Positions 1 to 64,000 of a stretch of DNA of 64,000 bases are shown here, in pieces. Under the pieces are notes generated by a model that saw nothing but the letters and a program-made list of their open reading frames with translations, made no database searches and was not told the origin of the DNA. The position numbers and the translations under genes are program-made. Origin of the DNA: Kaistia sp. 32K (GTDB taxonomy: Bacteria > Pseudomonadota > Alphaproteobacteria > Rhizobiales > Kaistiaceae); contig NZ_AP024269.1 in the NCBI RefSeq assembly GCF_016629525.1, positions 4,600,001 to 4,664,000 on the forward strand. The letters are read 5' to 3'. The stretch's first letter is position 1. Each line of letters starts with the position of its first letter.

Positions 1-373
1 GATCGAGCCGGAGCGCCGCGTCGCGGACGACATCCTCGGTCACGTCGGTTTCGACCTTCGAGGCCTTCTTCGGCCACGACACCCAGATCATGCCGTCGCG
101 CCGGATGGCATCCTGCAACCGCGCCAGCTCGCCCTCGACCTCGGCGCGGCTCGCCGTGAAGGCGTGCACCGCGTCGAGTTCGCGATCCGGGCCGAGCGGC
201 TCGGCCCAGTTCGCCGTGCGGACGACGCGCCCGAACGGAACACAGTCGGCAAGCGCCTCCAGCTCCGGCGGCAGCGAAACGAAGGCCACCGCCATGCCCG
301 GCTTGAAGCCGAGCTTTTCCGGGAGCGAACGCCCGGAATAGCCGGCTGCGGGAGGGCTCGCGGGGGCCATCAT
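1..373 (-). CDS. DUF3052 family protein, 3' end beyond window edge
   Basis: Open reading frame running off the left edge; 124 codons are visible from the ATG at 373. The N-terminal pattern GYSGRSLPEKLGFKPGM and the later run WVSWPKKASKVETDVTED are typical of DUF3052, a small family of unknown function. It starts 6 nt after the sdhA stop codon and its Shine-Dalgarno (AAGGGCGG) overlaps that stop, so it is probably translated as part of the sdh operon. sdhB, expected after sdhA, is not in the window and may lie just beyond. A second ATG follows immediately at 370. Family call is firm; role is unknown. Confidence 0.8.
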   Translation of the reverse strand, partial: MMAPASPPAAGYSGRSLPEKLGFKPGMAVAFVSLPPELEALADCVPFGRVVRTANWAEPLGPDRELDAVHAFTASRAEVEGELARLQDAIRRDGMIWVSWPKKASKVETDVTEDVVRDAALRLD

Positions 374-379
374 CCGCCC

Positions 380-2200
380 TTAGTAAACGCGAGCCTTCGG
401 CTCGATGTACTGGATGTCGTTCGACATCGTGTAGGTGTGCACCGGCCGGTCGTCGAGCTTCACCGTCTTCTTCTCGGCGTCGATGAAGGCGAGCGAATGC
501 TTCATCCAGTTGACGTCGTCGCGCTCGGAATAGTCCTCGCGGGCATGGGCGCCGCGCGATTCCTTGCGGTTCTGCGCGGAATCCATGGTGACGACGGCCT
601 GGACGATCAGGTTCTCGAACTCGAGCGTCTCGACCAGGTCCGAGTTCCAGATCAGCGAGCGGTCGGTGACCTTGACGTCGTCCGAGCCCTTCCAGACCTG
701 GTGGATCAGCTCGTGGCCCTCGTCCAGCACTTCGCCGGTGCGGAAGACGGCGCAGTTCGACTGCATCACCTTCTGCATGCTGAGCCGCATCTCGGCCGTC
801 GAGGTCGAGCCGCTGGCGAAGCGCAGGCGGTCGAGGCGAGCGATCGCGTCCTCGCCGGCGCCCTTGGCGAGCTCGCGCTGCGCCTGGTTCGGCTGCACCG
901 TCTCGATGCAGCGCAGCGCCGCGGCGCGGCCGAACACGACGAGGTCGGTGAGCGAATTGGAGCCGAGGCGGTTGGCGCCGTGCACCGAGACGCAGGCGGC
1001 CTCGCCGACGGCCATCAGGCCCGGAACGATCTGGTCGGGATCGCCGCCGACCTTGTTCAGCACTTCGCCGTGATAGTTCGTCGGGATGCCGCCCATGTTG
1101 TAGTGGACGGTCGGCAGGACCGGGATCGGCTCCTTGGTCAGGTCGACGCCGGCGAAGATCTTGGCGCTCTCGGAAATGCCGGGCAGCCGCTCATGCAGGA
1201 GTGCCGGATCGAGATGATCGAGGTGAAGGTGGATATGATCCTTCGCCTTGCCGACGCCGCGGCCCTCGCGGATTTCCATGGTCATGGCGCGCGAGACGAC
1301 GTCGCGCGAGGCCAGGTCCTTGGCGGAGGGGGCATAGCGCTCCATGAAGCGCTCGCCTTCCGAATTGGTCAGGTAGCCGCCCTCGCCGCGCGCACCCTCG
1401 GTGATCAGGCAGCCGGCGCCGTAGATGCCGGTCGGGTGGAACTGCACGAATTCCATGTCCTGCAGCGGCAGGCCGGCGCGCAGTACCATGCCGCCGCCGT
1501 CGCCGGTGCAGGTATGGGCCGAGGTGGCGGAGAAATAGGCGCGGCCATAGCCGCCGGTCGCCAGGATCGTCTTGGCGGCGCGGAAGCGGTGCAGCGTGCC
1601 GTCCTCGAGGCAGAGCGCCACGACGCCCCGGCACTCGCCGTCTTCCATGATCAGGTCGATGGCGAAATATTCGATGAAGAACTCGGCGGCGTAGCGCAGC
1701 GACTGGCCATAGAGCGTGTGCAGGATGGCGTGGCCGGTACGGTCGGCGGCGGCGCAGGTGCGCTGGGCGATGCCCTTGCCGAAATTCGTCGTCATGCCGC
1801 CAAACGGCCGCTGGTAGATCTTGCCCTCTTCGGTGCGCGAGAACGGCACGCCGAAATGCTCGAGCTCATAGACGGCGGCGGGGGCGTTGCGGACGAGATA
1901 TTCGATCGCGTCCTGGTCACCCAGCCAGTCCGACCCCTTGACGGTGTCGTACATGTGGAAGCGCCAGTCGTCCTCGCCCATGTTGCCGAGGGCGGCCGAA
2001 ATGCCGCCCTGCGCGGCAACCGTATGGGAACGGGTCGGAAACACCTTGGTGATGCAGGCGGTCTTCAGGCCGGCCTCGCTGGCGCCGAGCGTGGCGCGGA
2101 GGCCCGCGCCGCCGGCGCCGACGACGACGACGTCGAAGGTGTGGTCGACGAAATTGTAGGCGCGGCCGTTGATGGACGCGCTGGCGTTGGCTTCAGCCAT
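380..2200 (-). CDS. sdhA: Succinate dehydrogenase flavoprotein subunit
   Basis: 606 aa, full length for SdhA. It oxidises succinate to fumarate in complex II on the cytoplasmic face of the inner membrane, passing electrons through covalent FAD. Visible marks are the Rossmann motif [12 protein letters not shown] near residues 25-36, the flavinylation histidine in [11 protein letters not shown] (His59), the substrate-site run QFHPTG and the arginine loop [10 protein letters not shown]. The C-terminal helical region ends in the usual [10 protein letters not shown] and WMKHSLAF runs. It starts 4 nt after sdhD ends, consistent with one sdhC-sdhD-sdhA transcript. Its flavinylation partner SdhAF4 (DUF1674) lies about 28 kb away at 30835. 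Confidence 0.98.
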
Positions 2201-2204
2201 GGCT

Positions 2205-2576
2205 TCAGCCTCCGAAGCTGATCTTGAGGAAGGCGAGGATGGTCGCCACGCCGATGGCGACCGCGAAGAACGTGTTGGCGACGAGCGCGAGGATCTTCAG
2301 GCCACCGTGGACATAGTCCTCGATGATGATCTGCATGCCGAGCTTCATGTGCCAGACGCCGGTGCCGATCATCAGGATCATCAGGAGCGCGACGAACGGG
2401 TTGGCCAGCGTCGCGACGACTTCCGGATAGGGCTTGCCGGCGAGCACGATGACCAGGATGACGAACAGGACGGCGAGGATGGCGAGCGCGGCGCCGGTGA
2501 GGCGCTGGTGCCAGAAGTGACCCGTGCCTTCCTTGGCCGAGCCGAGTCCGCGAACGCGGCCGAGCGGTGTACGCAT
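2205..2576 (-). CDS. sdhD: Succinate dehydrogenase membrane anchor subunit
   Basis: 123 aa integral membrane subunit of complex II. Three hydrophobic segments are seen at about residues 29-46, 58-74 and 92-118, the normal SdhD topology. The N-terminal run [20 protein letters not shown] and the haem-region [10 protein letters not shown] with IIIEDYVHG are alphaproteobacterial SdhD signatures; the histidine in WHMK is a probable haem b or quinone-site residue. The ATG at 2576 is chosen because the conserved TPLGRVRG block begins there; the longer open frame upstream only overlaps sdhC. It lies 11 nt after the sdhC stop. Confidence 0.95.
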
Positions 2577-2587
2577 GTGATTGCCCC

Positions 2588-2986
2588 TCAGCGAATGGCG
2601 AGCGCCACGACCCAGATCAGGATCGTCAGCACGGCGGAACCGATGATGTTGGCCCAGGCGAGATTGTCGCGCGACGACTTGGAGAAGCCCGCGCCGAAAT
2701 CCCAGACGAAGTGGCGGAGGCCGCCGAGCAGGTGCTGCATCAGCGCCCAGCTGTAGCCGAACAGCACCAGCAGGCCGATCCAGGAGCCGAACACCCACGA
2801 GACGTAGGAGAACGGACCCGGCCCCGCGGCGGCCGCGATCGCCCACCAGGCGAGGAGCAGCGTGCCGAAATAGAGAGCGCCTCCCGTGACACGCTGCAGG
2901 ATCGACACCGTCATGGTGACCGGCCAGCGGTAGACCTGAAGGTGCGGAGAAAGCGGTCGGCTCTTCTTCGCCGCGGCATTCGACAT
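2588..2986 (-). CDS. sdhC: Succinate dehydrogenase cytochrome b556 subunit
   Basis: 132 aa. SdhC and SdhD together bind haem b and form the quinone site. Family signatures are [11 protein letters not shown] near residues 10-20, SILQRVTG at 28-35, and the haem-ligand region HLLGGLRH around 85-92. Three transmembrane segments are evident. The ATG at 2986 is preferred because a GAGG (2996-2999) sits 9 nt upstream; an ATG at 2995 would add three residues but leaves almost no spacing. It is the first gene of the leftward sdh operon. Confidence 0.95.
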
Positions 2987-3003
2987 CGTGTTCATCCTCA
3001 ATC

Positions 3004-3074
3004 GCTTACGTAAACGTAAGCATTTAGGGTCGAGAGTTTGGACCGGTTCTAACCCCATTGTGCGACGCGGTCAA
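3004..3074 (-). promoter_or_regulatory. sdhC promoter with palindromic operator candidate
   Basis: On the minus strand a -35 box TTGACC (3069-3074) is followed after exactly 17 nt by a -10 box TAGAAC (3046-3051), giving a start near 3039. At 3004-3021 there is a perfect palindrome with 8-bp arms, GCTTACGT-AA-ACGTAAGC. It would lie about 18-36 nt inside the transcript and 18 nt before the sdhC start codon. This position suits a repressor that blocks elongation or initiation. The box and palindrome are read directly; the regulator is unknown. Confidence 0.6.
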
Positions 3075-3232
3075 AACGGTCTTTTGCATGACGCAACGTG
3101 AGACGTTGACTTTTCGCGACTCGCGCCGGCGGCATGTAATCATCCCCGCATTGACACCCTGGCGGAAGCTTTCGCAAGCGGCTCTCGCAGCGGCAAGCGA
3201 GCCGCCGGACCCGGAGAAACCAGGAGAAGCCC

Positions 3233-3613
3233 ATGTCGCGCCAACGGATCTCGACCGGATCGCCCTTCGAAAAGGAAGCCGGCTATTCGCGCGCCGTCGT
3301 CCAGGGCCCCTGGTGCTTCGTCGCCGGAACCACGGGCTATGACTACAAGACGATGACGATGCCCGACGGCGTCGCCGAGCAGGCGAAGAACGCCATGGCG
3401 ACGATCGCATCCGCGCTCGACGAAGCGGGCTTCACGCTCGGGGACGTCGTGCGCGTGCATTATCATGTCACCGACGCCCTCTTCGCCGACGCGGTCTTCG
3501 CCGTCGTCGGTCCGCTCTTCCGCGACATCCGCCCGGCGGCGACGATGACGGTATGCGGCCTGATCCGGCCCGAAATGAAGGTCGAGATCGAGGTGACGGC
3601 GCTCAAAGCCTGA
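3233..3613 (+). CDS. Rid family (YER057c/UK114) protein, non-RidA type
   Basis: 126 aa with the small trimeric RidA-like fold: VAGTTGYDY in the N-terminal half, the [18 protein letters not shown] helix, [10 protein letters not shown] and the terminal KVEIEVTA strand. RidA enzymes hydrolyse reactive enamines or imines with an arginine equivalent to E. coli Arg105 (context ARSC). Here the aligned segment reads RPAATM, putting Ala103 at that place, so this is probably not a classical deaminase. A good ribosome site (AGGAGA) precedes the ATG by 6 nt. It is divergent from sdhC and 89 nt before leuB. Confidence 0.85.
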
Positions 3614-3702
3614 TTCGCCGGCTTGCATCGCCGCTTTGGCGCGGCTATCGCTGCCCGCGCATTCATCCGCCCGCAGACCCGCTCGACAAGAGAACCCGCG
3701 AC

Positions 3703-4815
3703 ATGACCAGCTACAAGCTTCTCCTTCTCCCCGGTGACGGCATCGGCACGGAAATCATGGCCGAAGTGAAGACGGTCATCGACTGGTTCACGAAGCGCGG
3801 CACCGCCGCCTTCGAATACGAGCAGGATCTCGCCGGCGGCGCCGCCTATGACGCGCACGGCAAGGCGATCTCGGAAGCGACGATGAAGCTGGCGCAGGAA
3901 TCCGACGCCGTGATCTTCGGCGCCGTCGGCGGCCCGAAGTGGGACAGCGTTCCCTATGACGTCCGTCCGGAAGCGGCGCTGCTGCGCCTGCGCAAGGATC
4001 TGGAGCTCTTCGCCAATCTGCGTCCGGCGATCTGCTACCCGGCGCTGGCCGATGCCTCGTCGCTGAAGCGCGAGCTGGTCGAGGGCCTCGACATCCTGAT
4101 CGTGCGCGAGCTGACCGGCGGCGTCTATTTCGGCTCGCCGAAGGAAATCGTCACGCTCGAGAGCGGCGAGAAGCGCGCCGTCGACACCCAGCTCTACACC
4201 ACCTCCGAGATCGAGCGCATCGCCCGCGTCGCCTTCGACCTCGCCAAGACCCGTTCGAGCCGCGTCGCCTCGGCCGAGAAGCGCAACGTCATGAAGTCGG
4301 GCGTGCTCTGGAACCAGGTCGTCACCAAGGTCGGCAAGGAAGAATATCCGGACGTCGCGCTCGAGCATGTGCTCGCCGACAATTGCGCCATGCAGCTCGT
4401 CCGCCGGCCGAAGCAGTATGACGTCATCGTCTGCGACAACCTGTTCGGCGACATCCTGTCCGACGTCGCGGCGATGCTGACCGGCTCGCTCGGCATGCTG
4501 CCGTCGGCAGCCCTCGGCGCGCCCGACGCTTCGACCGGCCGCCGCAAGTCGATGTACGAGCCCGTGCACGGCTCGGCCCCGGACATCGCCGGCAAGGGCA
4601 TCTCCAACCCGATCGCCATGATCGCGTCCTTCGCAATGGCGCTGCGCTACTCCTTCGGCCTCACCCAGGAAGCCGACCTGCTCGACCGCGCCATCTCCGG
4701 CGTGCTCAGCAAGGGCCTGCGCACCGGCGACATCTATACCGAGGGCACGAAGAAGGTCGGCACGAAGGAAATGGGCGCCGCGATCGTCGCGGAACTCGAC
4801 CTGCTGTCGGCCTGA
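3703..4815 (+). CDS. leuB: 3-isopropylmalate dehydrogenase
   Basis: 370 aa, normal length. LeuB oxidatively decarboxylates 3-isopropylmalate with NAD in leucine synthesis. Visible features are the N-terminal [14 protein letters not shown], the substrate region [16 protein letters not shown], the tyrosine-containing [12 protein letters not shown], the metal-binding [11 protein letters not shown], and the NAD-site run [15 protein letters not shown]. The start at 3703 is chosen because the conserved domain begins immediately; the longer frame from 3553 would overlap the upstream gene's end. A strong hairpin follows the stop. Confidence 0.97.
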
Positions 4816-4830
4816 GACGACCCGCAAATC

Positions 4831-4867
4831 GCCCGAGCCTTTCCTCGTTTCGACGAAAGGCTCGGGC
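4831..4867 (+). terminator. Hairpin after leuB
   Basis: A perfect 13-bp stem (GCCCGAGCCTTTC at 4831-4843 with its complement at 4855-4867) around an 11-nt loop lies 15 nt after the leuB stop. There is no immediate T-run; five Ts occur about 17 nt later. It probably ends or protects the leuB transcript. Confidence 0.6.
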
Positions 4868-4902
4868 CGAAACGCGGCTGAATCTTTTTGCCGGGCTCTG
4901 AC

Positions 4903-4931
4903 TGGTCAAGCCCCGGTGATCTCTGTATAAG
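4903..4931 (+). promoter_or_regulatory. Probable rpmF promoter
   Basis: TGGTCA (4903-4908, 4 of 6 matches to the -35 consensus) is separated by 17 nt from TATAAG (4926-4931). The predicted start lies about 70 nt before rpmF, after the leuB hairpin, so rpmF would have its own promoter. Confidence 0.5.
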
Positions 4932-5010
4932 GCCGCATTCAGATTGGATTGCTATGCCCGGCCGGGCGGCACGCCGCCGGTTCGACGGCATATGACGAAG
5001 GAAGAGTACA

Positions 5011-5196
5011 ATGGCAGTTCCGAAGCGAAAGACGTCGCCGTCGAAGCGTAACATGCGCCGTTCGCACGACGCCCTGACGCAGCCGGCTTACACCGAGGAC
5101 AAGAACTCGGGCGAGCTCCGCCGTCCGCACCACATCGACCTCAAGACCGGCATGTATCGCGGCCGTCAGATCCTGACGCCGAAGAGCGAAGGTTAA
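5011..5196 (+). CDS. rpmF: 50S ribosomal protein L32
   Basis: 61 aa, with the family-diagnostic start [20 protein letters not shown] and the basic, short body. It is a structural protein of the large ribosomal subunit. The alphaproteobacterial form lacks the zinc cysteines seen in some bL32 proteins; none are visible here. GAAGGAAG precedes the ATG. It has its own promoter candidate upstream and is followed by two hairpins and a T-tailed terminator. Confidence 0.97.
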
Positions 5197-5202
5197 TCCT
5201 GA

Positions 5203-5279
5203 CAGGCGTTCGCGCCTGGCGGGCTGGCTAGCCAGCGATGGAAGTTCAAGGGTCGGCCCAGCGCCGGCCCTTTTCTTTT
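5203..5279 (+). terminator. rpmF terminator region with UUCG hairpin
   Basis: Directly after the rpmF stop is CAGGCG-TTCG-CGCCTG (5203-5218), a hairpin with a UUCG tetraloop. It is followed by the 14-bp palindrome GCTGGCTAGCCAGC (5223-5236), then an 8-bp stem GGGTCGGC/GCCGGCCC (5250-5270, one G-T pair) followed by TTTTCTTTT. The last hairpin is a standard intrinsic terminator; the first two may shield the 3' end. Confidence 0.75.
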
Positions 5280-5403
5280 GCGCGCGCCTTCTGACCGCTC
5301 GGGATAAGCCGAAAGATGGGTCCGGCCCCCCATGGCGTTCGCGCAAACGTTTCACTAGGCTTGCCGAAATCGCCGTCTGGCAGCAGCGGCCTGCGCAAAG
5401 GAC

Positions 5404-7101
5404 ATGCCCATCGTGGAGACTGTGGTGAACGGCTCCGATCAGACCGAACGCCCGGACGGCACCGCCGCCATTCTCTCCACCATCGGCGAGGTCGCCTATC
5501 GCTGGACGCGGGAAGGCGACCGGCTCGAATGGGGCGGCGACGCGCTCGCCCTGTTCGGCATCGCCTCGGCCGAGGCGATCGCCACCGGCCATGCCTTCGA
5601 CACGCTGCTCGACGATGCCAGCCCGCTCGCCCGCCACGACAGCCTGCTGATCGGCGCCGACCATGGCGGCGGCGTTCCCTACCAGATCGAATATGCCCTG
5701 CGCCCGTCCGGGCCGCGCGGCCCCGTGCTCTGGATCGAGGATACCGGACGCTGGTACGCCGATGGCGGCGAGACCGCGCGGCGGGCCGAAGGGGTGATGC
5801 GCGTCATCAACGAGCGGCATGCGCGCGAGCAGCGCCTCGCCTTCCTGTCCGGCTATGACGACGTCACCGGCCTCTACAACCGCTCCGCCCTGCTCGACAT
5901 TCTCGACCAGACCATCTGCGACGCGAAGGAGCGCGACGTCAACGCCGCCTTCCTGCTCGTCGCCATCGACGATTTCCGCCTGATCAACGACGCCTATGGC
6001 TATCGCGCCGGCGACCGCGTGCTCGCCGCCGTGGCGCGGCGGATCCGCGGGCGGCTGCGCGACGGCGACATCATGGGCCGCTTCTCCGGCCACAAGCTCG
6101 GCCTGGTCCTGATGGGCTGCGACGAGAACGAGATGGCCTTCGCCGCCGAGCGGTTCCTGGCCGCCGTTCGCGACGACGTGGTAGCGACCGCCGACGGCAC
6201 GGTGTCGATCACCATCTCGGTCGGCGGCGTCGCGGTGCCGCACGACGCCGGCAACCGCGAGGAGGCGATGGAGCGGGTGCAGGAGAGCCTCGGCGTCGCG
6301 CGCGATTCCGGCCGCGGCCGTTTCGTCGGCTACAGCCCCTCGCCCGAGCGCGACGCCCAGCGCCAGACCAACATCACCCTGTCGCAGCAATTGATCGGCG
6401 CCCTGTCCGAGCAGCGGCTGCGGCTGGCGTTCCAGCCCGTCGTCGACATCCACAGCCGCGAGACGGTGTTCCACGAATCGCTGCTGCGGCTGGCGCAGCC
6501 CGACGGCAGCATCGCCTCGGCCGGGCAGATCGTGCCGCTCGCCGAACGCCTCGGCCTGTCGCGCCTGTTCGACCTCGCCGTGCTCGACCGCGTGCTGGAG
6601 ACGCTGGCCCGCCATCCCGACGCCCGCCTGTCGCTCAACGTCGCGCCGGAAACGGCGGCCGGGGCGGACTGGCTGGCCAAATTCGCCAAGACCGTCAGCC
6701 AGCGCCCGGACATCGGCAGCCGGCTGATCGTCGAGATCACCGAGACCAGCGCCATCCGCAATCTCGACGAGACGGCCTATTTCGTCTCCACCGTGCACGA
6801 CCTCGGCGCCCGCCTCGCCATCGACGATTTCGGCGCCGGCTTCACCTCGTTCCGCAATCTCCGGGCGCTCCGGATCGACATGGTCAAGATCGACGGCAGC
6901 TTCATCGCGACGCTGCCGACCAGCCCGGACGACCAGATCTTCGTGCGCCGGCTGGTCGAGCTCGCCCAGGATCTCGGCATCGAGACAGTCGCCGAATGGG
7001 TGCAGGACGAGGAAACGGTCGCGCTGCTGTCATCCTGGGGCGTCAACCGCATCCAGGGCCACCTCAGCGGCGCCGCGACCCTGTCGCCGCCCTGGAAGTA
7101 G
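5404..7101 (+). CDS. Cyclic-di-GMP phosphodiesterase with degenerate GGDEF (GGDEF-EAL protein)
   Basis: 565 aa, no membrane segment. A PAS-like N-terminal region (about 20-140) precedes a GGDEF domain (about 150-310) whose signature reads SGHKL (228-232), so it should not make c-di-GMP. The EAL domain (about 325-560) keeps the key residues: Glu358 in ESL, the Asn in SLNVAPET, EITET, the DD pair in IDDFGAG, the Lys in VKIDGSF, AEWV and the Gln in IQGH. It is therefore probably an active phosphodiesterase that uses the dead GGDEF for GTP sensing or dimerisation. The start is uncertain; a GTG pair at about 5424-5429 is an alternative. Confidence 0.9.
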   Translation: MPIVETVVNGSDQTERPDGTAAILSTIGEVAYRWTREGDRLEWGGDALALFGIASAEAIATGHAFDTLLDDASPLARHDSLLIGADHGGGVPYQIEYALRPSGPRGPVLWIEDTGRWYADGGETARRAEGVMRVINERHAREQRLAFLSGYDDVTGLYNRSALLDILDQTICDAKERDVNAAFLLVAIDDFRLINDAYGYRAGDRVLAAVARRIRGRLRDGDIMGRFSGHKLGLVLMGCDENEMAFAAERFLAAVRDDVVATADGTVSITISVGGVAVPHDAGNREEAMERVQESLGVARDSGRGRFVGYSPSPERDAQRQTNITLSQQLIGALSEQRLRLAFQPVVDIHSRETVFHESLLRLAQPDGSIASAGQIVPLAERLGLSRLFDLAVLDRVLETLARHPDARLSLNVAPETAAGADWLAKFAKTVSQRPDIGSRLIVEITETSAIRNLDETAYFVSTVHDLGARLAIDDFGAGFTSFRNLRALRIDMVKIDGSFIATLPTSPDDQIFVRRLVELAQDLGIETVAEWVQDEETVALLSSWGVNRIQGHLSGAATLSPPWK

Positions 7102-7222
7102 GGTCCGCTCCGGCGTCTCGGCTCTCCCAGCGGTGATCTTCGAACCAAGCAGGCTGCTCGGTGTGAGGTGGTCGATCGATCGACCGAGCCGCTCCTTCCG
7201 AACGGCAGCCCCCAACCTCGAC

Positions 7223-7377
7223 CATCATCCTGAGGTGCCCGGCAAAGCCGGGCCTCGAAGGAGGGTCCAGGGAACGCCCTGATTTGGAACGCTGGGTGGG
7301 CTACTTCGTCTGCAAGCCGGGGTGCCCCGCTGGATCCTCCTTCGAGGCTTCGCTGCGCGAAGCACCTCAGGATGATG
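7223..7377. repeat. Head-to-head pair of 48-bp hairpin repeats
   Basis: Two inverted copies of one element lie between the GGDEF/EAL gene and phhB. Arm A is 7223-7270; arm B is 7331-7377 on the other strand. Both share the outer block CATCATCCTGAGGTG and the block CCTCGAAGGAGG. The central stem differs: arm A has GCCCGGC-AAA-GCCGGGC, arm B has GCTTCGC-GCA-GCGAAGC. Each keeps perfect self-complementarity. The same pair occurs at 24370-24511. The rest of this roughly 350-bp gap shows no gene. Confidence 0.85.
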
Positions 7378-7450
7378 ATGGAGCCGGTTGATCGGTCTGG
7401 ATGGCCATCGACCTCTCCCCGAGGAAGAGGTGAAGAACGGCCGCCCGCCC

Positions 7451-7741
7451 CTACCCTGCGAAACGGTCCATCGCCTCCGCCAGCGCGATGTCGCGCTCGG
7501 TCAGGCCGTCGACGTCGTGCGTCGCCAGCGTCACGGTGACGGTCCGGTAGATGTTAGCCCATTCCGGGTGGTGGTTCATCCGCTCGGCGAGCAGCGCCAC
7601 CCGCGTCATGAAGGCAAAGGCCTCCTGGAAATCGCCGAAGACGAATGTCTTGGTGATGGCGTCGCGGCCCTCGACCAGGGTCCAGCCCTCGAGGCCGGCC
7701 AGCGCCGTCGTCCGTTCCGTTTCTCCCAGCCGTGCGATCAT
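7451..7741 (-). CDS. phhB: 4a-hydroxytetrahydrobiopterin dehydratase (pterin carbinolamine dehydratase)
   Basis: 96 aa, usual family size. It dehydrates 4a-hydroxytetrahydropterin formed by aromatic amino acid hydroxylases. The core signature is present: [20 protein letters not shown], then the catalytic NHHPEW, then [17 protein letters not shown]. Its ATG overlaps the stop of thpR by 4 nt (ATGA), so the two are translationally coupled. No phenylalanine hydroxylase is in the window, so the substrate source is not visible here. Confidence 0.93.
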
Positions 7742-8292
7742 CCCCTTGCCTCCGAATATTCGGCCAGCGGATAGGCCTGTTCGACGATATAGGGCCCGCC
7801 GCCCGTCGACGCCTTGGACGAGAACAGCACGAAGCGGCCGACATGGAACGGCGAGGCGACGAGCCCGCCCCGGAGCGTCAGATAATCGGCGACGTCGCGA
7901 TGCGGCGTGTTGCGCAGGCGCGCCAGCGTTACATGCGGCGTGTATTTGCGCCCCTCGGGCGGCAGGCCGATGCGCTGGATGATCCGCTCCTGCTCGGCCT
8001 GCAGCTCGGTGAGCGCCCGCGACGGCGCGATCCGCGCGACGATCGAATGCGGCTTGGCGGTGCCGAACGAATCGAGCCCGGCCAACTGCAGGTCGAACTC
8101 GCGCCGGCGGACGCGGGCCATCGCATCGGCGATCTCGTCCGCGGTGCGATCGTCGATGTCGCCGATGAAGCGCAGGGTGACGTGGTAGTTCTCCGCGTCG
8201 ATCCATCGCGCGCCGGCGAGGCCGCCGCGCAGGAGCGAGAGCCGTTGGGCGAGGTCCGCCGGGATCTCGAGACCGGTGAACAGGCGCGGCAT
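7738..8292 (-). CDS. thpR: RNA 2',3'-cyclic phosphodiesterase (LigT family)
   Basis: 184 aa. Members open 2',3'-cyclic phosphate RNA ends. The two catalytic HxT motifs of the 2H phosphoesterase family are seen: YHVTLRFIG near residues 36-44 and [10 protein letters not shown] near 117-126. The start [10 protein letters not shown] is typical. It overlaps phhB by 4 nt at its end. GGAGGGCGACC precedes the ATG. Confidence 0.93.
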
Positions 8293-8371
8293 GGTCGCCC
8301 TCCTTTTTCGGGTGGCGGGAGCCTCAAGGGTCGCGGTTTGCCGGCCGGCTGTAAAGCCCTTTCCGGTCGCC

Positions 8372-9421
8372 TCAGGGGCAGGGGTTGCCGCGCCACTGGT
8401 GAACCGCGTCGATCTTCGCCTCCAGCTCCGGCGTGATCACCACGTCCGCAGCCGCGATATCGACCTTGAGCTGCTCCAGCGTCGTGGCGCCGATGATGTT
8501 CGAAGTGATGAAGCAGCGGCTCGTGGCGAAGGCAATGGCGAGCGCCGCCGGATCGATGTTGGCCTCGCGGGCAATCGCCAGATAGGCGTCGATCGCCTCA
8601 TGCGCGCCGGGCGTCTCGTAGCGGTCGCCGCGCTTGAACAGCGTCGTGCGCGCGCCTTCCGGCCGGGCGCCGTTCTGGTACTTGCCGGTCAGATAGCCCT
8701 GCGCGAGCGGCGAATAGACCAGCAGGCCGACCTGCTCGCGCATCGTCACCTCGGCGAGGTTCACCTCATAGGTGCGGTTCAAAAGATTGTAGGCGTTCTG
8801 GATCGAGACGACGCGCGGCCCCTTGCCGGCCTCGGCGGCGGAAAGGAAGCGCATCGTGCCCCAGGCGGTCTCGTTCGAAAGGCCGACATGCCGGACCTTG
8901 CCTTCCTTCACCAGCTCGTCGAGGGCGGCGAGCGTCTCCTCGATCGGCACCTCGTCCGCCGCCGGCTCGGGATGGCGATAGACGGTCGGGTTGGAGCCCC
9001 ATTGCGGCACGTGGCGATCGGGCGAATGCAGCTGGTAGAGGTCGAGATAGTCCGTCTGCAGCCGCTTCAGGCTCTTTTCGATCGCGTCGCGGATATGGGC
9101 GCGCGACAGCGTCGGCGTGACGCCGTCGCGGAACCAGGTGAAGCCGTTGCGGCCGACCACCTTCGAGGCGAGGATGACCTTGTCGCGATTTCCGCGCGCC
9201 TTCATCCAGTTGCCGATGATCCGCTCGGTCGAGCCCTGGGTCTCCGGCTTCGGCGGGATCGAATAGAGCTCGGCCGTGTCGAGGAAATTGACGCCGTTTT
9301 CGAAGGCGTAGTCCATCTGGGCGTGGCCCTCGGCCTCGGTGTTCTGCTGGCCCCAAGTCATGGTGCCCAGGCAGATGGCGGACACGCGGAGGTCGGTCCG
9401 ACCGAGCGAACGATATTCCAT
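8372..9421 (-). CDS. Aldo/keto reductase, Tas-like
   Basis: 349 aa TIM-barrel NADP(H)-dependent oxidoreductase. The catalytic tetrad is visible: Asp48 and Tyr53 in FLDTAELYS, Lys87 in VILASKV, and His132 in LYQLHSPDR. The C-terminal cofactor loop IIGATTLEQLKVDIAA is present. Length and the PKPETQGSTERIIG insert match the Tas/YajO-like branch. Natural substrate is not known. It stands alone between thpR-phhB and the TesA-like gene. Confidence 0.92.
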   Translation of the reverse strand: MEYRSLGRTDLRVSAICLGTMTWGQQNTEAEGHAQMDYAFENGVNFLDTAELYSIPPKPETQGSTERIIGNWMKARGNRDKVILASKVVGRNGFTWFRDGVTPTLSRAHIRDAIEKSLKRLQTDYLDLYQLHSPDRHVPQWGSNPTVYRHPEPAADEVPIEETLAALDELVKEGKVRHVGLSNETAWGTMRFLSAAEAGKGPRVVSIQNAYNLLNRTYEVNLAEVTMREQVGLLVYSPLAQGYLTGKYQNGARPEGARTTLFKRGDRYETPGAHEAIDAYLAIAREANIDPAALAIAFATSRCFITSNIIGATTLEQLKVDIAAADVVITPELEAKIDAVHQWRGNPCP

Positions 9422-9490
9422 GGCGAAGAGCTCCGGGGAGTGGGCGCGGCGATAGGCCGGAAACAGCGGGCTGACGATGCGGACGACCGG

Positions 9491-10138
9491 TCAGCGCTTG
9501 GCCTGCGCCACCAGTTCCTCCACGGCGGGAAGGATCTTCTCGACGATCACCGCGACGCCGGCCGCGTTGGGATGCATCCCGTCGGCCAGCAGCAGTTCCT
9601 GGTCGGCGACGACGCCGTCGAGGAAGAAGGGATATAGCATCGCGCCGTGGCTCGCGGCCAGATCCGGATAGAGGGCGTCGAAGCGTTTTGCGTAGTCCGG
9701 CCCGAGATTGGGCGCGGCGCGCATGCCGGCAAGGAGCACCGGCAGCTTGCGCTCGCCGAGCCGGGTCAGGATGGCGTCGAGCGCCTGGCGCGGCTGGTCG
9801 GGATCGAAACCGCGCAGCATGTCGTTGGCGCCGAGCTCGACGATCACCGCCTGCGCATCCGGGCCGACGGACCAGTCGAGCCGGGCGAGGCCCGCGGCGG
9901 CGGTGTCGCCGGAGACGCCGGCATTGACGACCGCGACATCATGCCCCTTCGCCACCAGCGCCTTCTGCAGCTGGTCGGTGAACCCTTCGCCGGGACCGAG
10001 GTTGTAACCGGCCGAAAGGCTGTCGCCGAGCACGACCAGGCGGAGCGGCGCGGCCGCTGCCGACGCTCCCTCGGCCAGCGCCGCCGAGCCGAACAGGGCC
10101 AGGCACAGCGAGATTGCGAGCGTCAGGGTCTTTATCAT
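9491..10138 (-). CDS. tesA: TesA-like arylesterase / lysophospholipase (SGNH hydrolase)
   Basis: 215 aa with a cleavable signal peptide (residues 1-22, ending SAALA), so it acts in the periplasm. The SGNH blocks are visible: GDSLSAGYNL with the nucleophile Ser40, the Gly of NAGVSGDT, the oxyanion GAND near 102-105, and the terminal DGMHPN with the catalytic Asp and His. It is divergent from the YbbA/YbbP transporter genes, the same pairing as tesA-ybbA-ybbP in E. coli. Exact substrate (thioester, lysophospholipid or aryl ester) cannot be told. Confidence 0.92.
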   Translation of the reverse strand: MIKTLTLAISLCLALFGSAALAEGASAAAAPLRLVVLGDSLSAGYNLGPGEGFTDQLQKALVAKGHDVAVVNAGVSGDTAAAGLARLDWSVGPDAQAVIVELGANDMLRGFDPDQPRQALDAILTRLGERKLPVLLAGMRAAPNLGPDYAKRFDALYPDLAASHGAMLYPFFLDGVVADQELLLADGMHPNAAGVAVIVEKILPAVEELVAQAKR

Positions 10139-10249
10139 GGGTCGTTTGCCACCATATTGAGCCGAACGCGCCGCGATCGGCAGGACGCCGGCGTTCGACG
10201 GCTTCCTCCGATCGACGAGCCTGCCCGTCGCACGATATAGGGTTCGCGC

Positions 10250-10981
10250 GTGGCTGATACACTCCCGAATGGTTCCGATGCCGTCATTCAGCTTTCTTCA
10301 GTCGAACTGGCGCTCGGATCGGGGGCTGCGCGGGTCCAGATCCTGAAAAAGGTCTCGCTCGCCGTCGACGGCGGCGAGAGCGTCGCGCTGGTCGGGCCGT
10401 CCGGCTCCGGCAAGTCGACGCTCCTGATGACGATGGCCGGGCTCGAACGGGTCGACAAGGGCCGCGTAGAGGTCGCCGGCACCAATCTCGCCGCCCTCGA
10501 CGAGGACGGCCTCGCCCGCTTCCGCGGCCTGAATGTCGGCATCATCTTCCAGTCGTTCCACCTGATCCCCAACATGACGGCGCTCGAGAACGTCGCCGTT
10601 CCGCTCGAGCTCGCCGGCCGGCGCGACGCGTTTGAACGGGCGGCGGAAGAGCTTGCCCTGGTCGGGCTCGGCCACCGGATGGAGCACTATCCCTCCGCCC
10701 TCTCCGGCGGCGAGCAGCAGCGCGTCGCCATCGCCCGCGCCCTCGTCGCCCGCCCCGCCATCCTGTTCGCCGACGAGCCGACCGGCAATCTCGACGAGGC
10801 GACCGGCCACGAGATCGCCGATCTGCTTTTCGCCACCTGCGCCGAACGCGGCACCACGCTGGTGCTCGTCACCCACGACAACGGGCTTGCCGGCCGCTGC
10901 GACCGGCGGATCCGCATCCATTCCGGCGTCATCGACGCCGGCGATGCGACGGCCGCCGTCGCCCGGAGCGTGGCGGTATGA
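10250..10981 (+). CDS. YbbA-like ABC transporter ATP-binding protein
   Basis: 243 aa ATPase of the LolD/MacB class. Walker A is GPSGSGKST (49-57), the signature is LSGGEQQR (151-158), Walker B ILFADEPTGNLD follows, and the switch His lies in LVTHD. It overlaps the permease gene by 4 nt (ATGA). The start is a GTG with no clear Shine-Dalgarno; a TATAG run 13 nt upstream raises the chance of a very short leader. With the divergent TesA-like esterase it probably exports or processes a lipid-like molecule. Confidence 0.93.
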   Translation: MADTLPNGSDAVIQLSSVELALGSGAARVQILKKVSLAVDGGESVALVGPSGSGKSTLLMTMAGLERVDKGRVEVAGTNLAALDEDGLARFRGLNVGIIFQSFHLIPNMTALENVAVPLELAGRRDAFERAAEELALVGLGHRMEHYPSALSGGEQQRVAIARALVARPAILFADEPTGNLDEATGHEIADLLFATCAERGTTLVLVTHDNGLAGRCDRRIRIHSGVIDAGDATAAVARSVAV

Positions 10982-13557
10982 CGAGCCAGGCCAGCCTCAC
11001 CGCGGCGGCGCCGCTGCTTCGCCCGTCCCTCGCCCTGCCGCTGCCGCTTCGTTTCGCGCTGCGCGAGCTGCGCGGGGGCCTGCGCGGCTTCGTCGTCTTC
11101 CTCGCCTGCATCGCGCTCGGCGTCGCGGCGATCGCCGCCGTCGGCTCGGTATCGCGCGCCATGACGGACGGCCTCGCCCGCCAGGGCCAGTCGATCCTCG
11201 GCGGCGACATCGCCTTCACGCTGGTGCAGCGCCAGGCCGCGCACGATGAACTCCGTTTCCTCGAGCACCATGGCGCGGTTTCCGAGATCGCCTCGCTGCG
11301 CGGCATGGCGAGGCTTCCCGACGGCTCCGACCAGGCGCTGGTCGAGATCAAGGCGGTCGATGCCGCCTATCCGCTCTACGGCACGCTCAAGGCGGCCGAG
11401 GACGTCGACGCCACCGCCGCGCTCAATGCCGGCCGCGCCCTCGCCGATCCCGAGCTCTTCACCCGCCTCGGCCTCAAGCCCGGCGACGAGATCTCGATCG
11501 GCGCGACGCGCCTGACGCTTGCCGGCGCGATCGCCGACGAGCCCGACAAGCTCGCGACCGGGCTCGGCTTCGGGCCGCGCCTTCTGATGTCGAAGACGGC
11601 GCTGGAAGCGACCGGCCTCGTCCAGCCCGGCAGCCTCGTGCAGTGGAGCTATCGGCTGCGCCTGCCGCACGGCGCGCCGGACAGCGCCGTCACCAGCCTG
11701 ACCGATACGGCCAACGAGGACTTCCCCAAGGCCGGCTGGCAGATCCGCAGCCGCGACGACGCCTCGCCGGGCCTCAAGCGCAACATCGGCCAGTTCGCGC
11801 AATATCTGACGCTGGTCGGCCTCGCCGCGCTGATCGTCGGCGGCGTCGGCGTCGCCAACGCGGTCGGCGCCTTCATGGAGGTGAAGCGGCCGGTCATCGC
11901 GACGCTGCGCTCACTCGGCGCACCGGGCCGGCTGATCACCCAGATCTACCTGATCCAGATCCTGTTGATCGCCTTGATCGGCGTCGCCATCGGCCTCGCC
12001 ATCGGCGCCATGGTGCCGGTGATCGCGCTCCGCTTCCTGGCCGACGTCCTGCCCGTCGGCGCGCAGACCGGCTTTTATCCCGGCGCGCTTGCCTATGCCG
12101 CCCTCTACGGGCTGATGACGGCGCTGACCTTCGCGCTCGTGCCGCTCGGCCGCGCTGGCGACATCGCGCCGACGGCGCTGTTCCGCGACGGCGCCGCCTA
12201 CGGCAAGTCGCGCCCGCGCCTCGCCTTCCTGGGGCTCGCGATCCTCTCGGCGGCCGTGCTCGCCGGCCTCGCCGTCCTGCTCGCCTATGACCGCCGCATC
12301 GCGATCTATTTCGTCGTCGCCGTCGCCGGCGCCTTCCTGCTGCTTCGGATCGTCGCCCTCGTCGTCACCGCGCTCGCCCGCCGCGCGCCCCGCGCCCGCT
12401 CGGCCGAATGGCGGCTCGCCATCGGCAACATCCACCGCCCCGGCGCGCTGACCGGATCGGTCGTGCTGTCGCTCGGCCTCGGCCTCACCGTGCTGGTGAC
12501 AATTGCGCTGATCGACGGCAATTTGCATCGCCAGCTGACCCAGTCGCTGCCCGACCGGGCGCCGAGCTTCTTCTTCCTCGACGTGCAGAATTCCGAGGCG
12601 CCGGCCTTCATCGACTTCCTCAAGAAGGAAGTCCCGACCGGCACCGTCGAGAGTGTGCCGATGCTGCGCGGCCGCATCATCGCGCTGAACCAGACGCCGG
12701 CCGATCAGGTGACGCCGGCGCCTGACGTCGCCTGGGCGCTGAAGGGCGATCGCGGCGTCACCTTCTCGGCCGAGCCGCCGAAGAACTCGCGCCTCGTCGA
12801 GGGCGAATGGTGGCCGGCCGACTATGCCGGTCCGCCGCTCGTCTCGATGGAGGCGGGCGTCGCCCGCGGCCTCGGCGTCAAGCCCGGCGACACCGTCACC
12901 GTCAACGTGCTCGGCCGCGAGATCACCGCGACGATCGCCAATCTGCGCGAGGTCGCCTGGGAAAGCCTCGCCATCAACTTCGTCATGGTGTTCTCGCCGT
13001 CGACCTTCGCCGGCGCGCCCTATTCGGTGCTGGCGACGCTGTCCTATCCGGGCGGCGCGGAGCCCGCGCGCGAGGCGGCGCTGATGCGCGACACCGGCAA
13101 GGAGTTCCCGGCCGTCACCGCGATCCGCGTCCGCGAGGCGCTCGACCGCATCTCGTCGATCCTCGACCAGCTGATGCTGGCGATCCGCGTGGCCTCGTCG
13201 ATCGCGCTCGCGGCCTCGGTGCTGGTGCTGGCCGGCGCGCTCGCCGCCGGCCACCGGCAGCGCCTCTATGACGCGGTGATCCTGAAGACGCTGGGGGCGA
13301 CGCGCCGCCAGCTGCTCTACGCCTTCGGGCTCGAATACGGGCTGCTCGGCCTCGCGACGGCGATCTTCGCCGTGCTCGCCGGCTCGCTCGCCGCCTGGGG
13401 CGTCGTCGCCGGCGTGATGAAGCAGCCCTTCGCGGTCTTCCCGGTCACCGCCATCGCGGCGGCGCTGATCGCGGTCGCGCTGACGATCGGCCTCGGCCTC
13501 GCCGGAACCTGGCGGCTGCTCGGCCAAAAGGCCGCCCCGGTACTCAGAAACCTGTAG
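10978..13557 (+). CDS. YbbP-like FtsX-family ABC permease
   Basis: 859 aa. It has the doubled FtsX/MacB layout: a first membrane segment near 38-60, a periplasmic domain, three segments around 275-400, a segment pair near 420-470, a second core domain starting SAEWRLAIGNIHRPG (about 475), another periplasmic region, and three final segments (about 730-855). The KTLGATRRQLL and RSLGAPGRLI cytoplasmic loops contact the ATPase. It partners YbbA encoded just upstream. Transported substrate is unknown. Confidence 0.92.
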   Translation: MTSQASLTAAAPLLRPSLALPLPLRFALRELRGGLRGFVVFLACIALGVAAIAAVGSVSRAMTDGLARQGQSILGGDIAFTLVQRQAAHDELRFLEHHGAVSEIASLRGMARLPDGSDQALVEIKAVDAAYPLYGTLKAAEDVDATAALNAGRALADPELFTRLGLKPGDEISIGATRLTLAGAIADEPDKLATGLGFGPRLLMSKTALEATGLVQPGSLVQWSYRLRLPHGAPDSAVTSLTDTANEDFPKAGWQIRSRDDASPGLKRNIGQFAQYLTLVGLAALIVGGVGVANAVGAFMEVKRPVIATLRSLGAPGRLITQIYLIQILLIALIGVAIGLAIGAMVPVIALRFLADVLPVGAQTGFYPGALAYAALYGLMTALTFALVPLGRAGDIAPTALFRDGAAYGKSRPRLAFLGLAILSAAVLAGLAVLLAYDRRIAIYFVVAVAGAFLLLRIVALVVTALARRAPRARSAEWRLAIGNIHRPGALTGSVVLSLGLGLTVLVTIALIDGNLHRQLTQSLPDRAPSFFFLDVQNSEAPAFIDFLKKEVPTGTVESVPMLRGRIIALNQTPADQVTPAPDVAWALKGDRGVTFSAEPPKNSRLVEGEWWPADYAGPPLVSMEAGVARGLGVKPGDTVTVNVLGREITATIANLREVAWESLAINFVMVFSPSTFAGAPYSVLATLSYPGGAEPAREAALMRDTGKEFPAVTAIRVREALDRISSILDQLMLAIRVASSIALAASVLVLAGALAAGHRQRLYDAVILKTLGATRRQLLYAFGLEYGLLGLATAIFAVLAGSLAAWGVVAGVMKQPFAVFPVTAIAAALIAVALTIGLGLAGTWRLLGQKAAPVLRNL

Positions 13558-13779
13558 GCGCAGCCAGCATCATCGATTACCATTGCGACAGTTGAGCCAC
13601 GCTGACTTTCCGAATTGAATGGGAGGGTCTCTTGCGGGGTAAGATCGGGATGCCCATATCGCATGAGCACCCGAGGGCTTGTCGACCGGCGGAGCCGAAG
13701 CGGTTCTGACGCCGGACGACGGAAACGGGGGTTTCGCGGCACAGAGTCCGCGGATTTATTGGTTCGGAGAGGGAGTTCG

Positions 13780-14556
13780 ATGGCAGATTTCGACAATCGC
13801 GTCTCACCGTTTGGCGCAGCGCGTGCCGAAACCGGTGTTGTCGACCAGGGCCTGCGCAGCCACATGCTGCAGGTTTACAACTACATGGCCATCGGCCTGA
13901 TGATCACCGGCGCCGCGGCGCTGGGGATGTTCAAGCTGGCCGTCACGAGTGATCCGTCGCAGGCCGTGGGCCAGATGGCGAACGGCCTGATGCTCACCAG
14001 CATCGGCGCCGCCATCTATTCCGGCCCGCTGATGTGGATCCTCGTCTTCGCGCCCGTCGCGCTCGTGTTCTTCCTGTCGTTCAGCATCCAACGGATGCAG
14101 ACCTCGACGGCACAGCTCGTGTTCTGGGGCTATGCGGCGCTGATGGGCGTCTCGCTGTCCTCGATCTTCGCCGTCTACACGGCGCAGTCGATCACGCAGG
14201 TGTTCTTCATCACCGCCGCCACCTTCGGCGCGATGAGCCTCTACGGCTACACGACGAAGCGCGACCTGACCGGCATGGGCTCGTTCCTGTTCATGGGCCT
14301 GATCGGCATCATCATCGCTTCGATCGTCAACATCTTCGTTGGCTCGTCGGCGATGGGCTTCGCGATCTCGGTCCTCGGCGTGCTGATCTTCACGGGCCTC
14401 ACCGCCTATGACACGCAGAAGATCAAGGAAATGTACTATGTCGGCGATGACGGTACCGTCGCCGGCCGGAAGGCGATCATGGGCGCGCTGACGCTCTACC
14501 TCGACTTCATCAACCTGTTCCTGATGCTGCTGCGCCTGTTCGGCGACCGTCGCTAA
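13780..14556 (+). CDS. Bax inhibitor-1 / YccA family membrane protein
   Basis: 258 aa with seven hydrophobic segments spread from about residue 33 to 255. The UPF0005 signature TAYDTQKIKEMYY near the C-terminus and YNYMAIGLMITGAAA near the N-terminus identify the family. Members act as membrane stress or FtsH-interacting proteins, some with calcium leak activity. The ATG at 13780 has a strong GGAGAGGGAG site; the longer open frame upstream has no family similarity. A near-perfect terminator follows. Confidence 0.93.
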   Translation: MADFDNRVSPFGAARAETGVVDQGLRSHMLQVYNYMAIGLMITGAAALGMFKLAVTSDPSQAVGQMANGLMLTSIGAAIYSGPLMWILVFAPVALVFFLSFSIQRMQTSTAQLVFWGYAALMGVSLSSIFAVYTAQSITQVFFITAATFGAMSLYGYTTKRDLTGMGSFLFMGLIGIIIASIVNIFVGSSAMGFAISVLGVLIFTGLTAYDTQKIKEMYYVGDDGTVAGRKAIMGALTLYLDFINLFLMLLRLFGDRR

Positions 14557-14580
14557 GACGGGCATCCACACGGAAACGAA

Positions 14581-14609
14581 GGGCGCGGCCGAGGCCGCGC
14601 CCTTTTTTT
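14581..14609 (+). terminator. Intrinsic terminator
   Basis: A 10-bp perfect GC-rich stem, GGGCGCGGCC with its complement separated by GA, is followed by seven Ts. It ends the Bax inhibitor-1 family transcript. Confidence 0.93.
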
Positions 14610-14650
14610 GTCGCCCACCCTTTTGTCGACTGGTCCCGACGAGACTGCCG

Positions 14651-15193
14651 ATGCCCCCTGCCGCCGACGACCTCCGGATCCGCCCCGTCGCTGCCGACGA
14701 TCTCGCCGCCATCACGGCGATCTATCGCCACGCGGTCCTCCACGGCACCGCCAGCTTCGAGATCGAGCCGCCGTCGGAAGCGGAAATGCGCCGCCGGTAC
14801 GATGCGCTGCTTCAGGGCGGCCATCCCTACCTGGTCGCGACAACAGGCGACGAACTGCTCGGCTATGCCTATGCCGGCCCCTATCGCCCCCGCGCCGCCT
14901 ACCGCTCGACCGTCGAGGATTCGATCTATCTAGCCCCCGGCGCGCAGGGACGCGGCCTCGGCCGCCGCCTGCTGCAGGCGCTGATCGAGGCGGCGACGGA
15001 GGCCGGCTTTCGCCAGATGATCGGCGTCATCGGCGATTCCCAGCATCAGGCATCGATCCGGCTGCACGCCTCGCTCGGCTTCCGCCCGGTCGGCATTTTC
15101 GAGAAGGTCGGCTGGAAGCACGGTCGCTGGATCGACAGCGTGCTGATGCAGCGCCCGCTCGGCGACGGCATGAGCACGCCGCCCAGCCTCTAA
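14651..15193 (+). CDS. GNAT acetyltransferase, phosphinothricin/methionine sulfoximine type
   Basis: 180 aa. The opening DLRIRPVAADDLAAITAIY and the middle SFEIEPPSEAEM are typical of the Pat/MnaT group, which N-acetylates methionine sulfoximine or phosphinothricin. The acetyl-CoA pyrophosphate loop is QGRGLGRRLL (99-108), and the C-terminal LHASLGFRPVGIFEKVGWKHGRW matches the same group in its parts. It stands alone after a terminator. Real substrate is inferred from family only. Confidence 0.88.
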   Translation: MPPAADDLRIRPVAADDLAAITAIYRHAVLHGTASFEIEPPSEAEMRRRYDALLQGGHPYLVATTGDELLGYAYAGPYRPRAAYRSTVEDSIYLAPGAQGRGLGRRLLQALIEAATEAGFRQMIGVIGDSQHQASIRLHASLGFRPVGIFEKVGWKHGRWIDSVLMQRPLGDGMSTPPSL

Positions 15194-15315
15194 TGGACAC
15201 CTGCCACGTGTTGGTGCTTGGCGAGGTATCGCGCATTAGGCGCCAAGCATCCCCTTCTAGTGACTCCAACCTTCAGATATAGCGAAAGCACTGTCAGGTT
15301 GAGAGGGAAGGTACC

Positions 15316-15660
15316 GTGAAGCGGCTAGCCACTGCGCTGGGGATTCTATTGGCGGCAGCCAGCAACGCCCAAGCATTCTGCTCCGAGCCATACGGTCGTT
15401 TTTCCGCTCCGAATGCACCAGGCAGCTTCGACCGTCCCGATGTGCCGTACTGTCTCTCCAGCTATAAGTGGTCGGGGAAGCATGAGTGCGATAGCTGGGA
15501 AATCGACAGCTACAAGCGCGAGGTCGAGGAATACATCGAAAAGCTAAACTCGTTTGTCAACGAGGCCAATGAGCTATCGCAGCAGGCCAGCCGGTTCGCG
15601 CGAGAGGCATACGACTATGCGAGATGCGAAGCCGACGAGACCTCTAGCCAGCACCAATAG
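15316..15660 (+). CDS. Secreted hypothetical protein
   Basis: 114 aa, no recognised domain. Residues 1-20 form a signal peptide ending SNAQA. The mature part has cysteines at 22, 46, 58 and 103, an aromatic stretch SSYKWSGKHECDSW, and a charged helical tail with heptad-like spacing (about 66-100) that may be a short coiled coil. Codon use is less GC-biased than in the neighbours, which hints at a different history. A GAGAGGGAAGG site precedes the GTG-like start region. The function is unknown. Confidence 0.7.
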   Translation: MKRLATALGILLAAASNAQAFCSEPYGRFSAPNAPGSFDRPDVPYCLSSYKWSGKHECDSWEIDSYKREVEEYIEKLNSFVNEANELSQQASRFAREAYDYARCEADETSSQHQ

Positions 15661-15674
15661 GCTCGCTAGGTGCC

Positions 15675-16100
15675 TCAGCCGTGCACGAGCTTCAGCTTGC
15701 CGTCGAGCACCGCCATCACCTGGCGCAGGTCGTGGCCGCGCTTCATCACATAGCCGCCCGCCGCCACCACCGAATAGGCGCCCTGGCGGTTGCGCAGCTC
15801 CGGATCCTTGACGACGCGGAAGAGCGGAATCTCGGAGGAGCGGCGGAAGATGGAAAACACCGCCTTGTCGCGCAGATGGTCGATCGCATAGTCGCGCCAC
15901 TCGCCGGCGGCCACCATGCGCCCGTACACGCGGAGGATTTCGTTCAGTTCCAGTCGGTTGAAGGCTACGAGGGAGACGGGCTTGGCCGTTTCCGGTGGGG
16001 TAAGCGCCAGAAGCGTGGCGCCGCCACCGGACGCCGCCTTGTCTTCGCCATCGCTCACGGGCGCCTCCCGTTGCCAGTTGCACCGTCGTCGAAACGTCAT
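15675..16100 (-). CDS. DUF2794 domain protein
   Basis: 141 aa; the domain covers about residues 40-130 with the run FNRLELNEILRVYGRM, then AGEWRDYAIDHL, AVFSIFRRSSE and GAYSVVAAGGYVMKRG. The family is largely restricted to alphaproteobacteria and has no assigned function. The ATG at 16100 is preferred to the longer frame from 16193 because GGAG lies 8 nt upstream of it. Convergent with the secreted hypothetical gene at 15316. Confidence 0.88.
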   Translation of the reverse strand: MTFRRRCNWQREAPVSDGEDKAASGGGATLLALTPPETAKPVSLVAFNRLELNEILRVYGRMVAAGEWRDYAIDHLRDKAVFSIFRRSSEIPLFRVVKDPELRNRQGAYSVVAAGGYVMKRGHDLRQVMAVLDGKLKLVHG

Positions 16101-16164
16101 GATCGCTCCGTTCCCTTGCTGTGGCAAGCGCACATCAGGGAGGCGATCCCTAGGTTTCGCGCGG

Positions 16165-16437
16165 TATAATTGCGTGCCGTTCCGGCACCTCACGAATCCG
16201 TGAAGTACCTTTCGAAAAATTCACTATTCCGCCCTTTTTCGGCCCGCCACCGGCCGCAAAGGACTGGCAAAAACTTACCATTGCTTCGAACGGTCCGGCT
16301 TGGCCCAGACTTCGGAATTTCTCAGCCCCCCAGCCCCCCGGGGTTCTTGGTTGAGCCGGACCACCTTCGACAGCGTGATTTGCATTCCCCTCCCAAAAAG
16401 CCCCTGAGGCCGGCATCCCTGCCCGGCCTTTTTCTTT
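16165..16437 (+). ncRNA. Candidate small RNA upstream of htpG
   Basis: A perfect -10 hexamer TATAAT (16165-16170, no convincing -35) is followed by a hairpin GTGCCG-TTC-CGGCAC at about 16172-16186. At 16407-16437 an intrinsic terminator is seen: a GGCCGG/CCGGCC stem followed by TTTTTCTTT. No plus-strand coding frame of quality lies between, and no plus-strand gene upstream obviously needs this terminator. A transcript of about 260 nt is therefore possible. It matches no RNA family I recognise. Confidence 0.35.
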
Positions 16438-16488
16438 GTCCGCATTTCTTGGCCCGCCGCTCAGCCGAGGGCGATGACTCGCGTCTGC

Positions 16489-16517
16489 CTTGAATCTCGG
16501 GCGCCAACCGGCGATAT
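16489..16517 (+). promoter_or_regulatory. Heat-shock (RpoH-type) promoter candidate for htpG
   Basis: CTTGAA (16489-16494) is followed after 17 nt by CGATAT (16512-16517). This matches the sigma-32 -35 consensus CTTGAA fully and the -10 CCATAT with one change. The predicted start lies about 75 nt before the htpG GTG, and htpG is a classic heat-shock gene. Confidence 0.55.
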
Positions 16518-16599
16518 CACCCCCGCCCCAATGTCCGGGGTTGCCAATCACCCTCCCCGGCCCCGCCGGCCGGGACGATACGTTGCCGGAGTGAAAAGC

Positions 16600-18504
16600 G
16601 TGTCCGAACAGAAGCCCGCCGCCGAGACCCGCTCGTTCGAAGCGGAAGTCTCGCGCCTGCTGCACATGATGGTGCATTCCGTCTATTCCAACCGCGACGT
16701 CTTCCTTCGCGAACTCGTCTCCAACGCCGCCGACGCCTGCGAGAAGCTGCGCACGCTGGCGCTGGCCGAGCCGGCGCTGATCGAGGGCGGCGACGCGTTC
16801 CAGATCGTCATCGAGGCCGACAAGGACGCGCCGAGCCTCGCCATCGCCGACAACGGCGTCGGCATGGACCGGCAGGAGCTGATCGACAATCTCGGCACCA
16901 TCGCCCAGTCGGGCACCCGCGCCTTCCTGGAGCAGGCCGGCGACGGCGCCAAGGGCTCGGCGCTGATCGGCCAATTCGGCGTCGGTTTCTATTCCGCCTT
17001 CATGGTCGCCGACAGCGTCACCGTGACGTCGCGCAAGGCGGGCACGGACGAAGCCTGGCGCTGGCACTCCGACGGCAAGGGCGCCTACGAGATCGAGCCG
17101 GTCGACTTGGCCGAGGCGCCGGCGCGCGGCACCCGCATCGTGCTGCATTTGAACCCCGACAATGCGAGCTATGCCGAGACGGAGACGATCGAGCGCATCG
17201 TCACCGCCTACTCCGCCCATGTCCCCGTTCCGATCGTCCTGAAACTCGCCGACGGCACCGAGGAGCAGCTCGCCGACGGCAGCGCGCTCTGGCGGAAGTC
17301 GAAATCCGCGGTGACCGAGGAAGAGTACAAGGAGTTCTACGGCCATGTCGGCGGCCGCTTCGACGAGCCCGCCGTGACGATCCACTACCGCGCCGAGGGG
17401 CGGACCGAATATTCGGTGCTGCTGTTCGTGCCGTCGTCGCGGCCGTTCGACCTGTTCGAGCCGGACCGGCGCGGCAAGGTGAAGCTCTATGTCCGCCGCG
17501 TCTTCATCACCGACGAGGCCGAGATCCTGCCGCCCTGGCTGCGCTTCGTGCGCGGCGTCATCGATTCCGAGGACCTGCCGCTCAACCTCTCGCGCGAGAT
17601 GCTGCAGAAGAACCCGGTGATCGAGGCGATCGGGAAGGGCGTCACCAACCGCGTCCTCACCGATCTCGACAAGCTCGCCAACGACGACCCGGCCGCCTTC
17701 GCAAAAGTCTGGGAGGCGTTCGGCGCGGTGCTCAAGGAGGGCCTCTACGAGGCGCCCGACCGGCGCGACGCGCTGTTCAAGCTCGCCCGCTTCAAGACGA
17801 CGACGGGCGGCGACAGCTGGCGCAGCCTCGCCGACATCGTCGCCGGCTTCCGCCCGAACCAGACGTCGATCTACTACGCGCTCGGCGACGACGCGGCGAC
17901 GATCGCCGCCAGCCCGCATCTCGAAGGCTATGCCAAGCGCGGCATCGAGGTGCTGGTTCTCGCCGATGCGGTCGACGCCTTCTGGGTGCGCACGGCGCTC
18001 GGCTTCGACGGCAAGCCGTTCCAGTCGGTGACGCAGGGCACCTCCAGCCTCGACCTGATCCCGGTGCTGGAAGCCGAGGCGGCAAAGGACGCCGCCAGCG
18101 GCGAAAAGCCGGCCTCGGAAGCAGCCCTCGCCGCGCTGACGCAGCGGCTGAAGCAGGCGCTTGGCGACAAGGTCGTCGAGGTACGCGGATCGAACCGGCT
18201 GGCGACGAGCCCCGCCTGCCTGGTGTCGCCGGAGTTCGGTCCCGACCGCCAGCTCGAGAAGATCCTGGCGAGCCGCGACGGCGCCGGTGGACGCTCCGCC
18301 TCCATCCTGGAGCTCAACCCCTCGCATCCGCTGATCGCCGGCCTCGCGGCCCAGGCGGCCGCCGGAGGGGCCGCGGAGAAGAAGGTCGACGAGGCGGCGG
18401 CGCTGATCTACGGCCTCGCCCGCATCCTCGACGGCGAGGCGCCGGACGAGCCGGCCGCCTTCGCCAAGGCCCTGGCGGGCCTCATGGAGAAGAATCTGGG
18501 CTGA
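16600..18504 (+). CDS. htpG: Chaperone protein HtpG (Hsp90)
   Basis: 634 aa, full length. The GHKL ATPase domain shows NAADACEKLR, DNGVGMDRQEL and GQFGVGFYSAFMVA; the middle domain has the Arg loop LPLNLSREMLQ; the C-terminal dimerisation domain ends near 630. It assists folding and stability of client proteins in the cytoplasm. The GTG at 16600 is preferred since GGAG lies 8 nt before it; a GTG at 16591 is the alternative. The upstream frame has no HtpG similarity. A heat-shock promoter candidate precedes it. Confidence 0.96.
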   Translation: MSEQKPAAETRSFEAEVSRLLHMMVHSVYSNRDVFLRELVSNAADACEKLRTLALAEPALIEGGDAFQIVIEADKDAPSLAIADNGVGMDRQELIDNLGTIAQSGTRAFLEQAGDGAKGSALIGQFGVGFYSAFMVADSVTVTSRKAGTDEAWRWHSDGKGAYEIEPVDLAEAPARGTRIVLHLNPDNASYAETETIERIVTAYSAHVPVPIVLKLADGTEEQLADGSALWRKSKSAVTEEEYKEFYGHVGGRFDEPAVTIHYRAEGRTEYSVLLFVPSSRPFDLFEPDRRGKVKLYVRRVFITDEAEILPPWLRFVRGVIDSEDLPLNLSREMLQKNPVIEAIGKGVTNRVLTDLDKLANDDPAAFAKVWEAFGAVLKEGLYEAPDRRDALFKLARFKTTTGGDSWRSLADIVAGFRPNQTSIYYALGDDAATIAASPHLEGYAKRGIEVLVLADAVDAFWVRTALGFDGKPFQSVTQGTSSLDLIPVLEAEAAKDAASGEKPASEAALAALTQRLKQALGDKVVEVRGSNRLATSPACLVSPEFGPDRQLEKILASRDGAGGRSASILELNPSHPLIAGLAAQAAAGGAAEKKVDEAAALIYGLARILDGEAPDEPAAFAKALAGLMEKNLG

Positions 18505-18534
18505 ATGCCTGGCCCATAGCGGCCGGCTCAGACA

Positions 18535-18668
18535 AACCCCTCACCCGACCCTCTCCCGCCCGCGGGAGAGGGCTTTTGGCCGGCGCCCTGCATCGATCTC
18601 GAAGCCGGGACGGCAAGCGCAGGCGATCCCCCTCGCCCGCTCGCGGGAGAGGGTTGGGGTGAGGGTCG
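18535..18668. repeat. Inverted pair of CCCTCTCCCGC hairpin repeats
   Basis: Just after htpG, a block built on CCCTCACCC-ACCCTCTCCCGC-GCGGGAGAGGG lies at about 18538-18574. An inverted copy lies at about 18629-18668. Each copy forms its own hairpin and the two can pair with each other. This is a dispersed intergenic repeat type common in related genomes. No coding frame of quality is present. Confidence 0.75.
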
Positions 18669-18675
18669 TTTTGGG

Positions 18676-19023
18676 GTCTGGCCCGTAGTTCAACGCAAGC
18701 CGCGTTGTGCCCGAACCTCTCCCTCAGGAGACCTTCGCGCAACACCATTTTCATCGCGCTGATCGGATCTTGCCACCCTCCGCCGTCATCCCGGCGTAGG
18801 CCGGGATCCAGACACTCCGGCCTGTGGCCGATAGGCTGATCCAAGCTTTCCTGGCCAGTGTTCATGGGCCCCGGCCTCCGCCGGGGCGACGGTGCCCTGC
18901 CCATCGGCCGTGGGTTGCACGGCGACCATTTGGTGCTGTGCAAAGGTCTCCTCAGGGAGAGGTAAGGGGGCAACGCGGCTCGAGCGAGGAAATCGGACTC
19001 GCGTGTTGAATTGCGGGCCAGAC
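18676..19023. repeat. 348-bp MITE-like nested palindrome
   Basis: The ends are inverted: GTCTGGCCCGTAGTTCAACGC at the left and the complement of GTCTGGCCCGCAATTCAACAC at the right, positions 18676 and 19023. Inside, AGCCGCGTTG, ACCTCTCCCT, AGGAGACCTT and CAACACCA blocks recur inverted. The core carries the GTCATCCCGGCG-AGGCCGGGATCCA type repeat, also inverted (about 18783-18813 and 18859-18894). There is no obvious target duplication and no transposase. Confidence 0.7.
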
Positions 19024-19063
19024 ACCTAGGATCAGACGCTGAGGACGCTCCGAAGCAGCGCAC

Positions 19064-19840
19064 TCACCATTCCGCGCCCTTTTCGATGAAGGCGGCGCCG
19101 AGCATCTCGCCCGGCTCGCCATCCACGGTCTCCGCCTGCAGCAGGATGGCGCAGCCGTCGGCCTCGGCCTGATTGTATTCGCTCATCGGCAGGTCGACCT
19201 TGGTCGGATCGCCGCGCCACATGGCGATCGGCCGGAGCTTGGTGACGACGTTGTAGTAGCTGAGCGTGCGGTCCTGGTTCTCGCCCTTGCGGATCGGCAC
19301 GTCGACATGGCGCTTGTAGAGCGCCAGCCAGATCGTCCCCTTGCGCGATTTCGGCGCCGTCGGGTCGCCATTGCTGCCGATGGAAACCTGGAAGGAGTCG
19401 CCGGTGGTGCTGATCCCGATCGGCACGCTGAGCGGCTGCTCGGCCTTGAGCGCGGCCTCGATCGCCGTGCGATCGCTGCCGACGACATGGGTGCGGCCGT
19501 TGACGATCAGCTGCGGCGTATAGATCTGCCGGTCGCCGCGCGCATTGGCATAGGCCTTCTGCCGCTGCGTGAATTCCTTGCGCGCCAGCGTGTCCTTCCA
19601 GCCGAGATAGTCCCAGTAGTCGACCGGCAGCGACAGCGCCACGATGTCCGGACGCTTGGCAAAGTCCTCCAATACCTCATCGGCCGGCGGACAGGATGCA
19701 CATCCCTGGCTGGTGAAGAGTTCGAGGACAGCTGTCACCGGATGCGTCGGAACCGGGACTGAGTCGGCCGAGGCCGAAAGGGCTGTCAGGATGCACACGC
19801 CGATCGCCAGGGCGACCCAGCCGGATTTTCGAACAAACAT
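19064..19840 (-). CDS. Secreted DUF1223 thioredoxin-like protein
   Basis: 258 aa with a signal peptide (residues 1 to about 25, ending SASADS). The mature start VTAVLELFTSQGCASCPPAD carries a CxxC pair in a thioredoxin-like setting, followed by LPVDYWDYLGWKD and QIYTPQLIVNGR, all DUF1223 marks. It is probably periplasmic, with unknown redox role. The ATG at 19840 is chosen because the signal peptide starts there; the longer frame from 19987 adds a poor leader overlapping the aconitase terminator. It lies downstream of acnA but beyond that terminator. Confidence 0.88.
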   Translation of the reverse strand: MFVRKSGWVALAIGVCILTALSASADSVPVPTHPVTAVLELFTSQGCASCPPADEVLEDFAKRPDIVALSLPVDYWDYLGWKDTLARKEFTQRQKAYANARGDRQIYTPQLIVNGRTHVVGSDRTAIEAALKAEQPLSVPIGISTTGDSFQVSIGSNGDPTAPKSRKGTIWLALYKRHVDVPIRKGENQDRTLSYYNVVTKLRPIAMWRGDPTKVDLPMSEYNQAEADGCAILLQAETVDGEPGEMLGAAFIEKGAEW

Positions 19841-19983
19841 GCCTTGCAACTTGTCCTGATCATCGCAGCGCCCGCCACTCGCGGCGCGTGTCGACGCAAA
19901 CCTTAAATCCCAACCCCGTCCCAAGCCATTCAAATCGGGGTGACCTTCCGTGAGAACGGTGCCGTTCCCGCCCGGTGCACACA

Positions 19984-20024
19984 ACAAAAAGCCGCGCCGC
20001 TGCTTCGATAAGCAGCGGCGCGGC
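19984..20024 (-). terminator. acnA intrinsic terminator
   Basis: On the minus strand a perfect 15-bp stem (19991-20005 with 20010-20024) closed by a 4-nt loop is followed by TTTTTGTTGT. It lies about 40 nt after the acnA stop. Confidence 0.93.
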
Positions 20025-20062
20025 CGATCACGAAAAAACGATCCAGGGGTGCCTGAAATCGC

Positions 20063-22753
<2,691 letters not shown>

Positions 22754-23047
22754 GGTACGGTTCGTCCTCGTTTCAGTCGCGGAAACGCATGGCCGAAGTC
22801 GATGCACGAAGCGTGCCCGACGCGGTCAGGCGCACCCAAGGTGGCGGCGGAGTTTGGCTCGGCACGCGGTCCATCCCTGGGGTGGTGACGCAGGTCTTGG
22901 CCGCGGCGCGTCCGGCGCGCCGGGTTGCAGGCCTTATAATGAATTTCGTAAGGAGAAGCCAGATCAACGAAAGTCGCCGCGCTTGGAATCTTTCAAAGCT
23001 GCTCAACTGCAACCAAACCCGACGTCACCTCCGGGCCGGGGCCGCGC

Positions 23048-23668
23048 ATGAATCCTGCGTCGCGCCAGCTGTCGGCGACCGAAATTGCCGTAAGTCGCGG
23101 TGGCCGCAGCATTTTCGCAAATTTGTCCTTCGCCGTGGGACAGAGCGAGCTGCTGGCGGTGACCGGCGCCAACGGGGCGGGCAAATCGACGCTGCTGCGC
23201 ACCATCGCCGGCCTCCTGCCGCTCGAGGCCGGATCGCTGCGCTTCGATGACGGTTCGGAAGGCGACCTTCCGCTGCAGGAGAGCGTGCATTATTTCGGCC
23301 ATCTCGACGGCCTGAAGCCGTCGCTCTCGGTGCGCGACAACCTGGCGCTGTGGACCCGAATCGCCGGCCGGCCCGGGCTGCCGCTGATCGAGGCGCTGGA
23401 AGAGGTCGAGCTCGACCATCTCGACGACCTGCCGGCCGGCTATCTCTCCGCCGGCCAGCGCCGGCGCGCCAGCCTGGCGCGGCTCCTCGTCGTCGAGCGG
23501 CCGATCTGGCTGCTGGACGAGCCGACCTCGGCGCTCGACGCCCGCTCGGAGGAGACGTTTGGCGCGCTGCTCGCCGCGCATCTCGGCGCGGGTGGCCTGG
23601 CGATCGCCGCGACGCACCGCCCCCTCCCCGTCGCCGCCACGGCGACGCTCAGGCTCGGTGCGGCATGA
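23048..23668 (+). CDS. ccmA: Cytochrome c biogenesis haem exporter ATPase CcmA
   Basis: 206 aa, normal CcmA size. Walker A is GANGAGKST (40-48), the signature is LSAGQRRRASLARL, and Walker B is IWLLDEPTSALD. CcmA powers release of haem from CcmE through the CcmABCD complex (System I). The VHYFGHLDGLKPSLSVRDNL segment is CcmA-specific. It overlaps ccmB by 4 nt (ATGA). Confidence 0.95.
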   Translation: MNPASRQLSATEIAVSRGGRSIFANLSFAVGQSELLAVTGANGAGKSTLLRTIAGLLPLEAGSLRFDDGSEGDLPLQESVHYFGHLDGLKPSLSVRDNLALWTRIAGRPGLPLIEALEEVELDHLDDLPAGYLSAGQRRRASLARLLVVERPIWLLDEPTSALDARSEETFGALLAAHLGAGGLAIAATHRPLPVAATATLRLGAA

Positions 23669-24336
23669 CGAACTTCTTCCTCGCGCTGATCGGACGGACG
23701 GTGCGGCTGTCGCTCGGCGCCGGCGGCGGCGCCTTCGTCGGGCTGATCTTCTTCCTGTCGGTCGTGGCGGTCGTGCCGTTCGGCGTCGGCCCGGACATGA
23801 AGCTGCTCGCCCGCATCGGCCCGGCCATGCTCTGGATCGCGGCGCTGCTCGCCACCCTGCTCGGCCTCGACCGCCTGTTCCAGGACGACCGCGACGACGG
23901 CAGCCTCGACCAGCTCGTTCTCTCCGGCCTGCCGCTGGAGCTCGTGGTGCTGGCGAAATCGATCGGCCACTGGCTGGCGACAGGCCTGCCGCTGGTGCTC
24001 GGCGCGCCGGTGTTCGGGCTGATCCTCGGCCTCGACGCCACCGCGATCGGCCTCGTCACGCTGACGCTGCTGATCGGCACGCCGGCGCTGATCTTCATCG
24101 GCGCGATCGGCGCGGCGCTGATCACCGCGCTCCGCCGCGGCGGCCTTCTGGTCGCGATCCTGGTGCTGCCGTTCACCATTCCCGTGCTGATCTTCGGCGT
24201 CAGCACGATCTCGGCGGTGACGACGACGGGCCTGCCCGTGCTGCCGCCAATGTTGATTCTCACGGCACTGACGCTGGCCAGCGCCGTGATCGGCCCCGTC
24301 GCCGGCGCCGCGGCCCTGCGTGCGGGGATGGAGTAA
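23665..24336 (+). CDS. ccmB: Cytochrome c biogenesis haem exporter permease CcmB
   Basis: 223 aa with six hydrophobic segments, including GAFVGLIFFLSVVAVVPFGV and MLWIAALLATLLGLDRLF. DDGSLDQLVLSGLPLELVVLAKS is the conserved CcmB loop (in parts). It pairs with CcmA. The ATG at 23665 sits in the ATGA overlap with ccmA. The expected next genes ccmC, ccmD and ccmG are not here; a repeat element and the convergent purH follow instead. Confidence 0.95.
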   Translation: MTNFFLALIGRTVRLSLGAGGGAFVGLIFFLSVVAVVPFGVGPDMKLLARIGPAMLWIAALLATLLGLDRLFQDDRDDGSLDQLVLSGLPLELVVLAKSIGHWLATGLPLVLGAPVFGLILGLDATAIGLVTLTLLIGTPALIFIGAIGAALITALRRGGLLVAILVLPFTIPVLIFGVSTISAVTTTGLPVLPPMLILTALTLASAVIGPVAGAAALRAGME

Positions 24337-24369
24337 GGGACTTTCGGGCCCGGTTTTCAGATTCTCCGC

Positions 24370-24511
24370 CATCATCCTGAGGTGCTTCGCGTGAGCGAAG
24401 CCTCGAAGGAGGGTCCAGCGGAACACCCGATCCTGCGGCCGACGATCCCATCAAGGGCATTCCCTGGCCCCTCCTTCGAGGCCCGGCTTTGCCGGGCACC
24501 TCAGGATGATG
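24370..24511. repeat. Second head-to-head pair of the 45-48 bp hairpin repeat
   Basis: Arm A (about 24370-24418) has CATCATCCTGAGGTG, the stem GCTTCGC-GTGA-GCGAAGC and CCTCGAAGGAGG. Arm B (about 24465-24511, inverted) has the same flanks with the stem GCCCGGC-AAA-GCCGGGC. Compared with 7223-7377 the two stem types sit in swapped order. It fills the gap between ccmB and purH. Confidence 0.85.
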
Positions 24512-24560
24512 GTCGAGTTTGAGAAATGCCATCTGGCAACCGGACACGATCACCGATCGA

Positions 24561-24595
24561 AAAACAAAAAACGCGGCCCGGAGGCCGCGTTTTCA
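24561..24595 (-). terminator. purH terminator, possibly bidirectional
   Basis: Stem ACGCGGCC/GGCCGCGT (24571-24590) with short loop. On the minus strand it is followed by TTTTTTGTTTTTC, and on the plus strand by TTTTC. It lies about 25 nt after the purH stop and could also stop read-through from ccmAB. Confidence 0.85.
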
Positions 24596-24616
24596 TTCGG
24601 CGAATTGTCGAACCGC

Positions 24617-26233
24617 TCAGTGGCGGAAGTGGCGCATGCCGGTGAAGACCATGGCGAGGCCGGCTTCGTCTGCGGCGGCGATCACCTCGTCGTCGCGCAT
24701 CGAGCCGCCCGGCTGGATGATCGCCGTGGCGCCCGCCTCGGCCGCGGCCAGAAGGCCGTCGGCGAAGGGGAAGAACGCGTCGGAGGCGACGACCGAACCC
24801 TTGGCGAGCGTCTCCGGCAGGCCGGCGGTGCGAGCGGCGTCGGCCGCCTTCTTGGCGGCGATGGTCGATGAATCGACGCGGCTCATCTGGCCGGCGCCGA
24901 CGCCGACCGTGGCGCCGTCCTTCACATAGACGATGGCGTTCGACTTGACGTGCTTGGCGACGCGGAAGGCGAAGAGGAGATCGTCGAGCTCGGCGTCAGA
25001 GGGCGCACGCTTGGTGACGACCTTCAGATCCGACTTCTGGACACGGCCGGCGTCGCGGTCCTGCACCAGCAGGCCGCCCGCCACCGTCTTGACCGTCGTG
25101 CCCTTCGCCGCCGGATCCGGCAGGCCACCGGTGACGAGCAGACGCAGGTTCTTCTTGGCGGCGACGATCGCCACCGCCTCGTCGGTCGCGTCCGGGGCGA
25201 TGATCACCTCGGTGAAGATCTCGACGATCTTCTTCGCGGCTTCCGCATCGAGCGTGCGGTTCAGCGCGACGATGCCGCCGAAGGCCGAGACCGGGTCGCA
25301 GCGCAGCGCCTTGTCATAGGCCTCGGCGAGCGTCGCGCCGGTGGCGACGCCGCAGGGATTGGCGTGCTTGATGATGGCGACGGCGGCCGTCTCGGCCGGG
25401 TCGAACTCGGCCACCAGCTCGAAGGCGGCGTCGGTGTCGTTGATGTTGTTGTAGGAGAGCTGCTTGCCCTGCAGCTGCTTCGCCGTCGAGACGCCGGGGC
25501 GGATTTCGCCGCTGGCGTAGAAGGCCGCCTGCTGATGCGGGTTCTCGCCATAGCGCATGATCTCGCGCAACGAACCACCGAACGAGCGCCAGGCCGGCGC
25601 CGGCTCTTCCAGCACGCGGGCGAACCAGCCGGAGACGGCGGCGTCGTAAGCCGCCGTGCGGGCAAAGGCCTTGGCGGCGAGGCGCTTGCGGAAGGCGAGC
25701 GGCGTCGCGCCGGCATTGGCGTCGAGCGTCTCCAGCACCGAGGCGTAGTCGGCCGGGTCGACGACGATCGAGACGAAGCCGTGGTTCTTGGCGGCGGCGC
25801 GCGTCATGGCCGGGCCGCCGATGTCGATGTTCTCGACGGCGGTGGCGTAGTCCTCGGTCGCGGCGATCGTCTTCTCGAACGGGTAGAGGTTGACGGCGAC
25901 GAGATCGAAACCCTCGATGCCGTGCTCTTCCATCTCGGCCGCGTGCTGGGGATCGTTGCGGATGCCGAGCAGGCCGCCATGGATCTTCGGATGCAGCGTC
26001 TTGACCCGGCCGCCGAGAATTTCCGGGAAACCGATCACGTCGGCGACGTTGGTGGCCGGCAATCCGGCGTCGATAAGCGCCTTGCAGGTCGATCCGGTGG
26101 CGACGAGCGCGACGCCGCGCTCATGCAGCGCCCGGGCGAAGTCGATCAGGCCGGTGGAATCGGAGACCGAAAAGAGCGCGCGCTTCATCGGAACGAGTTC
26201 GGGAAGGGCGACCTTTGACGGCGGTACGGCCAT
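24617..26233 (-). CDS. purH: Bifunctional AICAR transformylase / IMP cyclohydrolase
   Basis: 538 aa, full length. It does the last two steps of IMP synthesis. The N-terminal cyclohydrolase (about 15-210) shows [33 protein letters not shown] and NLYPFEKT. The C-terminal transformylase has [35 protein letters not shown] and [11 protein letters not shown]. The heparinase-family, rsmB and htpX genes lie upstream on the same strand, a stable neighbourhood in this order. A good terminator follows. Confidence 0.97.
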
Positions 26234-26302
26234 GGCATCCTCGCGGGGGTTTGTCGATGAGGCCCGCGCGATAGCACGATTTCCCGCGCGATGCAGCCCG
26301 CT

Positions 26303-28051
26303 TCACGCCCCCAGCGGCAGATCGTCTTCCGGCTCGTCGTGATAGCGCGGATGTCCGCCCGGCTCGACGACGCAATGCAGGTACCAGTGCACCTCGGCCT
26401 GGTTCAGGGCGCGGCCATAGACGACGATCTGCCCGGTGCGGCGGCTGCCGCGAATGTCGGAGAGGCGAATGCTCTCCTCCCAGACGACCTCCAGCCCCGG
26501 CGCGCCGAATTCCCAGGCCGAGCCGTCCGGCAGCCCGAGCAGCACCGCCTCGCCATTGCCGATGCGCTCGGCGCTGATGGCGGGATGCAGGTGGAAGCGG
26601 ATGGCGAAGGCGTCGCGGCCGCCGCGCGCCACGCTGGTGAACGCATCGACGCCGTCGACGCGATCGCCATAGGGCGACAGCACGATGCGGCGCTGATGGC
26701 GGATGCCGAAGCGGGAGACGTAGCCGTCATGGGTGGCGGTCACCGTCGTCTGGCCGCGATCTTCCTCGCGGGCGACGTCGACCCGGCCGGGCCCCCAGAC
26801 GATCGCCTCGCCCAGCCGGTCGGCCAGGAAGCCGCCGTTCAGGAAGCGGCAGGAGGAGGAATCGTTCAGCGTCACGGTCGAATGCGCCGCCGTGGTGCGC
26901 GCCATCCGTCGCAAGGCCGCCGCGCCCGGACCCGGCACGCCGCAATTGACGATCAGCGGCTGGCGGCCGACGCTCATCTCGAAGGAGAGGCAGCCGGCAT
27001 GCGCGTCGAGCGACAGCGCGGGCGGCGGCGGCGCGCCGGTATCCATCAGGATCACCGTGTCGCCGGCCTCGAGGCGCTGATAGCCGACGAAGGGCGCGTT
27101 GCGGCCGGCCGAGCCGCGCGCATCGTCATAGGCGAGCACGGTGGCGAGCAGGCCGAGCTGCGTCTCGCCCATGCCGTTGAAGCGGGCGAAGGAGCCGTCA
27201 CCGTGCCGGAAGAAGCGCAGCATCGGCATCATCCGGTCGATGGCGCCGAGCAACACGGCGGAAGGCTGCTGGCCGCGCGCGGTATAGGCCTGGCGGAGCG
27301 GCAGCAGGTCGACGAGAATTTCCAGCACCGTGCCGGGATTGCGGCCGACATGGCCGCCATCCGGCAGGATCTGCCGCTGCAGCTCCTGATCGAGCCAGCG
27401 CGAGACCTGGCGCACCATGCGCGGCTGGTCGGAGAGCGACAGTCCCGCCGCCGCCAGCGCCATCATGACGCGGAGCCGCGGCAGGCCGGGCTGGACGTCG
27501 CGGGCGACGCGCCGGAGATGCCGCACCTGCCGGGTCAGCGAGCGCATGAAGCGGCGATAGAAGCCGTGGTCGCAGCCTTCGAGCACCAGCGGCGTCTGCG
27601 CCAGCCAGGACAGGATGCGTCGCGCCGTCACGTCCGGATCGCGCGCCGCGCGGTCGTGGTTCTTCTGGAAGCGGATCCATTCGTCGACCAGCGCTCGCGC
27701 ATTCGAGCGCGACACGGCGAGGTCTGAGGCGCGCAGATGCCGCAGCCAGCCGAAGGAATGCAGCCGCTCGGCCCAGGCGCGCGACGGCGCCTCGATCTCG
27801 AACACCGAGAATCCGGCGACGTCGACCACCTCGCCGGCGAAGACGAAGCGGCCGGCATAGATGTCGTTGGCGATGGTGGGATCGGCAGTCCTGAGATCGG
27901 TCGGCGCGATCAGCAGCCGCTCCGGCACCTGGCCGTAATATTTCCAGCGGTAGAGCGGGCTCGCATGGAACGCATAGCGCGCGCGTCGCCAGGCCGAGGC
28001 GAGTGCGAAGCGGACGAGCCGACCCCGACCGGATCCTGCTCCGAACGCCAT
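26303..28051 (-). CDS. Heparinase II/III family protein
   Basis: 582 aa. The N-terminal half is an all-alpha toroid-like region with WLRHLRASDLA, FGWLR and DGGHVGRNPGTVLEILVD (in parts); the C-terminal beta region has AHSTVTLNDSSSCRF with the family's conserved His and Asn, and RFHLHPAI. Members are polysaccharide lyases or remain uncharacterised; this alphaproteobacterial branch sits beside purH and rsmB. The ATG at 28051 has AAGGAG 9 nt upstream; the frame is open to 28141. No signal peptide is obvious. Substrate is unknown. Confidence 0.88.
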   Translation of the reverse strand: MAFGAGSGRGRLVRFALASAWRRARYAFHASPLYRWKYYGQVPERLLIAPTDLRTADPTIANDIYAGRFVFAGEVVDVAGFSVFEIEAPSRAWAERLHSFGWLRHLRASDLAVSRSNARALVDEWIRFQKNHDRAARDPDVTARRILSWLAQTPLVLEGCDHGFYRRFMRSLTRQVRHLRRVARDVQPGLPRLRVMMALAAAGLSLSDQPRMVRQVSRWLDQELQRQILPDGGHVGRNPGTVLEILVDLLPLRQAYTARGQQPSAVLLGAIDRMMPMLRFFRHGDGSFARFNGMGETQLGLLATVLAYDDARGSAGRNAPFVGYQRLEAGDTVILMDTGAPPPPALSLDAHAGCLSFEMSVGRQPLIVNCGVPGPGAAALRRMARTTAAHSTVTLNDSSSCRFLNGGFLADRLGEAIVWGPGRVDVAREEDRGQTTVTATHDGYVSRFGIRHQRRIVLSPYGDRVDGVDAFTSVARGGRDAFAIRFHLHPAISAERIGNGEAVLLGLPDGSAWEFGAPGLEVVWEESIRLSDIRGSRRTGQIVVYGRALNQAEVHWYLHCVVEPGGHPRYHDEPEDDLPLGA

Positions 28052-28163
28052 ACCCTCTCGCTCCTTCATCTGCCGCTGATTGTCTTCTGAGCTGTCGATG
28101 CGACGCGGCGAACGAATCAGTCCGCCAGCCTTGCGCCCCATCTAATTGCGCCTTGATTCAAAT

Positions 28164-28221
28164 GGAAACCGTTTCCGGCGGGCTGGACCCCGCTCCATCC
28201 CAAGGGAAAAGGGATGGAGCG
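28164..28221. promoter_or_regulatory. LacI-like palindrome and hairpin between rsmB and the heparinase gene
   Basis: GGAAAC-C-GTTTCC (28164-28176) is a 13-bp palindrome resembling LacI-family operators. Next to it is an 11-bp perfect hairpin CGCTCCATCCC/GGGATGGAGCG with a 9-nt loop (28191-28221), lacking a T-run. Both lie in the 231-bp gap upstream of the heparinase-family gene. No LacI-type regulator is in the window. Confidence 0.35.
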
Positions 28222-28282
28222 CTCGGATTTCGCGTGTCGCCACCATGCCGGCCAACGATAGGTTGCTTCGCCGGCCCCGCTT

Positions 28283-29647
28283 CTAGAACCGCCGGAAGCG
28301 CGCGGCGAAGAAGCCGTCGAGGCCGGAGAGGCGCGGCTCCCCGTTCGGCAGGTCGGAGGGCAGCGTCCTCAAGAAGCCCTCGCGGCAGATCGCCTCGAGG
28401 CCACCAACCTCTTCCGGCCGGATCGGCTCCAGCGCCAGCGGCAGGCTCGCCAGAGCCAACGCAACCTGGTCCTCGCCCTCGGCCCGCTCCAGCGAGCAGG
28501 TGCAGTAAACCAGGATGCCGCCCGAGCGCAGCATCGAGGTTGCCCGCGCCAGCAGCGACATCTGTATATTCGCCAGCGCCTTGATGTCGGAGGGCCGCTT
28601 CAGCACGGCGACGTCGGGATGGCGGCGGATCGTGCCGGTCGCCGAACAGGGCGCGTCGAGCAGGACGGCGTCGAAAAGCCGCCCCGGCTGCCAGGTTTCG
28701 ACATCGGCGGCGATCGTGCCGATCTGCAGCTTCAGCCGCGAGAGATTCTCGCGCACCCGCTGCAGGCGGGGCTCGGAGATGTCGACCGCCATCACCTTGG
28801 CGCCGGCAAGCGCCAGCTGCGCCGTCTTGCCGCCGGGCGCGGCGCAGAGATCGGCGACGTCGAGGCCCTCGACATTGCCGAGCAGCTTGGCCGGCAGCGC
28901 GGCGGCGGCGTCCTGCACCCACCACTGGCCCTCGGCGAAGCCCGGCAAGGCGTCGATCGGCCCATGCGGGATGAGCCGGACGCTGCCGGTCGGCAGAACG
29001 ATGCCGCCGAGCTTCTCGGCCCAGCCCTCGGGGTCCGACTTGACGGTCAGGTCGAGCGACGGTTCCAGCAGATGGGCCGCGGCGATCTCCGCTGTGGTGG
29101 CGGCGCCATAGTCGGCGACCCAGCGCTCATAGAGCCAGTCCGGCACGTTGAGGCGAACCTCATCCTGCGACGCCAGGATGGCGTCGCGCTGCTCGGTCAG
29201 CCGGCGCAATACCGCGTTGACCAGGCCCTTGAAATGGCGGGCGTCGCGATCGGCCTCGGCGGTCTCGACGGCGATCGAGACGGCGGCGTGATCCGGCACG
29301 TCCATGAACAGGATCTGCGCGGCGGCGACATGCAGGATGGCGGGCAGCGGGCCCGACTTGCGCGGCAGCGCCTTGTCGAGGAAGCGACCGAGCGCGTCGT
29401 CGATCTGGCTGCGACGACGCAGCGCGATGCCGAGAATGGCGCGCGCCAGCCCGCGCTCGCGCGGGTCGAGCGTCTCGAACGGGCCGTCGGTCGCATCGAT
29501 GGCGCTGTCGAGCGGGCGATGCTCGGCGAGCACCGCCATCAGCGCCGTGGTGGCGGCCATGCGGGCGGCGACGCCGGGTGCAAGACGGGGCGCGCGCGGC
29601 GCGTGGCGGGAGGGACGGGCGCCGGACGGCGTTGTCTTCTTACTCAA
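28283..29647 (-). CDS. rsmB: 16S rRNA (cytosine-967-C5) methyltransferase
   Basis: 454 aa. An N-terminal NusB-like domain (about 30-155) is followed by the SAM-dependent RNA m5C methylase domain. The SAM loop is [13 protein letters not shown], and the two catalytic cysteine motifs are [15 protein letters not shown] and [12 protein letters not shown]. It overlaps htpX: the TTG at 29647 shares bases with the htpX stop and has AGGGGG 8 nt upstream, so coupled translation is likely. A GTG at 29653 is an alternative start. Confidence 0.95.
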
Positions 29648-30657
29648 CCCCACGGCCCCCTGCCGGAGGAACCATTGGAGCCCGAACCACCCCACGGGCC
29701 CCGAGGGGCAGCGCCGGCGGAGGGACGGGCCGAGCGGAAGCCGCCCGGCAGGCTCACATTGGCCTTGGGCCGGCCCGGGGCCGAACCGCCGCCGCCGCGA
29801 CGGCCGCCGAATTCGGCCTCCATCGCCATCAGGGCCGCGATCCGGTTCTCGGTGTCCGGATGTGTCGAGAAGAGATTGTCCATACGCTGCCCGGATAGGG
29901 GATTGATGATGAAGAGATGGGCGGAGGCCGGATTGGCCTCGGCCGCCTCGTTGGGGATCTCGTGCGCCCCGCGCGCGATCTTGGCAAGGGCGCTCGCCAG
30001 AGCGCGCGGCTGGCCGCAGATCTCGGCGCCGAGGCGATCGGCCGAATATTCGCGCGTCCGGCTCACCGCCATCTGCACCAGCATGGCGGCGAGCGGCGCC
30101 ACGATGGCGGCGGCGATCACGCCGATGATGCCGAGCGGGTTGTTGTTCTCGCGGTTGTGGCTGCCGCCGAAGAAGAAGGCGAAATTCGCCAGCATCGAGA
30201 TCGCGCCGGCGAGCGTCGCGGTGATCGTCATGGTCAGCGTGTCGTGGTTCTTCACATGCGCCAGCTCATGCGCCATCACGCCGGCGATCTCGTCGCGGGT
30301 CAGCGCCTGCAGCAGGCCGGTCGACGCGGCGACGGCGGCGTTCTGCGGATTGCGGCCGGTCGCGAAGGCGTTGGGCTGGGCGGAATCGATGACATAGACC
30401 TTCGGCATGGGAAGACCGGCGCGCTGCGCCAGATCGCGGACGATGCCGTAGTACTCCGGCGCGCTGCGTTCGTCGACCTCATGGGCGCCGTACATCGACA
30501 GCACCATCCTGTCGGAGTTCCAGTAGCTGAACACGTTCATGCCGGCGGCGATGACGAAGGCGATCATCATGCCGCTCGAACCGCCGATCAGGTAGCCGAC
30601 TCCCATGAAGATGGCGGTAAGGGCCGCAATCAGCATGGCAGTACGCATCACGTTCAT
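29644..30657 (-). CDS. htpX: Membrane zinc protease HtpX
   Basis: 337 aa. Two N-terminal membrane segments (about 6-45), then the catalytic HELAH (130-134) with the third ligand in [11 protein letters not shown], and two more hydrophobic segments (about 145-200). HtpX removes damaged membrane proteins together with FtsH. The C-terminal tail (about 280-337) is rich in Gly, Pro and Ser and is longer than in E. coli, a feature of many alphaproteobacterial HtpX. It is upstream of and overlaps rsmB. Confidence 0.96.
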
Positions 30658-30834
30658 CGGTCACTCCAGCTCCGGGTGGCGCGCGGCGCCTGCATTGCAG
30701 CACCGTGCGGGATCGACCTATATGATGGGAAGATGCAGGTCGACCTGCAAGTTGCGGCCCTGTTGCAGTTCCCTTCCGCCGCATGGCCAATCCCGCCGGA
30801 ATCAGCCCTTTCCGGCACAGCCGCCCCGAGGCCC

Positions 30835-31029
30835 ATGACCAACGAAGCACCCGCCCCCGCCCCGCGACCCCTGAGCGAAGCCGCGCAGCGCGCGCTCGCC
30901 GAGGCCGAGGTCCGCCGCGCCGAAATCGACGCCGCGACGAAGCGCCCGCGCGAGATCCTCGGCCGCTCCGGCCCCGAACCGGTCCGCTACGGCGACTGGG
31001 AAAACAAGGGCATCGCCAGCGATTTCTGA
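30835..31029 (+). CDS. Succinate dehydrogenase assembly factor 4 (DUF1674)
   Basis: 64 aa. The C-terminal signature GPEPVRYGDWENKGIASDF is the DUF1674/SdhAF4 core, which binds the free SdhA flavoprotein and promotes covalent FAD attachment. The N-terminal half is a charged helix. The ATG at 30835 has GAGG just upstream. It is divergent from htpX. It lies about 28 kb from the sdhCDA genes of the same window. Confidence 0.88.
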   Translation: MTNEAPAPAPRPLSEAAQRALAEAEVRRAEIDAATKRPREILGRSGPEPVRYGDWENKGIASDF

Positions 31030-31092
31030 GGCGGCGACGAGCCCGTCTTCCTGTGCTAGCCTCGCTCGGCAATCGACGTGATCGGGAATGCC

Positions 31093-31365
31093 ATGACGTT
31101 GTCAGTCAAGCTGGATCCTGATGCCGAGGCGCGCCTGAAGGCGCTGGCCGAGACGCGTCGTCTCGATCCGGATGTCATGCTGCACGAGGCGATCGTGGAA
31201 TATCTCGATCGCGAGGAGGCGCGTCAGGCCTTCAAGGCGGAGGCGTTGGCCTCGCTCAGCGCCTTTGGCGAGGACGGGTTGCATCTGACCCTCGACGAGA
31301 CCGAGGCCTGGCTCGACGGCTGGGGCACGGATGCGGATGCGCCTCCGCCGCCTTGCCACAAATAA
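31093..31365 (+). CDS. Ribbon-helix-helix antitoxin
   Basis: 90 aa from the ATG at 31093 (a GTG at 31078 would add five residues). The start TLSVKLDPDAEARLKALAE is the beta-strand and first helix of a CopG/ParD-like ribbon-helix-helix DNA-binding domain; the acidic C-terminal part (about 55-90) should wrap the toxin. It overlaps the downstream ParE-like toxin frame by 13 nt, the usual type II toxin-antitoxin layout. It probably represses its own promoter. Confidence 0.82.
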   Translation: MTLSVKLDPDAEARLKALAETRRLDPDVMLHEAIVEYLDREEARQAFKAEALASLSAFGEDGLHLTLDETEAWLDGWGTDADAPPPPCHK

Positions 31366-31646
31366 TCCTGACAGCCGGCGCGCTTGCCGGCATCGAGCGC
31401 TGCCGCAGCCACCTTTCTGCGCGCGATCCCGAAGCAGCGCGCCGAGCCGCATCGGCAATCCGGGAACGACTGCAGAAACTGACCTTGTCGCCCGAAATCG
31501 GCCGCCGCGTCGCCGAGGCGCCGGAACTGCGCGAGCTCGTGATCCCGTTTGGCAGGCTCGGCTATGTCGCGCTCTACCATCACGACATGGAATCGGACCG
31601 CCTGCTGATCCTTGCCTTTCGCCATCAGCGGGAGGCCGGCTACTGA
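31353..31646 (+). CDS. ParE/RelE-family toxin
   Basis: 97 aa from a TTG start at 31353 inside the antitoxin 3' end. The fold marks are [21 protein letters not shown], then LSPEIGRRV, ELRELVIPFGRLGYVALYHHD and a C-terminal LLILAFRHQREAGY, read in parts. Family members poison gyrase (ParE) or cleave mRNA on the ribosome (RelE). The LILAFRHQ end fits ParE better. The rare TTG start and the overlap suggest its synthesis depends on antitoxin translation. Confidence 0.82.
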   Translation: MPQIILTAGALAGIERCRSHLSARDPEAARRAASAIRERLQKLTLSPEIGRRVAEAPELRELVIPFGRLGYVALYHHDMESDRLLILAFRHQREAGY

Positions 31647-31667
31647 GCTGGCCTCCCGGGATAGTGG

Positions 31668-33608
<1,941 letters not shown>

Positions 33609-33697
33609 AGTCTTCCCTCCCTGGCAGCGCCGCGCGAAGCGGTGCGCCGTGATACCGGCGCGCATTATGCGAATCCCGCGCGGCCGGGCAAGGCAGA

Positions 33698-34360
33698 CTA
33701 GAGCGCTTCGCAAAAGCCGAGTTGCAGCACGTTGACCCGCTTCACCGTGGCGTCCTCCAGCGCGGGATGAACCGGCACCTCGTAGCGGGCGAGATCGCGC
33801 CGGCCGGTGGCCGGCGCATAGGCCCGGTCGGGGTCGCCGGCGATGACGGTCATGCCGCCCGCGGCGAGCCTCTGGAGCCATGGCAGCAGCACGGCGGCGA
33901 AACCGCGATCGTAGAAGACGTCGCCGGCCAGGAGCACGTCGCAATTGTCGAGCGCTGCGCCGATGAGATCGACGCGGCGCGCCGAGACGGCGACGCCGTT
34001 CGCCGCCGCGTTCAGGCCGATCGACGCCACGGCGAAGGGATCGATGTCGACGGCCTCGACATCCGAGGCGCCCGCCAGCGCCGCTGCGATCGCCACCAGC
34101 CCGGAGCCGGAGGCGAAATCGAGCACGCGCTTTCCGCGCACGGTTTCGGGATGGTCGAGGATGTAGCGCGCCAGCCCCTGCCCGCCGGCCCAGGCGAAGG
34201 CCCAGAATGGCGGCGGCAGATCAGCCTGGTCGAGCGTCGCCTCGGTCAGGTGCCAGAGCGCCGTCGCCTCATCGGCCTGGTGCAGGCGGATTTCCGGCAC
34301 GAAGGCAACCGGCGACAACCGGGTCTGCTCGCGGACGAAAACCGCCGGATCGGCGATCAA
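33698..34360 (-). CDS. ETFB lysine methyltransferase-like SAM enzyme (METTL20 type)
   Basis: 220 aa class I methyltransferase. The SAM loop is [15 protein letters not shown], followed by EAVDIDPFA and AGDVFYDR, the set seen in METTL20-like enzymes that methylate lysines of the electron transfer flavoprotein beta subunit. [18 protein letters not shown] is the group-specific N-terminal block. No etfB gene is in the window. It lies 7 nt after the EVE gene, so it is probably cotranscribed. Confidence 0.8.
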
Positions 34361-34367
34361 GCCGGGC

Positions 34368-34796
34368 TCAGATCGCGGCCGGGTCGAGCCCGCCGAGTTC
34401 CAGGATGAGCTTCCACTCGCGCTCCGTCACCGGCTGCACCGAGAGGCGCGAATTGCCGACCAGCGCCATGCCCTCGAGCCGCGGCTCGGCCTTCGCCGTC
34501 TCCAGCGAATAGGGCTTTGGCAGATCGCGGACGGCGCGCAGATCGACGCATTCCCAGCGGCCGCTGTCGTCGGTGGAGTCGGGATGGGCCAGCTTCGCCA
34601 CCTCGACGATCCCGACGATCTCCTTGCCGATGTTGGAATGGTAGAAGAAGCCGCGATCGCCAAGCTGCATGGCGCGCATGTTGTTGCGCGCCTGGTAGTT
34701 GCGGACCCCGTCCCATTCCTGGCCAGCGGCTCCCTTCTTCTTCAGATCGTCGAAGGAGAAGACATCGGGTTCGGACTTGAAGAGCCAATAGGCCAT
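34368..34796 (-). CDS. EVE domain protein
   Basis: 142 aa, essentially all EVE/PUA-like domain: YWLFKSEPDVFSFDDL at the start, WDGVRNYQARNNMRAM, GDRGFFYHSN and GIVEVAKLAHPD. EVE proteins are thought to bind modified bases in RNA or DNA. It is in a leftward cluster with yciI upstream and the METTL20-like gene downstream. Confidence 0.92.
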   Translation of the reverse strand: MAYWLFKSEPDVFSFDDLKKKGAAGQEWDGVRNYQARNNMRAMQLGDRGFFYHSNIGKEIVGIVEVAKLAHPDSTDDSGRWECVDLRAVRDLPKPYSLETAKAEPRLEGMALVGNSRLSVQPVTEREWKLILELGGLDPAAI

Positions 34797-34841
34797 GGGA
34801 CGCTCCGGGTCGAAATCGGGAAGTGAGGCTGGCGCGGCCGA

Positions 34842-35120
34842 TCAGGCCGGCTTGCCGACGGCCCAGCGCCAGGGGCGAACCACCGTTTCCTTGAACAGGC
34901 CGGCCTTGGCATAGGGGTCGGTGGCGAAGACGGCGCGGGCGGCGGCCTCGTCCTCGGCCTCGAGGATCAGCAGCGAGCCGCACATGTCGCCGCTCTCGTT
35001 CAGGAACGGGCCGGCGATGGCGATGCCGGTTTCCTTCAGCCACTCGATGTGGGCGGGGCGGTTCTCGAGACGGACCGGCAGGCCGTCGTCCTTGTCGGTG
35101 AGAATGGCGACGAAATGCAT
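34842..35120 (-). CDS. YciI-like family protein
   Basis: 92 aa ferredoxin-like alpha/beta protein. The family run RPAHIEWLKETGIAIAGPFL and DPYAKAGLFKE with WRWAVG is visible, as is His in the pocket. YciI members may have hydrolase or binding roles, but none is proven here. The ATG at 35120 has a strong GGAGGG site; the longer frame to 35312 covers a dispersed repeat. Confidence 0.88.
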   Translation of the reverse strand: MHFVAILTDKDDGLPVRLENRPAHIEWLKETGIAIAGPFLNESGDMCGSLLILEAEDEAAARAVFATDPYAKAGLFKETVVRPWRWAVGKPA

Positions 35121-35130
35121 GAAACCCTCC

Positions 35131-35219
35131 TGGAGCGTTTTCGGGCGAAGGGAATGGGTTCGCCGAAAGAAAACGCGATCGAACAAGAATTGGAACCGTT
35201 CAGCTGAGCGGTTCCGGAA
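35131..35219. repeat. Dispersed palindromic intergenic repeat
   Basis: GCGTTTTC (35135-35142) pairs with GAAAACGC (35169-35176), with an inner GGCGAA/TTCGCC stem. A second hairpin GGAACCG/CGGTTCC follows at 35192-35215. This GAGCGTTTTCG-type element is a recurrent intergenic repeat of rhizobial genomes. It lies upstream of the YciI gene. Confidence 0.65.
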
Positions 35220-35326
35220 TAGCGGCGGCACGTTAGGCGGCGCGCCGACGCGCGTAAAGAGCGGCGGCGCGCGCGGAAGGGGAAAGGCGTCGACGCCTTT
35301 GGATATAGGCATCGACGCCTCACGGA

Positions 35327-36226
35327 TCAGCCCGCACCATTGCCGCGAAAGAGCGCCGCCTCGCGCTTGAACAGCGCCACCAGCGCGTCGCGGACAAGGC
35401 GCACCGGCGCGGGGATCGCGCTCTCGCGGCGGGCGAGCAGCCAGAGCTCGCGCAGCGGCGGCGTTCCCTCAATATCGACGGCGACCAGCGCCGGATCCGG
35501 GCGAGCGAGGAAATGCGGCAGCAGCGCCACGCCAAACCCGGCCCGCGCGGCGCCGGCCTGCGTCAGCTGGCTGTTGGTGCGGAACGCCAGACCGCGACCG
35601 GGAAACCGGCGCGACAGCCAGACCGCCTCCGGCAGATGCGCGCTCGCCTCGTCGAAGCCGACCAGGTCCGGCTCGGCGCCGGCGGCGATCCGCGCCGCCC
35701 AGCCGGCGCTGGCATAGAAGCCGAAGCCGAGCGTCGCGACCTGCCGGGCGGTCAGTTCGCTATCGGTCGGCCGGCCGAGCCGCAAGGCGAGATCGGCCTC
35801 GCGGCGGGCGAGGCTGACCAGGCGCCGATCGGCGATCATCTCGATGTCGATCGCCGGATGCTCGCCGCGGAACAGCGCGAGGCGGGGAAGGAGGTAGGCA
35901 TCGGCGAGGCCCGGCGTCGCCGTGATCCGGACCAACCCGGCCGGCGCTTCCGCCTCGCCGTGCCGTGCCAGGGAGCGTGCGGCGGTCTCCATCGCGGCGA
36001 TCGCCTGCAGCGCGTCGCGGCCGGCGGCGGTCAGCTCGTAGCCGGTCGGCCGCCGCTCGATCAGCCGGGCGCCGAGCGCCTTTTCCAGTCCGGCGACACG
36101 GCGGGCGACAGTGGCGTGGTTGACCGCCAGCGCCCGCGCGGCGGCCGACAGGCTGCCATGGCGGGCCAGCGCCGCGAAGTAACGGGCATCCTCCCAGTCC
36201 ACCTCTGTGCGAAAACGCTCAGCCAT
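35327..36226 (-). CDS. LysR-family transcriptional regulator
   Basis: 299 aa. The N-terminal winged helix-turn-helix spans about residues 8-67 with YFAALARHGSLSAAARALAV and the recognition part NHATVARRVAGLEKALG; the effector domain follows from about 95. It is divergent from the metallo-hydrolase gene at 36318, with 91 bp between, so it probably controls that gene and itself. A GCGA-ATTTC-TCGC dyad at about 36237-36250 could be its site. Effector unknown. Confidence 0.92.
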   Translation of the reverse strand: MAERFRTEVDWEDARYFAALARHGSLSAAARALAVNHATVARRVAGLEKALGARLIERRPTGYELTAAGRDALQAIAAMETAARSLARHGEAEAPAGLVRITATPGLADAYLLPRLALFRGEHPAIDIEMIADRRLVSLARREADLALRLGRPTDSELTARQVATLGFGFYASAGWAARIAAGAEPDLVGFDEASAHLPEAVWLSRRFPGRGLAFRTNSQLTQAGAARAGFGVALLPHFLARPDPALVAVDIEGTPPLRELWLLARRESAIPAPVRLVRDALVALFKREAALFRGNGAG

Positions 36227-36317
36227 GGCGAAAGATTAGCGAATTTCTCGCAGCGCCACGAGCCCCTATCTCTCGAACGAACGCGGCCCGACCGCGCATT
36301 GTCGAATGGAGGCATGG

Positions 36318-37088
36318 ATGAGCACGCCCGAAACCACGCTGACGCTCGTCGGCGGTCCGACCCTGCTGATCGAGACCGGCGGCCTTCGCCTGCTGACCGA
36401 TCCGACCTTCGACGCGCCCGGCCACTACGCCGGCGCCGTGCATCTGGAAAAGACCAAGGGCCCGGCTCTCTCGGCCGAGGCGATCGGCGCGGTCGACGCC
36501 GTGCTGCTCAGCCACGACCAGCATTTCGACAATCTCGACCATGCCGGCCGCGCCTATCTCGGCACCGCCGGCACCACCTTCATCACGAAGGTCGGCGCGG
36601 CGCGGCTCGGCGGCAACGCCCAGGGGCTGGCGCCCTTCGAGACAACGACGCTTCAGACCGGGGCCGGACGCCTATTCGTCACGGCGGCGCCGGCGCGGCA
36701 TGGGCCGGCGGGGTTCGAGCCGATCTCGGGCGACGTCATCGGCTTCCTGCTCGGCCGCGACCAGCCGGGCGATGCGATCTACGTCACCGGCGACACGGTC
36801 TGGTACGAGGGCGTCGCCGAGGTGGCGCGGCGTTTCGCGCCCAAACTGATCGTCGCCTTCGCCGGCTCGGCCGAGCCGCGCGGCAAGTTCCACGTGACGA
36901 TGGACAGCAACGACGTGATCGAGACGGCGCACGCCTTTCCGGCGGCGAAGATCGTCGCCGTGCACACGGATGGCTGGACGCATTTCAAGGAAAACGCCGC
37001 CGATCTCGCCCAGGCCTTCCAGGCGCTCGGCATCGCCGACCGTCTCGTCAGCCTCGAACCCGGCAAGCCGCTCCGCCTCACGCTCTGA
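36318..37088 (+). CDS. Metallo-beta-lactamase fold hydrolase (UlaG-like)
   Basis: 256 aa. The zinc motif appears as LLSHDQHFDNLD, in place of the canonical HxHxDH, with further ligands in APARHGP and VTGDTVW. GGPTLLIETGGLRLLTDPTFD is the usual UlaG/YddR-like start. Substrate unknown; the class includes lactonases and phosphodiesterases. The ATG at 36318 has GGAGG 5 nt away and is preferred to the one at 36306. It is divergent from a LysR gene, its likely regulator, and converges on gpsA. Confidence 0.87.
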   Translation: MSTPETTLTLVGGPTLLIETGGLRLLTDPTFDAPGHYAGAVHLEKTKGPALSAEAIGAVDAVLLSHDQHFDNLDHAGRAYLGTAGTTFITKVGAARLGGNAQGLAPFETTTLQTGAGRLFVTAAPARHGPAGFEPISGDVIGFLLGRDQPGDAIYVTGDTVWYEGVAEVARRFAPKLIVAFAGSAEPRGKFHVTMDSNDVIETAHAFPAAKIVAVHTDGWTHFKENAADLAQAFQALGIADRLVSLEPGKPLRLTL

Positions 37089-37094
37089 GGCGGG

Positions 37095-38063
37095 TCAGTC
37101 GGCCTCGCGCTTCAGCGGGCGCAGCATCAGCGCCTCGGCGGCGGCGTCGATCGACAGCGCGCCGTCGAGGATGGCGGCGACCGCCTCGGTGATCGGCATC
37201 GGCACGCCGAGGCGGCGGGCGAGATCGCGCGCCACCGGGGCCGTCACCGCGCCTTCGGCCAAGGCCGGCGGCAGGGCGGCGCCGCTGCCGAGCGCATGGC
37301 CATAGGCGAAGTTGCGCGATTGCGTCGACGAGCAGGTGAGCACGAGGTCGCCGAGACCCGAAAGCCCCATCAGCGTTTCCGGCAGCGCGCCCATCGCCTC
37401 GCCGAGACGGCGCAGCTCGGCGAAGCCGCGCGCGACGACGGCGGCGCTGGCGCTGGCGCCGAGTTCACGGCCGGCGACGATGCCGGCGGCGATCGCCAGC
37501 ACGTTCTTGAAGGCGCCGCCGATCTCGACGCCGAGCATGTCGGTCTCGGCATAGGGGCGGAAACTAACCGAGCCGAGCGCCTGGCAGAGAGCCATCGCAA
37601 GCCGCAGATCGGTCGCGGCGATGGTGACGGCGGTCGGCAGGCCACGCGCCACATCGACGGCGAAGCTCGGCCCCGACAGCACGGCGGGAGCGGCCGGCGG
37701 CAACGCCTCGGCCAATACCTCGGTCATCCGCTTGGCGGTGCCGCGCTCCAGCCCCTTGGCGCAGAGCACGACCGGCGTGTCCTCGCGGATGGCCTCGAGA
37801 TGGCCGGCAACCTCGCGCACCGTCTGCGCCGGCGTCGCCAGCAGGATCGCGTCGGCGGAAAGCACCGCCTCGATCCGCTCGGTGACGGAGAGGGCCTCGG
37901 GCAGATGCACGCCGGGCAGATGGGCGGCGTTTTCCCGCGCCGCGGCGATCGCGGCCGCGTTGCGGCCCCAGAGCGTGACCTTGCGGCCGGCCCGGTGCGC
38001 GGCGAGCGCCAGCGCGGTGCCCCAGGCGCCGGCGCCGACGACGGCGATGTGGTCGATCGTCAT
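37095..38063 (-). CDS. gpsA: Glycerol-3-phosphate dehydrogenase [NAD(P)+]
   Basis: 322 aa. It makes sn-glycerol 3-phosphate for phospholipid synthesis from dihydroxyacetone phosphate. The cofactor loop is [12 protein letters not shown] (8-19); the conserved [27 protein letters not shown] and [16 protein letters not shown] (with the catalytic Lys) are present. Its ATG overlaps the Nudix gene stop by 4 nt, so it is the last gene of a tsaD-Nudix-gpsA unit. Confidence 0.96.
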
Positions 38064-38509
38064 GACGCGGTCTCCAGCGCAGGCAGGGAATCAAGCATCG
38101 CATCCAGCTCGCCGAACAGCGCCTCGCCAAGCGGCAGATCGAGCCAGGAAAGCGCGAATCGGATCGGCGGGCCGCCAGAGTCCGGATGCATCTCCATCTG
38201 CTCCCAGCTTTCCGCGAACTCGCCTTCGAGCGCGAGATGAAAGAACCAGCGCCGATGCTGCCGCTCCGGGCCGCCCGGCGGGGCATAGCGATACTCCCGC
38301 TCGCCCAACAGCGTCATGACGGCAGGCGCCGTCAGCCCGGTCTCTTCCGAAAATTCGCGCCGCGCCGCCTCGACCGGCGTTTCGCCCGCTTCCATCGTGC
38401 CGCCGGGCACCTGGATGCCATATTCGGGGAAATCCGGCTCGCGGAAGACGAGCAGCTTTCCGCGCCAGGTCGCGTAAAGCACGACCTTGTTCTTGCGGAT
38501 GACGCTCAC
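38060..38509 (-). CDS. Nudix hydrolase
   Basis: 149 aa. A complete Nudix box is seen at about residues 36-58, starting [20 protein letters not shown] and ending ETG, with the catalytic glutamates. Members hydrolyse nucleoside diphosphates linked to another group; this one's substrate is unknown. It overlaps tsaD upstream and gpsA downstream, each by 4 nt, so the three genes are translationally coupled. Confidence 0.9.
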
Positions 38510-39597
38510 GCCTTCGCTCCCTTGTGGCCGGAGCCGAGCATCGGCGCTGCCAGCTGGTCGAGCGGCCAGCGCGGGCGGGCGGGCGCGGCGAGATCGTCGA
38601 CGAGGCCGAGCGCCAGCCTCTCGGCGCCGGCCCAGGCGATCATCGCGCCATTGTCGGTGCAGAGCGCCAGCGGCGGCGCGATCAGCCGGAAGCCGCGCGC
38701 CACCATTTCGGCATCGAGCCCGGCGCGCAGCGCCTTGTTGGCGGCGACGCCGCCGGCGACGACCAGGACGGGATCGGCGATGTCAGGGAATTCCGCGCGG
38801 AACCGGTCGAGCGCATGGCCGATGCGGTCGCGCACGACCAGCGTCACCGTGCGCTGGAAGGCGGCGCAGAGATCGTCAACATCCGCCTCGGAGAGCGGCG
38901 CGATCGCCTGCGCCTCGGTCCGCAGCGCCGTCTTCAGGCCGGAGAAGGAGAAATCGGCGCCGGGTCGGCCGAACATCGGCCGCGGCAGCGCGAAGCGGTC
39001 GGGATTGCCGCGCGCGGCGGCGCGCTCGACCGCCGGGCCGCCCGGATAGGGCAGGCCGAGCAGCTTCGCCGTCTTGTCGAAGGCTTCGCCGAGCGCATCG
39101 TCGATCGTGGTGCCCCAGCGCTCATACTGGCCGACGCCGCGCACCAGCAGGATCTGGGTGTGGCCGCCCGAGACGAGAAGCAGCAGGTAGGGAAAGGCGA
39201 TGCCGTCCGTCAGCCGCGCCGTCAGCGCATGACCTTCGAGATGATTGACGGCGACGAGCGGTTTGCCGGCGGCGAGCGCCAACGCCTTCGCCGTCGTCAG
39301 CCCGACGATGACGCCGCCGATCAGGCCGGGGCCGGCCGTCGCGGCGACGGCGTCGAGATCGGCGAAGGAGACGCCGGCCTCCTCCATCGCGCCCTCGACG
39401 ATGCGGTCGAGCGCCTCGACATGGGCGCGCGCGGCGATCTCCGGCACCACGCCGCCAAAGGCCGCGTGATCCTCGATCTGCGACAGCACGACATTGGAGA
39501 GGATCGTGCCGCGCCCCTCGGCGTCGCGCGAGACGACGGAGGCCGCCGTTTCATCGCAGCTCGTTTCAATGCCGAGAACCAGAACGGAAGAACTCAC
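38506..39597 (-). CDS. tsaD: tRNA N6-threonylcarbamoyladenosine transferase TsaD
   Basis: 363 aa from a GTG start. It transfers threonylcarbamoyl to A37 of ANN-decoding tRNAs with TsaB/E. The N-terminal [14 protein letters not shown], the metal pair in [23 protein letters not shown] and [13 protein letters not shown] are present. AAAGG lies 8 nt before the GTG at 39597; another GTG at 39600 adds one residue. The further upstream frame to 39708 is not conserved. It is divergent from hemC. Confidence 0.96.
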
Positions 39598-39722
39598 CAC
39601 CGGGGCCTTTCGCCGCGCGTTTCGCGGCTTGCTTGCGGATGGGCGCGTCGTGACTAGACTGGCGCCGAATTCAGCCCTGACGGGCATGGACCCGACAGGC
39701 CCTAACATCCGGACCCGATCCC

Positions 39723-40661
39723 GTGCAATCCACCGCTTCGATCCCCCTCCTCCGCATCGGCACGCGCGGCAGCCCGCTGGCGCTCGCCCAGGCGCAGGAG
39801 ACGCGCGCCCGTCTCGCCATCGCCCATGGCGTCGACGAGGCCACGATGGAGATCGTCGCCATCAAGACCTCGGGTGACCGGATCCAGGATCGCTCGCTGT
39901 CGGAAGCCGGCGGCAAGGGACTGTTCACGAAGGAGCTCGAGGAAGCGCTGTTCCGCGGCGAGATCGACATCGCCGTGCATTCGTCGAAGGACGTACCGAC
40001 CTTCCTGCCCGACGGGCTGACGCTGATCGCCTTCCTGCCGCGCGAGGACGTCCGCGACGTCTTCCTGTCGCCGGTGGCAAGCTCGATCCGCGACCTGCCG
40101 CAGGGCGCGCTGCTCGGCACCTCGTCGCTGCGCCGCCGCGCCATGGCGCTGCGCCTCCGGCCGGATCTCGTCGTCGTCGAGTTTCGCGGCAATGTGCAGA
40201 CCCGCCTCGCCAAACTTGAGAGCGGCGTCGCGCACGGCACGCTGCTGGCGCTGGCCGGCCTGCGCCGCGTCGGCCTCGCCGACCACGCGACGGCGATCCT
40301 CGAGCTCGACGATTTCCTGCCGGCCGTCGGCCAGGGCGCGGTCGCCGTCGAGGGCCGCGCCGACGATCTTCGCGTCCGCGAGCTGCTTGCCAAGATCAAC
40401 GATCCCGCCACCGAGATCGCGCTCCGCGCCGAGCGCGCCTTCCTGACCCGGCTCGACGGCTCCTGCCGCACGCCGATCGGCGGGCTGGCGACGCTCGAAG
40501 GCGACGAACTGCTGTTCCGCGGCATCGTGCTGTCGCCGGACGGCCGCCAGGCCGAGGAAACCCGCATGACCGCGCCGGTCGCCGACGCCGAGACACTCGG
40601 CACGGCGGCGGCGGACGAGCTGATCGGACGCGGCGGCAAGACCTTCTTCGCGAGCCCCTGA
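39723..40661 (+). CDS. hemC: Porphobilinogen deaminase (hydroxymethylbilane synthase)
   Basis: 312 aa. It joins four porphobilinogens into hydroxymethylbilane. Marks are [38 protein letters not shown] and the dipyrromethane cofactor Cys248 in GSCRTPIGG. The GTG at 39723 is the start that fits the domain. It begins a rightward haem unit with hemD, mic60 and hemY. Confidence 0.97.
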
Positions 40662-40667
40662 GGCGCC

Positions 40668-41414
40668 ATGCGGCTGCTCGTCACCCGGCCCGAGCTTGAG
40701 GCGACGCGCACCGCCGAACGTCTGCGCGCTCTCGGCCACGAGCCGGTGATCGCGCCGATGCTTCAGACCGTCTTCCTCGACCCGCCGCTGCCGGCGATCG
40801 ATCCGGCCGCGATCCTGCTGACCAGCCTGAACGGCCTGCGCGCGTTGGCGCGCTGGCCCCTCCCGGCAGCCTGGTTCGCGCTTCCCGTGCTCGCCGTCGG
40901 CGACCGCACGGCGGCGGCGGCGCGCGGGGCGGGATTCGCCGATGTCCGCTCCGCCGATGGCGACGGCGTCGCGCTGGCCGAGCTGACCCTGGCAACGCTG
41001 CCGCCCACGGCCGGAACGCTGCTCTATCCGGCCGCCGTCGACCGCGCCGGCAACTGGACGGAGACGCTCGCGCAGGCCGGCTACGAACTGGCGCTTGTGG
41101 AAGCCTACCGCATGGATCCGGCGGCGAGCCTGCCCGATTCGGCTGCCACATCGCTCCGCGAGGGCCGAATCGACGGCGTCCTCCTCTATTCGCCGCGCAC
41201 GGCGACGGCGCTTGTCCGCTGCCTCGCCGCGCTCGACCCGCCCGCCCGCCTCGACGGCCTGACCATCTACGCGCTGTCGGAAAACGTCGCGGCTGCCCTT
41301 CGCGCCGGAAACCTGCGCTTCGGCACGATCCGCATCGCCGAAAAGCCCACCGACGACGCCCTGCTGGCGCTGCTGCCGGGAAGCGTGGGAACATCCCCTT
41401 CAGGCGTCCGTTAA
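40668..41414 (+). CDS. hemD: Uroporphyrinogen-III synthase
   Basis: 248 aa, a weakly conserved family. It cyclises hydroxymethylbilane with ring D inversion. The start MRLLVTRPELEATRTAERLR and the later VLLYSPRTATALV block with a Tyr-Ser core are the family's best marks. It begins 6 nt after hemC, supporting a single transcript and its identity. Confidence 0.92.
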   Translation: MRLLVTRPELEATRTAERLRALGHEPVIAPMLQTVFLDPPLPAIDPAAILLTSLNGLRALARWPLPAAWFALPVLAVGDRTAAAARGAGFADVRSADGDGVALAELTLATLPPTAGTLLYPAAVDRAGNWTETLAQAGYELALVEAYRMDPAASLPDSAATSLREGRIDGVLLYSPRTATALVRCLAALDPPARLDGLTIYALSENVAAALRAGNLRFGTIRIAEKPTDDALLALLPGSVGTSPSGVR

Positions 41415-41461
41415 CGCAATCGTCTATACTGGTCGCGAACGACCGACGAGATCGAGGTGAC

Positions 41462-42643
41462 ATGGCCGAAGACAACACCTTCCATCCGGCAGACGAAGCA
41501 ACGCCCGGACAGCGCCGCAAGCGCCCGCCGGTGACGATCGATCTCGAGGCCGAATCGCGCACGCCGCGCCCGGATGCCCCCGCTCCGGAGGCCAGCCCTG
41601 AGGCGACAAAGCCCGCTTACGAACCGGAGGCCGGCGTGACCGGAACCGAGACCGCCGACGCGACCCCGCCTTCCAATCCCGCGCTCGCGCGCTTCCTCGT
41701 GCCGGCGATCGCCGCGCTCGGCGGCGGCGTCATCGGCGGCCTGCTCGTCGCCCTCCTCTCCAGCTCGACCGGCGGCGATCCCGTCGCCACCGCCAGCCTC
41801 GATTCGCGCTTCGCCGCCGTCTCGGCGCGACTGGACCGGATCGAGGCCGTCGACCGCGCGCCCGCCAAGCCCGGCGTCGATCCCGCCCGCCTCGCCGATC
41901 TCGAAAAGGAAGTCGCGGCGCTGAAGCAGGCGGCGAGCCAGCCGACGGCGGCCCCCGCCGCCTCGGTTCCCGCCGCTGCCGTCGATCTCTCCCCGCTCGA
42001 AAGCCGGCTCGCGGCGCTGGAATCGCGCCCGGCGCCCGCTGGGGCCGCGCCCGTCGATCTGACGCCGCTGCAATCGCGCCTCGACGCGCTGACGGCACGG
42101 CTCGACACGGTCGAGCAGCACCCGCCGGCCGATCCGAAGACGGAAGCCGCCGCCCGCGTCATCGCCGTGACGGCGCTGCGCCAGGCAGCGAGCGGCTCCG
42201 GCCCCTTCGCCGACGAACTTTCCGCCGTCGCGGCGCTTGGCGACAGGAATGCCTCGCTCGACGCGCTGGCGCCGATCGCCGGCGCCGGCACGCCGTCCAA
42301 GGCGGAGCTCGCCGCCGCTTTCCCGGCTGTGGCGGAGCAGATCCGCATCGCCGCCGCCAAGGTCGATCCCGGCGCCAGCCTGATCGACCGGCTCGCCGCC
42401 TCGGCCGGCTCGCTCGTCTCCGTCAAGCCGACCGGCCCGATGGCGGGCAATTCGGCGACGGCGATCGTCTCGCGCATGGAAGCCGCCGTGAAAGCAGGCA
42501 ACCTGGCCGAGACCTTGCGCGAGGGCGAGGCGCTCGACGCGATCGCCCGCGCGCCGCTCTCGGACTGGGCCGATAAGGCCTCCCGCCGCATCACCATCGA
42601 CACCGCCCTCGCCGGCCTTCCCGCCGCCAGCCCTTCGAACTGA
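41462..42643 (+). CDS. Alphaproteobacterial Mic60/mitofilin homologue
   Basis: 393 aa. A cytosolic Pro/Glu-rich region (1-75), one membrane segment (about 78-100, ARFLVPAIAALGGGVIGGLL), a long heptad-rich periplasmic coiled coil (about 110-225) and a C-terminal mitofilin-type domain (about 235-390) with VSRMEAAVKAGNLAETLREGE read in parts. It sits between hemD and hemY, as reported for alphaproteobacterial Mic60, the bacterial relative of the protein shaping mitochondrial cristae. It probably bends or tethers inner membranes. GAGGTGAC precedes the ATG. Confidence 0.85.
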   Translation: MAEDNTFHPADEATPGQRRKRPPVTIDLEAESRTPRPDAPAPEASPEATKPAYEPEAGVTGTETADATPPSNPALARFLVPAIAALGGGVIGGLLVALLSSSTGGDPVATASLDSRFAAVSARLDRIEAVDRAPAKPGVDPARLADLEKEVAALKQAASQPTAAPAASVPAAAVDLSPLESRLAALESRPAPAGAAPVDLTPLQSRLDALTARLDTVEQHPPADPKTEAAARVIAVTALRQAASGSGPFADELSAVAALGDRNASLDALAPIAGAGTPSKAELAAAFPAVAEQIRIAAAKVDPGASLIDRLAASAGSLVSVKPTGPMAGNSATAIVSRMEAAVKAGNLAETLREGEALDAIARAPLSDWADKASRRITIDTALAGLPAASPSN

Positions 42644-42653
42644 CGGAGCGACG

Positions 42654-44237
42654 ATGATCCGCATTCTCGTCTATGTCGCCCTGGTCTTCGCCGCCGCGGC
42701 CGGATTCGCCTGGCTTGCCGACCGGCCCGGCGAGATCGCGCTGACCTGGCAGGGCTACGACTACACGACCAGCCTGATGGTCGCCGCCGTTGCGATGGCC
42801 GTGCTGTTCATCGTGCTCGCCTTCGTGCTGTGGCTGATCCTCGCCGCCGTGCGCGCGCCGCGCCTGTTCGGCGGCTGGCTCTCGGGCCGCAAGCGCGATC
42901 GCGGCTACCGGGCGCTGTCGCGCGGCATGATCGCGATCGGCGCCGGCGACCTGAAGCGCGCCAGGCGCTTCTCGGGCGAGGCGCAGAAGATCCTGCAGGG
43001 CGAGCCGCTGACGCTGCTGCTCGCGGCGCAGACGGCGCAGCTCTCCGGCGACAGCGCCGGCGCGCGCAGCGCCTTCGAGACCATGCTGGACGAGCCGGAA
43101 ACCCGCCTGCTCGGCCTGCGCGGGCTCTATGTCGAGGCGCAGCGGAGCGGCGAGCGCGAGGCCGCGCGCCACTATGCCGAGGAAGCCGCCAAGGCGGCGC
43201 CGAGCCTCGGCTGGGCCGGCACGGCCTTGTTCGACGACCAGGCGACGCATGGCGAATGGTCGGCGGCGCTGACGACGCTCGGATCCAACCTGCACGCCAA
43301 GCTGATCGATCGCGCCACCGCGCACCGGCTGCGCGCCGTGCTTCTGACGGCGCGCGGGCTCGAGCTCGAACTCTCCAATCCGGAGGAATCCCGCGCCGCC
43401 GCGCAGGAGGCTGCCAAGCTGCGGCCGGACCTCGTGCCGGCGGCGACGCTCGCGGCGCGGCTCTTCACCCGCCATGGCGACGTCAAGCGCGCCGTCCGCG
43501 TCCTCGAGACCTCCTGGAAGCAGGCGCCGCATCCCGAGCTCGCCGAAGCCTATGGCAATGTGCGCGCCGGCGATTCGGCGCAGGACCGGCTGAAGCGGGC
43601 CCAGCGCCTCGCCTCGCTGCGCCCCGGCCATGTCGAAAGCCACCTCGCCGTCGCCCGCGCCGCCATCGACGCGCGCGACTGGGAGCTCGCCCGCCGCGAG
43701 CTCGCCGCGATCGACGAGAAGGACCGCACCGAGCGCTTCTGCCTGCTGATGGCCGAGATCGAGGAAGGCCCGGACGGCAATCGCGGCCATGTGCGCGAAT
43801 GGCTGTCGCGCGCCGTCCGCGCCCCGCGCGATCCGCAATGGACCGCCGACGGCTATGTCTTCCCGGCCTGGGCGCCGGTCTCGCCGATCACCGGCCGGCT
43901 CGATGCGTTCGAATGGCGCACCCCGACGGCGGCGCTCGCCGACGATCAGCGCCCGGCGATCGACCTGGTGGTCGCCGAGGAGGAGCCGGAGCCGCTCGTG
44001 ATCGAGGCGATCGAGCCCCTGGCGGCCGGTACGGCAGCGACCCGGACGACCGTTCCGGACGAGGCGCCGCGCCAGTCCGAGCGGGCGACCCCGGCCGCCG
44101 TCGAGCCGCGCCCCGTCTTCTCGGCGCCCGCGCGCAATGGCGGCCCGCAAGCCACGGCCGTCGTGCCGCCGATCCCCGACGATCCCGGCATCGACGACAT
44201 CGAGGCGGAGCCGGTCGATCGGCTGCGTGTGCAATGA
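42654..44237 (+). CDS. hemY: HemY-like TPR membrane protein
   Basis: 527 aa. Two N-terminal membrane segments (about 3-20 and 41-65) and TPR-like helical repeats through about residue 400; DRPGEIALTWQGY and RGYRALSRGMIAIGAGD are the family signatures. This HemY is not protoporphyrinogen oxidase; it is thought to coordinate late haem enzymes. The C-terminal 100 residues are acidic and Pro/Ala-rich. It is the last gene of the haem unit, 10 nt after mic60. Confidence 0.9.
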   Translation: MIRILVYVALVFAAAAGFAWLADRPGEIALTWQGYDYTTSLMVAAVAMAVLFIVLAFVLWLILAAVRAPRLFGGWLSGRKRDRGYRALSRGMIAIGAGDLKRARRFSGEAQKILQGEPLTLLLAAQTAQLSGDSAGARSAFETMLDEPETRLLGLRGLYVEAQRSGEREAARHYAEEAAKAAPSLGWAGTALFDDQATHGEWSAALTTLGSNLHAKLIDRATAHRLRAVLLTARGLELELSNPEESRAAAQEAAKLRPDLVPAATLAARLFTRHGDVKRAVRVLETSWKQAPHPELAEAYGNVRAGDSAQDRLKRAQRLASLRPGHVESHLAVARAAIDARDWELARRELAAIDEKDRTERFCLLMAEIEEGPDGNRGHVREWLSRAVRAPRDPQWTADGYVFPAWAPVSPITGRLDAFEWRTPTAALADDQRPAIDLVVAEEEPEPLVIEAIEPLAAGTAATRTTVPDEAPRQSERATPAAVEPRPVFSAPARNGGPQATAVVPPIPDDPGIDDIEAEPVDRLRVQ

Positions 44238-44262
44238 GGCGGTGGAGAAGCGCGACTAAGGC

Positions 44263-44291
44263 TTGAAACGCTCCGGGAATGTGGCTATGAA
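44263..44291 (+). promoter_or_regulatory. tRNA-Thr promoter
   Basis: TTGAAA (44263-44268) and TATGAA (44286-44291) are 17 nt apart. The predicted start lies about 48 nt before the tRNA, between hemY and the tRNA. Confidence 0.6.
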
Positions 44292-44346
44292 CCCTCTCGA
44301 TTTCACCGCAGCCCTTCGGCAGCGCCCCGTGAAATCCTCGAAGTAG

Positions 44347-44422
44347 GCCGCTTTAGCTCAGCTGGTAGAGCACATCATTCGTAATGATGGGGTCAGGTGT
44401 TCGAATCACCTAAGCGGCACCA
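44347..44422 (+). tRNA. tRNA-Thr (anticodon CGT)
   Basis: 76 nt including the encoded CCA. The acceptor stem GCCGCTT pairs with AAGCGGC; the D arm TAGCTCAGCTGGTAGAGC, the anticodon stem CATCA/TGATG with loop TTCGTAA (anticodon CGT at 44380-44382) and the T arm with GTTCGAATC are all present. It reads ACG codons. tRNA genes are frequent integration sites and the sequence after this one looks accessory. Confidence 0.97.
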
Positions 44423-44856
44423 CTTCCCTCCCTGAAATCATGGATGTTTTCGGTTCGCCGCCCCGGGCGCTTGCGCTGTTTGGTGACCGCATGGCGACCC
44501 GCGCGATTTATCCGCTCGAGCACGTAAGCGCGAGCGACGAGGGGGGCGCAGATTTTCCATCCTCGCATCGGCCATGACCGCCCCGGCGGCGATCGGCGCG
44601 GTAGGGTGCCGTTCATTGCCCCAGAGGCACTCGCTCATCCCTATGATGACCATCACCCCGCCCAGGTCTGCCGAGCGTTGAATCCATCAGCAAGTAGACT
44701 CGACGTAGGGGAATGTTGATATCAATGTAGCGCGAGAGGCAGTAACGCTTCCAGCCGGCTTGCCTGATTCCGGGAAGCCGCCACGAAGAACTGGGGGACT
44801 GGCTGGATGCCAGACGAAACTATTCTGAACGACCGTCTTTCAAGTGAGACGGCGGC
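44423..44856. other. 434-bp gap after tRNA-Thr
   Basis: I see no convincing gene, integrase remnant or repeat of the tRNA 3' end. Short minus-strand frames here lack start sites or family signals. Base composition is somewhat more mixed than in the haem operon. Confidence 0.5.
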
Positions 44857-46431
44857 GTGAGCCACGTTTCGTTGCTGCAAGAGTCCCGCCGGCAGACACT
44901 GCCGGTCGTTCGTCAAGTGACGCTCGCCCTGGTCGTGGCCTGGGTGGCTCTGGTAGCCGGCCTGGGTTGGTGGCTGTCGCAGAGAGCGCTGACCGCGGAA
45001 TTGGGCAATTTGGCAGCCAGCGCCGAATACGAGGCCACGACCACGGCGCGCGTCGTGGACCGGCTGTTCACCCAGATGGTCAGCGTCGCCAACATGGTGG
45101 CGCGGCAAGGACAGGTCATTCAGCTTGCGAGCCGCTACCACACCGATCCGCCCGGCGCCGCCGCGCTCACGCGGGAACAGCGCGCGTCGCAGTTCACGAG
45201 CGACCCGCTGGTGCGCAAGGTCGGTGATTACATGGACGCGCTGTCGAGCGACCTGGGCTACGCGCGTATCTATATGAACAATGCCTCGTATGACACCGTG
45301 ACCGCCAGCAACTGGGCCGAGCCCGACAGTATCGTCGGAATGATCTACGACGGCCGGAGCTACCTGACCGACGCGCTGCGCACCGGCAACGGCCACTTGT
45401 TCGGTATTGCCCGCCTGAACAGGACCGCGGCCTATTTCGTCAGTAGTCGGATCGAAGATGCGAGCGACGTGGCGCTGGGCGCCGTCACGGTGAAGTTCGA
45501 CGCGCCGGACATGGCGCTCTATCTGGCAGGGCGGCATATAGCGTTGATCGTGGACGGTCAGGGGCGCGTGACCACCACGTCGTCCGAATCCTTCATGCTC
45601 CGCAACGTGGCGGCGCTTCTGCCGCCTGGGACGGTGCAGCCGCCTTCCGGCGACGAAGATCCCGGCAAGCCCATGGATGTGAGCGCCGTGCCCGGGTCCG
45701 GCCAATCCGACCAGTGGCTCATCGAAGGCAGGCCCTATCTGCTGCAGCTTCAGCCCTTGCCAGGAACGCAATACCGGCTACTCACGCTTGCCTCGCTCGA
45801 CCACCTGCCGGCGATGCGCCGCCAGCATGCCTTGATCGCCGGGCTGGTGGCGGCATTCGGCCTGGTCCTCATTTTCCTCTCCAGTCGCGTGGCAGGGCAG
45901 GTTGTGTTGCGTCACCAGGATGAACGGTATGCGGCCAATTATGATGTATTGACCGGCCTTCCGAACCGACGCGCGATCCTGGCCGAGCTGGATCGGTTGT
46001 TTGCGCTCGCGAAGCGGAACAAGGCTTGGGTTTTGGTCGCGTTCATCGACCTCGATGAGTTCAAGACGATCAACGACACCCATGGCCACGAGGTCGGCGA
46101 CGAATTTCTGGTTGAGGTCGGCCGGCGGATGTCAGCCGGTCTGCGCACGGGCGACCTGCTGGGCCGGTTCGGCGGCGACGAATTCGTGGTGATCGGGTTG
46201 GCGGCCCCGTCCGGGCCAGAAGGCCCGGACCGGATCGCCGAAGCGATGCGCAACCGGCTGATGCCGCTATTGAGGGGCACCTATACGTTCGCGGAGTGTA
46301 GTTTCGACTATTCCGGCGGAAGCTTCGGCGCAGTCAGCGTGGACCCTTTCGTCAGCTCGGCGCAAGCGGTGCTCAGGGACGCGGATCGGCTGATGTATGC
46401 CGACAAGCTGGCGCGCCGAACAACCGCATAG
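44857..46431 (+). CDS. Membrane-bound diguanylate cyclase with Cache-like sensor
   Basis: 524 aa from a GTG start. A membrane segment at about 20-41, a periplasmic Cache-like sensor (about 45-320, with DALSSDLGYARIYMNN and YFVSSRIED), a second segment (about 326-347), then a GGDEF domain. The active site reads GGDEF (439-443) and the inhibitory RxxD site is RTGD (430-433), five residues before, so it should make c-di-GMP under product control. Sensor ligand unknown. It contrasts with the degenerate GGDEF at 5404. Confidence 0.92.
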   Translation: MSHVSLLQESRRQTLPVVRQVTLALVVAWVALVAGLGWWLSQRALTAELGNLAASAEYEATTTARVVDRLFTQMVSVANMVARQGQVIQLASRYHTDPPGAAALTREQRASQFTSDPLVRKVGDYMDALSSDLGYARIYMNNASYDTVTASNWAEPDSIVGMIYDGRSYLTDALRTGNGHLFGIARLNRTAAYFVSSRIEDASDVALGAVTVKFDAPDMALYLAGRHIALIVDGQGRVTTTSSESFMLRNVAALLPPGTVQPPSGDEDPGKPMDVSAVPGSGQSDQWLIEGRPYLLQLQPLPGTQYRLLTLASLDHLPAMRRQHALIAGLVAAFGLVLIFLSSRVAGQVVLRHQDERYAANYDVLTGLPNRRAILAELDRLFALAKRNKAWVLVAFIDLDEFKTINDTHGHEVGDEFLVEVGRRMSAGLRTGDLLGRFGGDEFVVIGLAAPSGPEGPDRIAEAMRNRLMPLLRGTYTFAECSFDYSGGSFGAVSVDPFVSSAQAVLRDADRLMYADKLARRTTA

Positions 46432-46481
46432 CCACAGCCGGCCCTCAACTCGGCGAGAATGTCGTGCTCGCTGGCGAACAG

Positions 46482-46535
46482 CTCAGTGGTACTCGCGATA
46501 GATATGGGCAATGTTCTGGCGCACGGTCGCGACCT
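46482..46535. repeat. 54-bp direct repeat, copy 1 (displaced sulfatase 3' end)
   Basis: Identical over all 54 bases to 48304-48357. The second copy is the last 17 codons plus stop of the sulfatase-family gene, so copy 1 is a detached duplicate of that gene end. The bases outside differ on both sides. Spacing between copies is 1822 bp. Confidence 0.95.
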
Positions 46536-46556
46536 CCCGCTCCCACCGGGCGCCCC

Positions 46557-47303
46557 TCACCATCGCTTCGGGACAAGATCGCCCGATGCCGAGCAGGCGT
46601 AGAAGCCTGCCGAAGGGCCGAATGCGTGCATCGTCGCCAGGGCGACCGCCGGACGAGCCCCCTCCTCGGGCGAATGGCCGGGTCCGTTCCCCGTCATGTC
46701 GGTGGAGGTCAGTCCGGGGTCCACCGCATTCACCTTGATCCCCTCGCGGTCCAGTTCCTTGGCGAGCTTTACCGTCAGCATGTTCAGCGCCGTCTTCGAA
46801 GCGCAGTATCCGGCAAAGCCGACCGACCAGGTTTCGCTCCGCATGTCCAGGGCATCGCTGAGCGAGCTCAAGCCGCTGCTCATCATGACGATCCGCGCCG
46901 CTTCGGACTTGCGCAGCAGCGGCAGGAAAGCCTGCGTCACCCGGAGGACGCCGAACACGTTGGCCTCGAACATCTGCCGGATCTCGTCGATCGATTCCTC
47001 GGCGACGGAAGGAGGCGGGCTGAACATGACGCCGGCGTTGTTGACCAGCACGTCGAGCTTGCCCGCCTCGCGCTCGACGGTCCCGGCGGCAGCGGCCACG
47101 CTGGCCTCATTCGTAACATCCAGCTGCACGGCGCGAGCGTCGATCCCGGCATTGCGCAGTTCACGCGCCGCGGCGTCGCCACGCTGCAGGTCTCGACATC
47201 CCAGCCAGAGCGAGTGGCCGTTGGCGCCGAGCTGGCGCGCGATGGCGAGGCCAATGCCTTTGTTCGCACCGGTGACAAGCGCGATGAGGGGTGTGTTGGC
47301 CAT
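46557..47303 (-). CDS. Short-chain dehydrogenase/reductase
   Basis: 248 aa. The cofactor loop is TGANKGIGLA, then NNAGVM, and the catalytic Ser in MMSSG with YCASK. The TGANKGIG start and length resemble carbonyl-reductase-like SDRs. The substrate is unknown. It lies 54 nt after a MarR gene on the same strand, so MarR probably controls it. Both sit within the segment bounded by the 54-bp repeats. Confidence 0.9.
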   Translation of the reverse strand: MANTPLIALVTGANKGIGLAIARQLGANGHSLWLGCRDLQRGDAAARELRNAGIDARAVQLDVTNEASVAAAAGTVEREAGKLDVLVNNAGVMFSPPPSVAEESIDEIRQMFEANVFGVLRVTQAFLPLLRKSEAARIVMMSSGLSSLSDALDMRSETWSVGFAGYCASKTALNMLTVKLAKELDREGIKVNAVDPGLTSTDMTGNGPGHSPEEGARPAVALATMHAFGPSAGFYACSASGDLVPKRW

Positions 47304-47339
47304 GCTGAATTTCCTGATCGTTTCGACAGCATGTCCATA

Positions 47340-47370
47340 CTACGATTTTCGTAATGTTCAACGATCGTAG
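47340..47370. promoter_or_regulatory. Operator candidate between MarR and SDR genes
   Basis: Two ACGAT-type palindromes lie together: TACGA-TTT-TCGTA (47341-47353) and ACGATCGT (47361-47368). Their outer parts also form CTACGAT-N17-ATCGTAG (47340-47370). On the minus strand this is just upstream of the SDR ATG and overlaps the MarR stop. Symmetry and place fit a MarR site. Confidence 0.5.
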
Positions 47371-47792
47371 TTTGCGATTCTTTCCGTGAGCCGGACAAAT
47401 TCGGCCCGCTCCGCAGGATCGAGCGATTCCAGCATCGCGCGGCAGGCATCGCGATATCCCGCCATATAGCCTGCGACGGCTTCCTTCCCTTTCGGGGTGA
47501 TCGTCAGCGCCACGGTCCGTCGATTCGCCTCGTGCCGCTGTCGCTCCATCATCTCCCTGCGGACCAGCCGGTCGGCCGAGGAAGACATCGTCGTCAGCGC
47601 GACTTGCAGGTTCCGGGCAACATCCCCCAGGCTGCAATCAGGATGCTCGTTGACGAACAGGAGGGCTTGGACGTCGAGGGCGTTGAGCGCGTTTTCCATC
47701 GCCGCCGATGCCTCGGCAACCTTGAAGCGACGAGTGAACCGCTCAAAAGCGAGGCTGAGTTGTCCAATTTGCTCGGGCGTGGGATCTGACAT
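47358..47792 (-). CDS. MarR-family transcriptional regulator
   Basis: 144 aa. The winged helix region is visible: LDVQALLFVNEHPDCSLGDV, NLQVALTTMSSSADRLVRRE with the recognition helix, and the wing HEANRRTVALTITPKGKEAV. The start at 47792 fits the family length, although its Shine-Dalgarno (AAGGAGG) is too close; an in-frame ATG at 47831 is a real alternative. It probably represses the SDR gene and responds to a small aromatic or oxidant. Divergent from the BrnA-like gene. Confidence 0.87.
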   Translation of the reverse strand: MSDPTPEQIGQLSLAFERFTRRFKVAEASAAMENALNALDVQALLFVNEHPDCSLGDVARNLQVALTTMSSSADRLVRREMMERQRHEANRRTVALTITPKGKEAVAGYMAGYRDACRAMLESLDPAERAEFVRLTERIANYDR

Positions 47793-48015
47793 CCCTCCTT
47801 TAAGCAATTCCGCTCGCCAAACGTAAGCCATCACCGAGCGGGCCCCCTCTCCCGTGGAACCTTTCCCGCCCGGGGCGAAGGCAGCGTGGCGTTCGGGCGC
47901 GGTTCGCGGCGGTGCCTTGAATCCTCCTCCAGATTGCGCATTGATGCCTCGCCCATTGGCGACGCTGTCGCACCCGTGCCTTGCCAGCGGCGGAATGAAA
48001 CCGAGGAAACAAACC

Positions 48016-48276
48016 ATGTCGTCAGACAGGCCCCGCCGTCCCCAGGACCCCTTCGCGGCCGCGGAGGCGATGTTCGCCAAGAAGAAGCGGGCACCGGACA
48101 TCAAGTCGAACGCGCTCCCGAACGCCAAGGAGCTTGTCTCGCTCCGGATTGATCGCGACGTGCTTGAGCATTTCCAGGCCGAAGGCCCGGGCTGGCAGGA
48201 TCGAATGAACGAGGCATTGCGCGCCGCGGCGATCGCCGATGGCTTGGAAGCACCATCCACCGACGCCGAATCCTGA
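48016..48276 (+). CDS. BrnA-like antitoxin domain protein, no toxin partner
   Basis: 86 aa. The C-terminal ribbon-helix-helix segment ELVSLRIDRDVLEHFQAEGP followed by GWQDRMNEALR is the pattern of BrnA antitoxins. GAGGAAA lies 9 nt before the ATG at 48016. No BrnT-like toxin frame is adjacent on either side, so it is an orphan or a regulator. It is the right-hand gene of the cassette between the 54-bp repeats. Confidence 0.72.
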   Translation: MSSDRPRRPQDPFAAAEAMFAKKKRAPDIKSNALPNAKELVSLRIDRDVLEHFQAEGPGWQDRMNEALRAAAIADGLEAPSTDAES

Positions 48277-48303
48277 CCGAAGGCGGGTTGGCGCTCCCGG
48301 TGC

Positions 48304-48357
48304 CTCAGTGGTACTCGCGATAGATATGGGCAATGTTCTGGCGCACGGTCGCGACCT
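48304..48357. repeat. 54-bp direct repeat, copy 2 (native sulfatase 3' end)
   Basis: Second perfect copy, forming the last 17 codons and stop of the sulfatase-family gene on the minus strand. With copy 1 it brackets 1768 bp holding the SDR, MarR and BrnA-like genes. The layout resembles attL/attR left by insertion at a gene 3' end. Confidence 0.95.
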
Positions 48358-50110
48358 GCATCGCTGCTTCCAACAGTTCCTTGCGCCCTAGCGAGGCGGC
48401 CTCGGGATCGACCGGACCGCCGCTTTCATACTGCAGGAAATCGTACCGATCGCAGATCAAGCGCTCCCGCCCCCGGGCCAGCGCCACGGCTGCGCCGTGC
48501 CACGGCCGCCATTCATTCGCGCTGGTGGCGATGGCAATGCGCTCGGCCGGGATCGGCTCGAACAGGCTGCGTCCCGTATAGGCGAGACCGCCCGACAGCG
48601 TCGCGCCCAGGAGATGCGCGAGCGTCGGTGCGATATCGACATTGGCGATCAGGCGATCGACATTTCCATGCAACGCCTCGGTCATCGGCGCCGGCAGGTC
48701 GCGCGGCGGCTTCAGCAGGAACAGAGGCCGCAATACCCAGTCGCTGAAATTCTCCTGGCGGGGAATGGTCGCGCGCGGCAGATCCTGGCGCCCTGGAAGC
48801 TCGCCATGATCGCCGACCGACACGATCAGCGCGTCGTCATATCGCCCCGCCCGCTTGAGCGCTTCGAACAGGCGATGATGCGCCCGCTCCGTGATCGCGA
48901 GCGCTCGGGAGCGCCTGTCCTTCAGGCCGGCGTCGAGGGGAAACTCGCTGTCAGCCTGGAACGGCACATGCAGCGCGTTCAGGAAGACGACCGCGAAGAC
49001 GGGACCATCTTCCCGCTCGATCATCTGCTCGAAGCGGCGCACCGTGAAGGCATCATCGATGCCGAGGTCGTTGATGATCGGCTTCCCGCTCATTTCGGCT
49101 GAGTAGAGCTCGTCGAGAGGCGCAGCCGAGAAGAAGCGGTCGAGGTTCAGCCATTTCAGGACCGACGACATCAGCAGAGCCGTGCGATAGCCCCGAGATT
49201 TGGCCAGATCGAACACGAAGGGCAACCGATGCAATGTCTCGATGCTCTCGTGCGCCCCTGCGCCGGTCAGGATCGAGGGAAAGCTGATCTCGGTGCAGCA
49301 GGAGTTCGTCACGACATTGCCGGGCGCAACCCATTCGTCCGGGCGGCCGCTGAGGGCCAGAATCCTCTCGGCAAGGGACGTGTCCCCCTCGCTCGACGGG
49401 AGGTAATGGCCCGCCGATTCGTTGAGGATCAGAAGGATCGTCCGCGGAAGGGCCGGCGCGGACCGGTCGAGGCTGTAGCCGTTCGAGCGGTCGGCGGCAT
49501 ACAGCGCGTCAGGGGATCGCGCCCCGCCTGATATCTTCGGCTCGTGCAGCAGGAAGGCCAACGCCTCCTGCGGCAGATCCGGCCTCGCCCGCAGCTTTTC
49601 GAGCAGGGTCCAGACGAGCAGAGCCGTGGAAAAGAGCGCCGAGGCCGCCCAGAAGGAAGCGCCGGCGGATCCGGCCAGCCCGGACACAAGCGCCCAGGTC
49701 GCCACGAACAGAACGGTCGTCGCCAGCACGAAGTCGGCCGGGAGAAAGGCGCGAAGATAGGTGGAGGCGAGAACGGGGACCGAGAAGCCGGCGCTTGCAA
49801 ACGGGATCTGGCGCCAGACCGTCAGCGGCGCCGCGCCCAGATACCGCCGGCAACAGAGATCAATCGAGACGGCGACGGCGAGCGAAGCGGCACCCAGCGT
49901 GACCAGCAGGCCCTGCGCCAGCATCGACGGAAGATTGGCCGTGACGCCGAGCCACATGCAGAACAGGCTCGCGACGACCAGCGGCCAGCCGAGCTTTTCA
50001 GCGCGCAGGCGAACCCGGCGGTGATACGAACGCAGATAGCGTCGACGGAGACGATACAGGACGGAGGCCAGAGCCAGGACCACGGCTATCGTACTGAACG
50101 CGTTACCCAT
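48305..50110 (-). CDS. Sulfatase-family membrane protein (phosphoglycerol/phosphoethanolamine transferase-like)
   Basis: 601 aa. Four or five N-terminal membrane segments (about 1-170) precede an alkaline-phosphatase-fold domain. Metal and catalytic regions are ILLILNESAGHYLP, the nucleophile region NSCCTEISFPSILTG, and SVGDHGELPG. This layout is that of LtaS/OpgB/EptA-type transferases that decorate lipids or glycans outside the membrane; exact product unknown. Its 3' end is duplicated at 46482. A GTG or ATG start at 50110 fits the first membrane segment. Confidence 0.85.
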   Translation of the reverse strand: MGNAFSTIAVVLALASVLYRLRRRYLRSYHRRVRLRAEKLGWPLVVASLFCMWLGVTANLPSMLAQGLLVTLGAASLAVAVSIDLCCRRYLGAAPLTVWRQIPFASAGFSVPVLASTYLRAFLPADFVLATTVLFVATWALVSGLAGSAGASFWAASALFSTALLVWTLLEKLRARPDLPQEALAFLLHEPKISGGARSPDALYAADRSNGYSLDRSAPALPRTILLILNESAGHYLPSSEGDTSLAERILALSGRPDEWVAPGNVVTNSCCTEISFPSILTGAGAHESIETLHRLPFVFDLAKSRGYRTALLMSSVLKWLNLDRFFSAAPLDELYSAEMSGKPIINDLGIDDAFTVRRFEQMIEREDGPVFAVVFLNALHVPFQADSEFPLDAGLKDRRSRALAITERAHHRLFEALKRAGRYDDALIVSVGDHGELPGRQDLPRATIPRQENFSDWVLRPLFLLKPPRDLPAPMTEALHGNVDRLIANVDIAPTLAHLLGATLSGGLAYTGRSLFEPIPAERIAIATSANEWRPWHGAAVALARGRERLICDRYDFLQYESGGPVDPEAASLGRKELLEAAMQVATVRQNIAHIYREYH

Positions 50111-50549
50111 TTCGAAGAAGGTCTCATGGCCGGGTACTCGCGCCCGCGAACGCCCGTAGCAGCGTCAGGCTAGTACAACGATGCGCCGACCTAAGCCAAC
50201 CTGAAAGCAGTACTCCACAGCTTCGCAACCGACGCCATCGCCAGCGACTACGCTCATGCGATGGGATACGAAATGCGCGGCCGGTCCGGCTAGGCGGCGA
50301 AGGAAATGCGCGCGAGTTTTCCCCGTCGCGCAACCTTTCCGCGCCGGCGGATTCCACGGCTAACTTACGGAAATAGCTGGCAATAATCCGTTACAAATTT
50401 AACCTGCCAGACATACGATATCGATTGCCGGCAAAGCGTCCTGCTGCAAAATCAGCGCATCGGCGGCGGTTGAAAAGCGAACCAAACCCCGTGGTTCCAC
50501 CGCTCCGAACTTTGTGTCGATCCCCCCGTATCGACCAGGAGAGAACCCC
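50111..50549. other. 439-bp gap
   Basis: No gene is supported. The stretch 50370-50410 is locally AT-rich and may hold the promoter of the DUF1344 gene. I see no strong hairpin or repeat. Confidence 0.4.
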
Positions 50550-50804
50550 ATGCGCACCCTCATCCTTGCCGCGGTTTCCGTCACCTTCCTCGCCTCCGGC
50601 TCGGCCGCCTTCGCGGTCGAGCAGACCGAAGGCAACGTCACCAGCGTCAACGCCACCACCGGCACGCTGACCCTGCAGGGCGGCGCGACCTATCATTTCG
50701 CCAATGGCAGGCAGCTTCTCGGCATCGTCCCCGGCGAGCTCGTCGGCGTGGCGCATCAGGGCAATGAAGGCATCGGCGCGTACAATCCCGACCCCGCCGA
50801 ATGA
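50550..50804 (+). CDS. Secreted DUF1344 protein
   Basis: 84 aa with a signal peptide (1 to about 22, ending AAFAV). The mature pattern EGNVTSVNATTGTLTLQGGA followed by TYHF is the DUF1344 signature, a small beta-rich periplasmic protein of unknown role. AGGAGA precedes the ATG by 8 nt. A strong terminator follows at 50843. Confidence 0.85.
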   Translation: MRTLILAAVSVTFLASGSAAFAVEQTEGNVTSVNATTGTLTLQGGATYHFANGRQLLGIVPGELVGVAHQGNEGIGAYNPDPAE

Positions 50805-50842
50805 ACCCATCCGATCGGTCATCCGTCCGACCGACCTGTCCC

Positions 50843-50873
50843 GACGCCCGTCCCCTGCGGGCGTCGTTTTTTT
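50843..50873 (+). terminator. Terminator of the DUF1344 gene
   Basis: Perfect 8-bp stem GACGCCCG/CGGGCGTC with a 7-nt loop, followed by GTTTTTTT. Confidence 0.93.
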
Positions 50874-51018
50874 GAACAGCACAAACGCCCGGAACCACAT
50901 GCGCGGCTCGCCCGTTGTACAATCGGCGGCTCGTCTTGCCCGATCGCCTCGCCCCCGAAACTGAACGGTAGTTCACGCGCTGAGCCAGGCTCGAAGCGCA
51001 AATTGAGGCATCCCGAAC

Positions 51019-51270
51019 ATGGCCACGACGAGTTCCTCTGCGCGGGTGAGCTTCAAACATCCCTTTCAACTGCCGGGAATGGATCGTCCCTATCCTGCCG
51101 GCAGCTATGAAGTTGAGACGGACCTGGAGACCCTGGATACCGTTTCGACGGTCATCTATCACCGCGTCGCGACCCGGATCTTGTTGACCAGACCGGGCAT
51201 CACCGAAGCGCTGACGATCGACCCCAAGGACCTTGAGGCCGCGCTGCTTCAGGACGTATCCGCCGCGTGA
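51019..51270 (+). CDS. Conserved hypothetical protein
   Basis: 83 aa. The pattern FKHPFQLPGMDRPYPAGSYE then VETDLETLDT, followed by a terminal ALTIDPKDLEAAL, looks like a small beta-sandwich-like family repeatedly seen in rhizobial genomes, with no known function. No signal peptide or membrane segment. GAGG lies upstream but with poor spacing. Confidence 0.65.
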   Translation: MATTSSSARVSFKHPFQLPGMDRPYPAGSYEVETDLETLDTVSTVIYHRVATRILLTRPGITEALTIDPKDLEAALLQDVSAA

Positions 51271-51430
51271 TATGGCGCAAGACAGCCCATCAATCGGAGT
51301 GCAATTTGCGACAGGGTGGCGCAGGCCATCAACTTAAGTTGGGGAGACATCGCGGCGCCGTGTCCTCATATTCCGTTACGGAAGCAGCGGGCAGAACCGT
51401 TGCAGAACGAAACAAAGTCAGGCGTCCCCC

Positions 51431-51637
51431 ATGTTGATGATGACTGAACTTCTGATCTGCGAGGTGATGATGGCCGTCGAAAACGACGAGCCGGTGAACA
51501 TCGATGTGGCCGCGCAACGATGTCGGAGCCATCTGCCCGAGCACCCTGAATCCGACCAGAGATTGAGGGACAGGCTTCACTACCTGGCAGTCGAATACGG
51601 CGCCGACGTCGTGACCAGGAGGGCCAGGGCGAACTAA
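51431..51637 (+). CDS. Possible small protein
   Basis: 68 aa, acidic N-terminal half and a basic tail: LICEVMMAVENDEPVNIDVA then RCRSHLPEHPES. It has no recognised family, but the composition looks protein-like and no better frame overlaps. It may begin at the ATG at 51431 or one of the next ATGs. Treat as tentative. Confidence 0.4.
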   Translation: MLMMTELLICEVMMAVENDEPVNIDVAAQRCRSHLPEHPESDQRLRDRLHYLAVEYGADVVTRRARAN

Positions 51638-52042
51638 CCGCCTGCCCTTGCTCTCCAGACCACGCGCTACCCCCTTGGACCGTCGTCCTGGGCGCAGCCC
51701 TACTTGATGATGCGGCGTGGCCGTCCCGATCTGCGCCGTCAAACAGGGCCGGATAACGGCGAGCCGGATATTCGCAGCGCCCCACCAAAGCCCAGTGCAC
51801 AAGACGCAATCCGGACGCTGCCCCACAGGCGCGGATCCACCTTGCCTGCATGACATTTTGAGCTTCGCTTCCTGGCGCCCCGATGCCGGGTTTCGAGCCT
51901 TGCCTGCGACTTGGTCAACTTCATAGTGTGTTTTGATGGGGCGCCGCGATTCGGTTGTCGACGGTCAATGGCTGTCGATAGGCCGATTCGAGGCGTGACC
52001 TCCGGACTGCCAGCCGCTTTTCGTCAGGCGAGAAGAAGAACA
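51638..52042 (+). other. 405-bp gap ahead of the fluoride channel genes
   Basis: No convincing gene. The last 100 nt could be a leader for crcB, with GTCGACGGTCAATGGCTGTCGA forming paired arms, but I cannot match the fluoride riboswitch consensus with confidence. The region 51640-51900 shows nothing clear. Confidence 0.4.
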
Positions 52043-52432
52043 ATGACACCTATGGACGTGATGTGGGTGGGACTGGGCGGCGGCGCGGGGTCGCTGCTGC
52101 GCTGGTTCATCGGCAAGGTCGTCGGCGAGCGCTATCACGGCAGCTTTCCGCTCGGCACCTTCCTGATCAACATCAGCGGCGCCTTCGTGATTGGCTATCT
52201 GTCGATCCTGTTTTCGGTCGATTGGCGCGACCGCTTCGGCAACGGCCTGAATGCCGGAATCCTGACCGGAATCCTCGGCGGCTACACCACCTTCAGCAGC
52301 ATGCAGCTGGACGCGGCCAAGCTGAGCGGGGCGGGTCGCCGGTTCTACGCCTATGCCTATCTGCTGGGATCCGTCGCCGCCGGCCTGATCGCCGCGGCCG
52401 GCGGCGCCGGGCTCGCAAGGCTGCAGGGTTGA
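52043..52432 (+). CDS. crcB: Fluoride ion channel subunit CrcB/Fluc 1
   Basis: 129 aa with four membrane segments. The start VGLGGGAGSLLRWFIGKVV, SFPLGTFLINISGAFVIGYL and the sodium/fluoride-site GILGGYTTFSSMQLDA are the Fluc signatures. Together with the next gene it should form a dual-topology heterodimer that lets fluoride leave the cell. The ATG at 52043 is chosen from the domain start; the upstream frame is not conserved. The next gene begins 10 nt later. Confidence 0.93.
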   Translation: MTPMDVMWVGLGGGAGSLLRWFIGKVVGERYHGSFPLGTFLINISGAFVIGYLSILFSVDWRDRFGNGLNAGILTGILGGYTTFSSMQLDAAKLSGAGRRFYAYAYLLGSVAAGLIAAAGGAGLARLQG

Positions 52433-52442
52433 GGGGCGCGTC

Positions 52443-52862
52443 ATGATCAACGCAATCGTCCTGGTCTTCGTCGGCGGCGCCCTCGGCGCCATGGTCCGTG
52501 AATTCCTGATGCTGGGGGTGCCCGATCTTTCCGACGGGTTCCCGACCTCGATCCTCGCGGCCAACGTCGTCGCGGCGTTTCTGCTCGGCCTGGTGACCGG
52601 CCTTCACAATCGCAAGTCCGTATCGGACGACGTCAATACGCTGGTCGCCACCGGCATCATGGGCGGATTGTCGACCTTCTCCAGCTTCGTCTACGGGTCC
52701 TACGTACTGATGTCCGAAACGACGTCAGGCGCGGTCGTCGCCGTTCTCTATCTCGTGGTCAGCCTCGTGGCCGGCTACGCGGCCGTGGAGGCCGGGCTGA
52801 AGCTCGGCGGACCGCGCCGCTCGGAGGAAGTCCGCCCGCCGGGACGCGCCGGAGGACAATAG
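52443..52862 (+). CDS. crcB: Fluoride ion channel subunit CrcB/Fluc 2
   Basis: 139 aa, four membrane segments, with FVGGALGAMVREFLML, ANVVAAFLLGLVTGLHNRK and GIMGGLSTFSSFVYGSYVLM (in parts). The second member of a Fluc pair. The C-terminal 18 residues are Pro/Arg-rich and extra. Tandem Fluc genes of this type encode two oppositely oriented subunits. Confidence 0.93.
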   Translation: MINAIVLVFVGGALGAMVREFLMLGVPDLSDGFPTSILAANVVAAFLLGLVTGLHNRKSVSDDVNTLVATGIMGGLSTFSSFVYGSYVLMSETTSGAVVAVLYLVVSLVAGYAAVEAGLKLGGPRRSEEVRPPGRAGGQ

Positions 52863-52938
52863 CGAGCCTGAGGCACGAGGCCGCCGGCAATATCGGGGGC
52901 CCCGCCGCCCGATCGGGCCGGGCGGCTGGAGGATGGCT

Positions 52939-53142
52939 TCAGAGTTCCGAAGCGATCTTCTCCGGCGGCATGTTTTCGCCGGCGATCTCGCTCTGGCTCT
53001 TGGGCGGCTGCGGCTGCCGCGACTTCAGGTTTTCGATCGCCTGCTGCCAGTGGCTGGCGGCGCGGCCTTCGGGGCTACCCTCGGCAAGCCACAGCCGATG
53101 GGCCTCGTCGGCGATTTCCTGTTCGGTGAAGGGATGGGACAT
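52939..53142 (-). CDS. DUF2934 protein
   Basis: 67 aa. The core EQEIADEAHRLWLAEGSPEG then RAASHWQQAI matches DUF2934, a very small family with no function assigned. The C-terminal tail is Pro/Gln-rich. The ATG at 53142 begins the domain. Not linked to the neighbouring genes by strand. Confidence 0.82.
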   Translation of the reverse strand: MSHPFTEQEIADEAHRLWLAEGSPEGRAASHWQQAIENLKSRQPQPPKSQSEIAGENMPPEKIASEL

Positions 53143-53355
53143 GGCGAACTCCGGCTCCTCGGCGCGCCGGACGGGGCGCGCGCTCCCGGAATCAATACCC
53201 GAACCCGCCCAAGGTTTCGTGCGAATCCGGCTCGAAAGACGTGTCTCCCGAGGCGGATGGCCGCTCCCCCGGCGTAGCTCTGGCCGTTCGACGCGGCTTC
53301 GGATAGTTTGCATCTGAGCCGATCTCGGCTCTCGAGACGACGACTGGACCGACCC

Positions 53356-53922
53356 GTGAACCGCAAGCGCATTCTCACCTTCGGCAGCTCGCTTCTCGTC
53401 CTGCCGCTCGCTCTCCTTCTCTACATCTGCATGCTGCTCGTGACGGGCAATTTCCACACGGTCATCGCCGGGACGCTCTATCGCTCCGGCCAGCCCACGC
53501 CGCATCGCATCGACGAATATGCCCGCAGCTACGGCATCCGCACGATCATCAACCTGCGCGGCGCCAATGTCGGCGCCAGCTGGTATGACCAGGAGGTCGC
53601 CGAAGCCAAGCGGCTGGGCATCGCGCATGTCGATTTCCGCATGTCGTCCCGCGCCGAGCTGCCGCAAACCGACGCCGAGAGGCTGGTGCAGATCTTCGAG
53701 ACGGCCGAGAAGCCGGTGCTGATCCACTGCGCCGATGGCAGCGACCGGACCAGCCTGGCCGCGGCGCTCTATGTGGCGGCCGTCGCCAAGCTCGGCGAGA
53801 AGGCGGCCGAGGACCAGATCTCGCTGCGCTACGGCCATTTCGCCATTCCCTACGGACCGACCTGGCCGATCGACCGGACCTTCGAGGATCTGGAACCATG
53901 GCTCGGTTATCATGATTCCTGA
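53356..53922 (+). CDS. Membrane-anchored dual-specificity/tyrosine phosphatase-like protein
   Basis: 188 aa. One membrane segment (about residues 5-30) and then a DSP-type domain: GTLYRSGQPTPHRI, IINLRGAN, and the P-loop HCADGSDRT with catalytic Cys125 and the CX5R arginine. Substrate may be protein or phosphoinositide. The GTG at 53356 starts a plausible anchor; a TTG at 53308 is a poorer alternative. It overlaps the next gene by 11 nt. Confidence 0.87.
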   Translation: MNRKRILTFGSSLLVLPLALLLYICMLLVTGNFHTVIAGTLYRSGQPTPHRIDEYARSYGIRTIINLRGANVGASWYDQEVAEAKRLGIAHVDFRMSSRAELPQTDAERLVQIFETAEKPVLIHCADGSDRTSLAAALYVAAVAKLGEKAAEDQISLRYGHFAIPYGPTWPIDRTFEDLEPWLGYHDS

Positions 53923-54286
53923 GCCCTCGATTCCCGACTTCCCGTCTGCTCCAGCCCTGGTCGGCCGGAGTCGTTTCGCCCAACCCGCACTCTGGGCGGC
54001 GCTGACGCTTTTCGGCGCCGGCGCGGCGGAGGCGGAGGGATTTCGGCTCGACGCGCCACCGGTCGACCCTCCGTCCAGGCGTGAGCGGAGCGCGGCGCCG
54101 GAGCCCAAGGAGGCAGAGGATTCCAGCTACGCCCGGATCTGCGAAGCCTTCGGCGAAGGATTTACCTATTCGCCGGCAACAGGCGTCTGCATCAAGATCG
54201 GCGGCTATGTTAAGTTCGGCACCTCTTTCGGCCGCGGCAGCGGGGCGGGAACGCGACCGGGGACGCAGGCGTTCGAACTCCGGTAA
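53912..54286 (+). CDS. Short secreted protein with porin N-terminal signature
   Basis: 124 aa. A long leader with hydrophobic core FAQPALWAALTLFGAGAAEA, then SYARICEAFGEGFTYSPATG followed by VCIKIGGYVKFG. This is the N-terminal motif of rhizobial Omp2b/RopA-type porins, including its paired cysteines. The usual further 300 residues of beta-barrel are absent: the frame stops after a Gly/Arg-rich tail. Either a truncated porin or a small relative. It overlaps the phosphatase gene end by 11 nt. Confidence 0.65.
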   Translation: MIPEPSIPDFPSAPALVGRSRFAQPALWAALTLFGAGAAEAEGFRLDAPPVDPPSRRERSAAPEPKEAEDSSYARICEAFGEGFTYSPATGVCIKIGGYVKFGTSFGRGSGAGTRPGTQAFELR

Positions 54287-54364
54287 CGGCGATGCCGCCG
54301 CCTGCCGGTTGCTGATCCGCGAGCCACGCCGCTCCCCCGACAAACCGACGAACAGGCAGGGCTG

Positions 54365-55393
54365 ATGACGTCCGCGAAACTTCCTCCCGAGCTGCTGAAT
54401 GGGGATCTGTCGCCCCGTGCGATGGAAAAGGCGATCGACGAGGCGGAGCCGGGCCGGGGAAGGCTTGCCAACACCCCCGCCGACATCCCGGCGCGCGGAT
54501 GGAAGGACATTCTCTGGCGCGTCTTCGAAAGCTCGCTGGAGGACCGTGTCCTGACGCTCGCCGGCGGCATGGCGTTCTTCTGCCTGCTGGCGCTGTTCCC
54601 CGGCCTGAGCGCGATGGTCACGCTTTATGGGCTCATCGCCGACAACACCACCATCAACAGCCATCTCTCCGGCCTCGCCTTCGTGCTGCCCGCCGGCGCG
54701 TTCGAGCTGATCGCCGACCAGGTCAATCTGGCCGTCCGGGCTTCGAGCGGCACGCTGAGCTTCAGCTTCGCCCTCTCCTTCCTGTTCGCGATCTGGAGCG
54801 CCAATGCCGGCATCAAGGCGACGATCGACGGCCTCAACGTCGCCTATGGCGAACGCGAGCAGCGCAGTGTCATCGCGCTCAACGTCGAAAGCCTGATCTT
54901 CACCTTCCTGGCGATCGCCGCCGGCATCGGCGCCATCGTCTTCATCATCGCCGTGCCGATCGCCTTCCGCGTGCTCGAGGTCGGCCGGTCGTCGGAGACC
55001 TGGATCACCCTCTTGCGCTGGCCGGTGCTCGGCTTCTTCGTCTGGGCGGCGCTGGCCATCCTCTATCGCTTCGGCCCCTGCCGCGAGCAGCCGAAATGGC
55101 GCTGGGTCACATGGGGCAGCACCGTCGCCGCCACGCTCTGGATCATCACCTCGATCAGCTTCTCCTGGTATGTCTCGAGCTTCGGCAGCTACGACCGCAC
55201 CTATGGCGCGCTCGGCGCCATCATCGGCTTCATGACCTGGATCTGGCTGTCGGCGACGGTGATCCTGATCGGCGCCGAGCTCAATGCCGAGATGGAGCAC
55301 CAAACGGCGCGCGACTCGACCACGGGCCGGGCCAAGCCGCTCGGCAAGCGCGGCGCGGCGGTGGCCGATTCGATCGGCAAGGCCCAGGACTGA
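54365..55393 (+). CDS. YihY/BrkB family membrane protein
   Basis: 342 aa with six membrane segments. ILWRVFESSLEDRVLTLAGG then MAFFCLLALFPGLSAMVTLYGL, YGEREQRSVI and YRTYGALGAIIGFMTWIWLS-like YDRTYGALGAIIGF are family marks. Once listed as RNase BN, it is now treated as a transporter-like inner-membrane protein of unknown role. The C-terminal tail is short and polar. Confidence 0.9.
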   Translation: MTSAKLPPELLNGDLSPRAMEKAIDEAEPGRGRLANTPADIPARGWKDILWRVFESSLEDRVLTLAGGMAFFCLLALFPGLSAMVTLYGLIADNTTINSHLSGLAFVLPAGAFELIADQVNLAVRASSGTLSFSFALSFLFAIWSANAGIKATIDGLNVAYGEREQRSVIALNVESLIFTFLAIAAGIGAIVFIIAVPIAFRVLEVGRSSETWITLLRWPVLGFFVWAALAILYRFGPCREQPKWRWVTWGSTVAATLWIITSISFSWYVSSFGSYDRTYGALGAIIGFMTWIWLSATVILIGAELNAEMEHQTARDSTTGRAKPLGKRGAAVADSIGKAQD

Positions 55394-55529
55394 AGTCCCT
55401 GGACGCCTGAAGCCCAAGGCCGCTGAAGTCCCGAGGCAACGAAACCGCGGCGACCGCGTTTTCCGGTTCGAAAGCCGCGTGGCCGGGCCCCCGTCGCGCG
55501 CGATTGGTTGTTTTTGCCAGTATCCCGCG

Positions 55530-56654
55530 ATGATACGGATGAAAGCGAACCCGCCGATGGCCGAGCCGCTTCGGATCGAGATCCCGACCACCGACACCGA
55601 GCCGCTGGAGCCGCCGGAACTCGCCGGCGAGGCCGGGCCGCTGCCGGCGGATCCGAAGCTGGTCATCCAGGCCTGCCTGCTGACCATCACCATCCTGGCC
55701 GTCTGCTCCTTCGCCGCCGACATCATCCTGCCGATCGTGCTGGCGATCGTGCTGAAGCTGCTGTTCCAGCCCGGCATGCGGCTGCTCGATCGGCTGCATG
55801 TGCCGCGCGTGATCGCGGCGCTGCTGCTGATCCTGGCGGTCTTCGGCGTCATCGTCGGCGTCGGCGCCGCGCTTTCGGGCCCGGCGACGGCCTGGGCCGA
55901 GAAGCTGCCGGAAGGCGTACAGCGGCTAGAAGAACGGCTCAAATTCCTCAGCCAGCCGATCGGCGCGCTGCAGAAATTCCTGCATCAGTTCGACGGCGCC
56001 ACGGCCGGCGGCGCCGGGCCGACGCTCTCCGAGACGCTGATGAAGGGCACCCAGCATTTCGCCAGCGGCTTCTTCGAGACGATCCTGGTGCTGTTCTTCC
56101 TGCTCGTCTCCGGCGACACCTTCCTGCGCCGGATGGTGGAGATCCTGCCGAGCTTCAGCGACAAGCGCCGCGTCGTCGAGCTGTCGCAGCAGATCGAGGA
56201 GAACGTCTCGGCCTATCTGGTGACGATCACGCTGATGAACATCGCCGTCGGCGTCGCCACCGGCTTGGCCATGTGGGCCTGCGGCCTCGGCGATCCCATA
56301 CTCTGGGGCACTCTGGCCTTCCTCCTGAACTACGTGCCGATCATGGGCCCGGTCGCCGGCGTCGGCCTGTTCCTGCTGGCGGGATTGCTCACCATCGACC
56401 CGCTCTGGCAGGCGCTGCTGCCGGCCGGGCTCTATTTGCTCATCCACGTGCTTGAGGGCGAGGCGATCACGCCGATGCTGCTGGCGCGGCGCTTCACGCT
56501 CAACCCGGTGCTGGTGATCGTCTCGCTGATCTTCTGGTTCTGGATGTGGGGCGTGCCGGGGGCCGTGCTGGCGGTGCCGATGCTCGCCATGGCGAAGATC
56601 ATCTGCGACGGCGTCCGGCCGCTCAACGCCGTTGGCCACTTCCTCGAAGGATAG
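55530..56654 (+). CDS. AI-2E family transporter
   Basis: 374 aa with about eight membrane segments. The family's double LLPAGLYLLIHVLEGEAITP, LLARRFTLNPVLVIVSLIFW (in parts) and WGVPGAVLAVPMLAMAKIIC blocks are seen. Members export autoinducer-2 or act as ion antiporters; which applies is not clear. The start is uncertain (ATGs at 55530, 55539 and 55557). The longer frame upstream overlaps the yihY end. Confidence 0.9.
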   Translation: MIRMKANPPMAEPLRIEIPTTDTEPLEPPELAGEAGPLPADPKLVIQACLLTITILAVCSFAADIILPIVLAIVLKLLFQPGMRLLDRLHVPRVIAALLLILAVFGVIVGVGAALSGPATAWAEKLPEGVQRLEERLKFLSQPIGALQKFLHQFDGATAGGAGPTLSETLMKGTQHFASGFFETILVLFFLLVSGDTFLRRMVEILPSFSDKRRVVELSQQIEENVSAYLVTITLMNIAVGVATGLAMWACGLGDPILWGTLAFLLNYVPIMGPVAGVGLFLLAGLLTIDPLWQALLPAGLYLLIHVLEGEAITPMLLARRFTLNPVLVIVSLIFWFWMWGVPGAVLAVPMLAMAKIICDGVRPLNAVGHFLEG

Positions 56655-56670
56655 CGGTCAGGAAAGCGGT

Positions 56671-56720
56671 CAAGAAAAAGGCCCGGCGTCCACGCGGACG
56701 GCCGGGCCTTTAAAAAAAAA
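56671..56720. terminator. Bidirectional terminator
   Basis: A long stem AAGGCCCGGC-GTCC with its complement (one bulged G) lies between the convergent genes ending at 56654 and 56743. The minus-strand reading ends in TTTTTCTTG; the plus-strand reading has TTT before an A9 run. Confidence 0.9.
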
Positions 56721-56742
56721 GGGAAAGCCTGGCGTCAGCGGC

Positions 56743-57138
56743 TCAGCACTGGGCGTTGATGGTGCCCGCGATGGCGACGCCGCTGGCGAGGCCCGGCGCC
56801 TGCAGGATCATGCGCACCGAGGCGCCCTCGACCAGCGTGGCATAGCCGGACGGCATGCCGACCTCGCCCTTCGTGCCGTTGCTGCGGGTGTATTCGAGCA
56901 CGACGGAGGCCTTGGGCGGAACGCCGCCGACCGAGACGCGCCAGACGCGGTCGACGCCGCCATCGACGATCGTCTTGGTGCCGGCGCCCTTCAGGTCCCA
57001 GCGCGTCTGCTTGCAGGACGGGTCGGCCGCCTTGGCGGGCGCGGCCGCCGCCTTCGTCTTGGCGAAGCTCTCACCGGCGGACAAGGCGCCGACGGCGGAG
57101 ATGACGGCGAGAGCCAGCGGAATTGCGAAGCGGTTCAT
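56743..57138 (-). CDS. Secreted hypothetical protein
   Basis: 131 aa with a signal peptide (1 to about 26, ending ESFA). The mature protein has two Cys, at 42 and the very C-terminal 131, and a beta-rich pattern TRWDLKGAGTKTIVDGGVDR then VWRVSVGGV. No known family recognised. It is followed by a strong terminator and lies after the L,D-transpeptidase on the same strand. Confidence 0.72.
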   Translation of the reverse strand: MNRFAIPLALAVISAVGALSAGESFAKTKAAAAPAKAADPSCKQTRWDLKGAGTKTIVDGGVDRVWRVSVGGVPPKASVVLEYTRSNGTKGEVGMPSGYATLVEGASVRMILQAPGLASGVAIAGTINAQC

Positions 57139-57261
57139 TCTGAATCCTCGGCGAAACGATCGCCATAGCTATCAAGACGAGGCGACAGGCTTCAAGCCCG
57201 GCTCCAGGTTGCAATCGATTTTGCGTGACGGTGTGGCCCGGCCGCCCGCGATCGGCGCTTC

Positions 57262-58566
57262 TCAGCGCAAGGCCGGCGGCATTTCCTGATAGCCATCCGT
57301 GGCGGCGGCCTCATAGGCCGGGGCCGGCTGACGCGCCGGCGCGACCGACGCCGTCGGCGTCTGGTCGACGAACTCGACATCGACGCCGACCTTGACCAGC
57401 TTCACCAGCTCCTGCGCGTCCCAGTTGGTCAGGCGCAGGCAGCCATGGCTGTTGGTCTTGTCGATCTTGCTCGGCTCCGGCGAGCCGTGGATGCCGTAGG
57501 TCGGCTTGTCGAGGCCGATCCAGACGGTGCCGACGGGATTGTTCGGGCCGCCCGGCAGCCGCAGCGCCTTGGTGTTGTTGCCCTGCTGGAAATTGACCTT
57601 CGGACGGTACCAGTAGTCGGGATTCTCGGCGATCGCCTTGACCATGTGGATGCCCGACGGCGACGGCAGGTCGGTGCTGCCGATGGTGGCCGGATAGGCG
57701 ACGACGACGTCCCACTTCTCGTTGTAGCCGATCAGCTGGCGCGTGCTCGCGTCGGCGACCAGATGGGCGACCTTGGCCTTGGCGTTGGGGCCGACATCCG
57801 CGACCGTGATGATCGTGCCCGCCACGGTGAAATCGGCGTTCGGGTTGAGGCGGCGCAGGAACGTCTCGTCCATGTGGAACTTTTCGGCCAGAAGCTCGAC
57901 GGGATCGCGGTAGGACAGCGCCGGCAGCAGCGCCATCTCCGCATAATCCTTCGGCATCACCGGCACGAACGGGCCGGCGACGTCCTTGTCGGTGATGGCG
58001 TAATCCATCAGCACCGGGCGACTGTCTGCGGCCTGCAGGATGTCCCAGATATCCGGCCCGAGCCGGCCGTCGGCCGGCAGATTGTGCATGCTCTGCAGGG
58101 CGGAGATCGCCTTGTTGAGGTTGCCGCCCTTGTGGCCGTCAATAACGCCGGGCGAGACATGCACCCGGTCGAGCAAAATCTGCAGCTTGACCACCAGCGG
58201 ATCGGGCTTGTCGCTCTTGGCGGCCAGGGCGCCGTCGAGGGGCGTCTGGTTCACCAGCGCGACGAATTCGGGCGGAAGCGGCGACACGGCCGGACGCCGC
58301 GCGGCGGCGACCGGCGCGGGAGCAGCCGGCGCCGGCGGGGCGGCGTATTCCGCCGGATAGCGGTCATAGGCGGGCGGCGCGCGCTCGTAGTCGGCCGGCG
58401 GCGGCTCGTAGGCCCGCTCATAGGAGCGCTGCTCGTCATAGCGATCGCGCATCGATGGCTCGCCCCACTCCTGCGCGCCGGCCGGCAGGGCAAGGAGCAG
58501 CATCGCCAGGGAAGGCAACAGCGTCACGCGGGACAAGGCAACGAACAAGGCAGGCACTCCAGCCAA
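57262..58566 (-). CDS. L,D-transpeptidase (YkuD family)
   Basis: 434 aa. Signal peptide (about 1-31), a Pro/Tyr-rich linker (35-95), a peptidoglycan-binding-like helical domain (about 120-180), then the YkuD domain ending in HGSPEPSKIDKTNSHGCLRL with the catalytic Cys near residue 375 in SHGCLR. It makes 3-3 cross-links or attaches proteins to peptidoglycan in the periplasm. The start codon is uncertain (TTG 58566 or GTG 58557). It is downstream of an AT-rich palindromic upstream region. Confidence 0.9.
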   Translation of the reverse strand: MAGVPALFVALSRVTLLPSLAMLLLALPAGAQEWGEPSMRDRYDEQRSYERAYEPPPADYERAPPAYDRYPAEYAAPPAPAAPAPVAAARRPAVSPLPPEFVALVNQTPLDGALAAKSDKPDPLVVKLQILLDRVHVSPGVIDGHKGGNLNKAISALQSMHNLPADGRLGPDIWDILQAADSRPVLMDYAITDKDVAGPFVPVMPKDYAEMALLPALSYRDPVELLAEKFHMDETFLRRLNPNADFTVAGTIITVADVGPNAKAKVAHLVADASTRQLIGYNEKWDVVVAYPATIGSTDLPSPSGIHMVKAIAENPDYWYRPKVNFQQGNNTKALRLPGGPNNPVGTVWIGLDKPTYGIHGSPEPSKIDKTNSHGCLRLTNWDAQELVKLVKVGVDVEFVDQTPTASVAPARQPAPAYEAAATDGYQEMPPALR

Positions 58567-58599
58567 AATGAACGCGGCAGCATCGGCAGTCTTCCGGCG

Positions 58600-58633
58600 G
58601 AATTTAATAAATCAGGGTTAAAAATTCTTAACC
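58600..58633 (-). promoter_or_regulatory. Palindrome upstream of the L,D-transpeptidase
   Basis: GGTTAA-AAATTC-TTAACC (58616-58633) is a perfect 6-bp-arm palindrome in an AT-rich stretch. Two TTAA boxes are 6 nt apart, one short of the CtrA pattern TTAA-N7-TTAA. It lies about 50 nt before the gene. Confidence 0.4.
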
Positions 58634-58702
58634 GCGCCGCTATAGGCCTTGTCGCCTGCCCGCCACGACAGGCGACGACGCCTCGACGACCCGGATTTTG
58701 CC

Positions 58703-59326
58703 ATGAAGGATTTCTCTCTCCGCCAGAAGGGCCTCGCCTTCGTGCTGGCCGCCATCGCCGGCTATGTCGACGCCATGGGCTTTCGCCATCTCGGCGGCGT
58801 CTTCGTCTCCTTCATGAGCGGCAATACCACGCGCTTCGGCGTCGACGTCGCCATGGCCGACTGGATGAAGGCGGCCGAGATCGCCGGCATCATCGCCCTC
58901 TTCGTCGCCGGCGCGACCCTGGGCGGGCTGATCGGCCAGGATGGCGAACGCAGCCGGCGGGCGGCGATCCTCTGGACCGAGGCGGCGCTGCTCGCCATCG
59001 CCGCGGCCTCCCACAATCTCGGCATCGCCATCATCGGCACGGTCGCGATGACGCTGGCCATGGGCGTCGAGAACGCCGTCTTCCAGCGCAACGGCGCGCC
59101 TGGCATCGGCCTCACCTATGTCACCGGGGCGCTGGTCAAGGTGGGGCAGAGCCTCGCGGCCGCGCTTCGCGGCGGCGATCGCTGGGCCTTCCTGCCGAGT
59201 TTGCTGATCTGGGCCTCGCTCTGCCTCGGCGCGGTGCTGGGCGCCGTCGTCTATGGCGTCGTCGGCCTTGCCGGGCTTTGGTTCGCCTGCGCCGTGATCG
59301 CCGCGCTGGCGATTTTCGCCCGCTAA
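58703..59326 (+). CDS. YoaK/DUF1275 membrane protein
   Basis: 207 aa with six membrane segments. GYVDAMGFRHLGGVFVSFMS then GNTTRFGVDVA is the DUF1275 signature. The function is unknown, possibly transport. The ATG at 58703 is where the domain starts. Divergent from the L,D-transpeptidase, with 136 bp between. Confidence 0.9.
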   Translation: MKDFSLRQKGLAFVLAAIAGYVDAMGFRHLGGVFVSFMSGNTTRFGVDVAMADWMKAAEIAGIIALFVAGATLGGLIGQDGERSRRAAILWTEAALLAIAAASHNLGIAIIGTVAMTLAMGVENAVFQRNGAPGIGLTYVTGALVKVGQSLAAALRGGDRWAFLPSLLIWASLCLGAVLGAVVYGVVGLAGLWFACAVIAALAIFAR

Positions 59327-59535
59327 CAGGCCGGTTACGTCAGCGGAAGCGACTTATATTGCACTGCACCATGACGTCCACGTCGAATGTTGCTCTGCAT
59401 CCAGCGCAGGGCAGGCATGAGTTTTTTCGCAGTGCTCATTTCTGCGACCGCCGACTAAATTCAAATCATCAGAACGGCGACAGAGAGATCGGGCGCCACT
59501 GATAGTCCGAATGGCCGGCGTGAAAGGAACAGACG

Positions 59536-59685
59536 ATGGTCAGCCTCGTTGCCTCCTACAAGACCTGGATGAAGTATCGCGAGACCCGCAGCGAGCTTTC
59601 GCGGCTCGACAACCGCGAACTGAGCGATCTGGGCATCAATCGCGCCGACATCAAGGCGATTGCCAAGCAGGCCGCCGGATACTGA
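59536..59685 (+). CDS. DUF1127 (YjiS-like) small protein
   Basis: 49 aa. Core SELSRLDNRELSDLGINRAD then IKAIAKQAAG is the DUF1127 pattern: a basic helical small protein. AAAGGA lies 6 nt before the ATG. In Rhodobacter sphaeroides the related CcaF1 is made from a transcript that also yields the CcsR sRNAs, and the same array is seen directly after this gene. It probably acts in RNA turnover or stress response. Confidence 0.92.
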   Translation: MVSLVASYKTWMKYRETRSELSRLDNRELSDLGINRADIKAIAKQAAGY

Positions 59686-59702
59686 GAATTTCCCAGTTCG
59701 TT

Positions 59703-59818
59703 GGGGAACGAACCTCCTCCCTCGTTCCCTGCGATTAGGTGCCCCACAAACCTCCTCCCTTGTGTGGCACCATCAACTAAGGCGCCCGTCGACCTCCTCC
59801 CCGACGGGCGCTTTTTTT
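59703..59818 (+). ncRNA. Three-hairpin CcsR/cuckoo-type sRNA array
   Basis: Three hairpins in a row, each with the identical 10-nt loop ACCTCCTCCC: 59704-59729 (8-bp stem GGGAACGA), 59739-59770 (11-bp stem GTGCCCCACAA with one mismatch) and 59782-59811 (10-bp stem GCGCCCGTCG). The last is followed by seven Ts, so it also terminates the transcript. The loops carry an anti-Shine-Dalgarno sequence (CCUCC). Position just after a DUF1127 gene equals the CcsR1-4 arrangement in Rhodobacter. Confidence 0.9.
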
Positions 59819-59958
59819 ATGCGCGTTTCCAAGCGCACCGCGCCATCGGCGCCGATCCCGAACGATCTCCCCGCCTGCCCCTTGAAATCGATGCCGCCGC
59901 ACGCCCATCTGCGTTTCCGCAACGCGGACGCGGACGTCCGCGAACCATCGGGGTCAAC

Positions 59959-60459
59959 ATGGCGCTATCGATCTACGAAGCTTCGCTTCCGGTCTTCATC
60001 CGCTCGTTCGGAAATCTCCAGGCGATCCTCGACAAGGCCGTGGAACAGAGCGTCCGCGACGGCATCGATCCGGCGACGCTGATCGAGGCGCGGCTCGCGC
60101 CCGACATGCTGCCGCTCTCGGGCCAGGTGCAGCGCGCCAGCGACACCGCCAAGGGCGCCGCCGCGCGGCTCGCCGGCATCGACAATCCGAGCTTCGCCGA
60201 TACCGAGACGACGTTTCCCGAACTGAAGGCCCGCATCGGAAAGACCGTCGCTTTCCTGAATTCGGTCAGGCCCGAGCAGCTCGAGGGCAGCGAAACGCGG
60301 ACGATCTCGATGCGCAACGGCGCGGTCCAGCTCGACGGCCGGACTTATCTGTTCACCCATGCGCTGCCGAACTTCTTCTTCCACGTCTCGACCGCCTATG
60401 GCGTGCTGCGCCACAAGGGCATCACGATCGGCAAGGCGGATTTCCTCGGCAACCGCTAG
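59959..60459 (+). CDS. DUF1993 protein
   Basis: 166 aa, all one domain. SFGNLQAILDKAVEQ, ARLAPDMLPLSGQVQRASD then AKGAAARLAG, FPELKARIGKTVAFL and the terminal FFFHVSTAYGVLRHKGITIG then KADFLG are the family marks. It is helical and DinB-like in fold, with no assigned function. The ATG at 59959 starts the domain; the longer frame upstream runs through the sRNA array and is not used. Confidence 0.9.
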   Translation: MALSIYEASLPVFIRSFGNLQAILDKAVEQSVRDGIDPATLIEARLAPDMLPLSGQVQRASDTAKGAAARLAGIDNPSFADTETTFPELKARIGKTVAFLNSVRPEQLEGSETRTISMRNGAVQLDGRTYLFTHALPNFFFHVSTAYGVLRHKGITIGKADFLGNR

Positions 60460-60471
60460 CGCGCCCGCCGG

Positions 60472-60711
60472 TCACCGCGCGGGGGCGGCCCGGCTCCGCG
60501 CCGGGTCGCGCCGCCAGCTGCCGCCCTTGTCCGTATCCGCCAGCCAGCCGCCCAGCTCGCGCTCGCTCGGCGTGCAGCGGTCGGACTTCCGGCAGTCGGA
60601 CGCGGCGACAGGCTTCGGCGCCGCCTCGGCCCCGGAGGCCGCGCGAGTCGTCGCGCCGGCGCCGAGCAGGAGCGCGACGATCGCGATGGCAAATCCGGTC
60701 TCGCGGGGCAT
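60472..60711 (-). CDS. Small secreted hypothetical protein
   Basis: 79 aa with a signal peptide (1 to about 24). The mature part has two Cys (in ASDCRKSDRCTPSE) and a basic tail. AGGAGGA lies 4 nt before the ATG at 60711. It converges with DUF1993 and follows glpK on the same strand. No known family. Confidence 0.6.
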   Translation of the reverse strand: MPRETGFAIAIVALLLGAGATTRAASGAEAAPKPVAASDCRKSDRCTPSERELGGWLADTDKGGSWRRDPARSRAAPAR

Positions 60712-60805
60712 GGCGTCCTCCTGTTCGAGGCCGCCAGCATACCGCGTATCGGAAGAAGGGGCTGTGACAGCGATCACGCTCGGGTCACGCCAGCCGCGGC
60801 TCGCT

Positions 60806-62293
60806 TTATCGCGTCAGCGTCCGCCGCACGGCATCGCGCCATCCGGCGAGCTTCGCCTCCCGCACCTCCGCCGCCATGGTCGGCACGAATTTCTGGTTGA
60901 GCCGCCAGCTCGCGGCGAAACCCGCCTCGGCCGGCCAGACGCCAGCCTGCCGTCCGGCGAGCCAGGCCGCGCCGAGCGCCGTCGTCTCCAGCACGACCGG
61001 CCGGTCGACCGGCGCATCGAGGATGTCGGCGAGGTTCTGCATCGTCCAGTCGCTCGCCACCATGCCGCCGTCGACACGCAGCACCGTCTCGCCCGCCCGC
61101 GCCCAGTCGCGCCGCATGGCGTCGAGCAGGTCGCGCGTCTGGTAGCAGACGGATTCGAGCGCCGCGCGGACAAATTCGTTCGGACCCGTGCCGCGCGTGA
61201 GCCCGAACAGCGCGCCCCGCGCCTCGGCATCCCACCAGGGCGCGCCGAGCCCGGTGAAGGCCGGCACCAGATAGACCTCCTGGTGCGGATCGGCGGCGGC
61301 GGCCATCGGCCCCGACTGGTCGGCGCGATCGAGCAGATGCAGCCCGTCGCGCAGCCACTGGATCGCCGCGCCGGCGACGAAGATCGAGCCTTCCAGCGCA
61401 TAGGTCGTCTTGCCGTCGAGCCGATAGGCGATCGTCGTCAGCAGCCGGTTCTGCGACTGCACGAAATCCGAGCCGGTGTTGAGCAGCGCGAAACAGCCCG
61501 TGCCATAGGTCGATTTCAGCATGCCCGGCTGGAAACAGGCCTGGCCGAGCGCCGCCGCGTGCTGGTCGCCGGCAATGCCGGCGATGCGGATCGCCGCGCC
61601 GACCACGGCCGGATCGGTGACGCCGAAATCGGCGGCGGAATCCAGCACGTCGGGCAGGATCGCCTTCGGCACGCGCAAAAGCGCCAGCAGCTCGTCGTCC
61701 CATTCGCCGGTGCGGATGTTGAAGAGCAGGCTGCGCGAGGCGTTGGTGGCGTCGGTCGCGTGCACACGGCCGCCCGTCAGCCGCCAGAGCAGGAAGCTGT
61801 CGACCGTGCCGAAGGCGAGCTCGCCGCGCTCGGCGCGCGCCCGCGCACCCTCCACATGGTCGAGGATCCAGGCGATCTTGGTGCCGGAGAAATAGGGATC
61901 GAGCAGCAGGCCGGTCTTTGCGGTGAGCTCCGCCTCGGCGCCCGCCGCCTTCAGCTCGGCGCAGATGTCCGACGTCCGCCGATCCTGCCAGACGATGGCG
62001 TTGTGGATCGCCTTGCCGCTGGCGCGGTCCCAGACGATCGTCGTCTCGCGCTGGTTGGTGATGCCGATCGCGGCGATGTCGGTGAGCGCCAGCTTGGCGT
62101 TGGCAAGCGCGAACCGCACGGTCTCCATCGCCGTCCGCCAGATGTCCTCCGGATCGTGCTCGACCCAGCCGGAGCGGGGGAAATGCTGCGGAAATTCCTG
62201 CTGGCCGACGCCGCAGACCTGATAATTGCCGTCGAAGACGATCGCCCGCGTCGAGGTGGTGCCCTGGTCGATCGCCAGGATGAAGCTGCTCAT
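60806..62293 (-). CDS. glpK: Glycerol kinase
   Basis: 495 aa, full length. It phosphorylates glycerol to glycerol 3-phosphate. The N-terminal [15 protein letters not shown] phosphate loop, [26 protein letters not shown] and the C-terminal [18 protein letters not shown] block are FGGY-kinase signatures. The ATG at 62293 has GGGAGGACC upstream; the longer frame to 62386 is not conserved. No other glp gene is in the window. Confidence 0.97.
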
Positions 62294-62594
62294 GGGGTCC
62301 TCCCGAACCGTATTCGGCCGGGCCGCGACGCCATGCAGCCACCCGCCGCCAGCCGGCCAGTCGCCTGGCAGGCGGCTGACGCCCATGCCGCAGGAGCCCT
62401 CCCGGAATCCGTCTCGTCGCCGATGCTAGCGATTCGCCGCCCGATGCGCGAGCGACGCCAACACCTTGACTTGATGTCCTTCTGCAACAGTTTGATCGGG
62501 AATAGGCGCGCGGGACGGATGCAGACCGAATGATGCGGAATTTTGACCGGCTGGTTGATATGCTCGACGCTGTCGAAGCCGGATAACCGAGGCG

Positions 62595-64000
62595 ATGACG
62601 GAAACACCCGATGACGTGGCCGAACAGGAACCCGAGTTCGGTACGAGGAAATCCTTCGCAGCGCTCGTGCAGGAATTCAGCGCATTCATCTCCGCGCTGT
62701 GGAATTCGTCCGGCCGGCGCAACTTCCTGCTCCTGACCATTGCCATCATCGGCGTGATCATCGCCACCTCCGGCATGCAGGTGGTGCTGAACGCGTGGAA
62801 CAAGCCGTTCTACAACGCGATCGAAACCAAGAACGTCAAATCCTTCCTCTACTATTTGATGGTCTTCGGCGGCATCGCCAGCATCCTGCTCGGCCTGAAT
62901 GTCGCGCAGACCTGGCTCGCCCAGATGATCACGCAGCAGACGCGCAAGTGGCTGACCCGCGACCTGATCGAGCAATGGCTGGCGCCACGCCGCCTCGTCG
63001 TCCTGGGCGACGCCGGCGACATCGGCATCAACCCCGACCAGCGCGTGCACGAGGACGCTAGGCACCTTGCCGAGCTCTCGACGGGGCTCGGCATCGGCCT
63101 GTTCCAGTCGACGCTGCTGCTCTTCAGCTTCGTCGGCGTGCTGTGGGTGCTGTCGAGCGGCGTCGTGCTCTCGGTCGCCAGCTACAGTTTCATCATCCCC
63201 GGCTACATGGTCTGGTGCGCGCTGATCTTCGCCCTGACCGGGTCCTGGGTCAGCTGGCGCGTCGGCCGGCCGCTGATCGGCATCGGCGTCGAGCGTTACG
63301 CGCGCGAGGCGGACCTTCGCTTCGCGCTCGTCCAGGTCAACGAAAACGCCAGCGGCATCGTGCTGAACGCCGGCGAGACCGACGAGAAGAAGCGCCTCGA
63401 CGACGAGTTGGACCGCGTGCTCGACGTCATGCGCCGCCTCGTCAACGCGGTGGCGCGGCTGACCTGGGTGACGGCCGGCTATGGCTGGATCGGCATCGTC
63501 GCGCCGATCGTCATCGCGGCGCCCGGCTATTTCGGCGGCAAGCTCTCCTTCGGCGAGCTGATGATGGTGGTCGGCGCCTTCAACCAGGTGCAGAACTGCC
63601 TGCGCTGGTTCGTCGACAATTTCAGCGCCATCGCCGACTGGCGCGCCACGCTGGCGCGCGTCATGAGCTTCCGCCAGGCGCTCGTCACCCTCGAACAGCC
63701 GCGCGACAGCGGCACGCGCATCGAATACGACCTCGATCCCCTCGGCCGGCTCGAGCTCGACAACGTGGCGGTGACGTGGACCGGCGAGCGCGCCGCGCTC
63801 GACACGCCGCATGTCGAGGTCGCGCCCGGCGACCACCTGCTGATCGTCGACCGCACCGGTTCGGCGCATCGCGCGCTGTTCTCGGCGCTCGCCGGGCTCT
63901 GGCCCTGGGGCTCCGGCAAGATCAGCCTGCCGCCGCGCAGCAAGATGATGTACATGCCGGAACGCCCCTATGTGCCGGACGGATCGCTGCGCGCCGCCCT
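62595..64000 (+). CDS. ABC transporter ATP-binding/permease (YddA/BacA-related), 3' end beyond window; degenerate Walker A
   Basis: At least 468 codons visible. An N-terminal membrane domain with about six segments (about 42-330) of the SbmA/BacA/YddA type (LNAWNKPFYNAIETKNVKSF, QRVHEDARHLAELS, YFGGKLSFGELMMVVGAFNQ) is fused to an ATPase domain. Where Walker A should be (about residues 415-430) the text is LLIVDRTGSAHRALFSALAG: the GKS/T core is absent. AGLWPWGSGKISLP that follows is canonical, so the frame is right. Either ATP binding is lost or altered. The frame leaves the window. Confidence 0.88.
   Translation, partial: MTETPDDVAEQEPEFGTRKSFAALVQEFSAFISALWNSSGRRNFLLLTIAIIGVIIATSGMQVVLNAWNKPFYNAIETKNVKSFLYYLMVFGGIASILLGLNVAQTWLAQMITQQTRKWLTRDLIEQWLAPRRLVVLGDAGDIGINPDQRVHEDARHLAELSTGLGIGLFQSTLLLFSFVGVLWVLSSGVVLSVASYSFIIPGYMVWCALIFALTGSWVSWRVGRPLIGIGVERYAREADLRFALVQVNENASGIVLNAGETDEKKRLDDELDRVLDVMRRLVNAVARLTWVTAGYGWIGIVAPIVIAAPGYFGGKLSFGELMMVVGAFNQVQNCLRWFVDNFSAIADWRATLARVMSFRQALVTLEQPRDSGTRIEYDLDPLGRLELDNVAVTWTGERAALDTPHVEVAPGDHLLIVDRTGSAHRALFSALAGLWPWGSGKISLPPRSKMMYMPERPYVPDGSLRAA

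Follow-up and report, generated by a model that had tools for sequence, protein, structure and literature searches.

An ar14-family small RNA behind a DUF1127 gene in Kaistia and a conserved LsrB/VtlR-like block upstream of the protein gene

To which RNA family does the array of three hairpins behind a small DUF1127 gene of Kaistia sp. 32K belong, and where does its transcription start? The array lies in a 64,000-nt stretch of the genome (contig NZ_AP024269.1, positions 4,600,001 to 4,664,000; hereafter the window), and genome-wide searches covered the 5.35-Mb single-contig genome that contains it. A 2011 survey, in its available part, proposed to unite three- and four-hairpin arrays with this loop in a single family with a role in stress adaptation (PMC3927594), and the available extracts of a later paper describe the DUF1127 link of such arrays under the name CIN1 (PMC10253847). 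Both the array family and its link to DUF1127 are already known, and the window locus is a further member of ar14.

The array and its assignment to ar14

The coordinates are collected in Table 1. The DUF1127 stop codon is followed, after 7 nt, by the 124-nt ar14 stretch on the plus strand, for which exactly three hairpins are predicted (-56.8 kcal/mol, z = -7.03; none of 200 shuffles equally stable). The 10-nt loops of all three hairpins read ACCTCCTCCC. Three hairpins with a common loop and a T7 tail had been noticed in the preliminary description, and both sequence and fold confirm them in place. The intrinsic-terminator scan, which admits loops of 3–8 nt only, called no terminator at the locus. 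With both strands counted, CCTCCTCCC occurs three times in the window, each time as an array loop; this count alone is unremarkable, as shuffled sequences contain 0.75 copies on average and at least three copies in 5 of 100 shuffles. The ordered and spaced loop triple, searched as an exact pattern, matches this genome twice, at the window locus and at one paralogue, and its backwards control does not match it at all. Chance origin of the array was rejected on the fold z-score together with the spaced triple, whose backwards control is empty here. The exact triple is absent from the remaining 384 genomes in the class-wide sample (385 in all), and one of them (G563) has two matches to the backwards control; with this genome as the sole match, the exact-motif search is too strict for mapping the family.

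Table 1. Positions of the features discussed (window coordinates, except for the two viral contigs)
Feature	Position	Strand	Basis or remark
Putative LsrB/VtlR-type box TGCA-N6-GCAG	59396..59409	+	differs at one position from the NfeR1 form TGCA-N6-GCAT
Putative weak -35 region GTGCTCA	59432..59438	+	(G/C)TGCTCA in 6/6 orthologues
Putative -10 hexamer CTAAAT	59455..59460	+	59 nt downstream of box start; nTAnnT at exactly 59 nt in 48/51 loci
DUF1127 gene, 49 aa	59536..59685	+	PF06568, 54.6 bits, cutoff 23.3
ar14 small RNA, model positions 1-123 of 123	59693..59816	+	RF02344, 80.2 bits, gathering cutoff 58.8
Hairpin 1, loop 59712-59721	59698..59734	+	fold
Hairpin 2, loop 59750-59759	59738..59771	+	fold
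Hairpin 3 (terminator), loop 59792-59801, T7 run 59812-59818	59779..59818	+	fold and sequence
Viral ar14 array, contig L274	5113-5233		three hairpins
Viral ar14 array, contig L256	5196-5318		three hairpins

The DUF1127-ar14 pair is flanked by a DUF1275 gene upstream and a DUF1993 gene downstream. The fetched flanks of five syntenic relatives contain DUF1275 in five cases and DUF1993 in four, and the DUF1127 proteins of Kaistia granuli and K. adipata share 98% identity with that of the window, those of K. terrae and K. defluvii 79–81%. A coding reading of the frame at 59701-60459, which runs through the array in the DUF1993 frame, was rejected: the RNA model and the two-sided stem changes account for the stretch. 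This frame starts with TTG and crosses the array into DUF1993, and automatic annotation could place the DUF1993 start too early. The only other above-cutoff Rfam match in the window is a tRNA gene at 44347-44419.

The array had originally been likened to the CcsR RNAs, and a covariance search with the cuckoo/CcsR model had been suggested. The CcsR1 model (RF02791) gives a weak match of 27.1 bits (E = 0.00023) vs. a cutoff of 65.3, and CcsR1 membership was rejected, as was membership in anti-hemB (21.6 bits vs. a cutoff of 49.5). In contrast, the ar14 model is covered completely and scores above its cutoff (Table 1). The anatomy is that of ar14 as well, with three hairpins, each bearing an unpaired CCUCCUCCC, on variable stems. 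By score and anatomy, the window locus belongs to Rfam ar14, the family of Sinorhizobium NfeR1. With a DUF1127 gene immediately before it in the same orientation, the array has the arrangement of CcsR and CIN1 loci, and the more general claim of the preliminary description, a cuckoo-type anti-Shine-Dalgarno RNA after a DUF1127 gene, is borne out.

Stem changes were compared at two levels. In six syntenic loci (the window, K. granuli, K. adipata, K. terrae, K. defluvii, and genome G010), the loops are identical and the stems show paired changes. In 5 of the 45 loci of the genus, the core is missing from at least one loop, and these were dropped from a stem test on the remaining 40; the core loop letters are invariant in this set because its loci were chosen for three TCCTCCC motifs. 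Here all 25 distinct rows have canonical pairs at the inner four positions of hairpin 2, pair 2 occurring in five pair types, and when right arms were re-dealt, 0 of 2000 sets paired as well, for each of the three hairpins. An RNAalifold consensus of 43 genus loci, free of loop selection (of the 45, L067 and L069 (partial) were excluded), has two-sided changes at 12 of 19 predicted pairs; hairpin 1 is absent from it. Conservation of the loops in close relatives, on which the preliminary description had staked its case, holds: they are identical in the six syntenic loci and nearly fixed genus-wide while stems vary on both sides.

This genome contains five DUF1127 genes and three ar14 loci above the cutoff, each after a DUF1127 gene; TCCTCCC is absent from both strands within about 1.5 kb of the two genes without ar14. 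All 14 genomes searched in the same genus have ar14 matches at E <= 0.001, from 2 to 5 per genome. The search that included these 14 genomes gave matches in 37 of its 61 genomes (23 above the cutoff), and a search of an order-wide sample gave matches in 103 of 297 genomes (55 above the cutoff), both under stricter filters by which weak matches are lost. In the bacterial family (G000-G027), 59 ar14 loci were fetched and 52 of them are preceded by DUF1127, a count over related and hence not independent loci, as are the other counts across loci given here. Of the seven exceptions, L020 and L039 score above the cutoff, whereas the matches of the other five (L032 and L066-L069) are weak. Measurements on linked loci refer to 51 of the 52; L029, which has no promoter block, was left out. 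The distance from the DUF1127 stop codon to the ar14 start has a median of 6 nt and is at most 40 nt in 50 of 51 loci, so there is scant space for a separate RNA promoter. In 37 of 51 loci the spacer between the stop codon and stem 1 contains AATT, which is no more than compatible with RNase E cleavage.

The block upstream of DUF1127

Among orthologues, a block upstream of DUF1127 is visibly more conserved than its surroundings. Its approximate form in the 51 linked loci is TGcTGCtcTGCatcanncGCAnngCaGcCATGcg...TGCtCa, with a CTATAT-like hexamer after it. The accessible portions of the literature give the LsrB/VtlR box as GCAT-N3-TG-N3-T (PMC8844928, PMC7486931) and place a box TGCA-N6-GCAT at -72 to -57 of the S. 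meliloti PnfeR1 promoter (PMC10746234). The common form TGC[AG]-N6-GCA is present in 51 of 51 linked family loci measured and absent from the 52nd, L029; nTAnnT follows 58–60 nt from it in 50 of 51, at exactly 59 nt in 48. The exact GCAT-N3-TG-N3-T, on either strand, occurs in 35 of 51 upstream regions vs. 3.4 in dinucleotide shuffles, and the exact NfeR1 box in 16 of 51 vs. 1.5. A longer VtlR motif (PMC12595884) matches all 51 regions with 2–5 mismatches, better than shuffles and never exactly. Both the exact GCAT-N3-TG-N3-T and the spaced pattern are missing from 44 of 44 upstream regions of other genes of this genome (the genes with 300 nt of upstream sequence available), and TGC[AG]-N6-GCA is missing from both DUF1127 genes without ar14 in this genome. 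Among the linked loci, the window has one of the weaker boxes, with two mismatches in the GCAT-N3-TG-N3-T register (start 59406). The distance from box to hexamer is 59 nt here vs. 60 nt for NfeR1, if the NfeR1 -10 element sits at the usual -12. On sequence grounds, the conserved block before DUF1127-ar14 fits the published LsrB/VtlR box and the NfeR1 promoter spacing.

The preliminary description had suggested looking for an upstream stress promoter, and the available part of PMC10253847 assigns an RpoHI/RpoHII promoter to the CcsR operon of R. sphaeroides. The conserved block of Kaistia resembles the LsrB-activated NfeR1 promoter instead. Its -35 region is TGCTCA-like and, compared by eye, unlike the RpoH1 element CTTGAA given for S. 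meliloti in the accessible text of PMC8844928, the one RpoH element compared. A literature search at the level of titles and abstracts, which left subscription journals largely uncovered, returned no published statement on an LsrB-type promoter before DUF1127-ar14 units. What is new here is the conserved LsrB/VtlR-like block upstream of DUF1127 in 51 of 52 linked ar14 loci.

Loci without the protein gene show where the block goes when the RNA stands alone. In the family, seven loci lack DUF1127, and among these the spaced pattern was found only in L039 and, as a weaker match, in L020. In L039, a Kaistia ar14 locus, it has the 59-nt distance and stands directly before the RNA, about 82 nt before the ar14 start; judged by its sequence, this locus is a natural case of the cassette without a protein gene. 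We also considered 28 further, mostly strong ar14 loci from other families, namely 24 of 25 order-level loci (L102, at a contig end, was excluded) and L004, L070, L071, and L073; the order-level loci come from the top of the best matches listed and lean to strong members. For nine of the 28, the 1 kb upstream contains no DUF1127, and in eight of these the exact LsrB consensus stands directly before the RNA, the exception being L073. In all 19 linked loci the exact consensus occurs on either strand within 260 nt before a DUF1127 start (raw count). The distance from the stand-alone box to nTAnnT is 47–48 nt in five of the eight loci and 54 nt in L088 and L004, with no such hexamer in L070, and plus-strand boxes of Kaistiaceae have 49 nt to nTAnnT in 12 of 14 cases. 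Weaker ar14 loci from other families fit less well. Of the nine remaining loci, which include L072 and L076, seven were tested (L026, L028, L030, L031, L074, L075, and L077); within 600 nt, none of the seven has an exact box on the plus strand, and L031 and L075 carry one on the minus strand. The box thus tracks the start of the transcription unit, be it DUF1127 or a stand-alone RNA, and this is the main reason to place DUF1127 and the RNA on one transcript, from which the RNA is probably cut.

Regulator, targets, and competing readings

The query for the regulator was the LysR protein whose gene adjoins the AbcR RNA in a relative (L115), called LsrB from the published gene order. This genome contains one clear orthologue (E = 7e-129, 62% identity); 37 other LysR matches have E-values of 1.5e-32 or worse and identities up to 36%, over partial stretches only. 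The orthologous gene (3423754-3424659 of the genome contig) immediately follows a gene for thioredoxin reductase (TIGR01292, 401 bits, cutoff 343), and a conserved trxB-vtlR order is stated in the available part of PMC7486931. The LsrB orthologue notwithstanding, the genome (G000) has no ar15/AbcR match at E <= 0.001; the same model at the same threshold matches four of four genomes of two other families, three of them above the cutoff. Since AbcR is not matched here, the three ar14 copies may alone bear transporter control, an inference from the search result.

The pattern GGGAGGA-N5-9-ATG has 87 distinct sites in this genome, of which the 67 whose open frame spans 80 aa or more were kept. 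An equally long Shine-Dalgarno variant, AAAGGAG, served as the control, with 25 of 37 sites kept under the same rule; this control set is small, and one of its members (L157) itself contains GGAGGAGG. ABC solute-binding proteins, counted by eye from Pfam, account for 24 of 67 GGGAGGA genes vs. 3 of 25 control genes (two-sided Fisher p = 0.038), and ABC components of any kind for 31, one exporter included, vs. 4 (p = 0.008). Peripla_BP_4 proteins, with 83 family matches genome-wide, are encoded by 14 of the 67 genes and none of the control genes. The predicted richness in ABC transporters agrees with the targets of NfeR1; it may be partly due to strong ribosome-binding sites of highly expressed transporter and solute-binding genes generally. 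The sequestering of RNA-binding partners, which the preliminary description ascribed to the CcsR RNAs, is not reported in the accessible texts; the mode shown for NfeR1, according to the available text, is base pairing with ribosome-binding sites (PMC10746234).

The window RNA most likely works like NfeR1. Both have the same length and three hairpins, each with CCUCCUCCC, the third of which is the terminator; an LsrB-type box stands at a matching distance from a -10-like hexamer, and ABC-transporter genes are among the predicted targets. The difference is in the promoter: NfeR1 is a 123-nt transcript with its own promoter, whereas here the promoter-like block precedes the DUF1127 gene, with the box and the -10-like hexamer about 230–300 nt before the RNA and not directly in front of it. 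Family membership, covarying structure, the DUF1127 link, the promoter-like block, and the LsrB orthologue are read from the sequences, and we infer regulator binding, co-transcription, cleavage, and target repression. We regard as likely a scheme in which an LsrB-type promoter yields a DUF1127-ar14 transcript whose released 3' end blocks ribosome-binding sites of nutrient-uptake genes. The small RNA would be encoded within the 3' untranslated region of the DUF1127 mRNA. An LsrB/VtlR-like LysR regulator would activate a sigma-70-type promoter upstream of DUF1127; transcription would pass the gene, enter the three hairpins, and end at the third; and a cut just after the DUF1127 stop codon would free the RNA. 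Its loops, with the core UCCUCCC, would pair with Shine-Dalgarno sequences of the GGGAGGA type, chiefly those of genes for ABC nutrient uptake, and the pairing would block translation of the bound mRNAs. The weak box of the window and the absence of the block from L029 speak against this scheme, as do the five family loci without DUF1127 that lack the spaced pattern and the weaker loci of other families that lack an exact box.

A CcsR-type unit would be an RpoH-controlled DUF1127-sRNA operon, matured by RNase E with the aid of the DUF1127 protein and acting mainly in stress defence and C1 metabolism. Such a unit shares much with the locus studied here. In CcsR1-4 with CcaF1 of Rhodobacter sphaeroides, a DUF1127 gene is directly upstream, the loop motif is the same, and the RNAs, like probably ours, are cut from one transcript; the available parts of PMC10253847 and PMC8625941 report ccaF1-CcsR to be co-transcribed and processed by RNase E. 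The CIN1, or cuckoo RNA, loci, as defined in the accessible text of citing papers, likewise combine DUF1127 with a CcsR-like array. The weak match to the CcsR1 model may also be counted in favor of this reading, but its score is far under the cutoff, four RNAs in R. sphaeroides compare with one three-hairpin RNA in the window, and the conserved block here is LsrB-like, with a TGCTCA-like -35 region, where R. sphaeroides has an RpoHI/RpoHII promoter. We therefore consider a CcsR-type unit unlikely.

The remaining readings dispense with either the common transcript or the activity in trans. Were the RNA promoter to lie inside the end of DUF1127, co-location with this gene would be incidental, as the stand-alone NfeR1 might suggest. 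One sigma-70-like site is indeed found at 59660-59689 vs. 0.2 expected, but its hexamers are not conserved in orthologues, and the conserved box and -10 element stand upstream of DUF1127, which makes an internal promoter very unlikely. The smallest probability, a very slim one, goes to hairpins that act only in cis, as terminator and mRNA-stabilizing 3' end of DUF1127. Hairpin 3 is a terminator and the array starts 7 nt after the stop codon, as a purely structural 3' end would. Conserved loop letters on varying stems serve neither termination nor stabilization, however, and disfavor a cis-only role; stand-alone ar14 copies exist, and NfeR1 acts in trans, as stated in the available part of PMC10746234.

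The DUF1127-ar14 unit with its LsrB-type block connects, as far as the accessible sources go, two literatures that are otherwise treated apart, on LsrB-controlled NfeR1 RNAs and on DUF1127-linked CcsR RNAs. In the available portions of the regulon studies, VtlR is an activator of DUF1127 genes and of AbcR2 in Brucella; in Agrobacterium it activates AbcR1, VrsA, and Atu1667. Those portions treat DUF1127 genes and small RNAs as separate targets and do not mention ar14 tails. If the promoter is LsrB-driven, small RNAs should be looked for at the 3' ends of DUF1127 genes of LsrB/VtlR regulons before phenotypes are credited to the protein. Searches of titles and abstracts, with subscription journals largely uncovered, found no report on LsrB/VtlR with DUF1127-linked ar14, on phage ar14, or on Kaistia small RNAs.

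Viral arrays and tandem copies

The spaced triple also matches 54 viral contigs (L248-L301) with 55 arrays, of which 48, on 47 contigs, pass the three-hairpin folding test; at least one array (L255) resembles a coding repeat on visual inspection. Rfam scans of 20 of the 54 viral loci gave ar14 above the cutoff in all 20. DUF1127 was found upstream of none of the 55 arrays. GCAT-N3-TG-N3-T lies within 110 nt of 32 viral arrays, and 31 of these 32 boxes stand 48 nt before a CTATnT hexamer. One similarity group comprises 40 of the contigs, each of which encodes a helicase of the same kind; the helicase gene adjoins the array in L274 and L256 (Table 1). The helicase beside the L274 array has matches in 317 phage records, and a second protein beside it in 11, one annotated as Gp157-like and the best from Rhizobium phage RHph_X2_25; the corresponding region of this phage has no TCCTCCC. 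Neither the L274 nor the L256 stretch has a close DNA match among GenBank phages. At lower identity, the L274 array region again has none, and that of L256 has one 52-nt match, on a Sinorhizobium plasmid. The viral arrays are apparently phage-borne copies of the ar14 RNA.

An LsrB-box promoter and three anti-Shine-Dalgarno hairpins may form one cassette that occurs alone (NfeR1), as the tail of a DUF1127 gene (Kaistia), or beside a phage replication helicase; a virus would then use the host redox regulator to make an RNA that lowers translation of host transporters. This idea is tentative, and we hold it to be somewhat doubtful. If it is true, VtlR-target DUF1127 genes may matter partly via the RNA behind them.

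Some loci of the order carry more than three motifs. Loci L110, L111, and L112 (1280-1605), from one family of the order, have nine consecutive TCCTCCC motifs after a DUF1127 gene. Nine motifs in three groups, resembling tandem ar14 copies, follow two consecutive DUF1127 genes in L091, L094 (1520-1960), and L092 (1203-1605). Locus L076 (480-1190) contains two three-motif groups, with an exact GCAT-N3-TG-N3-T 86–87 nt before the first motif of each.
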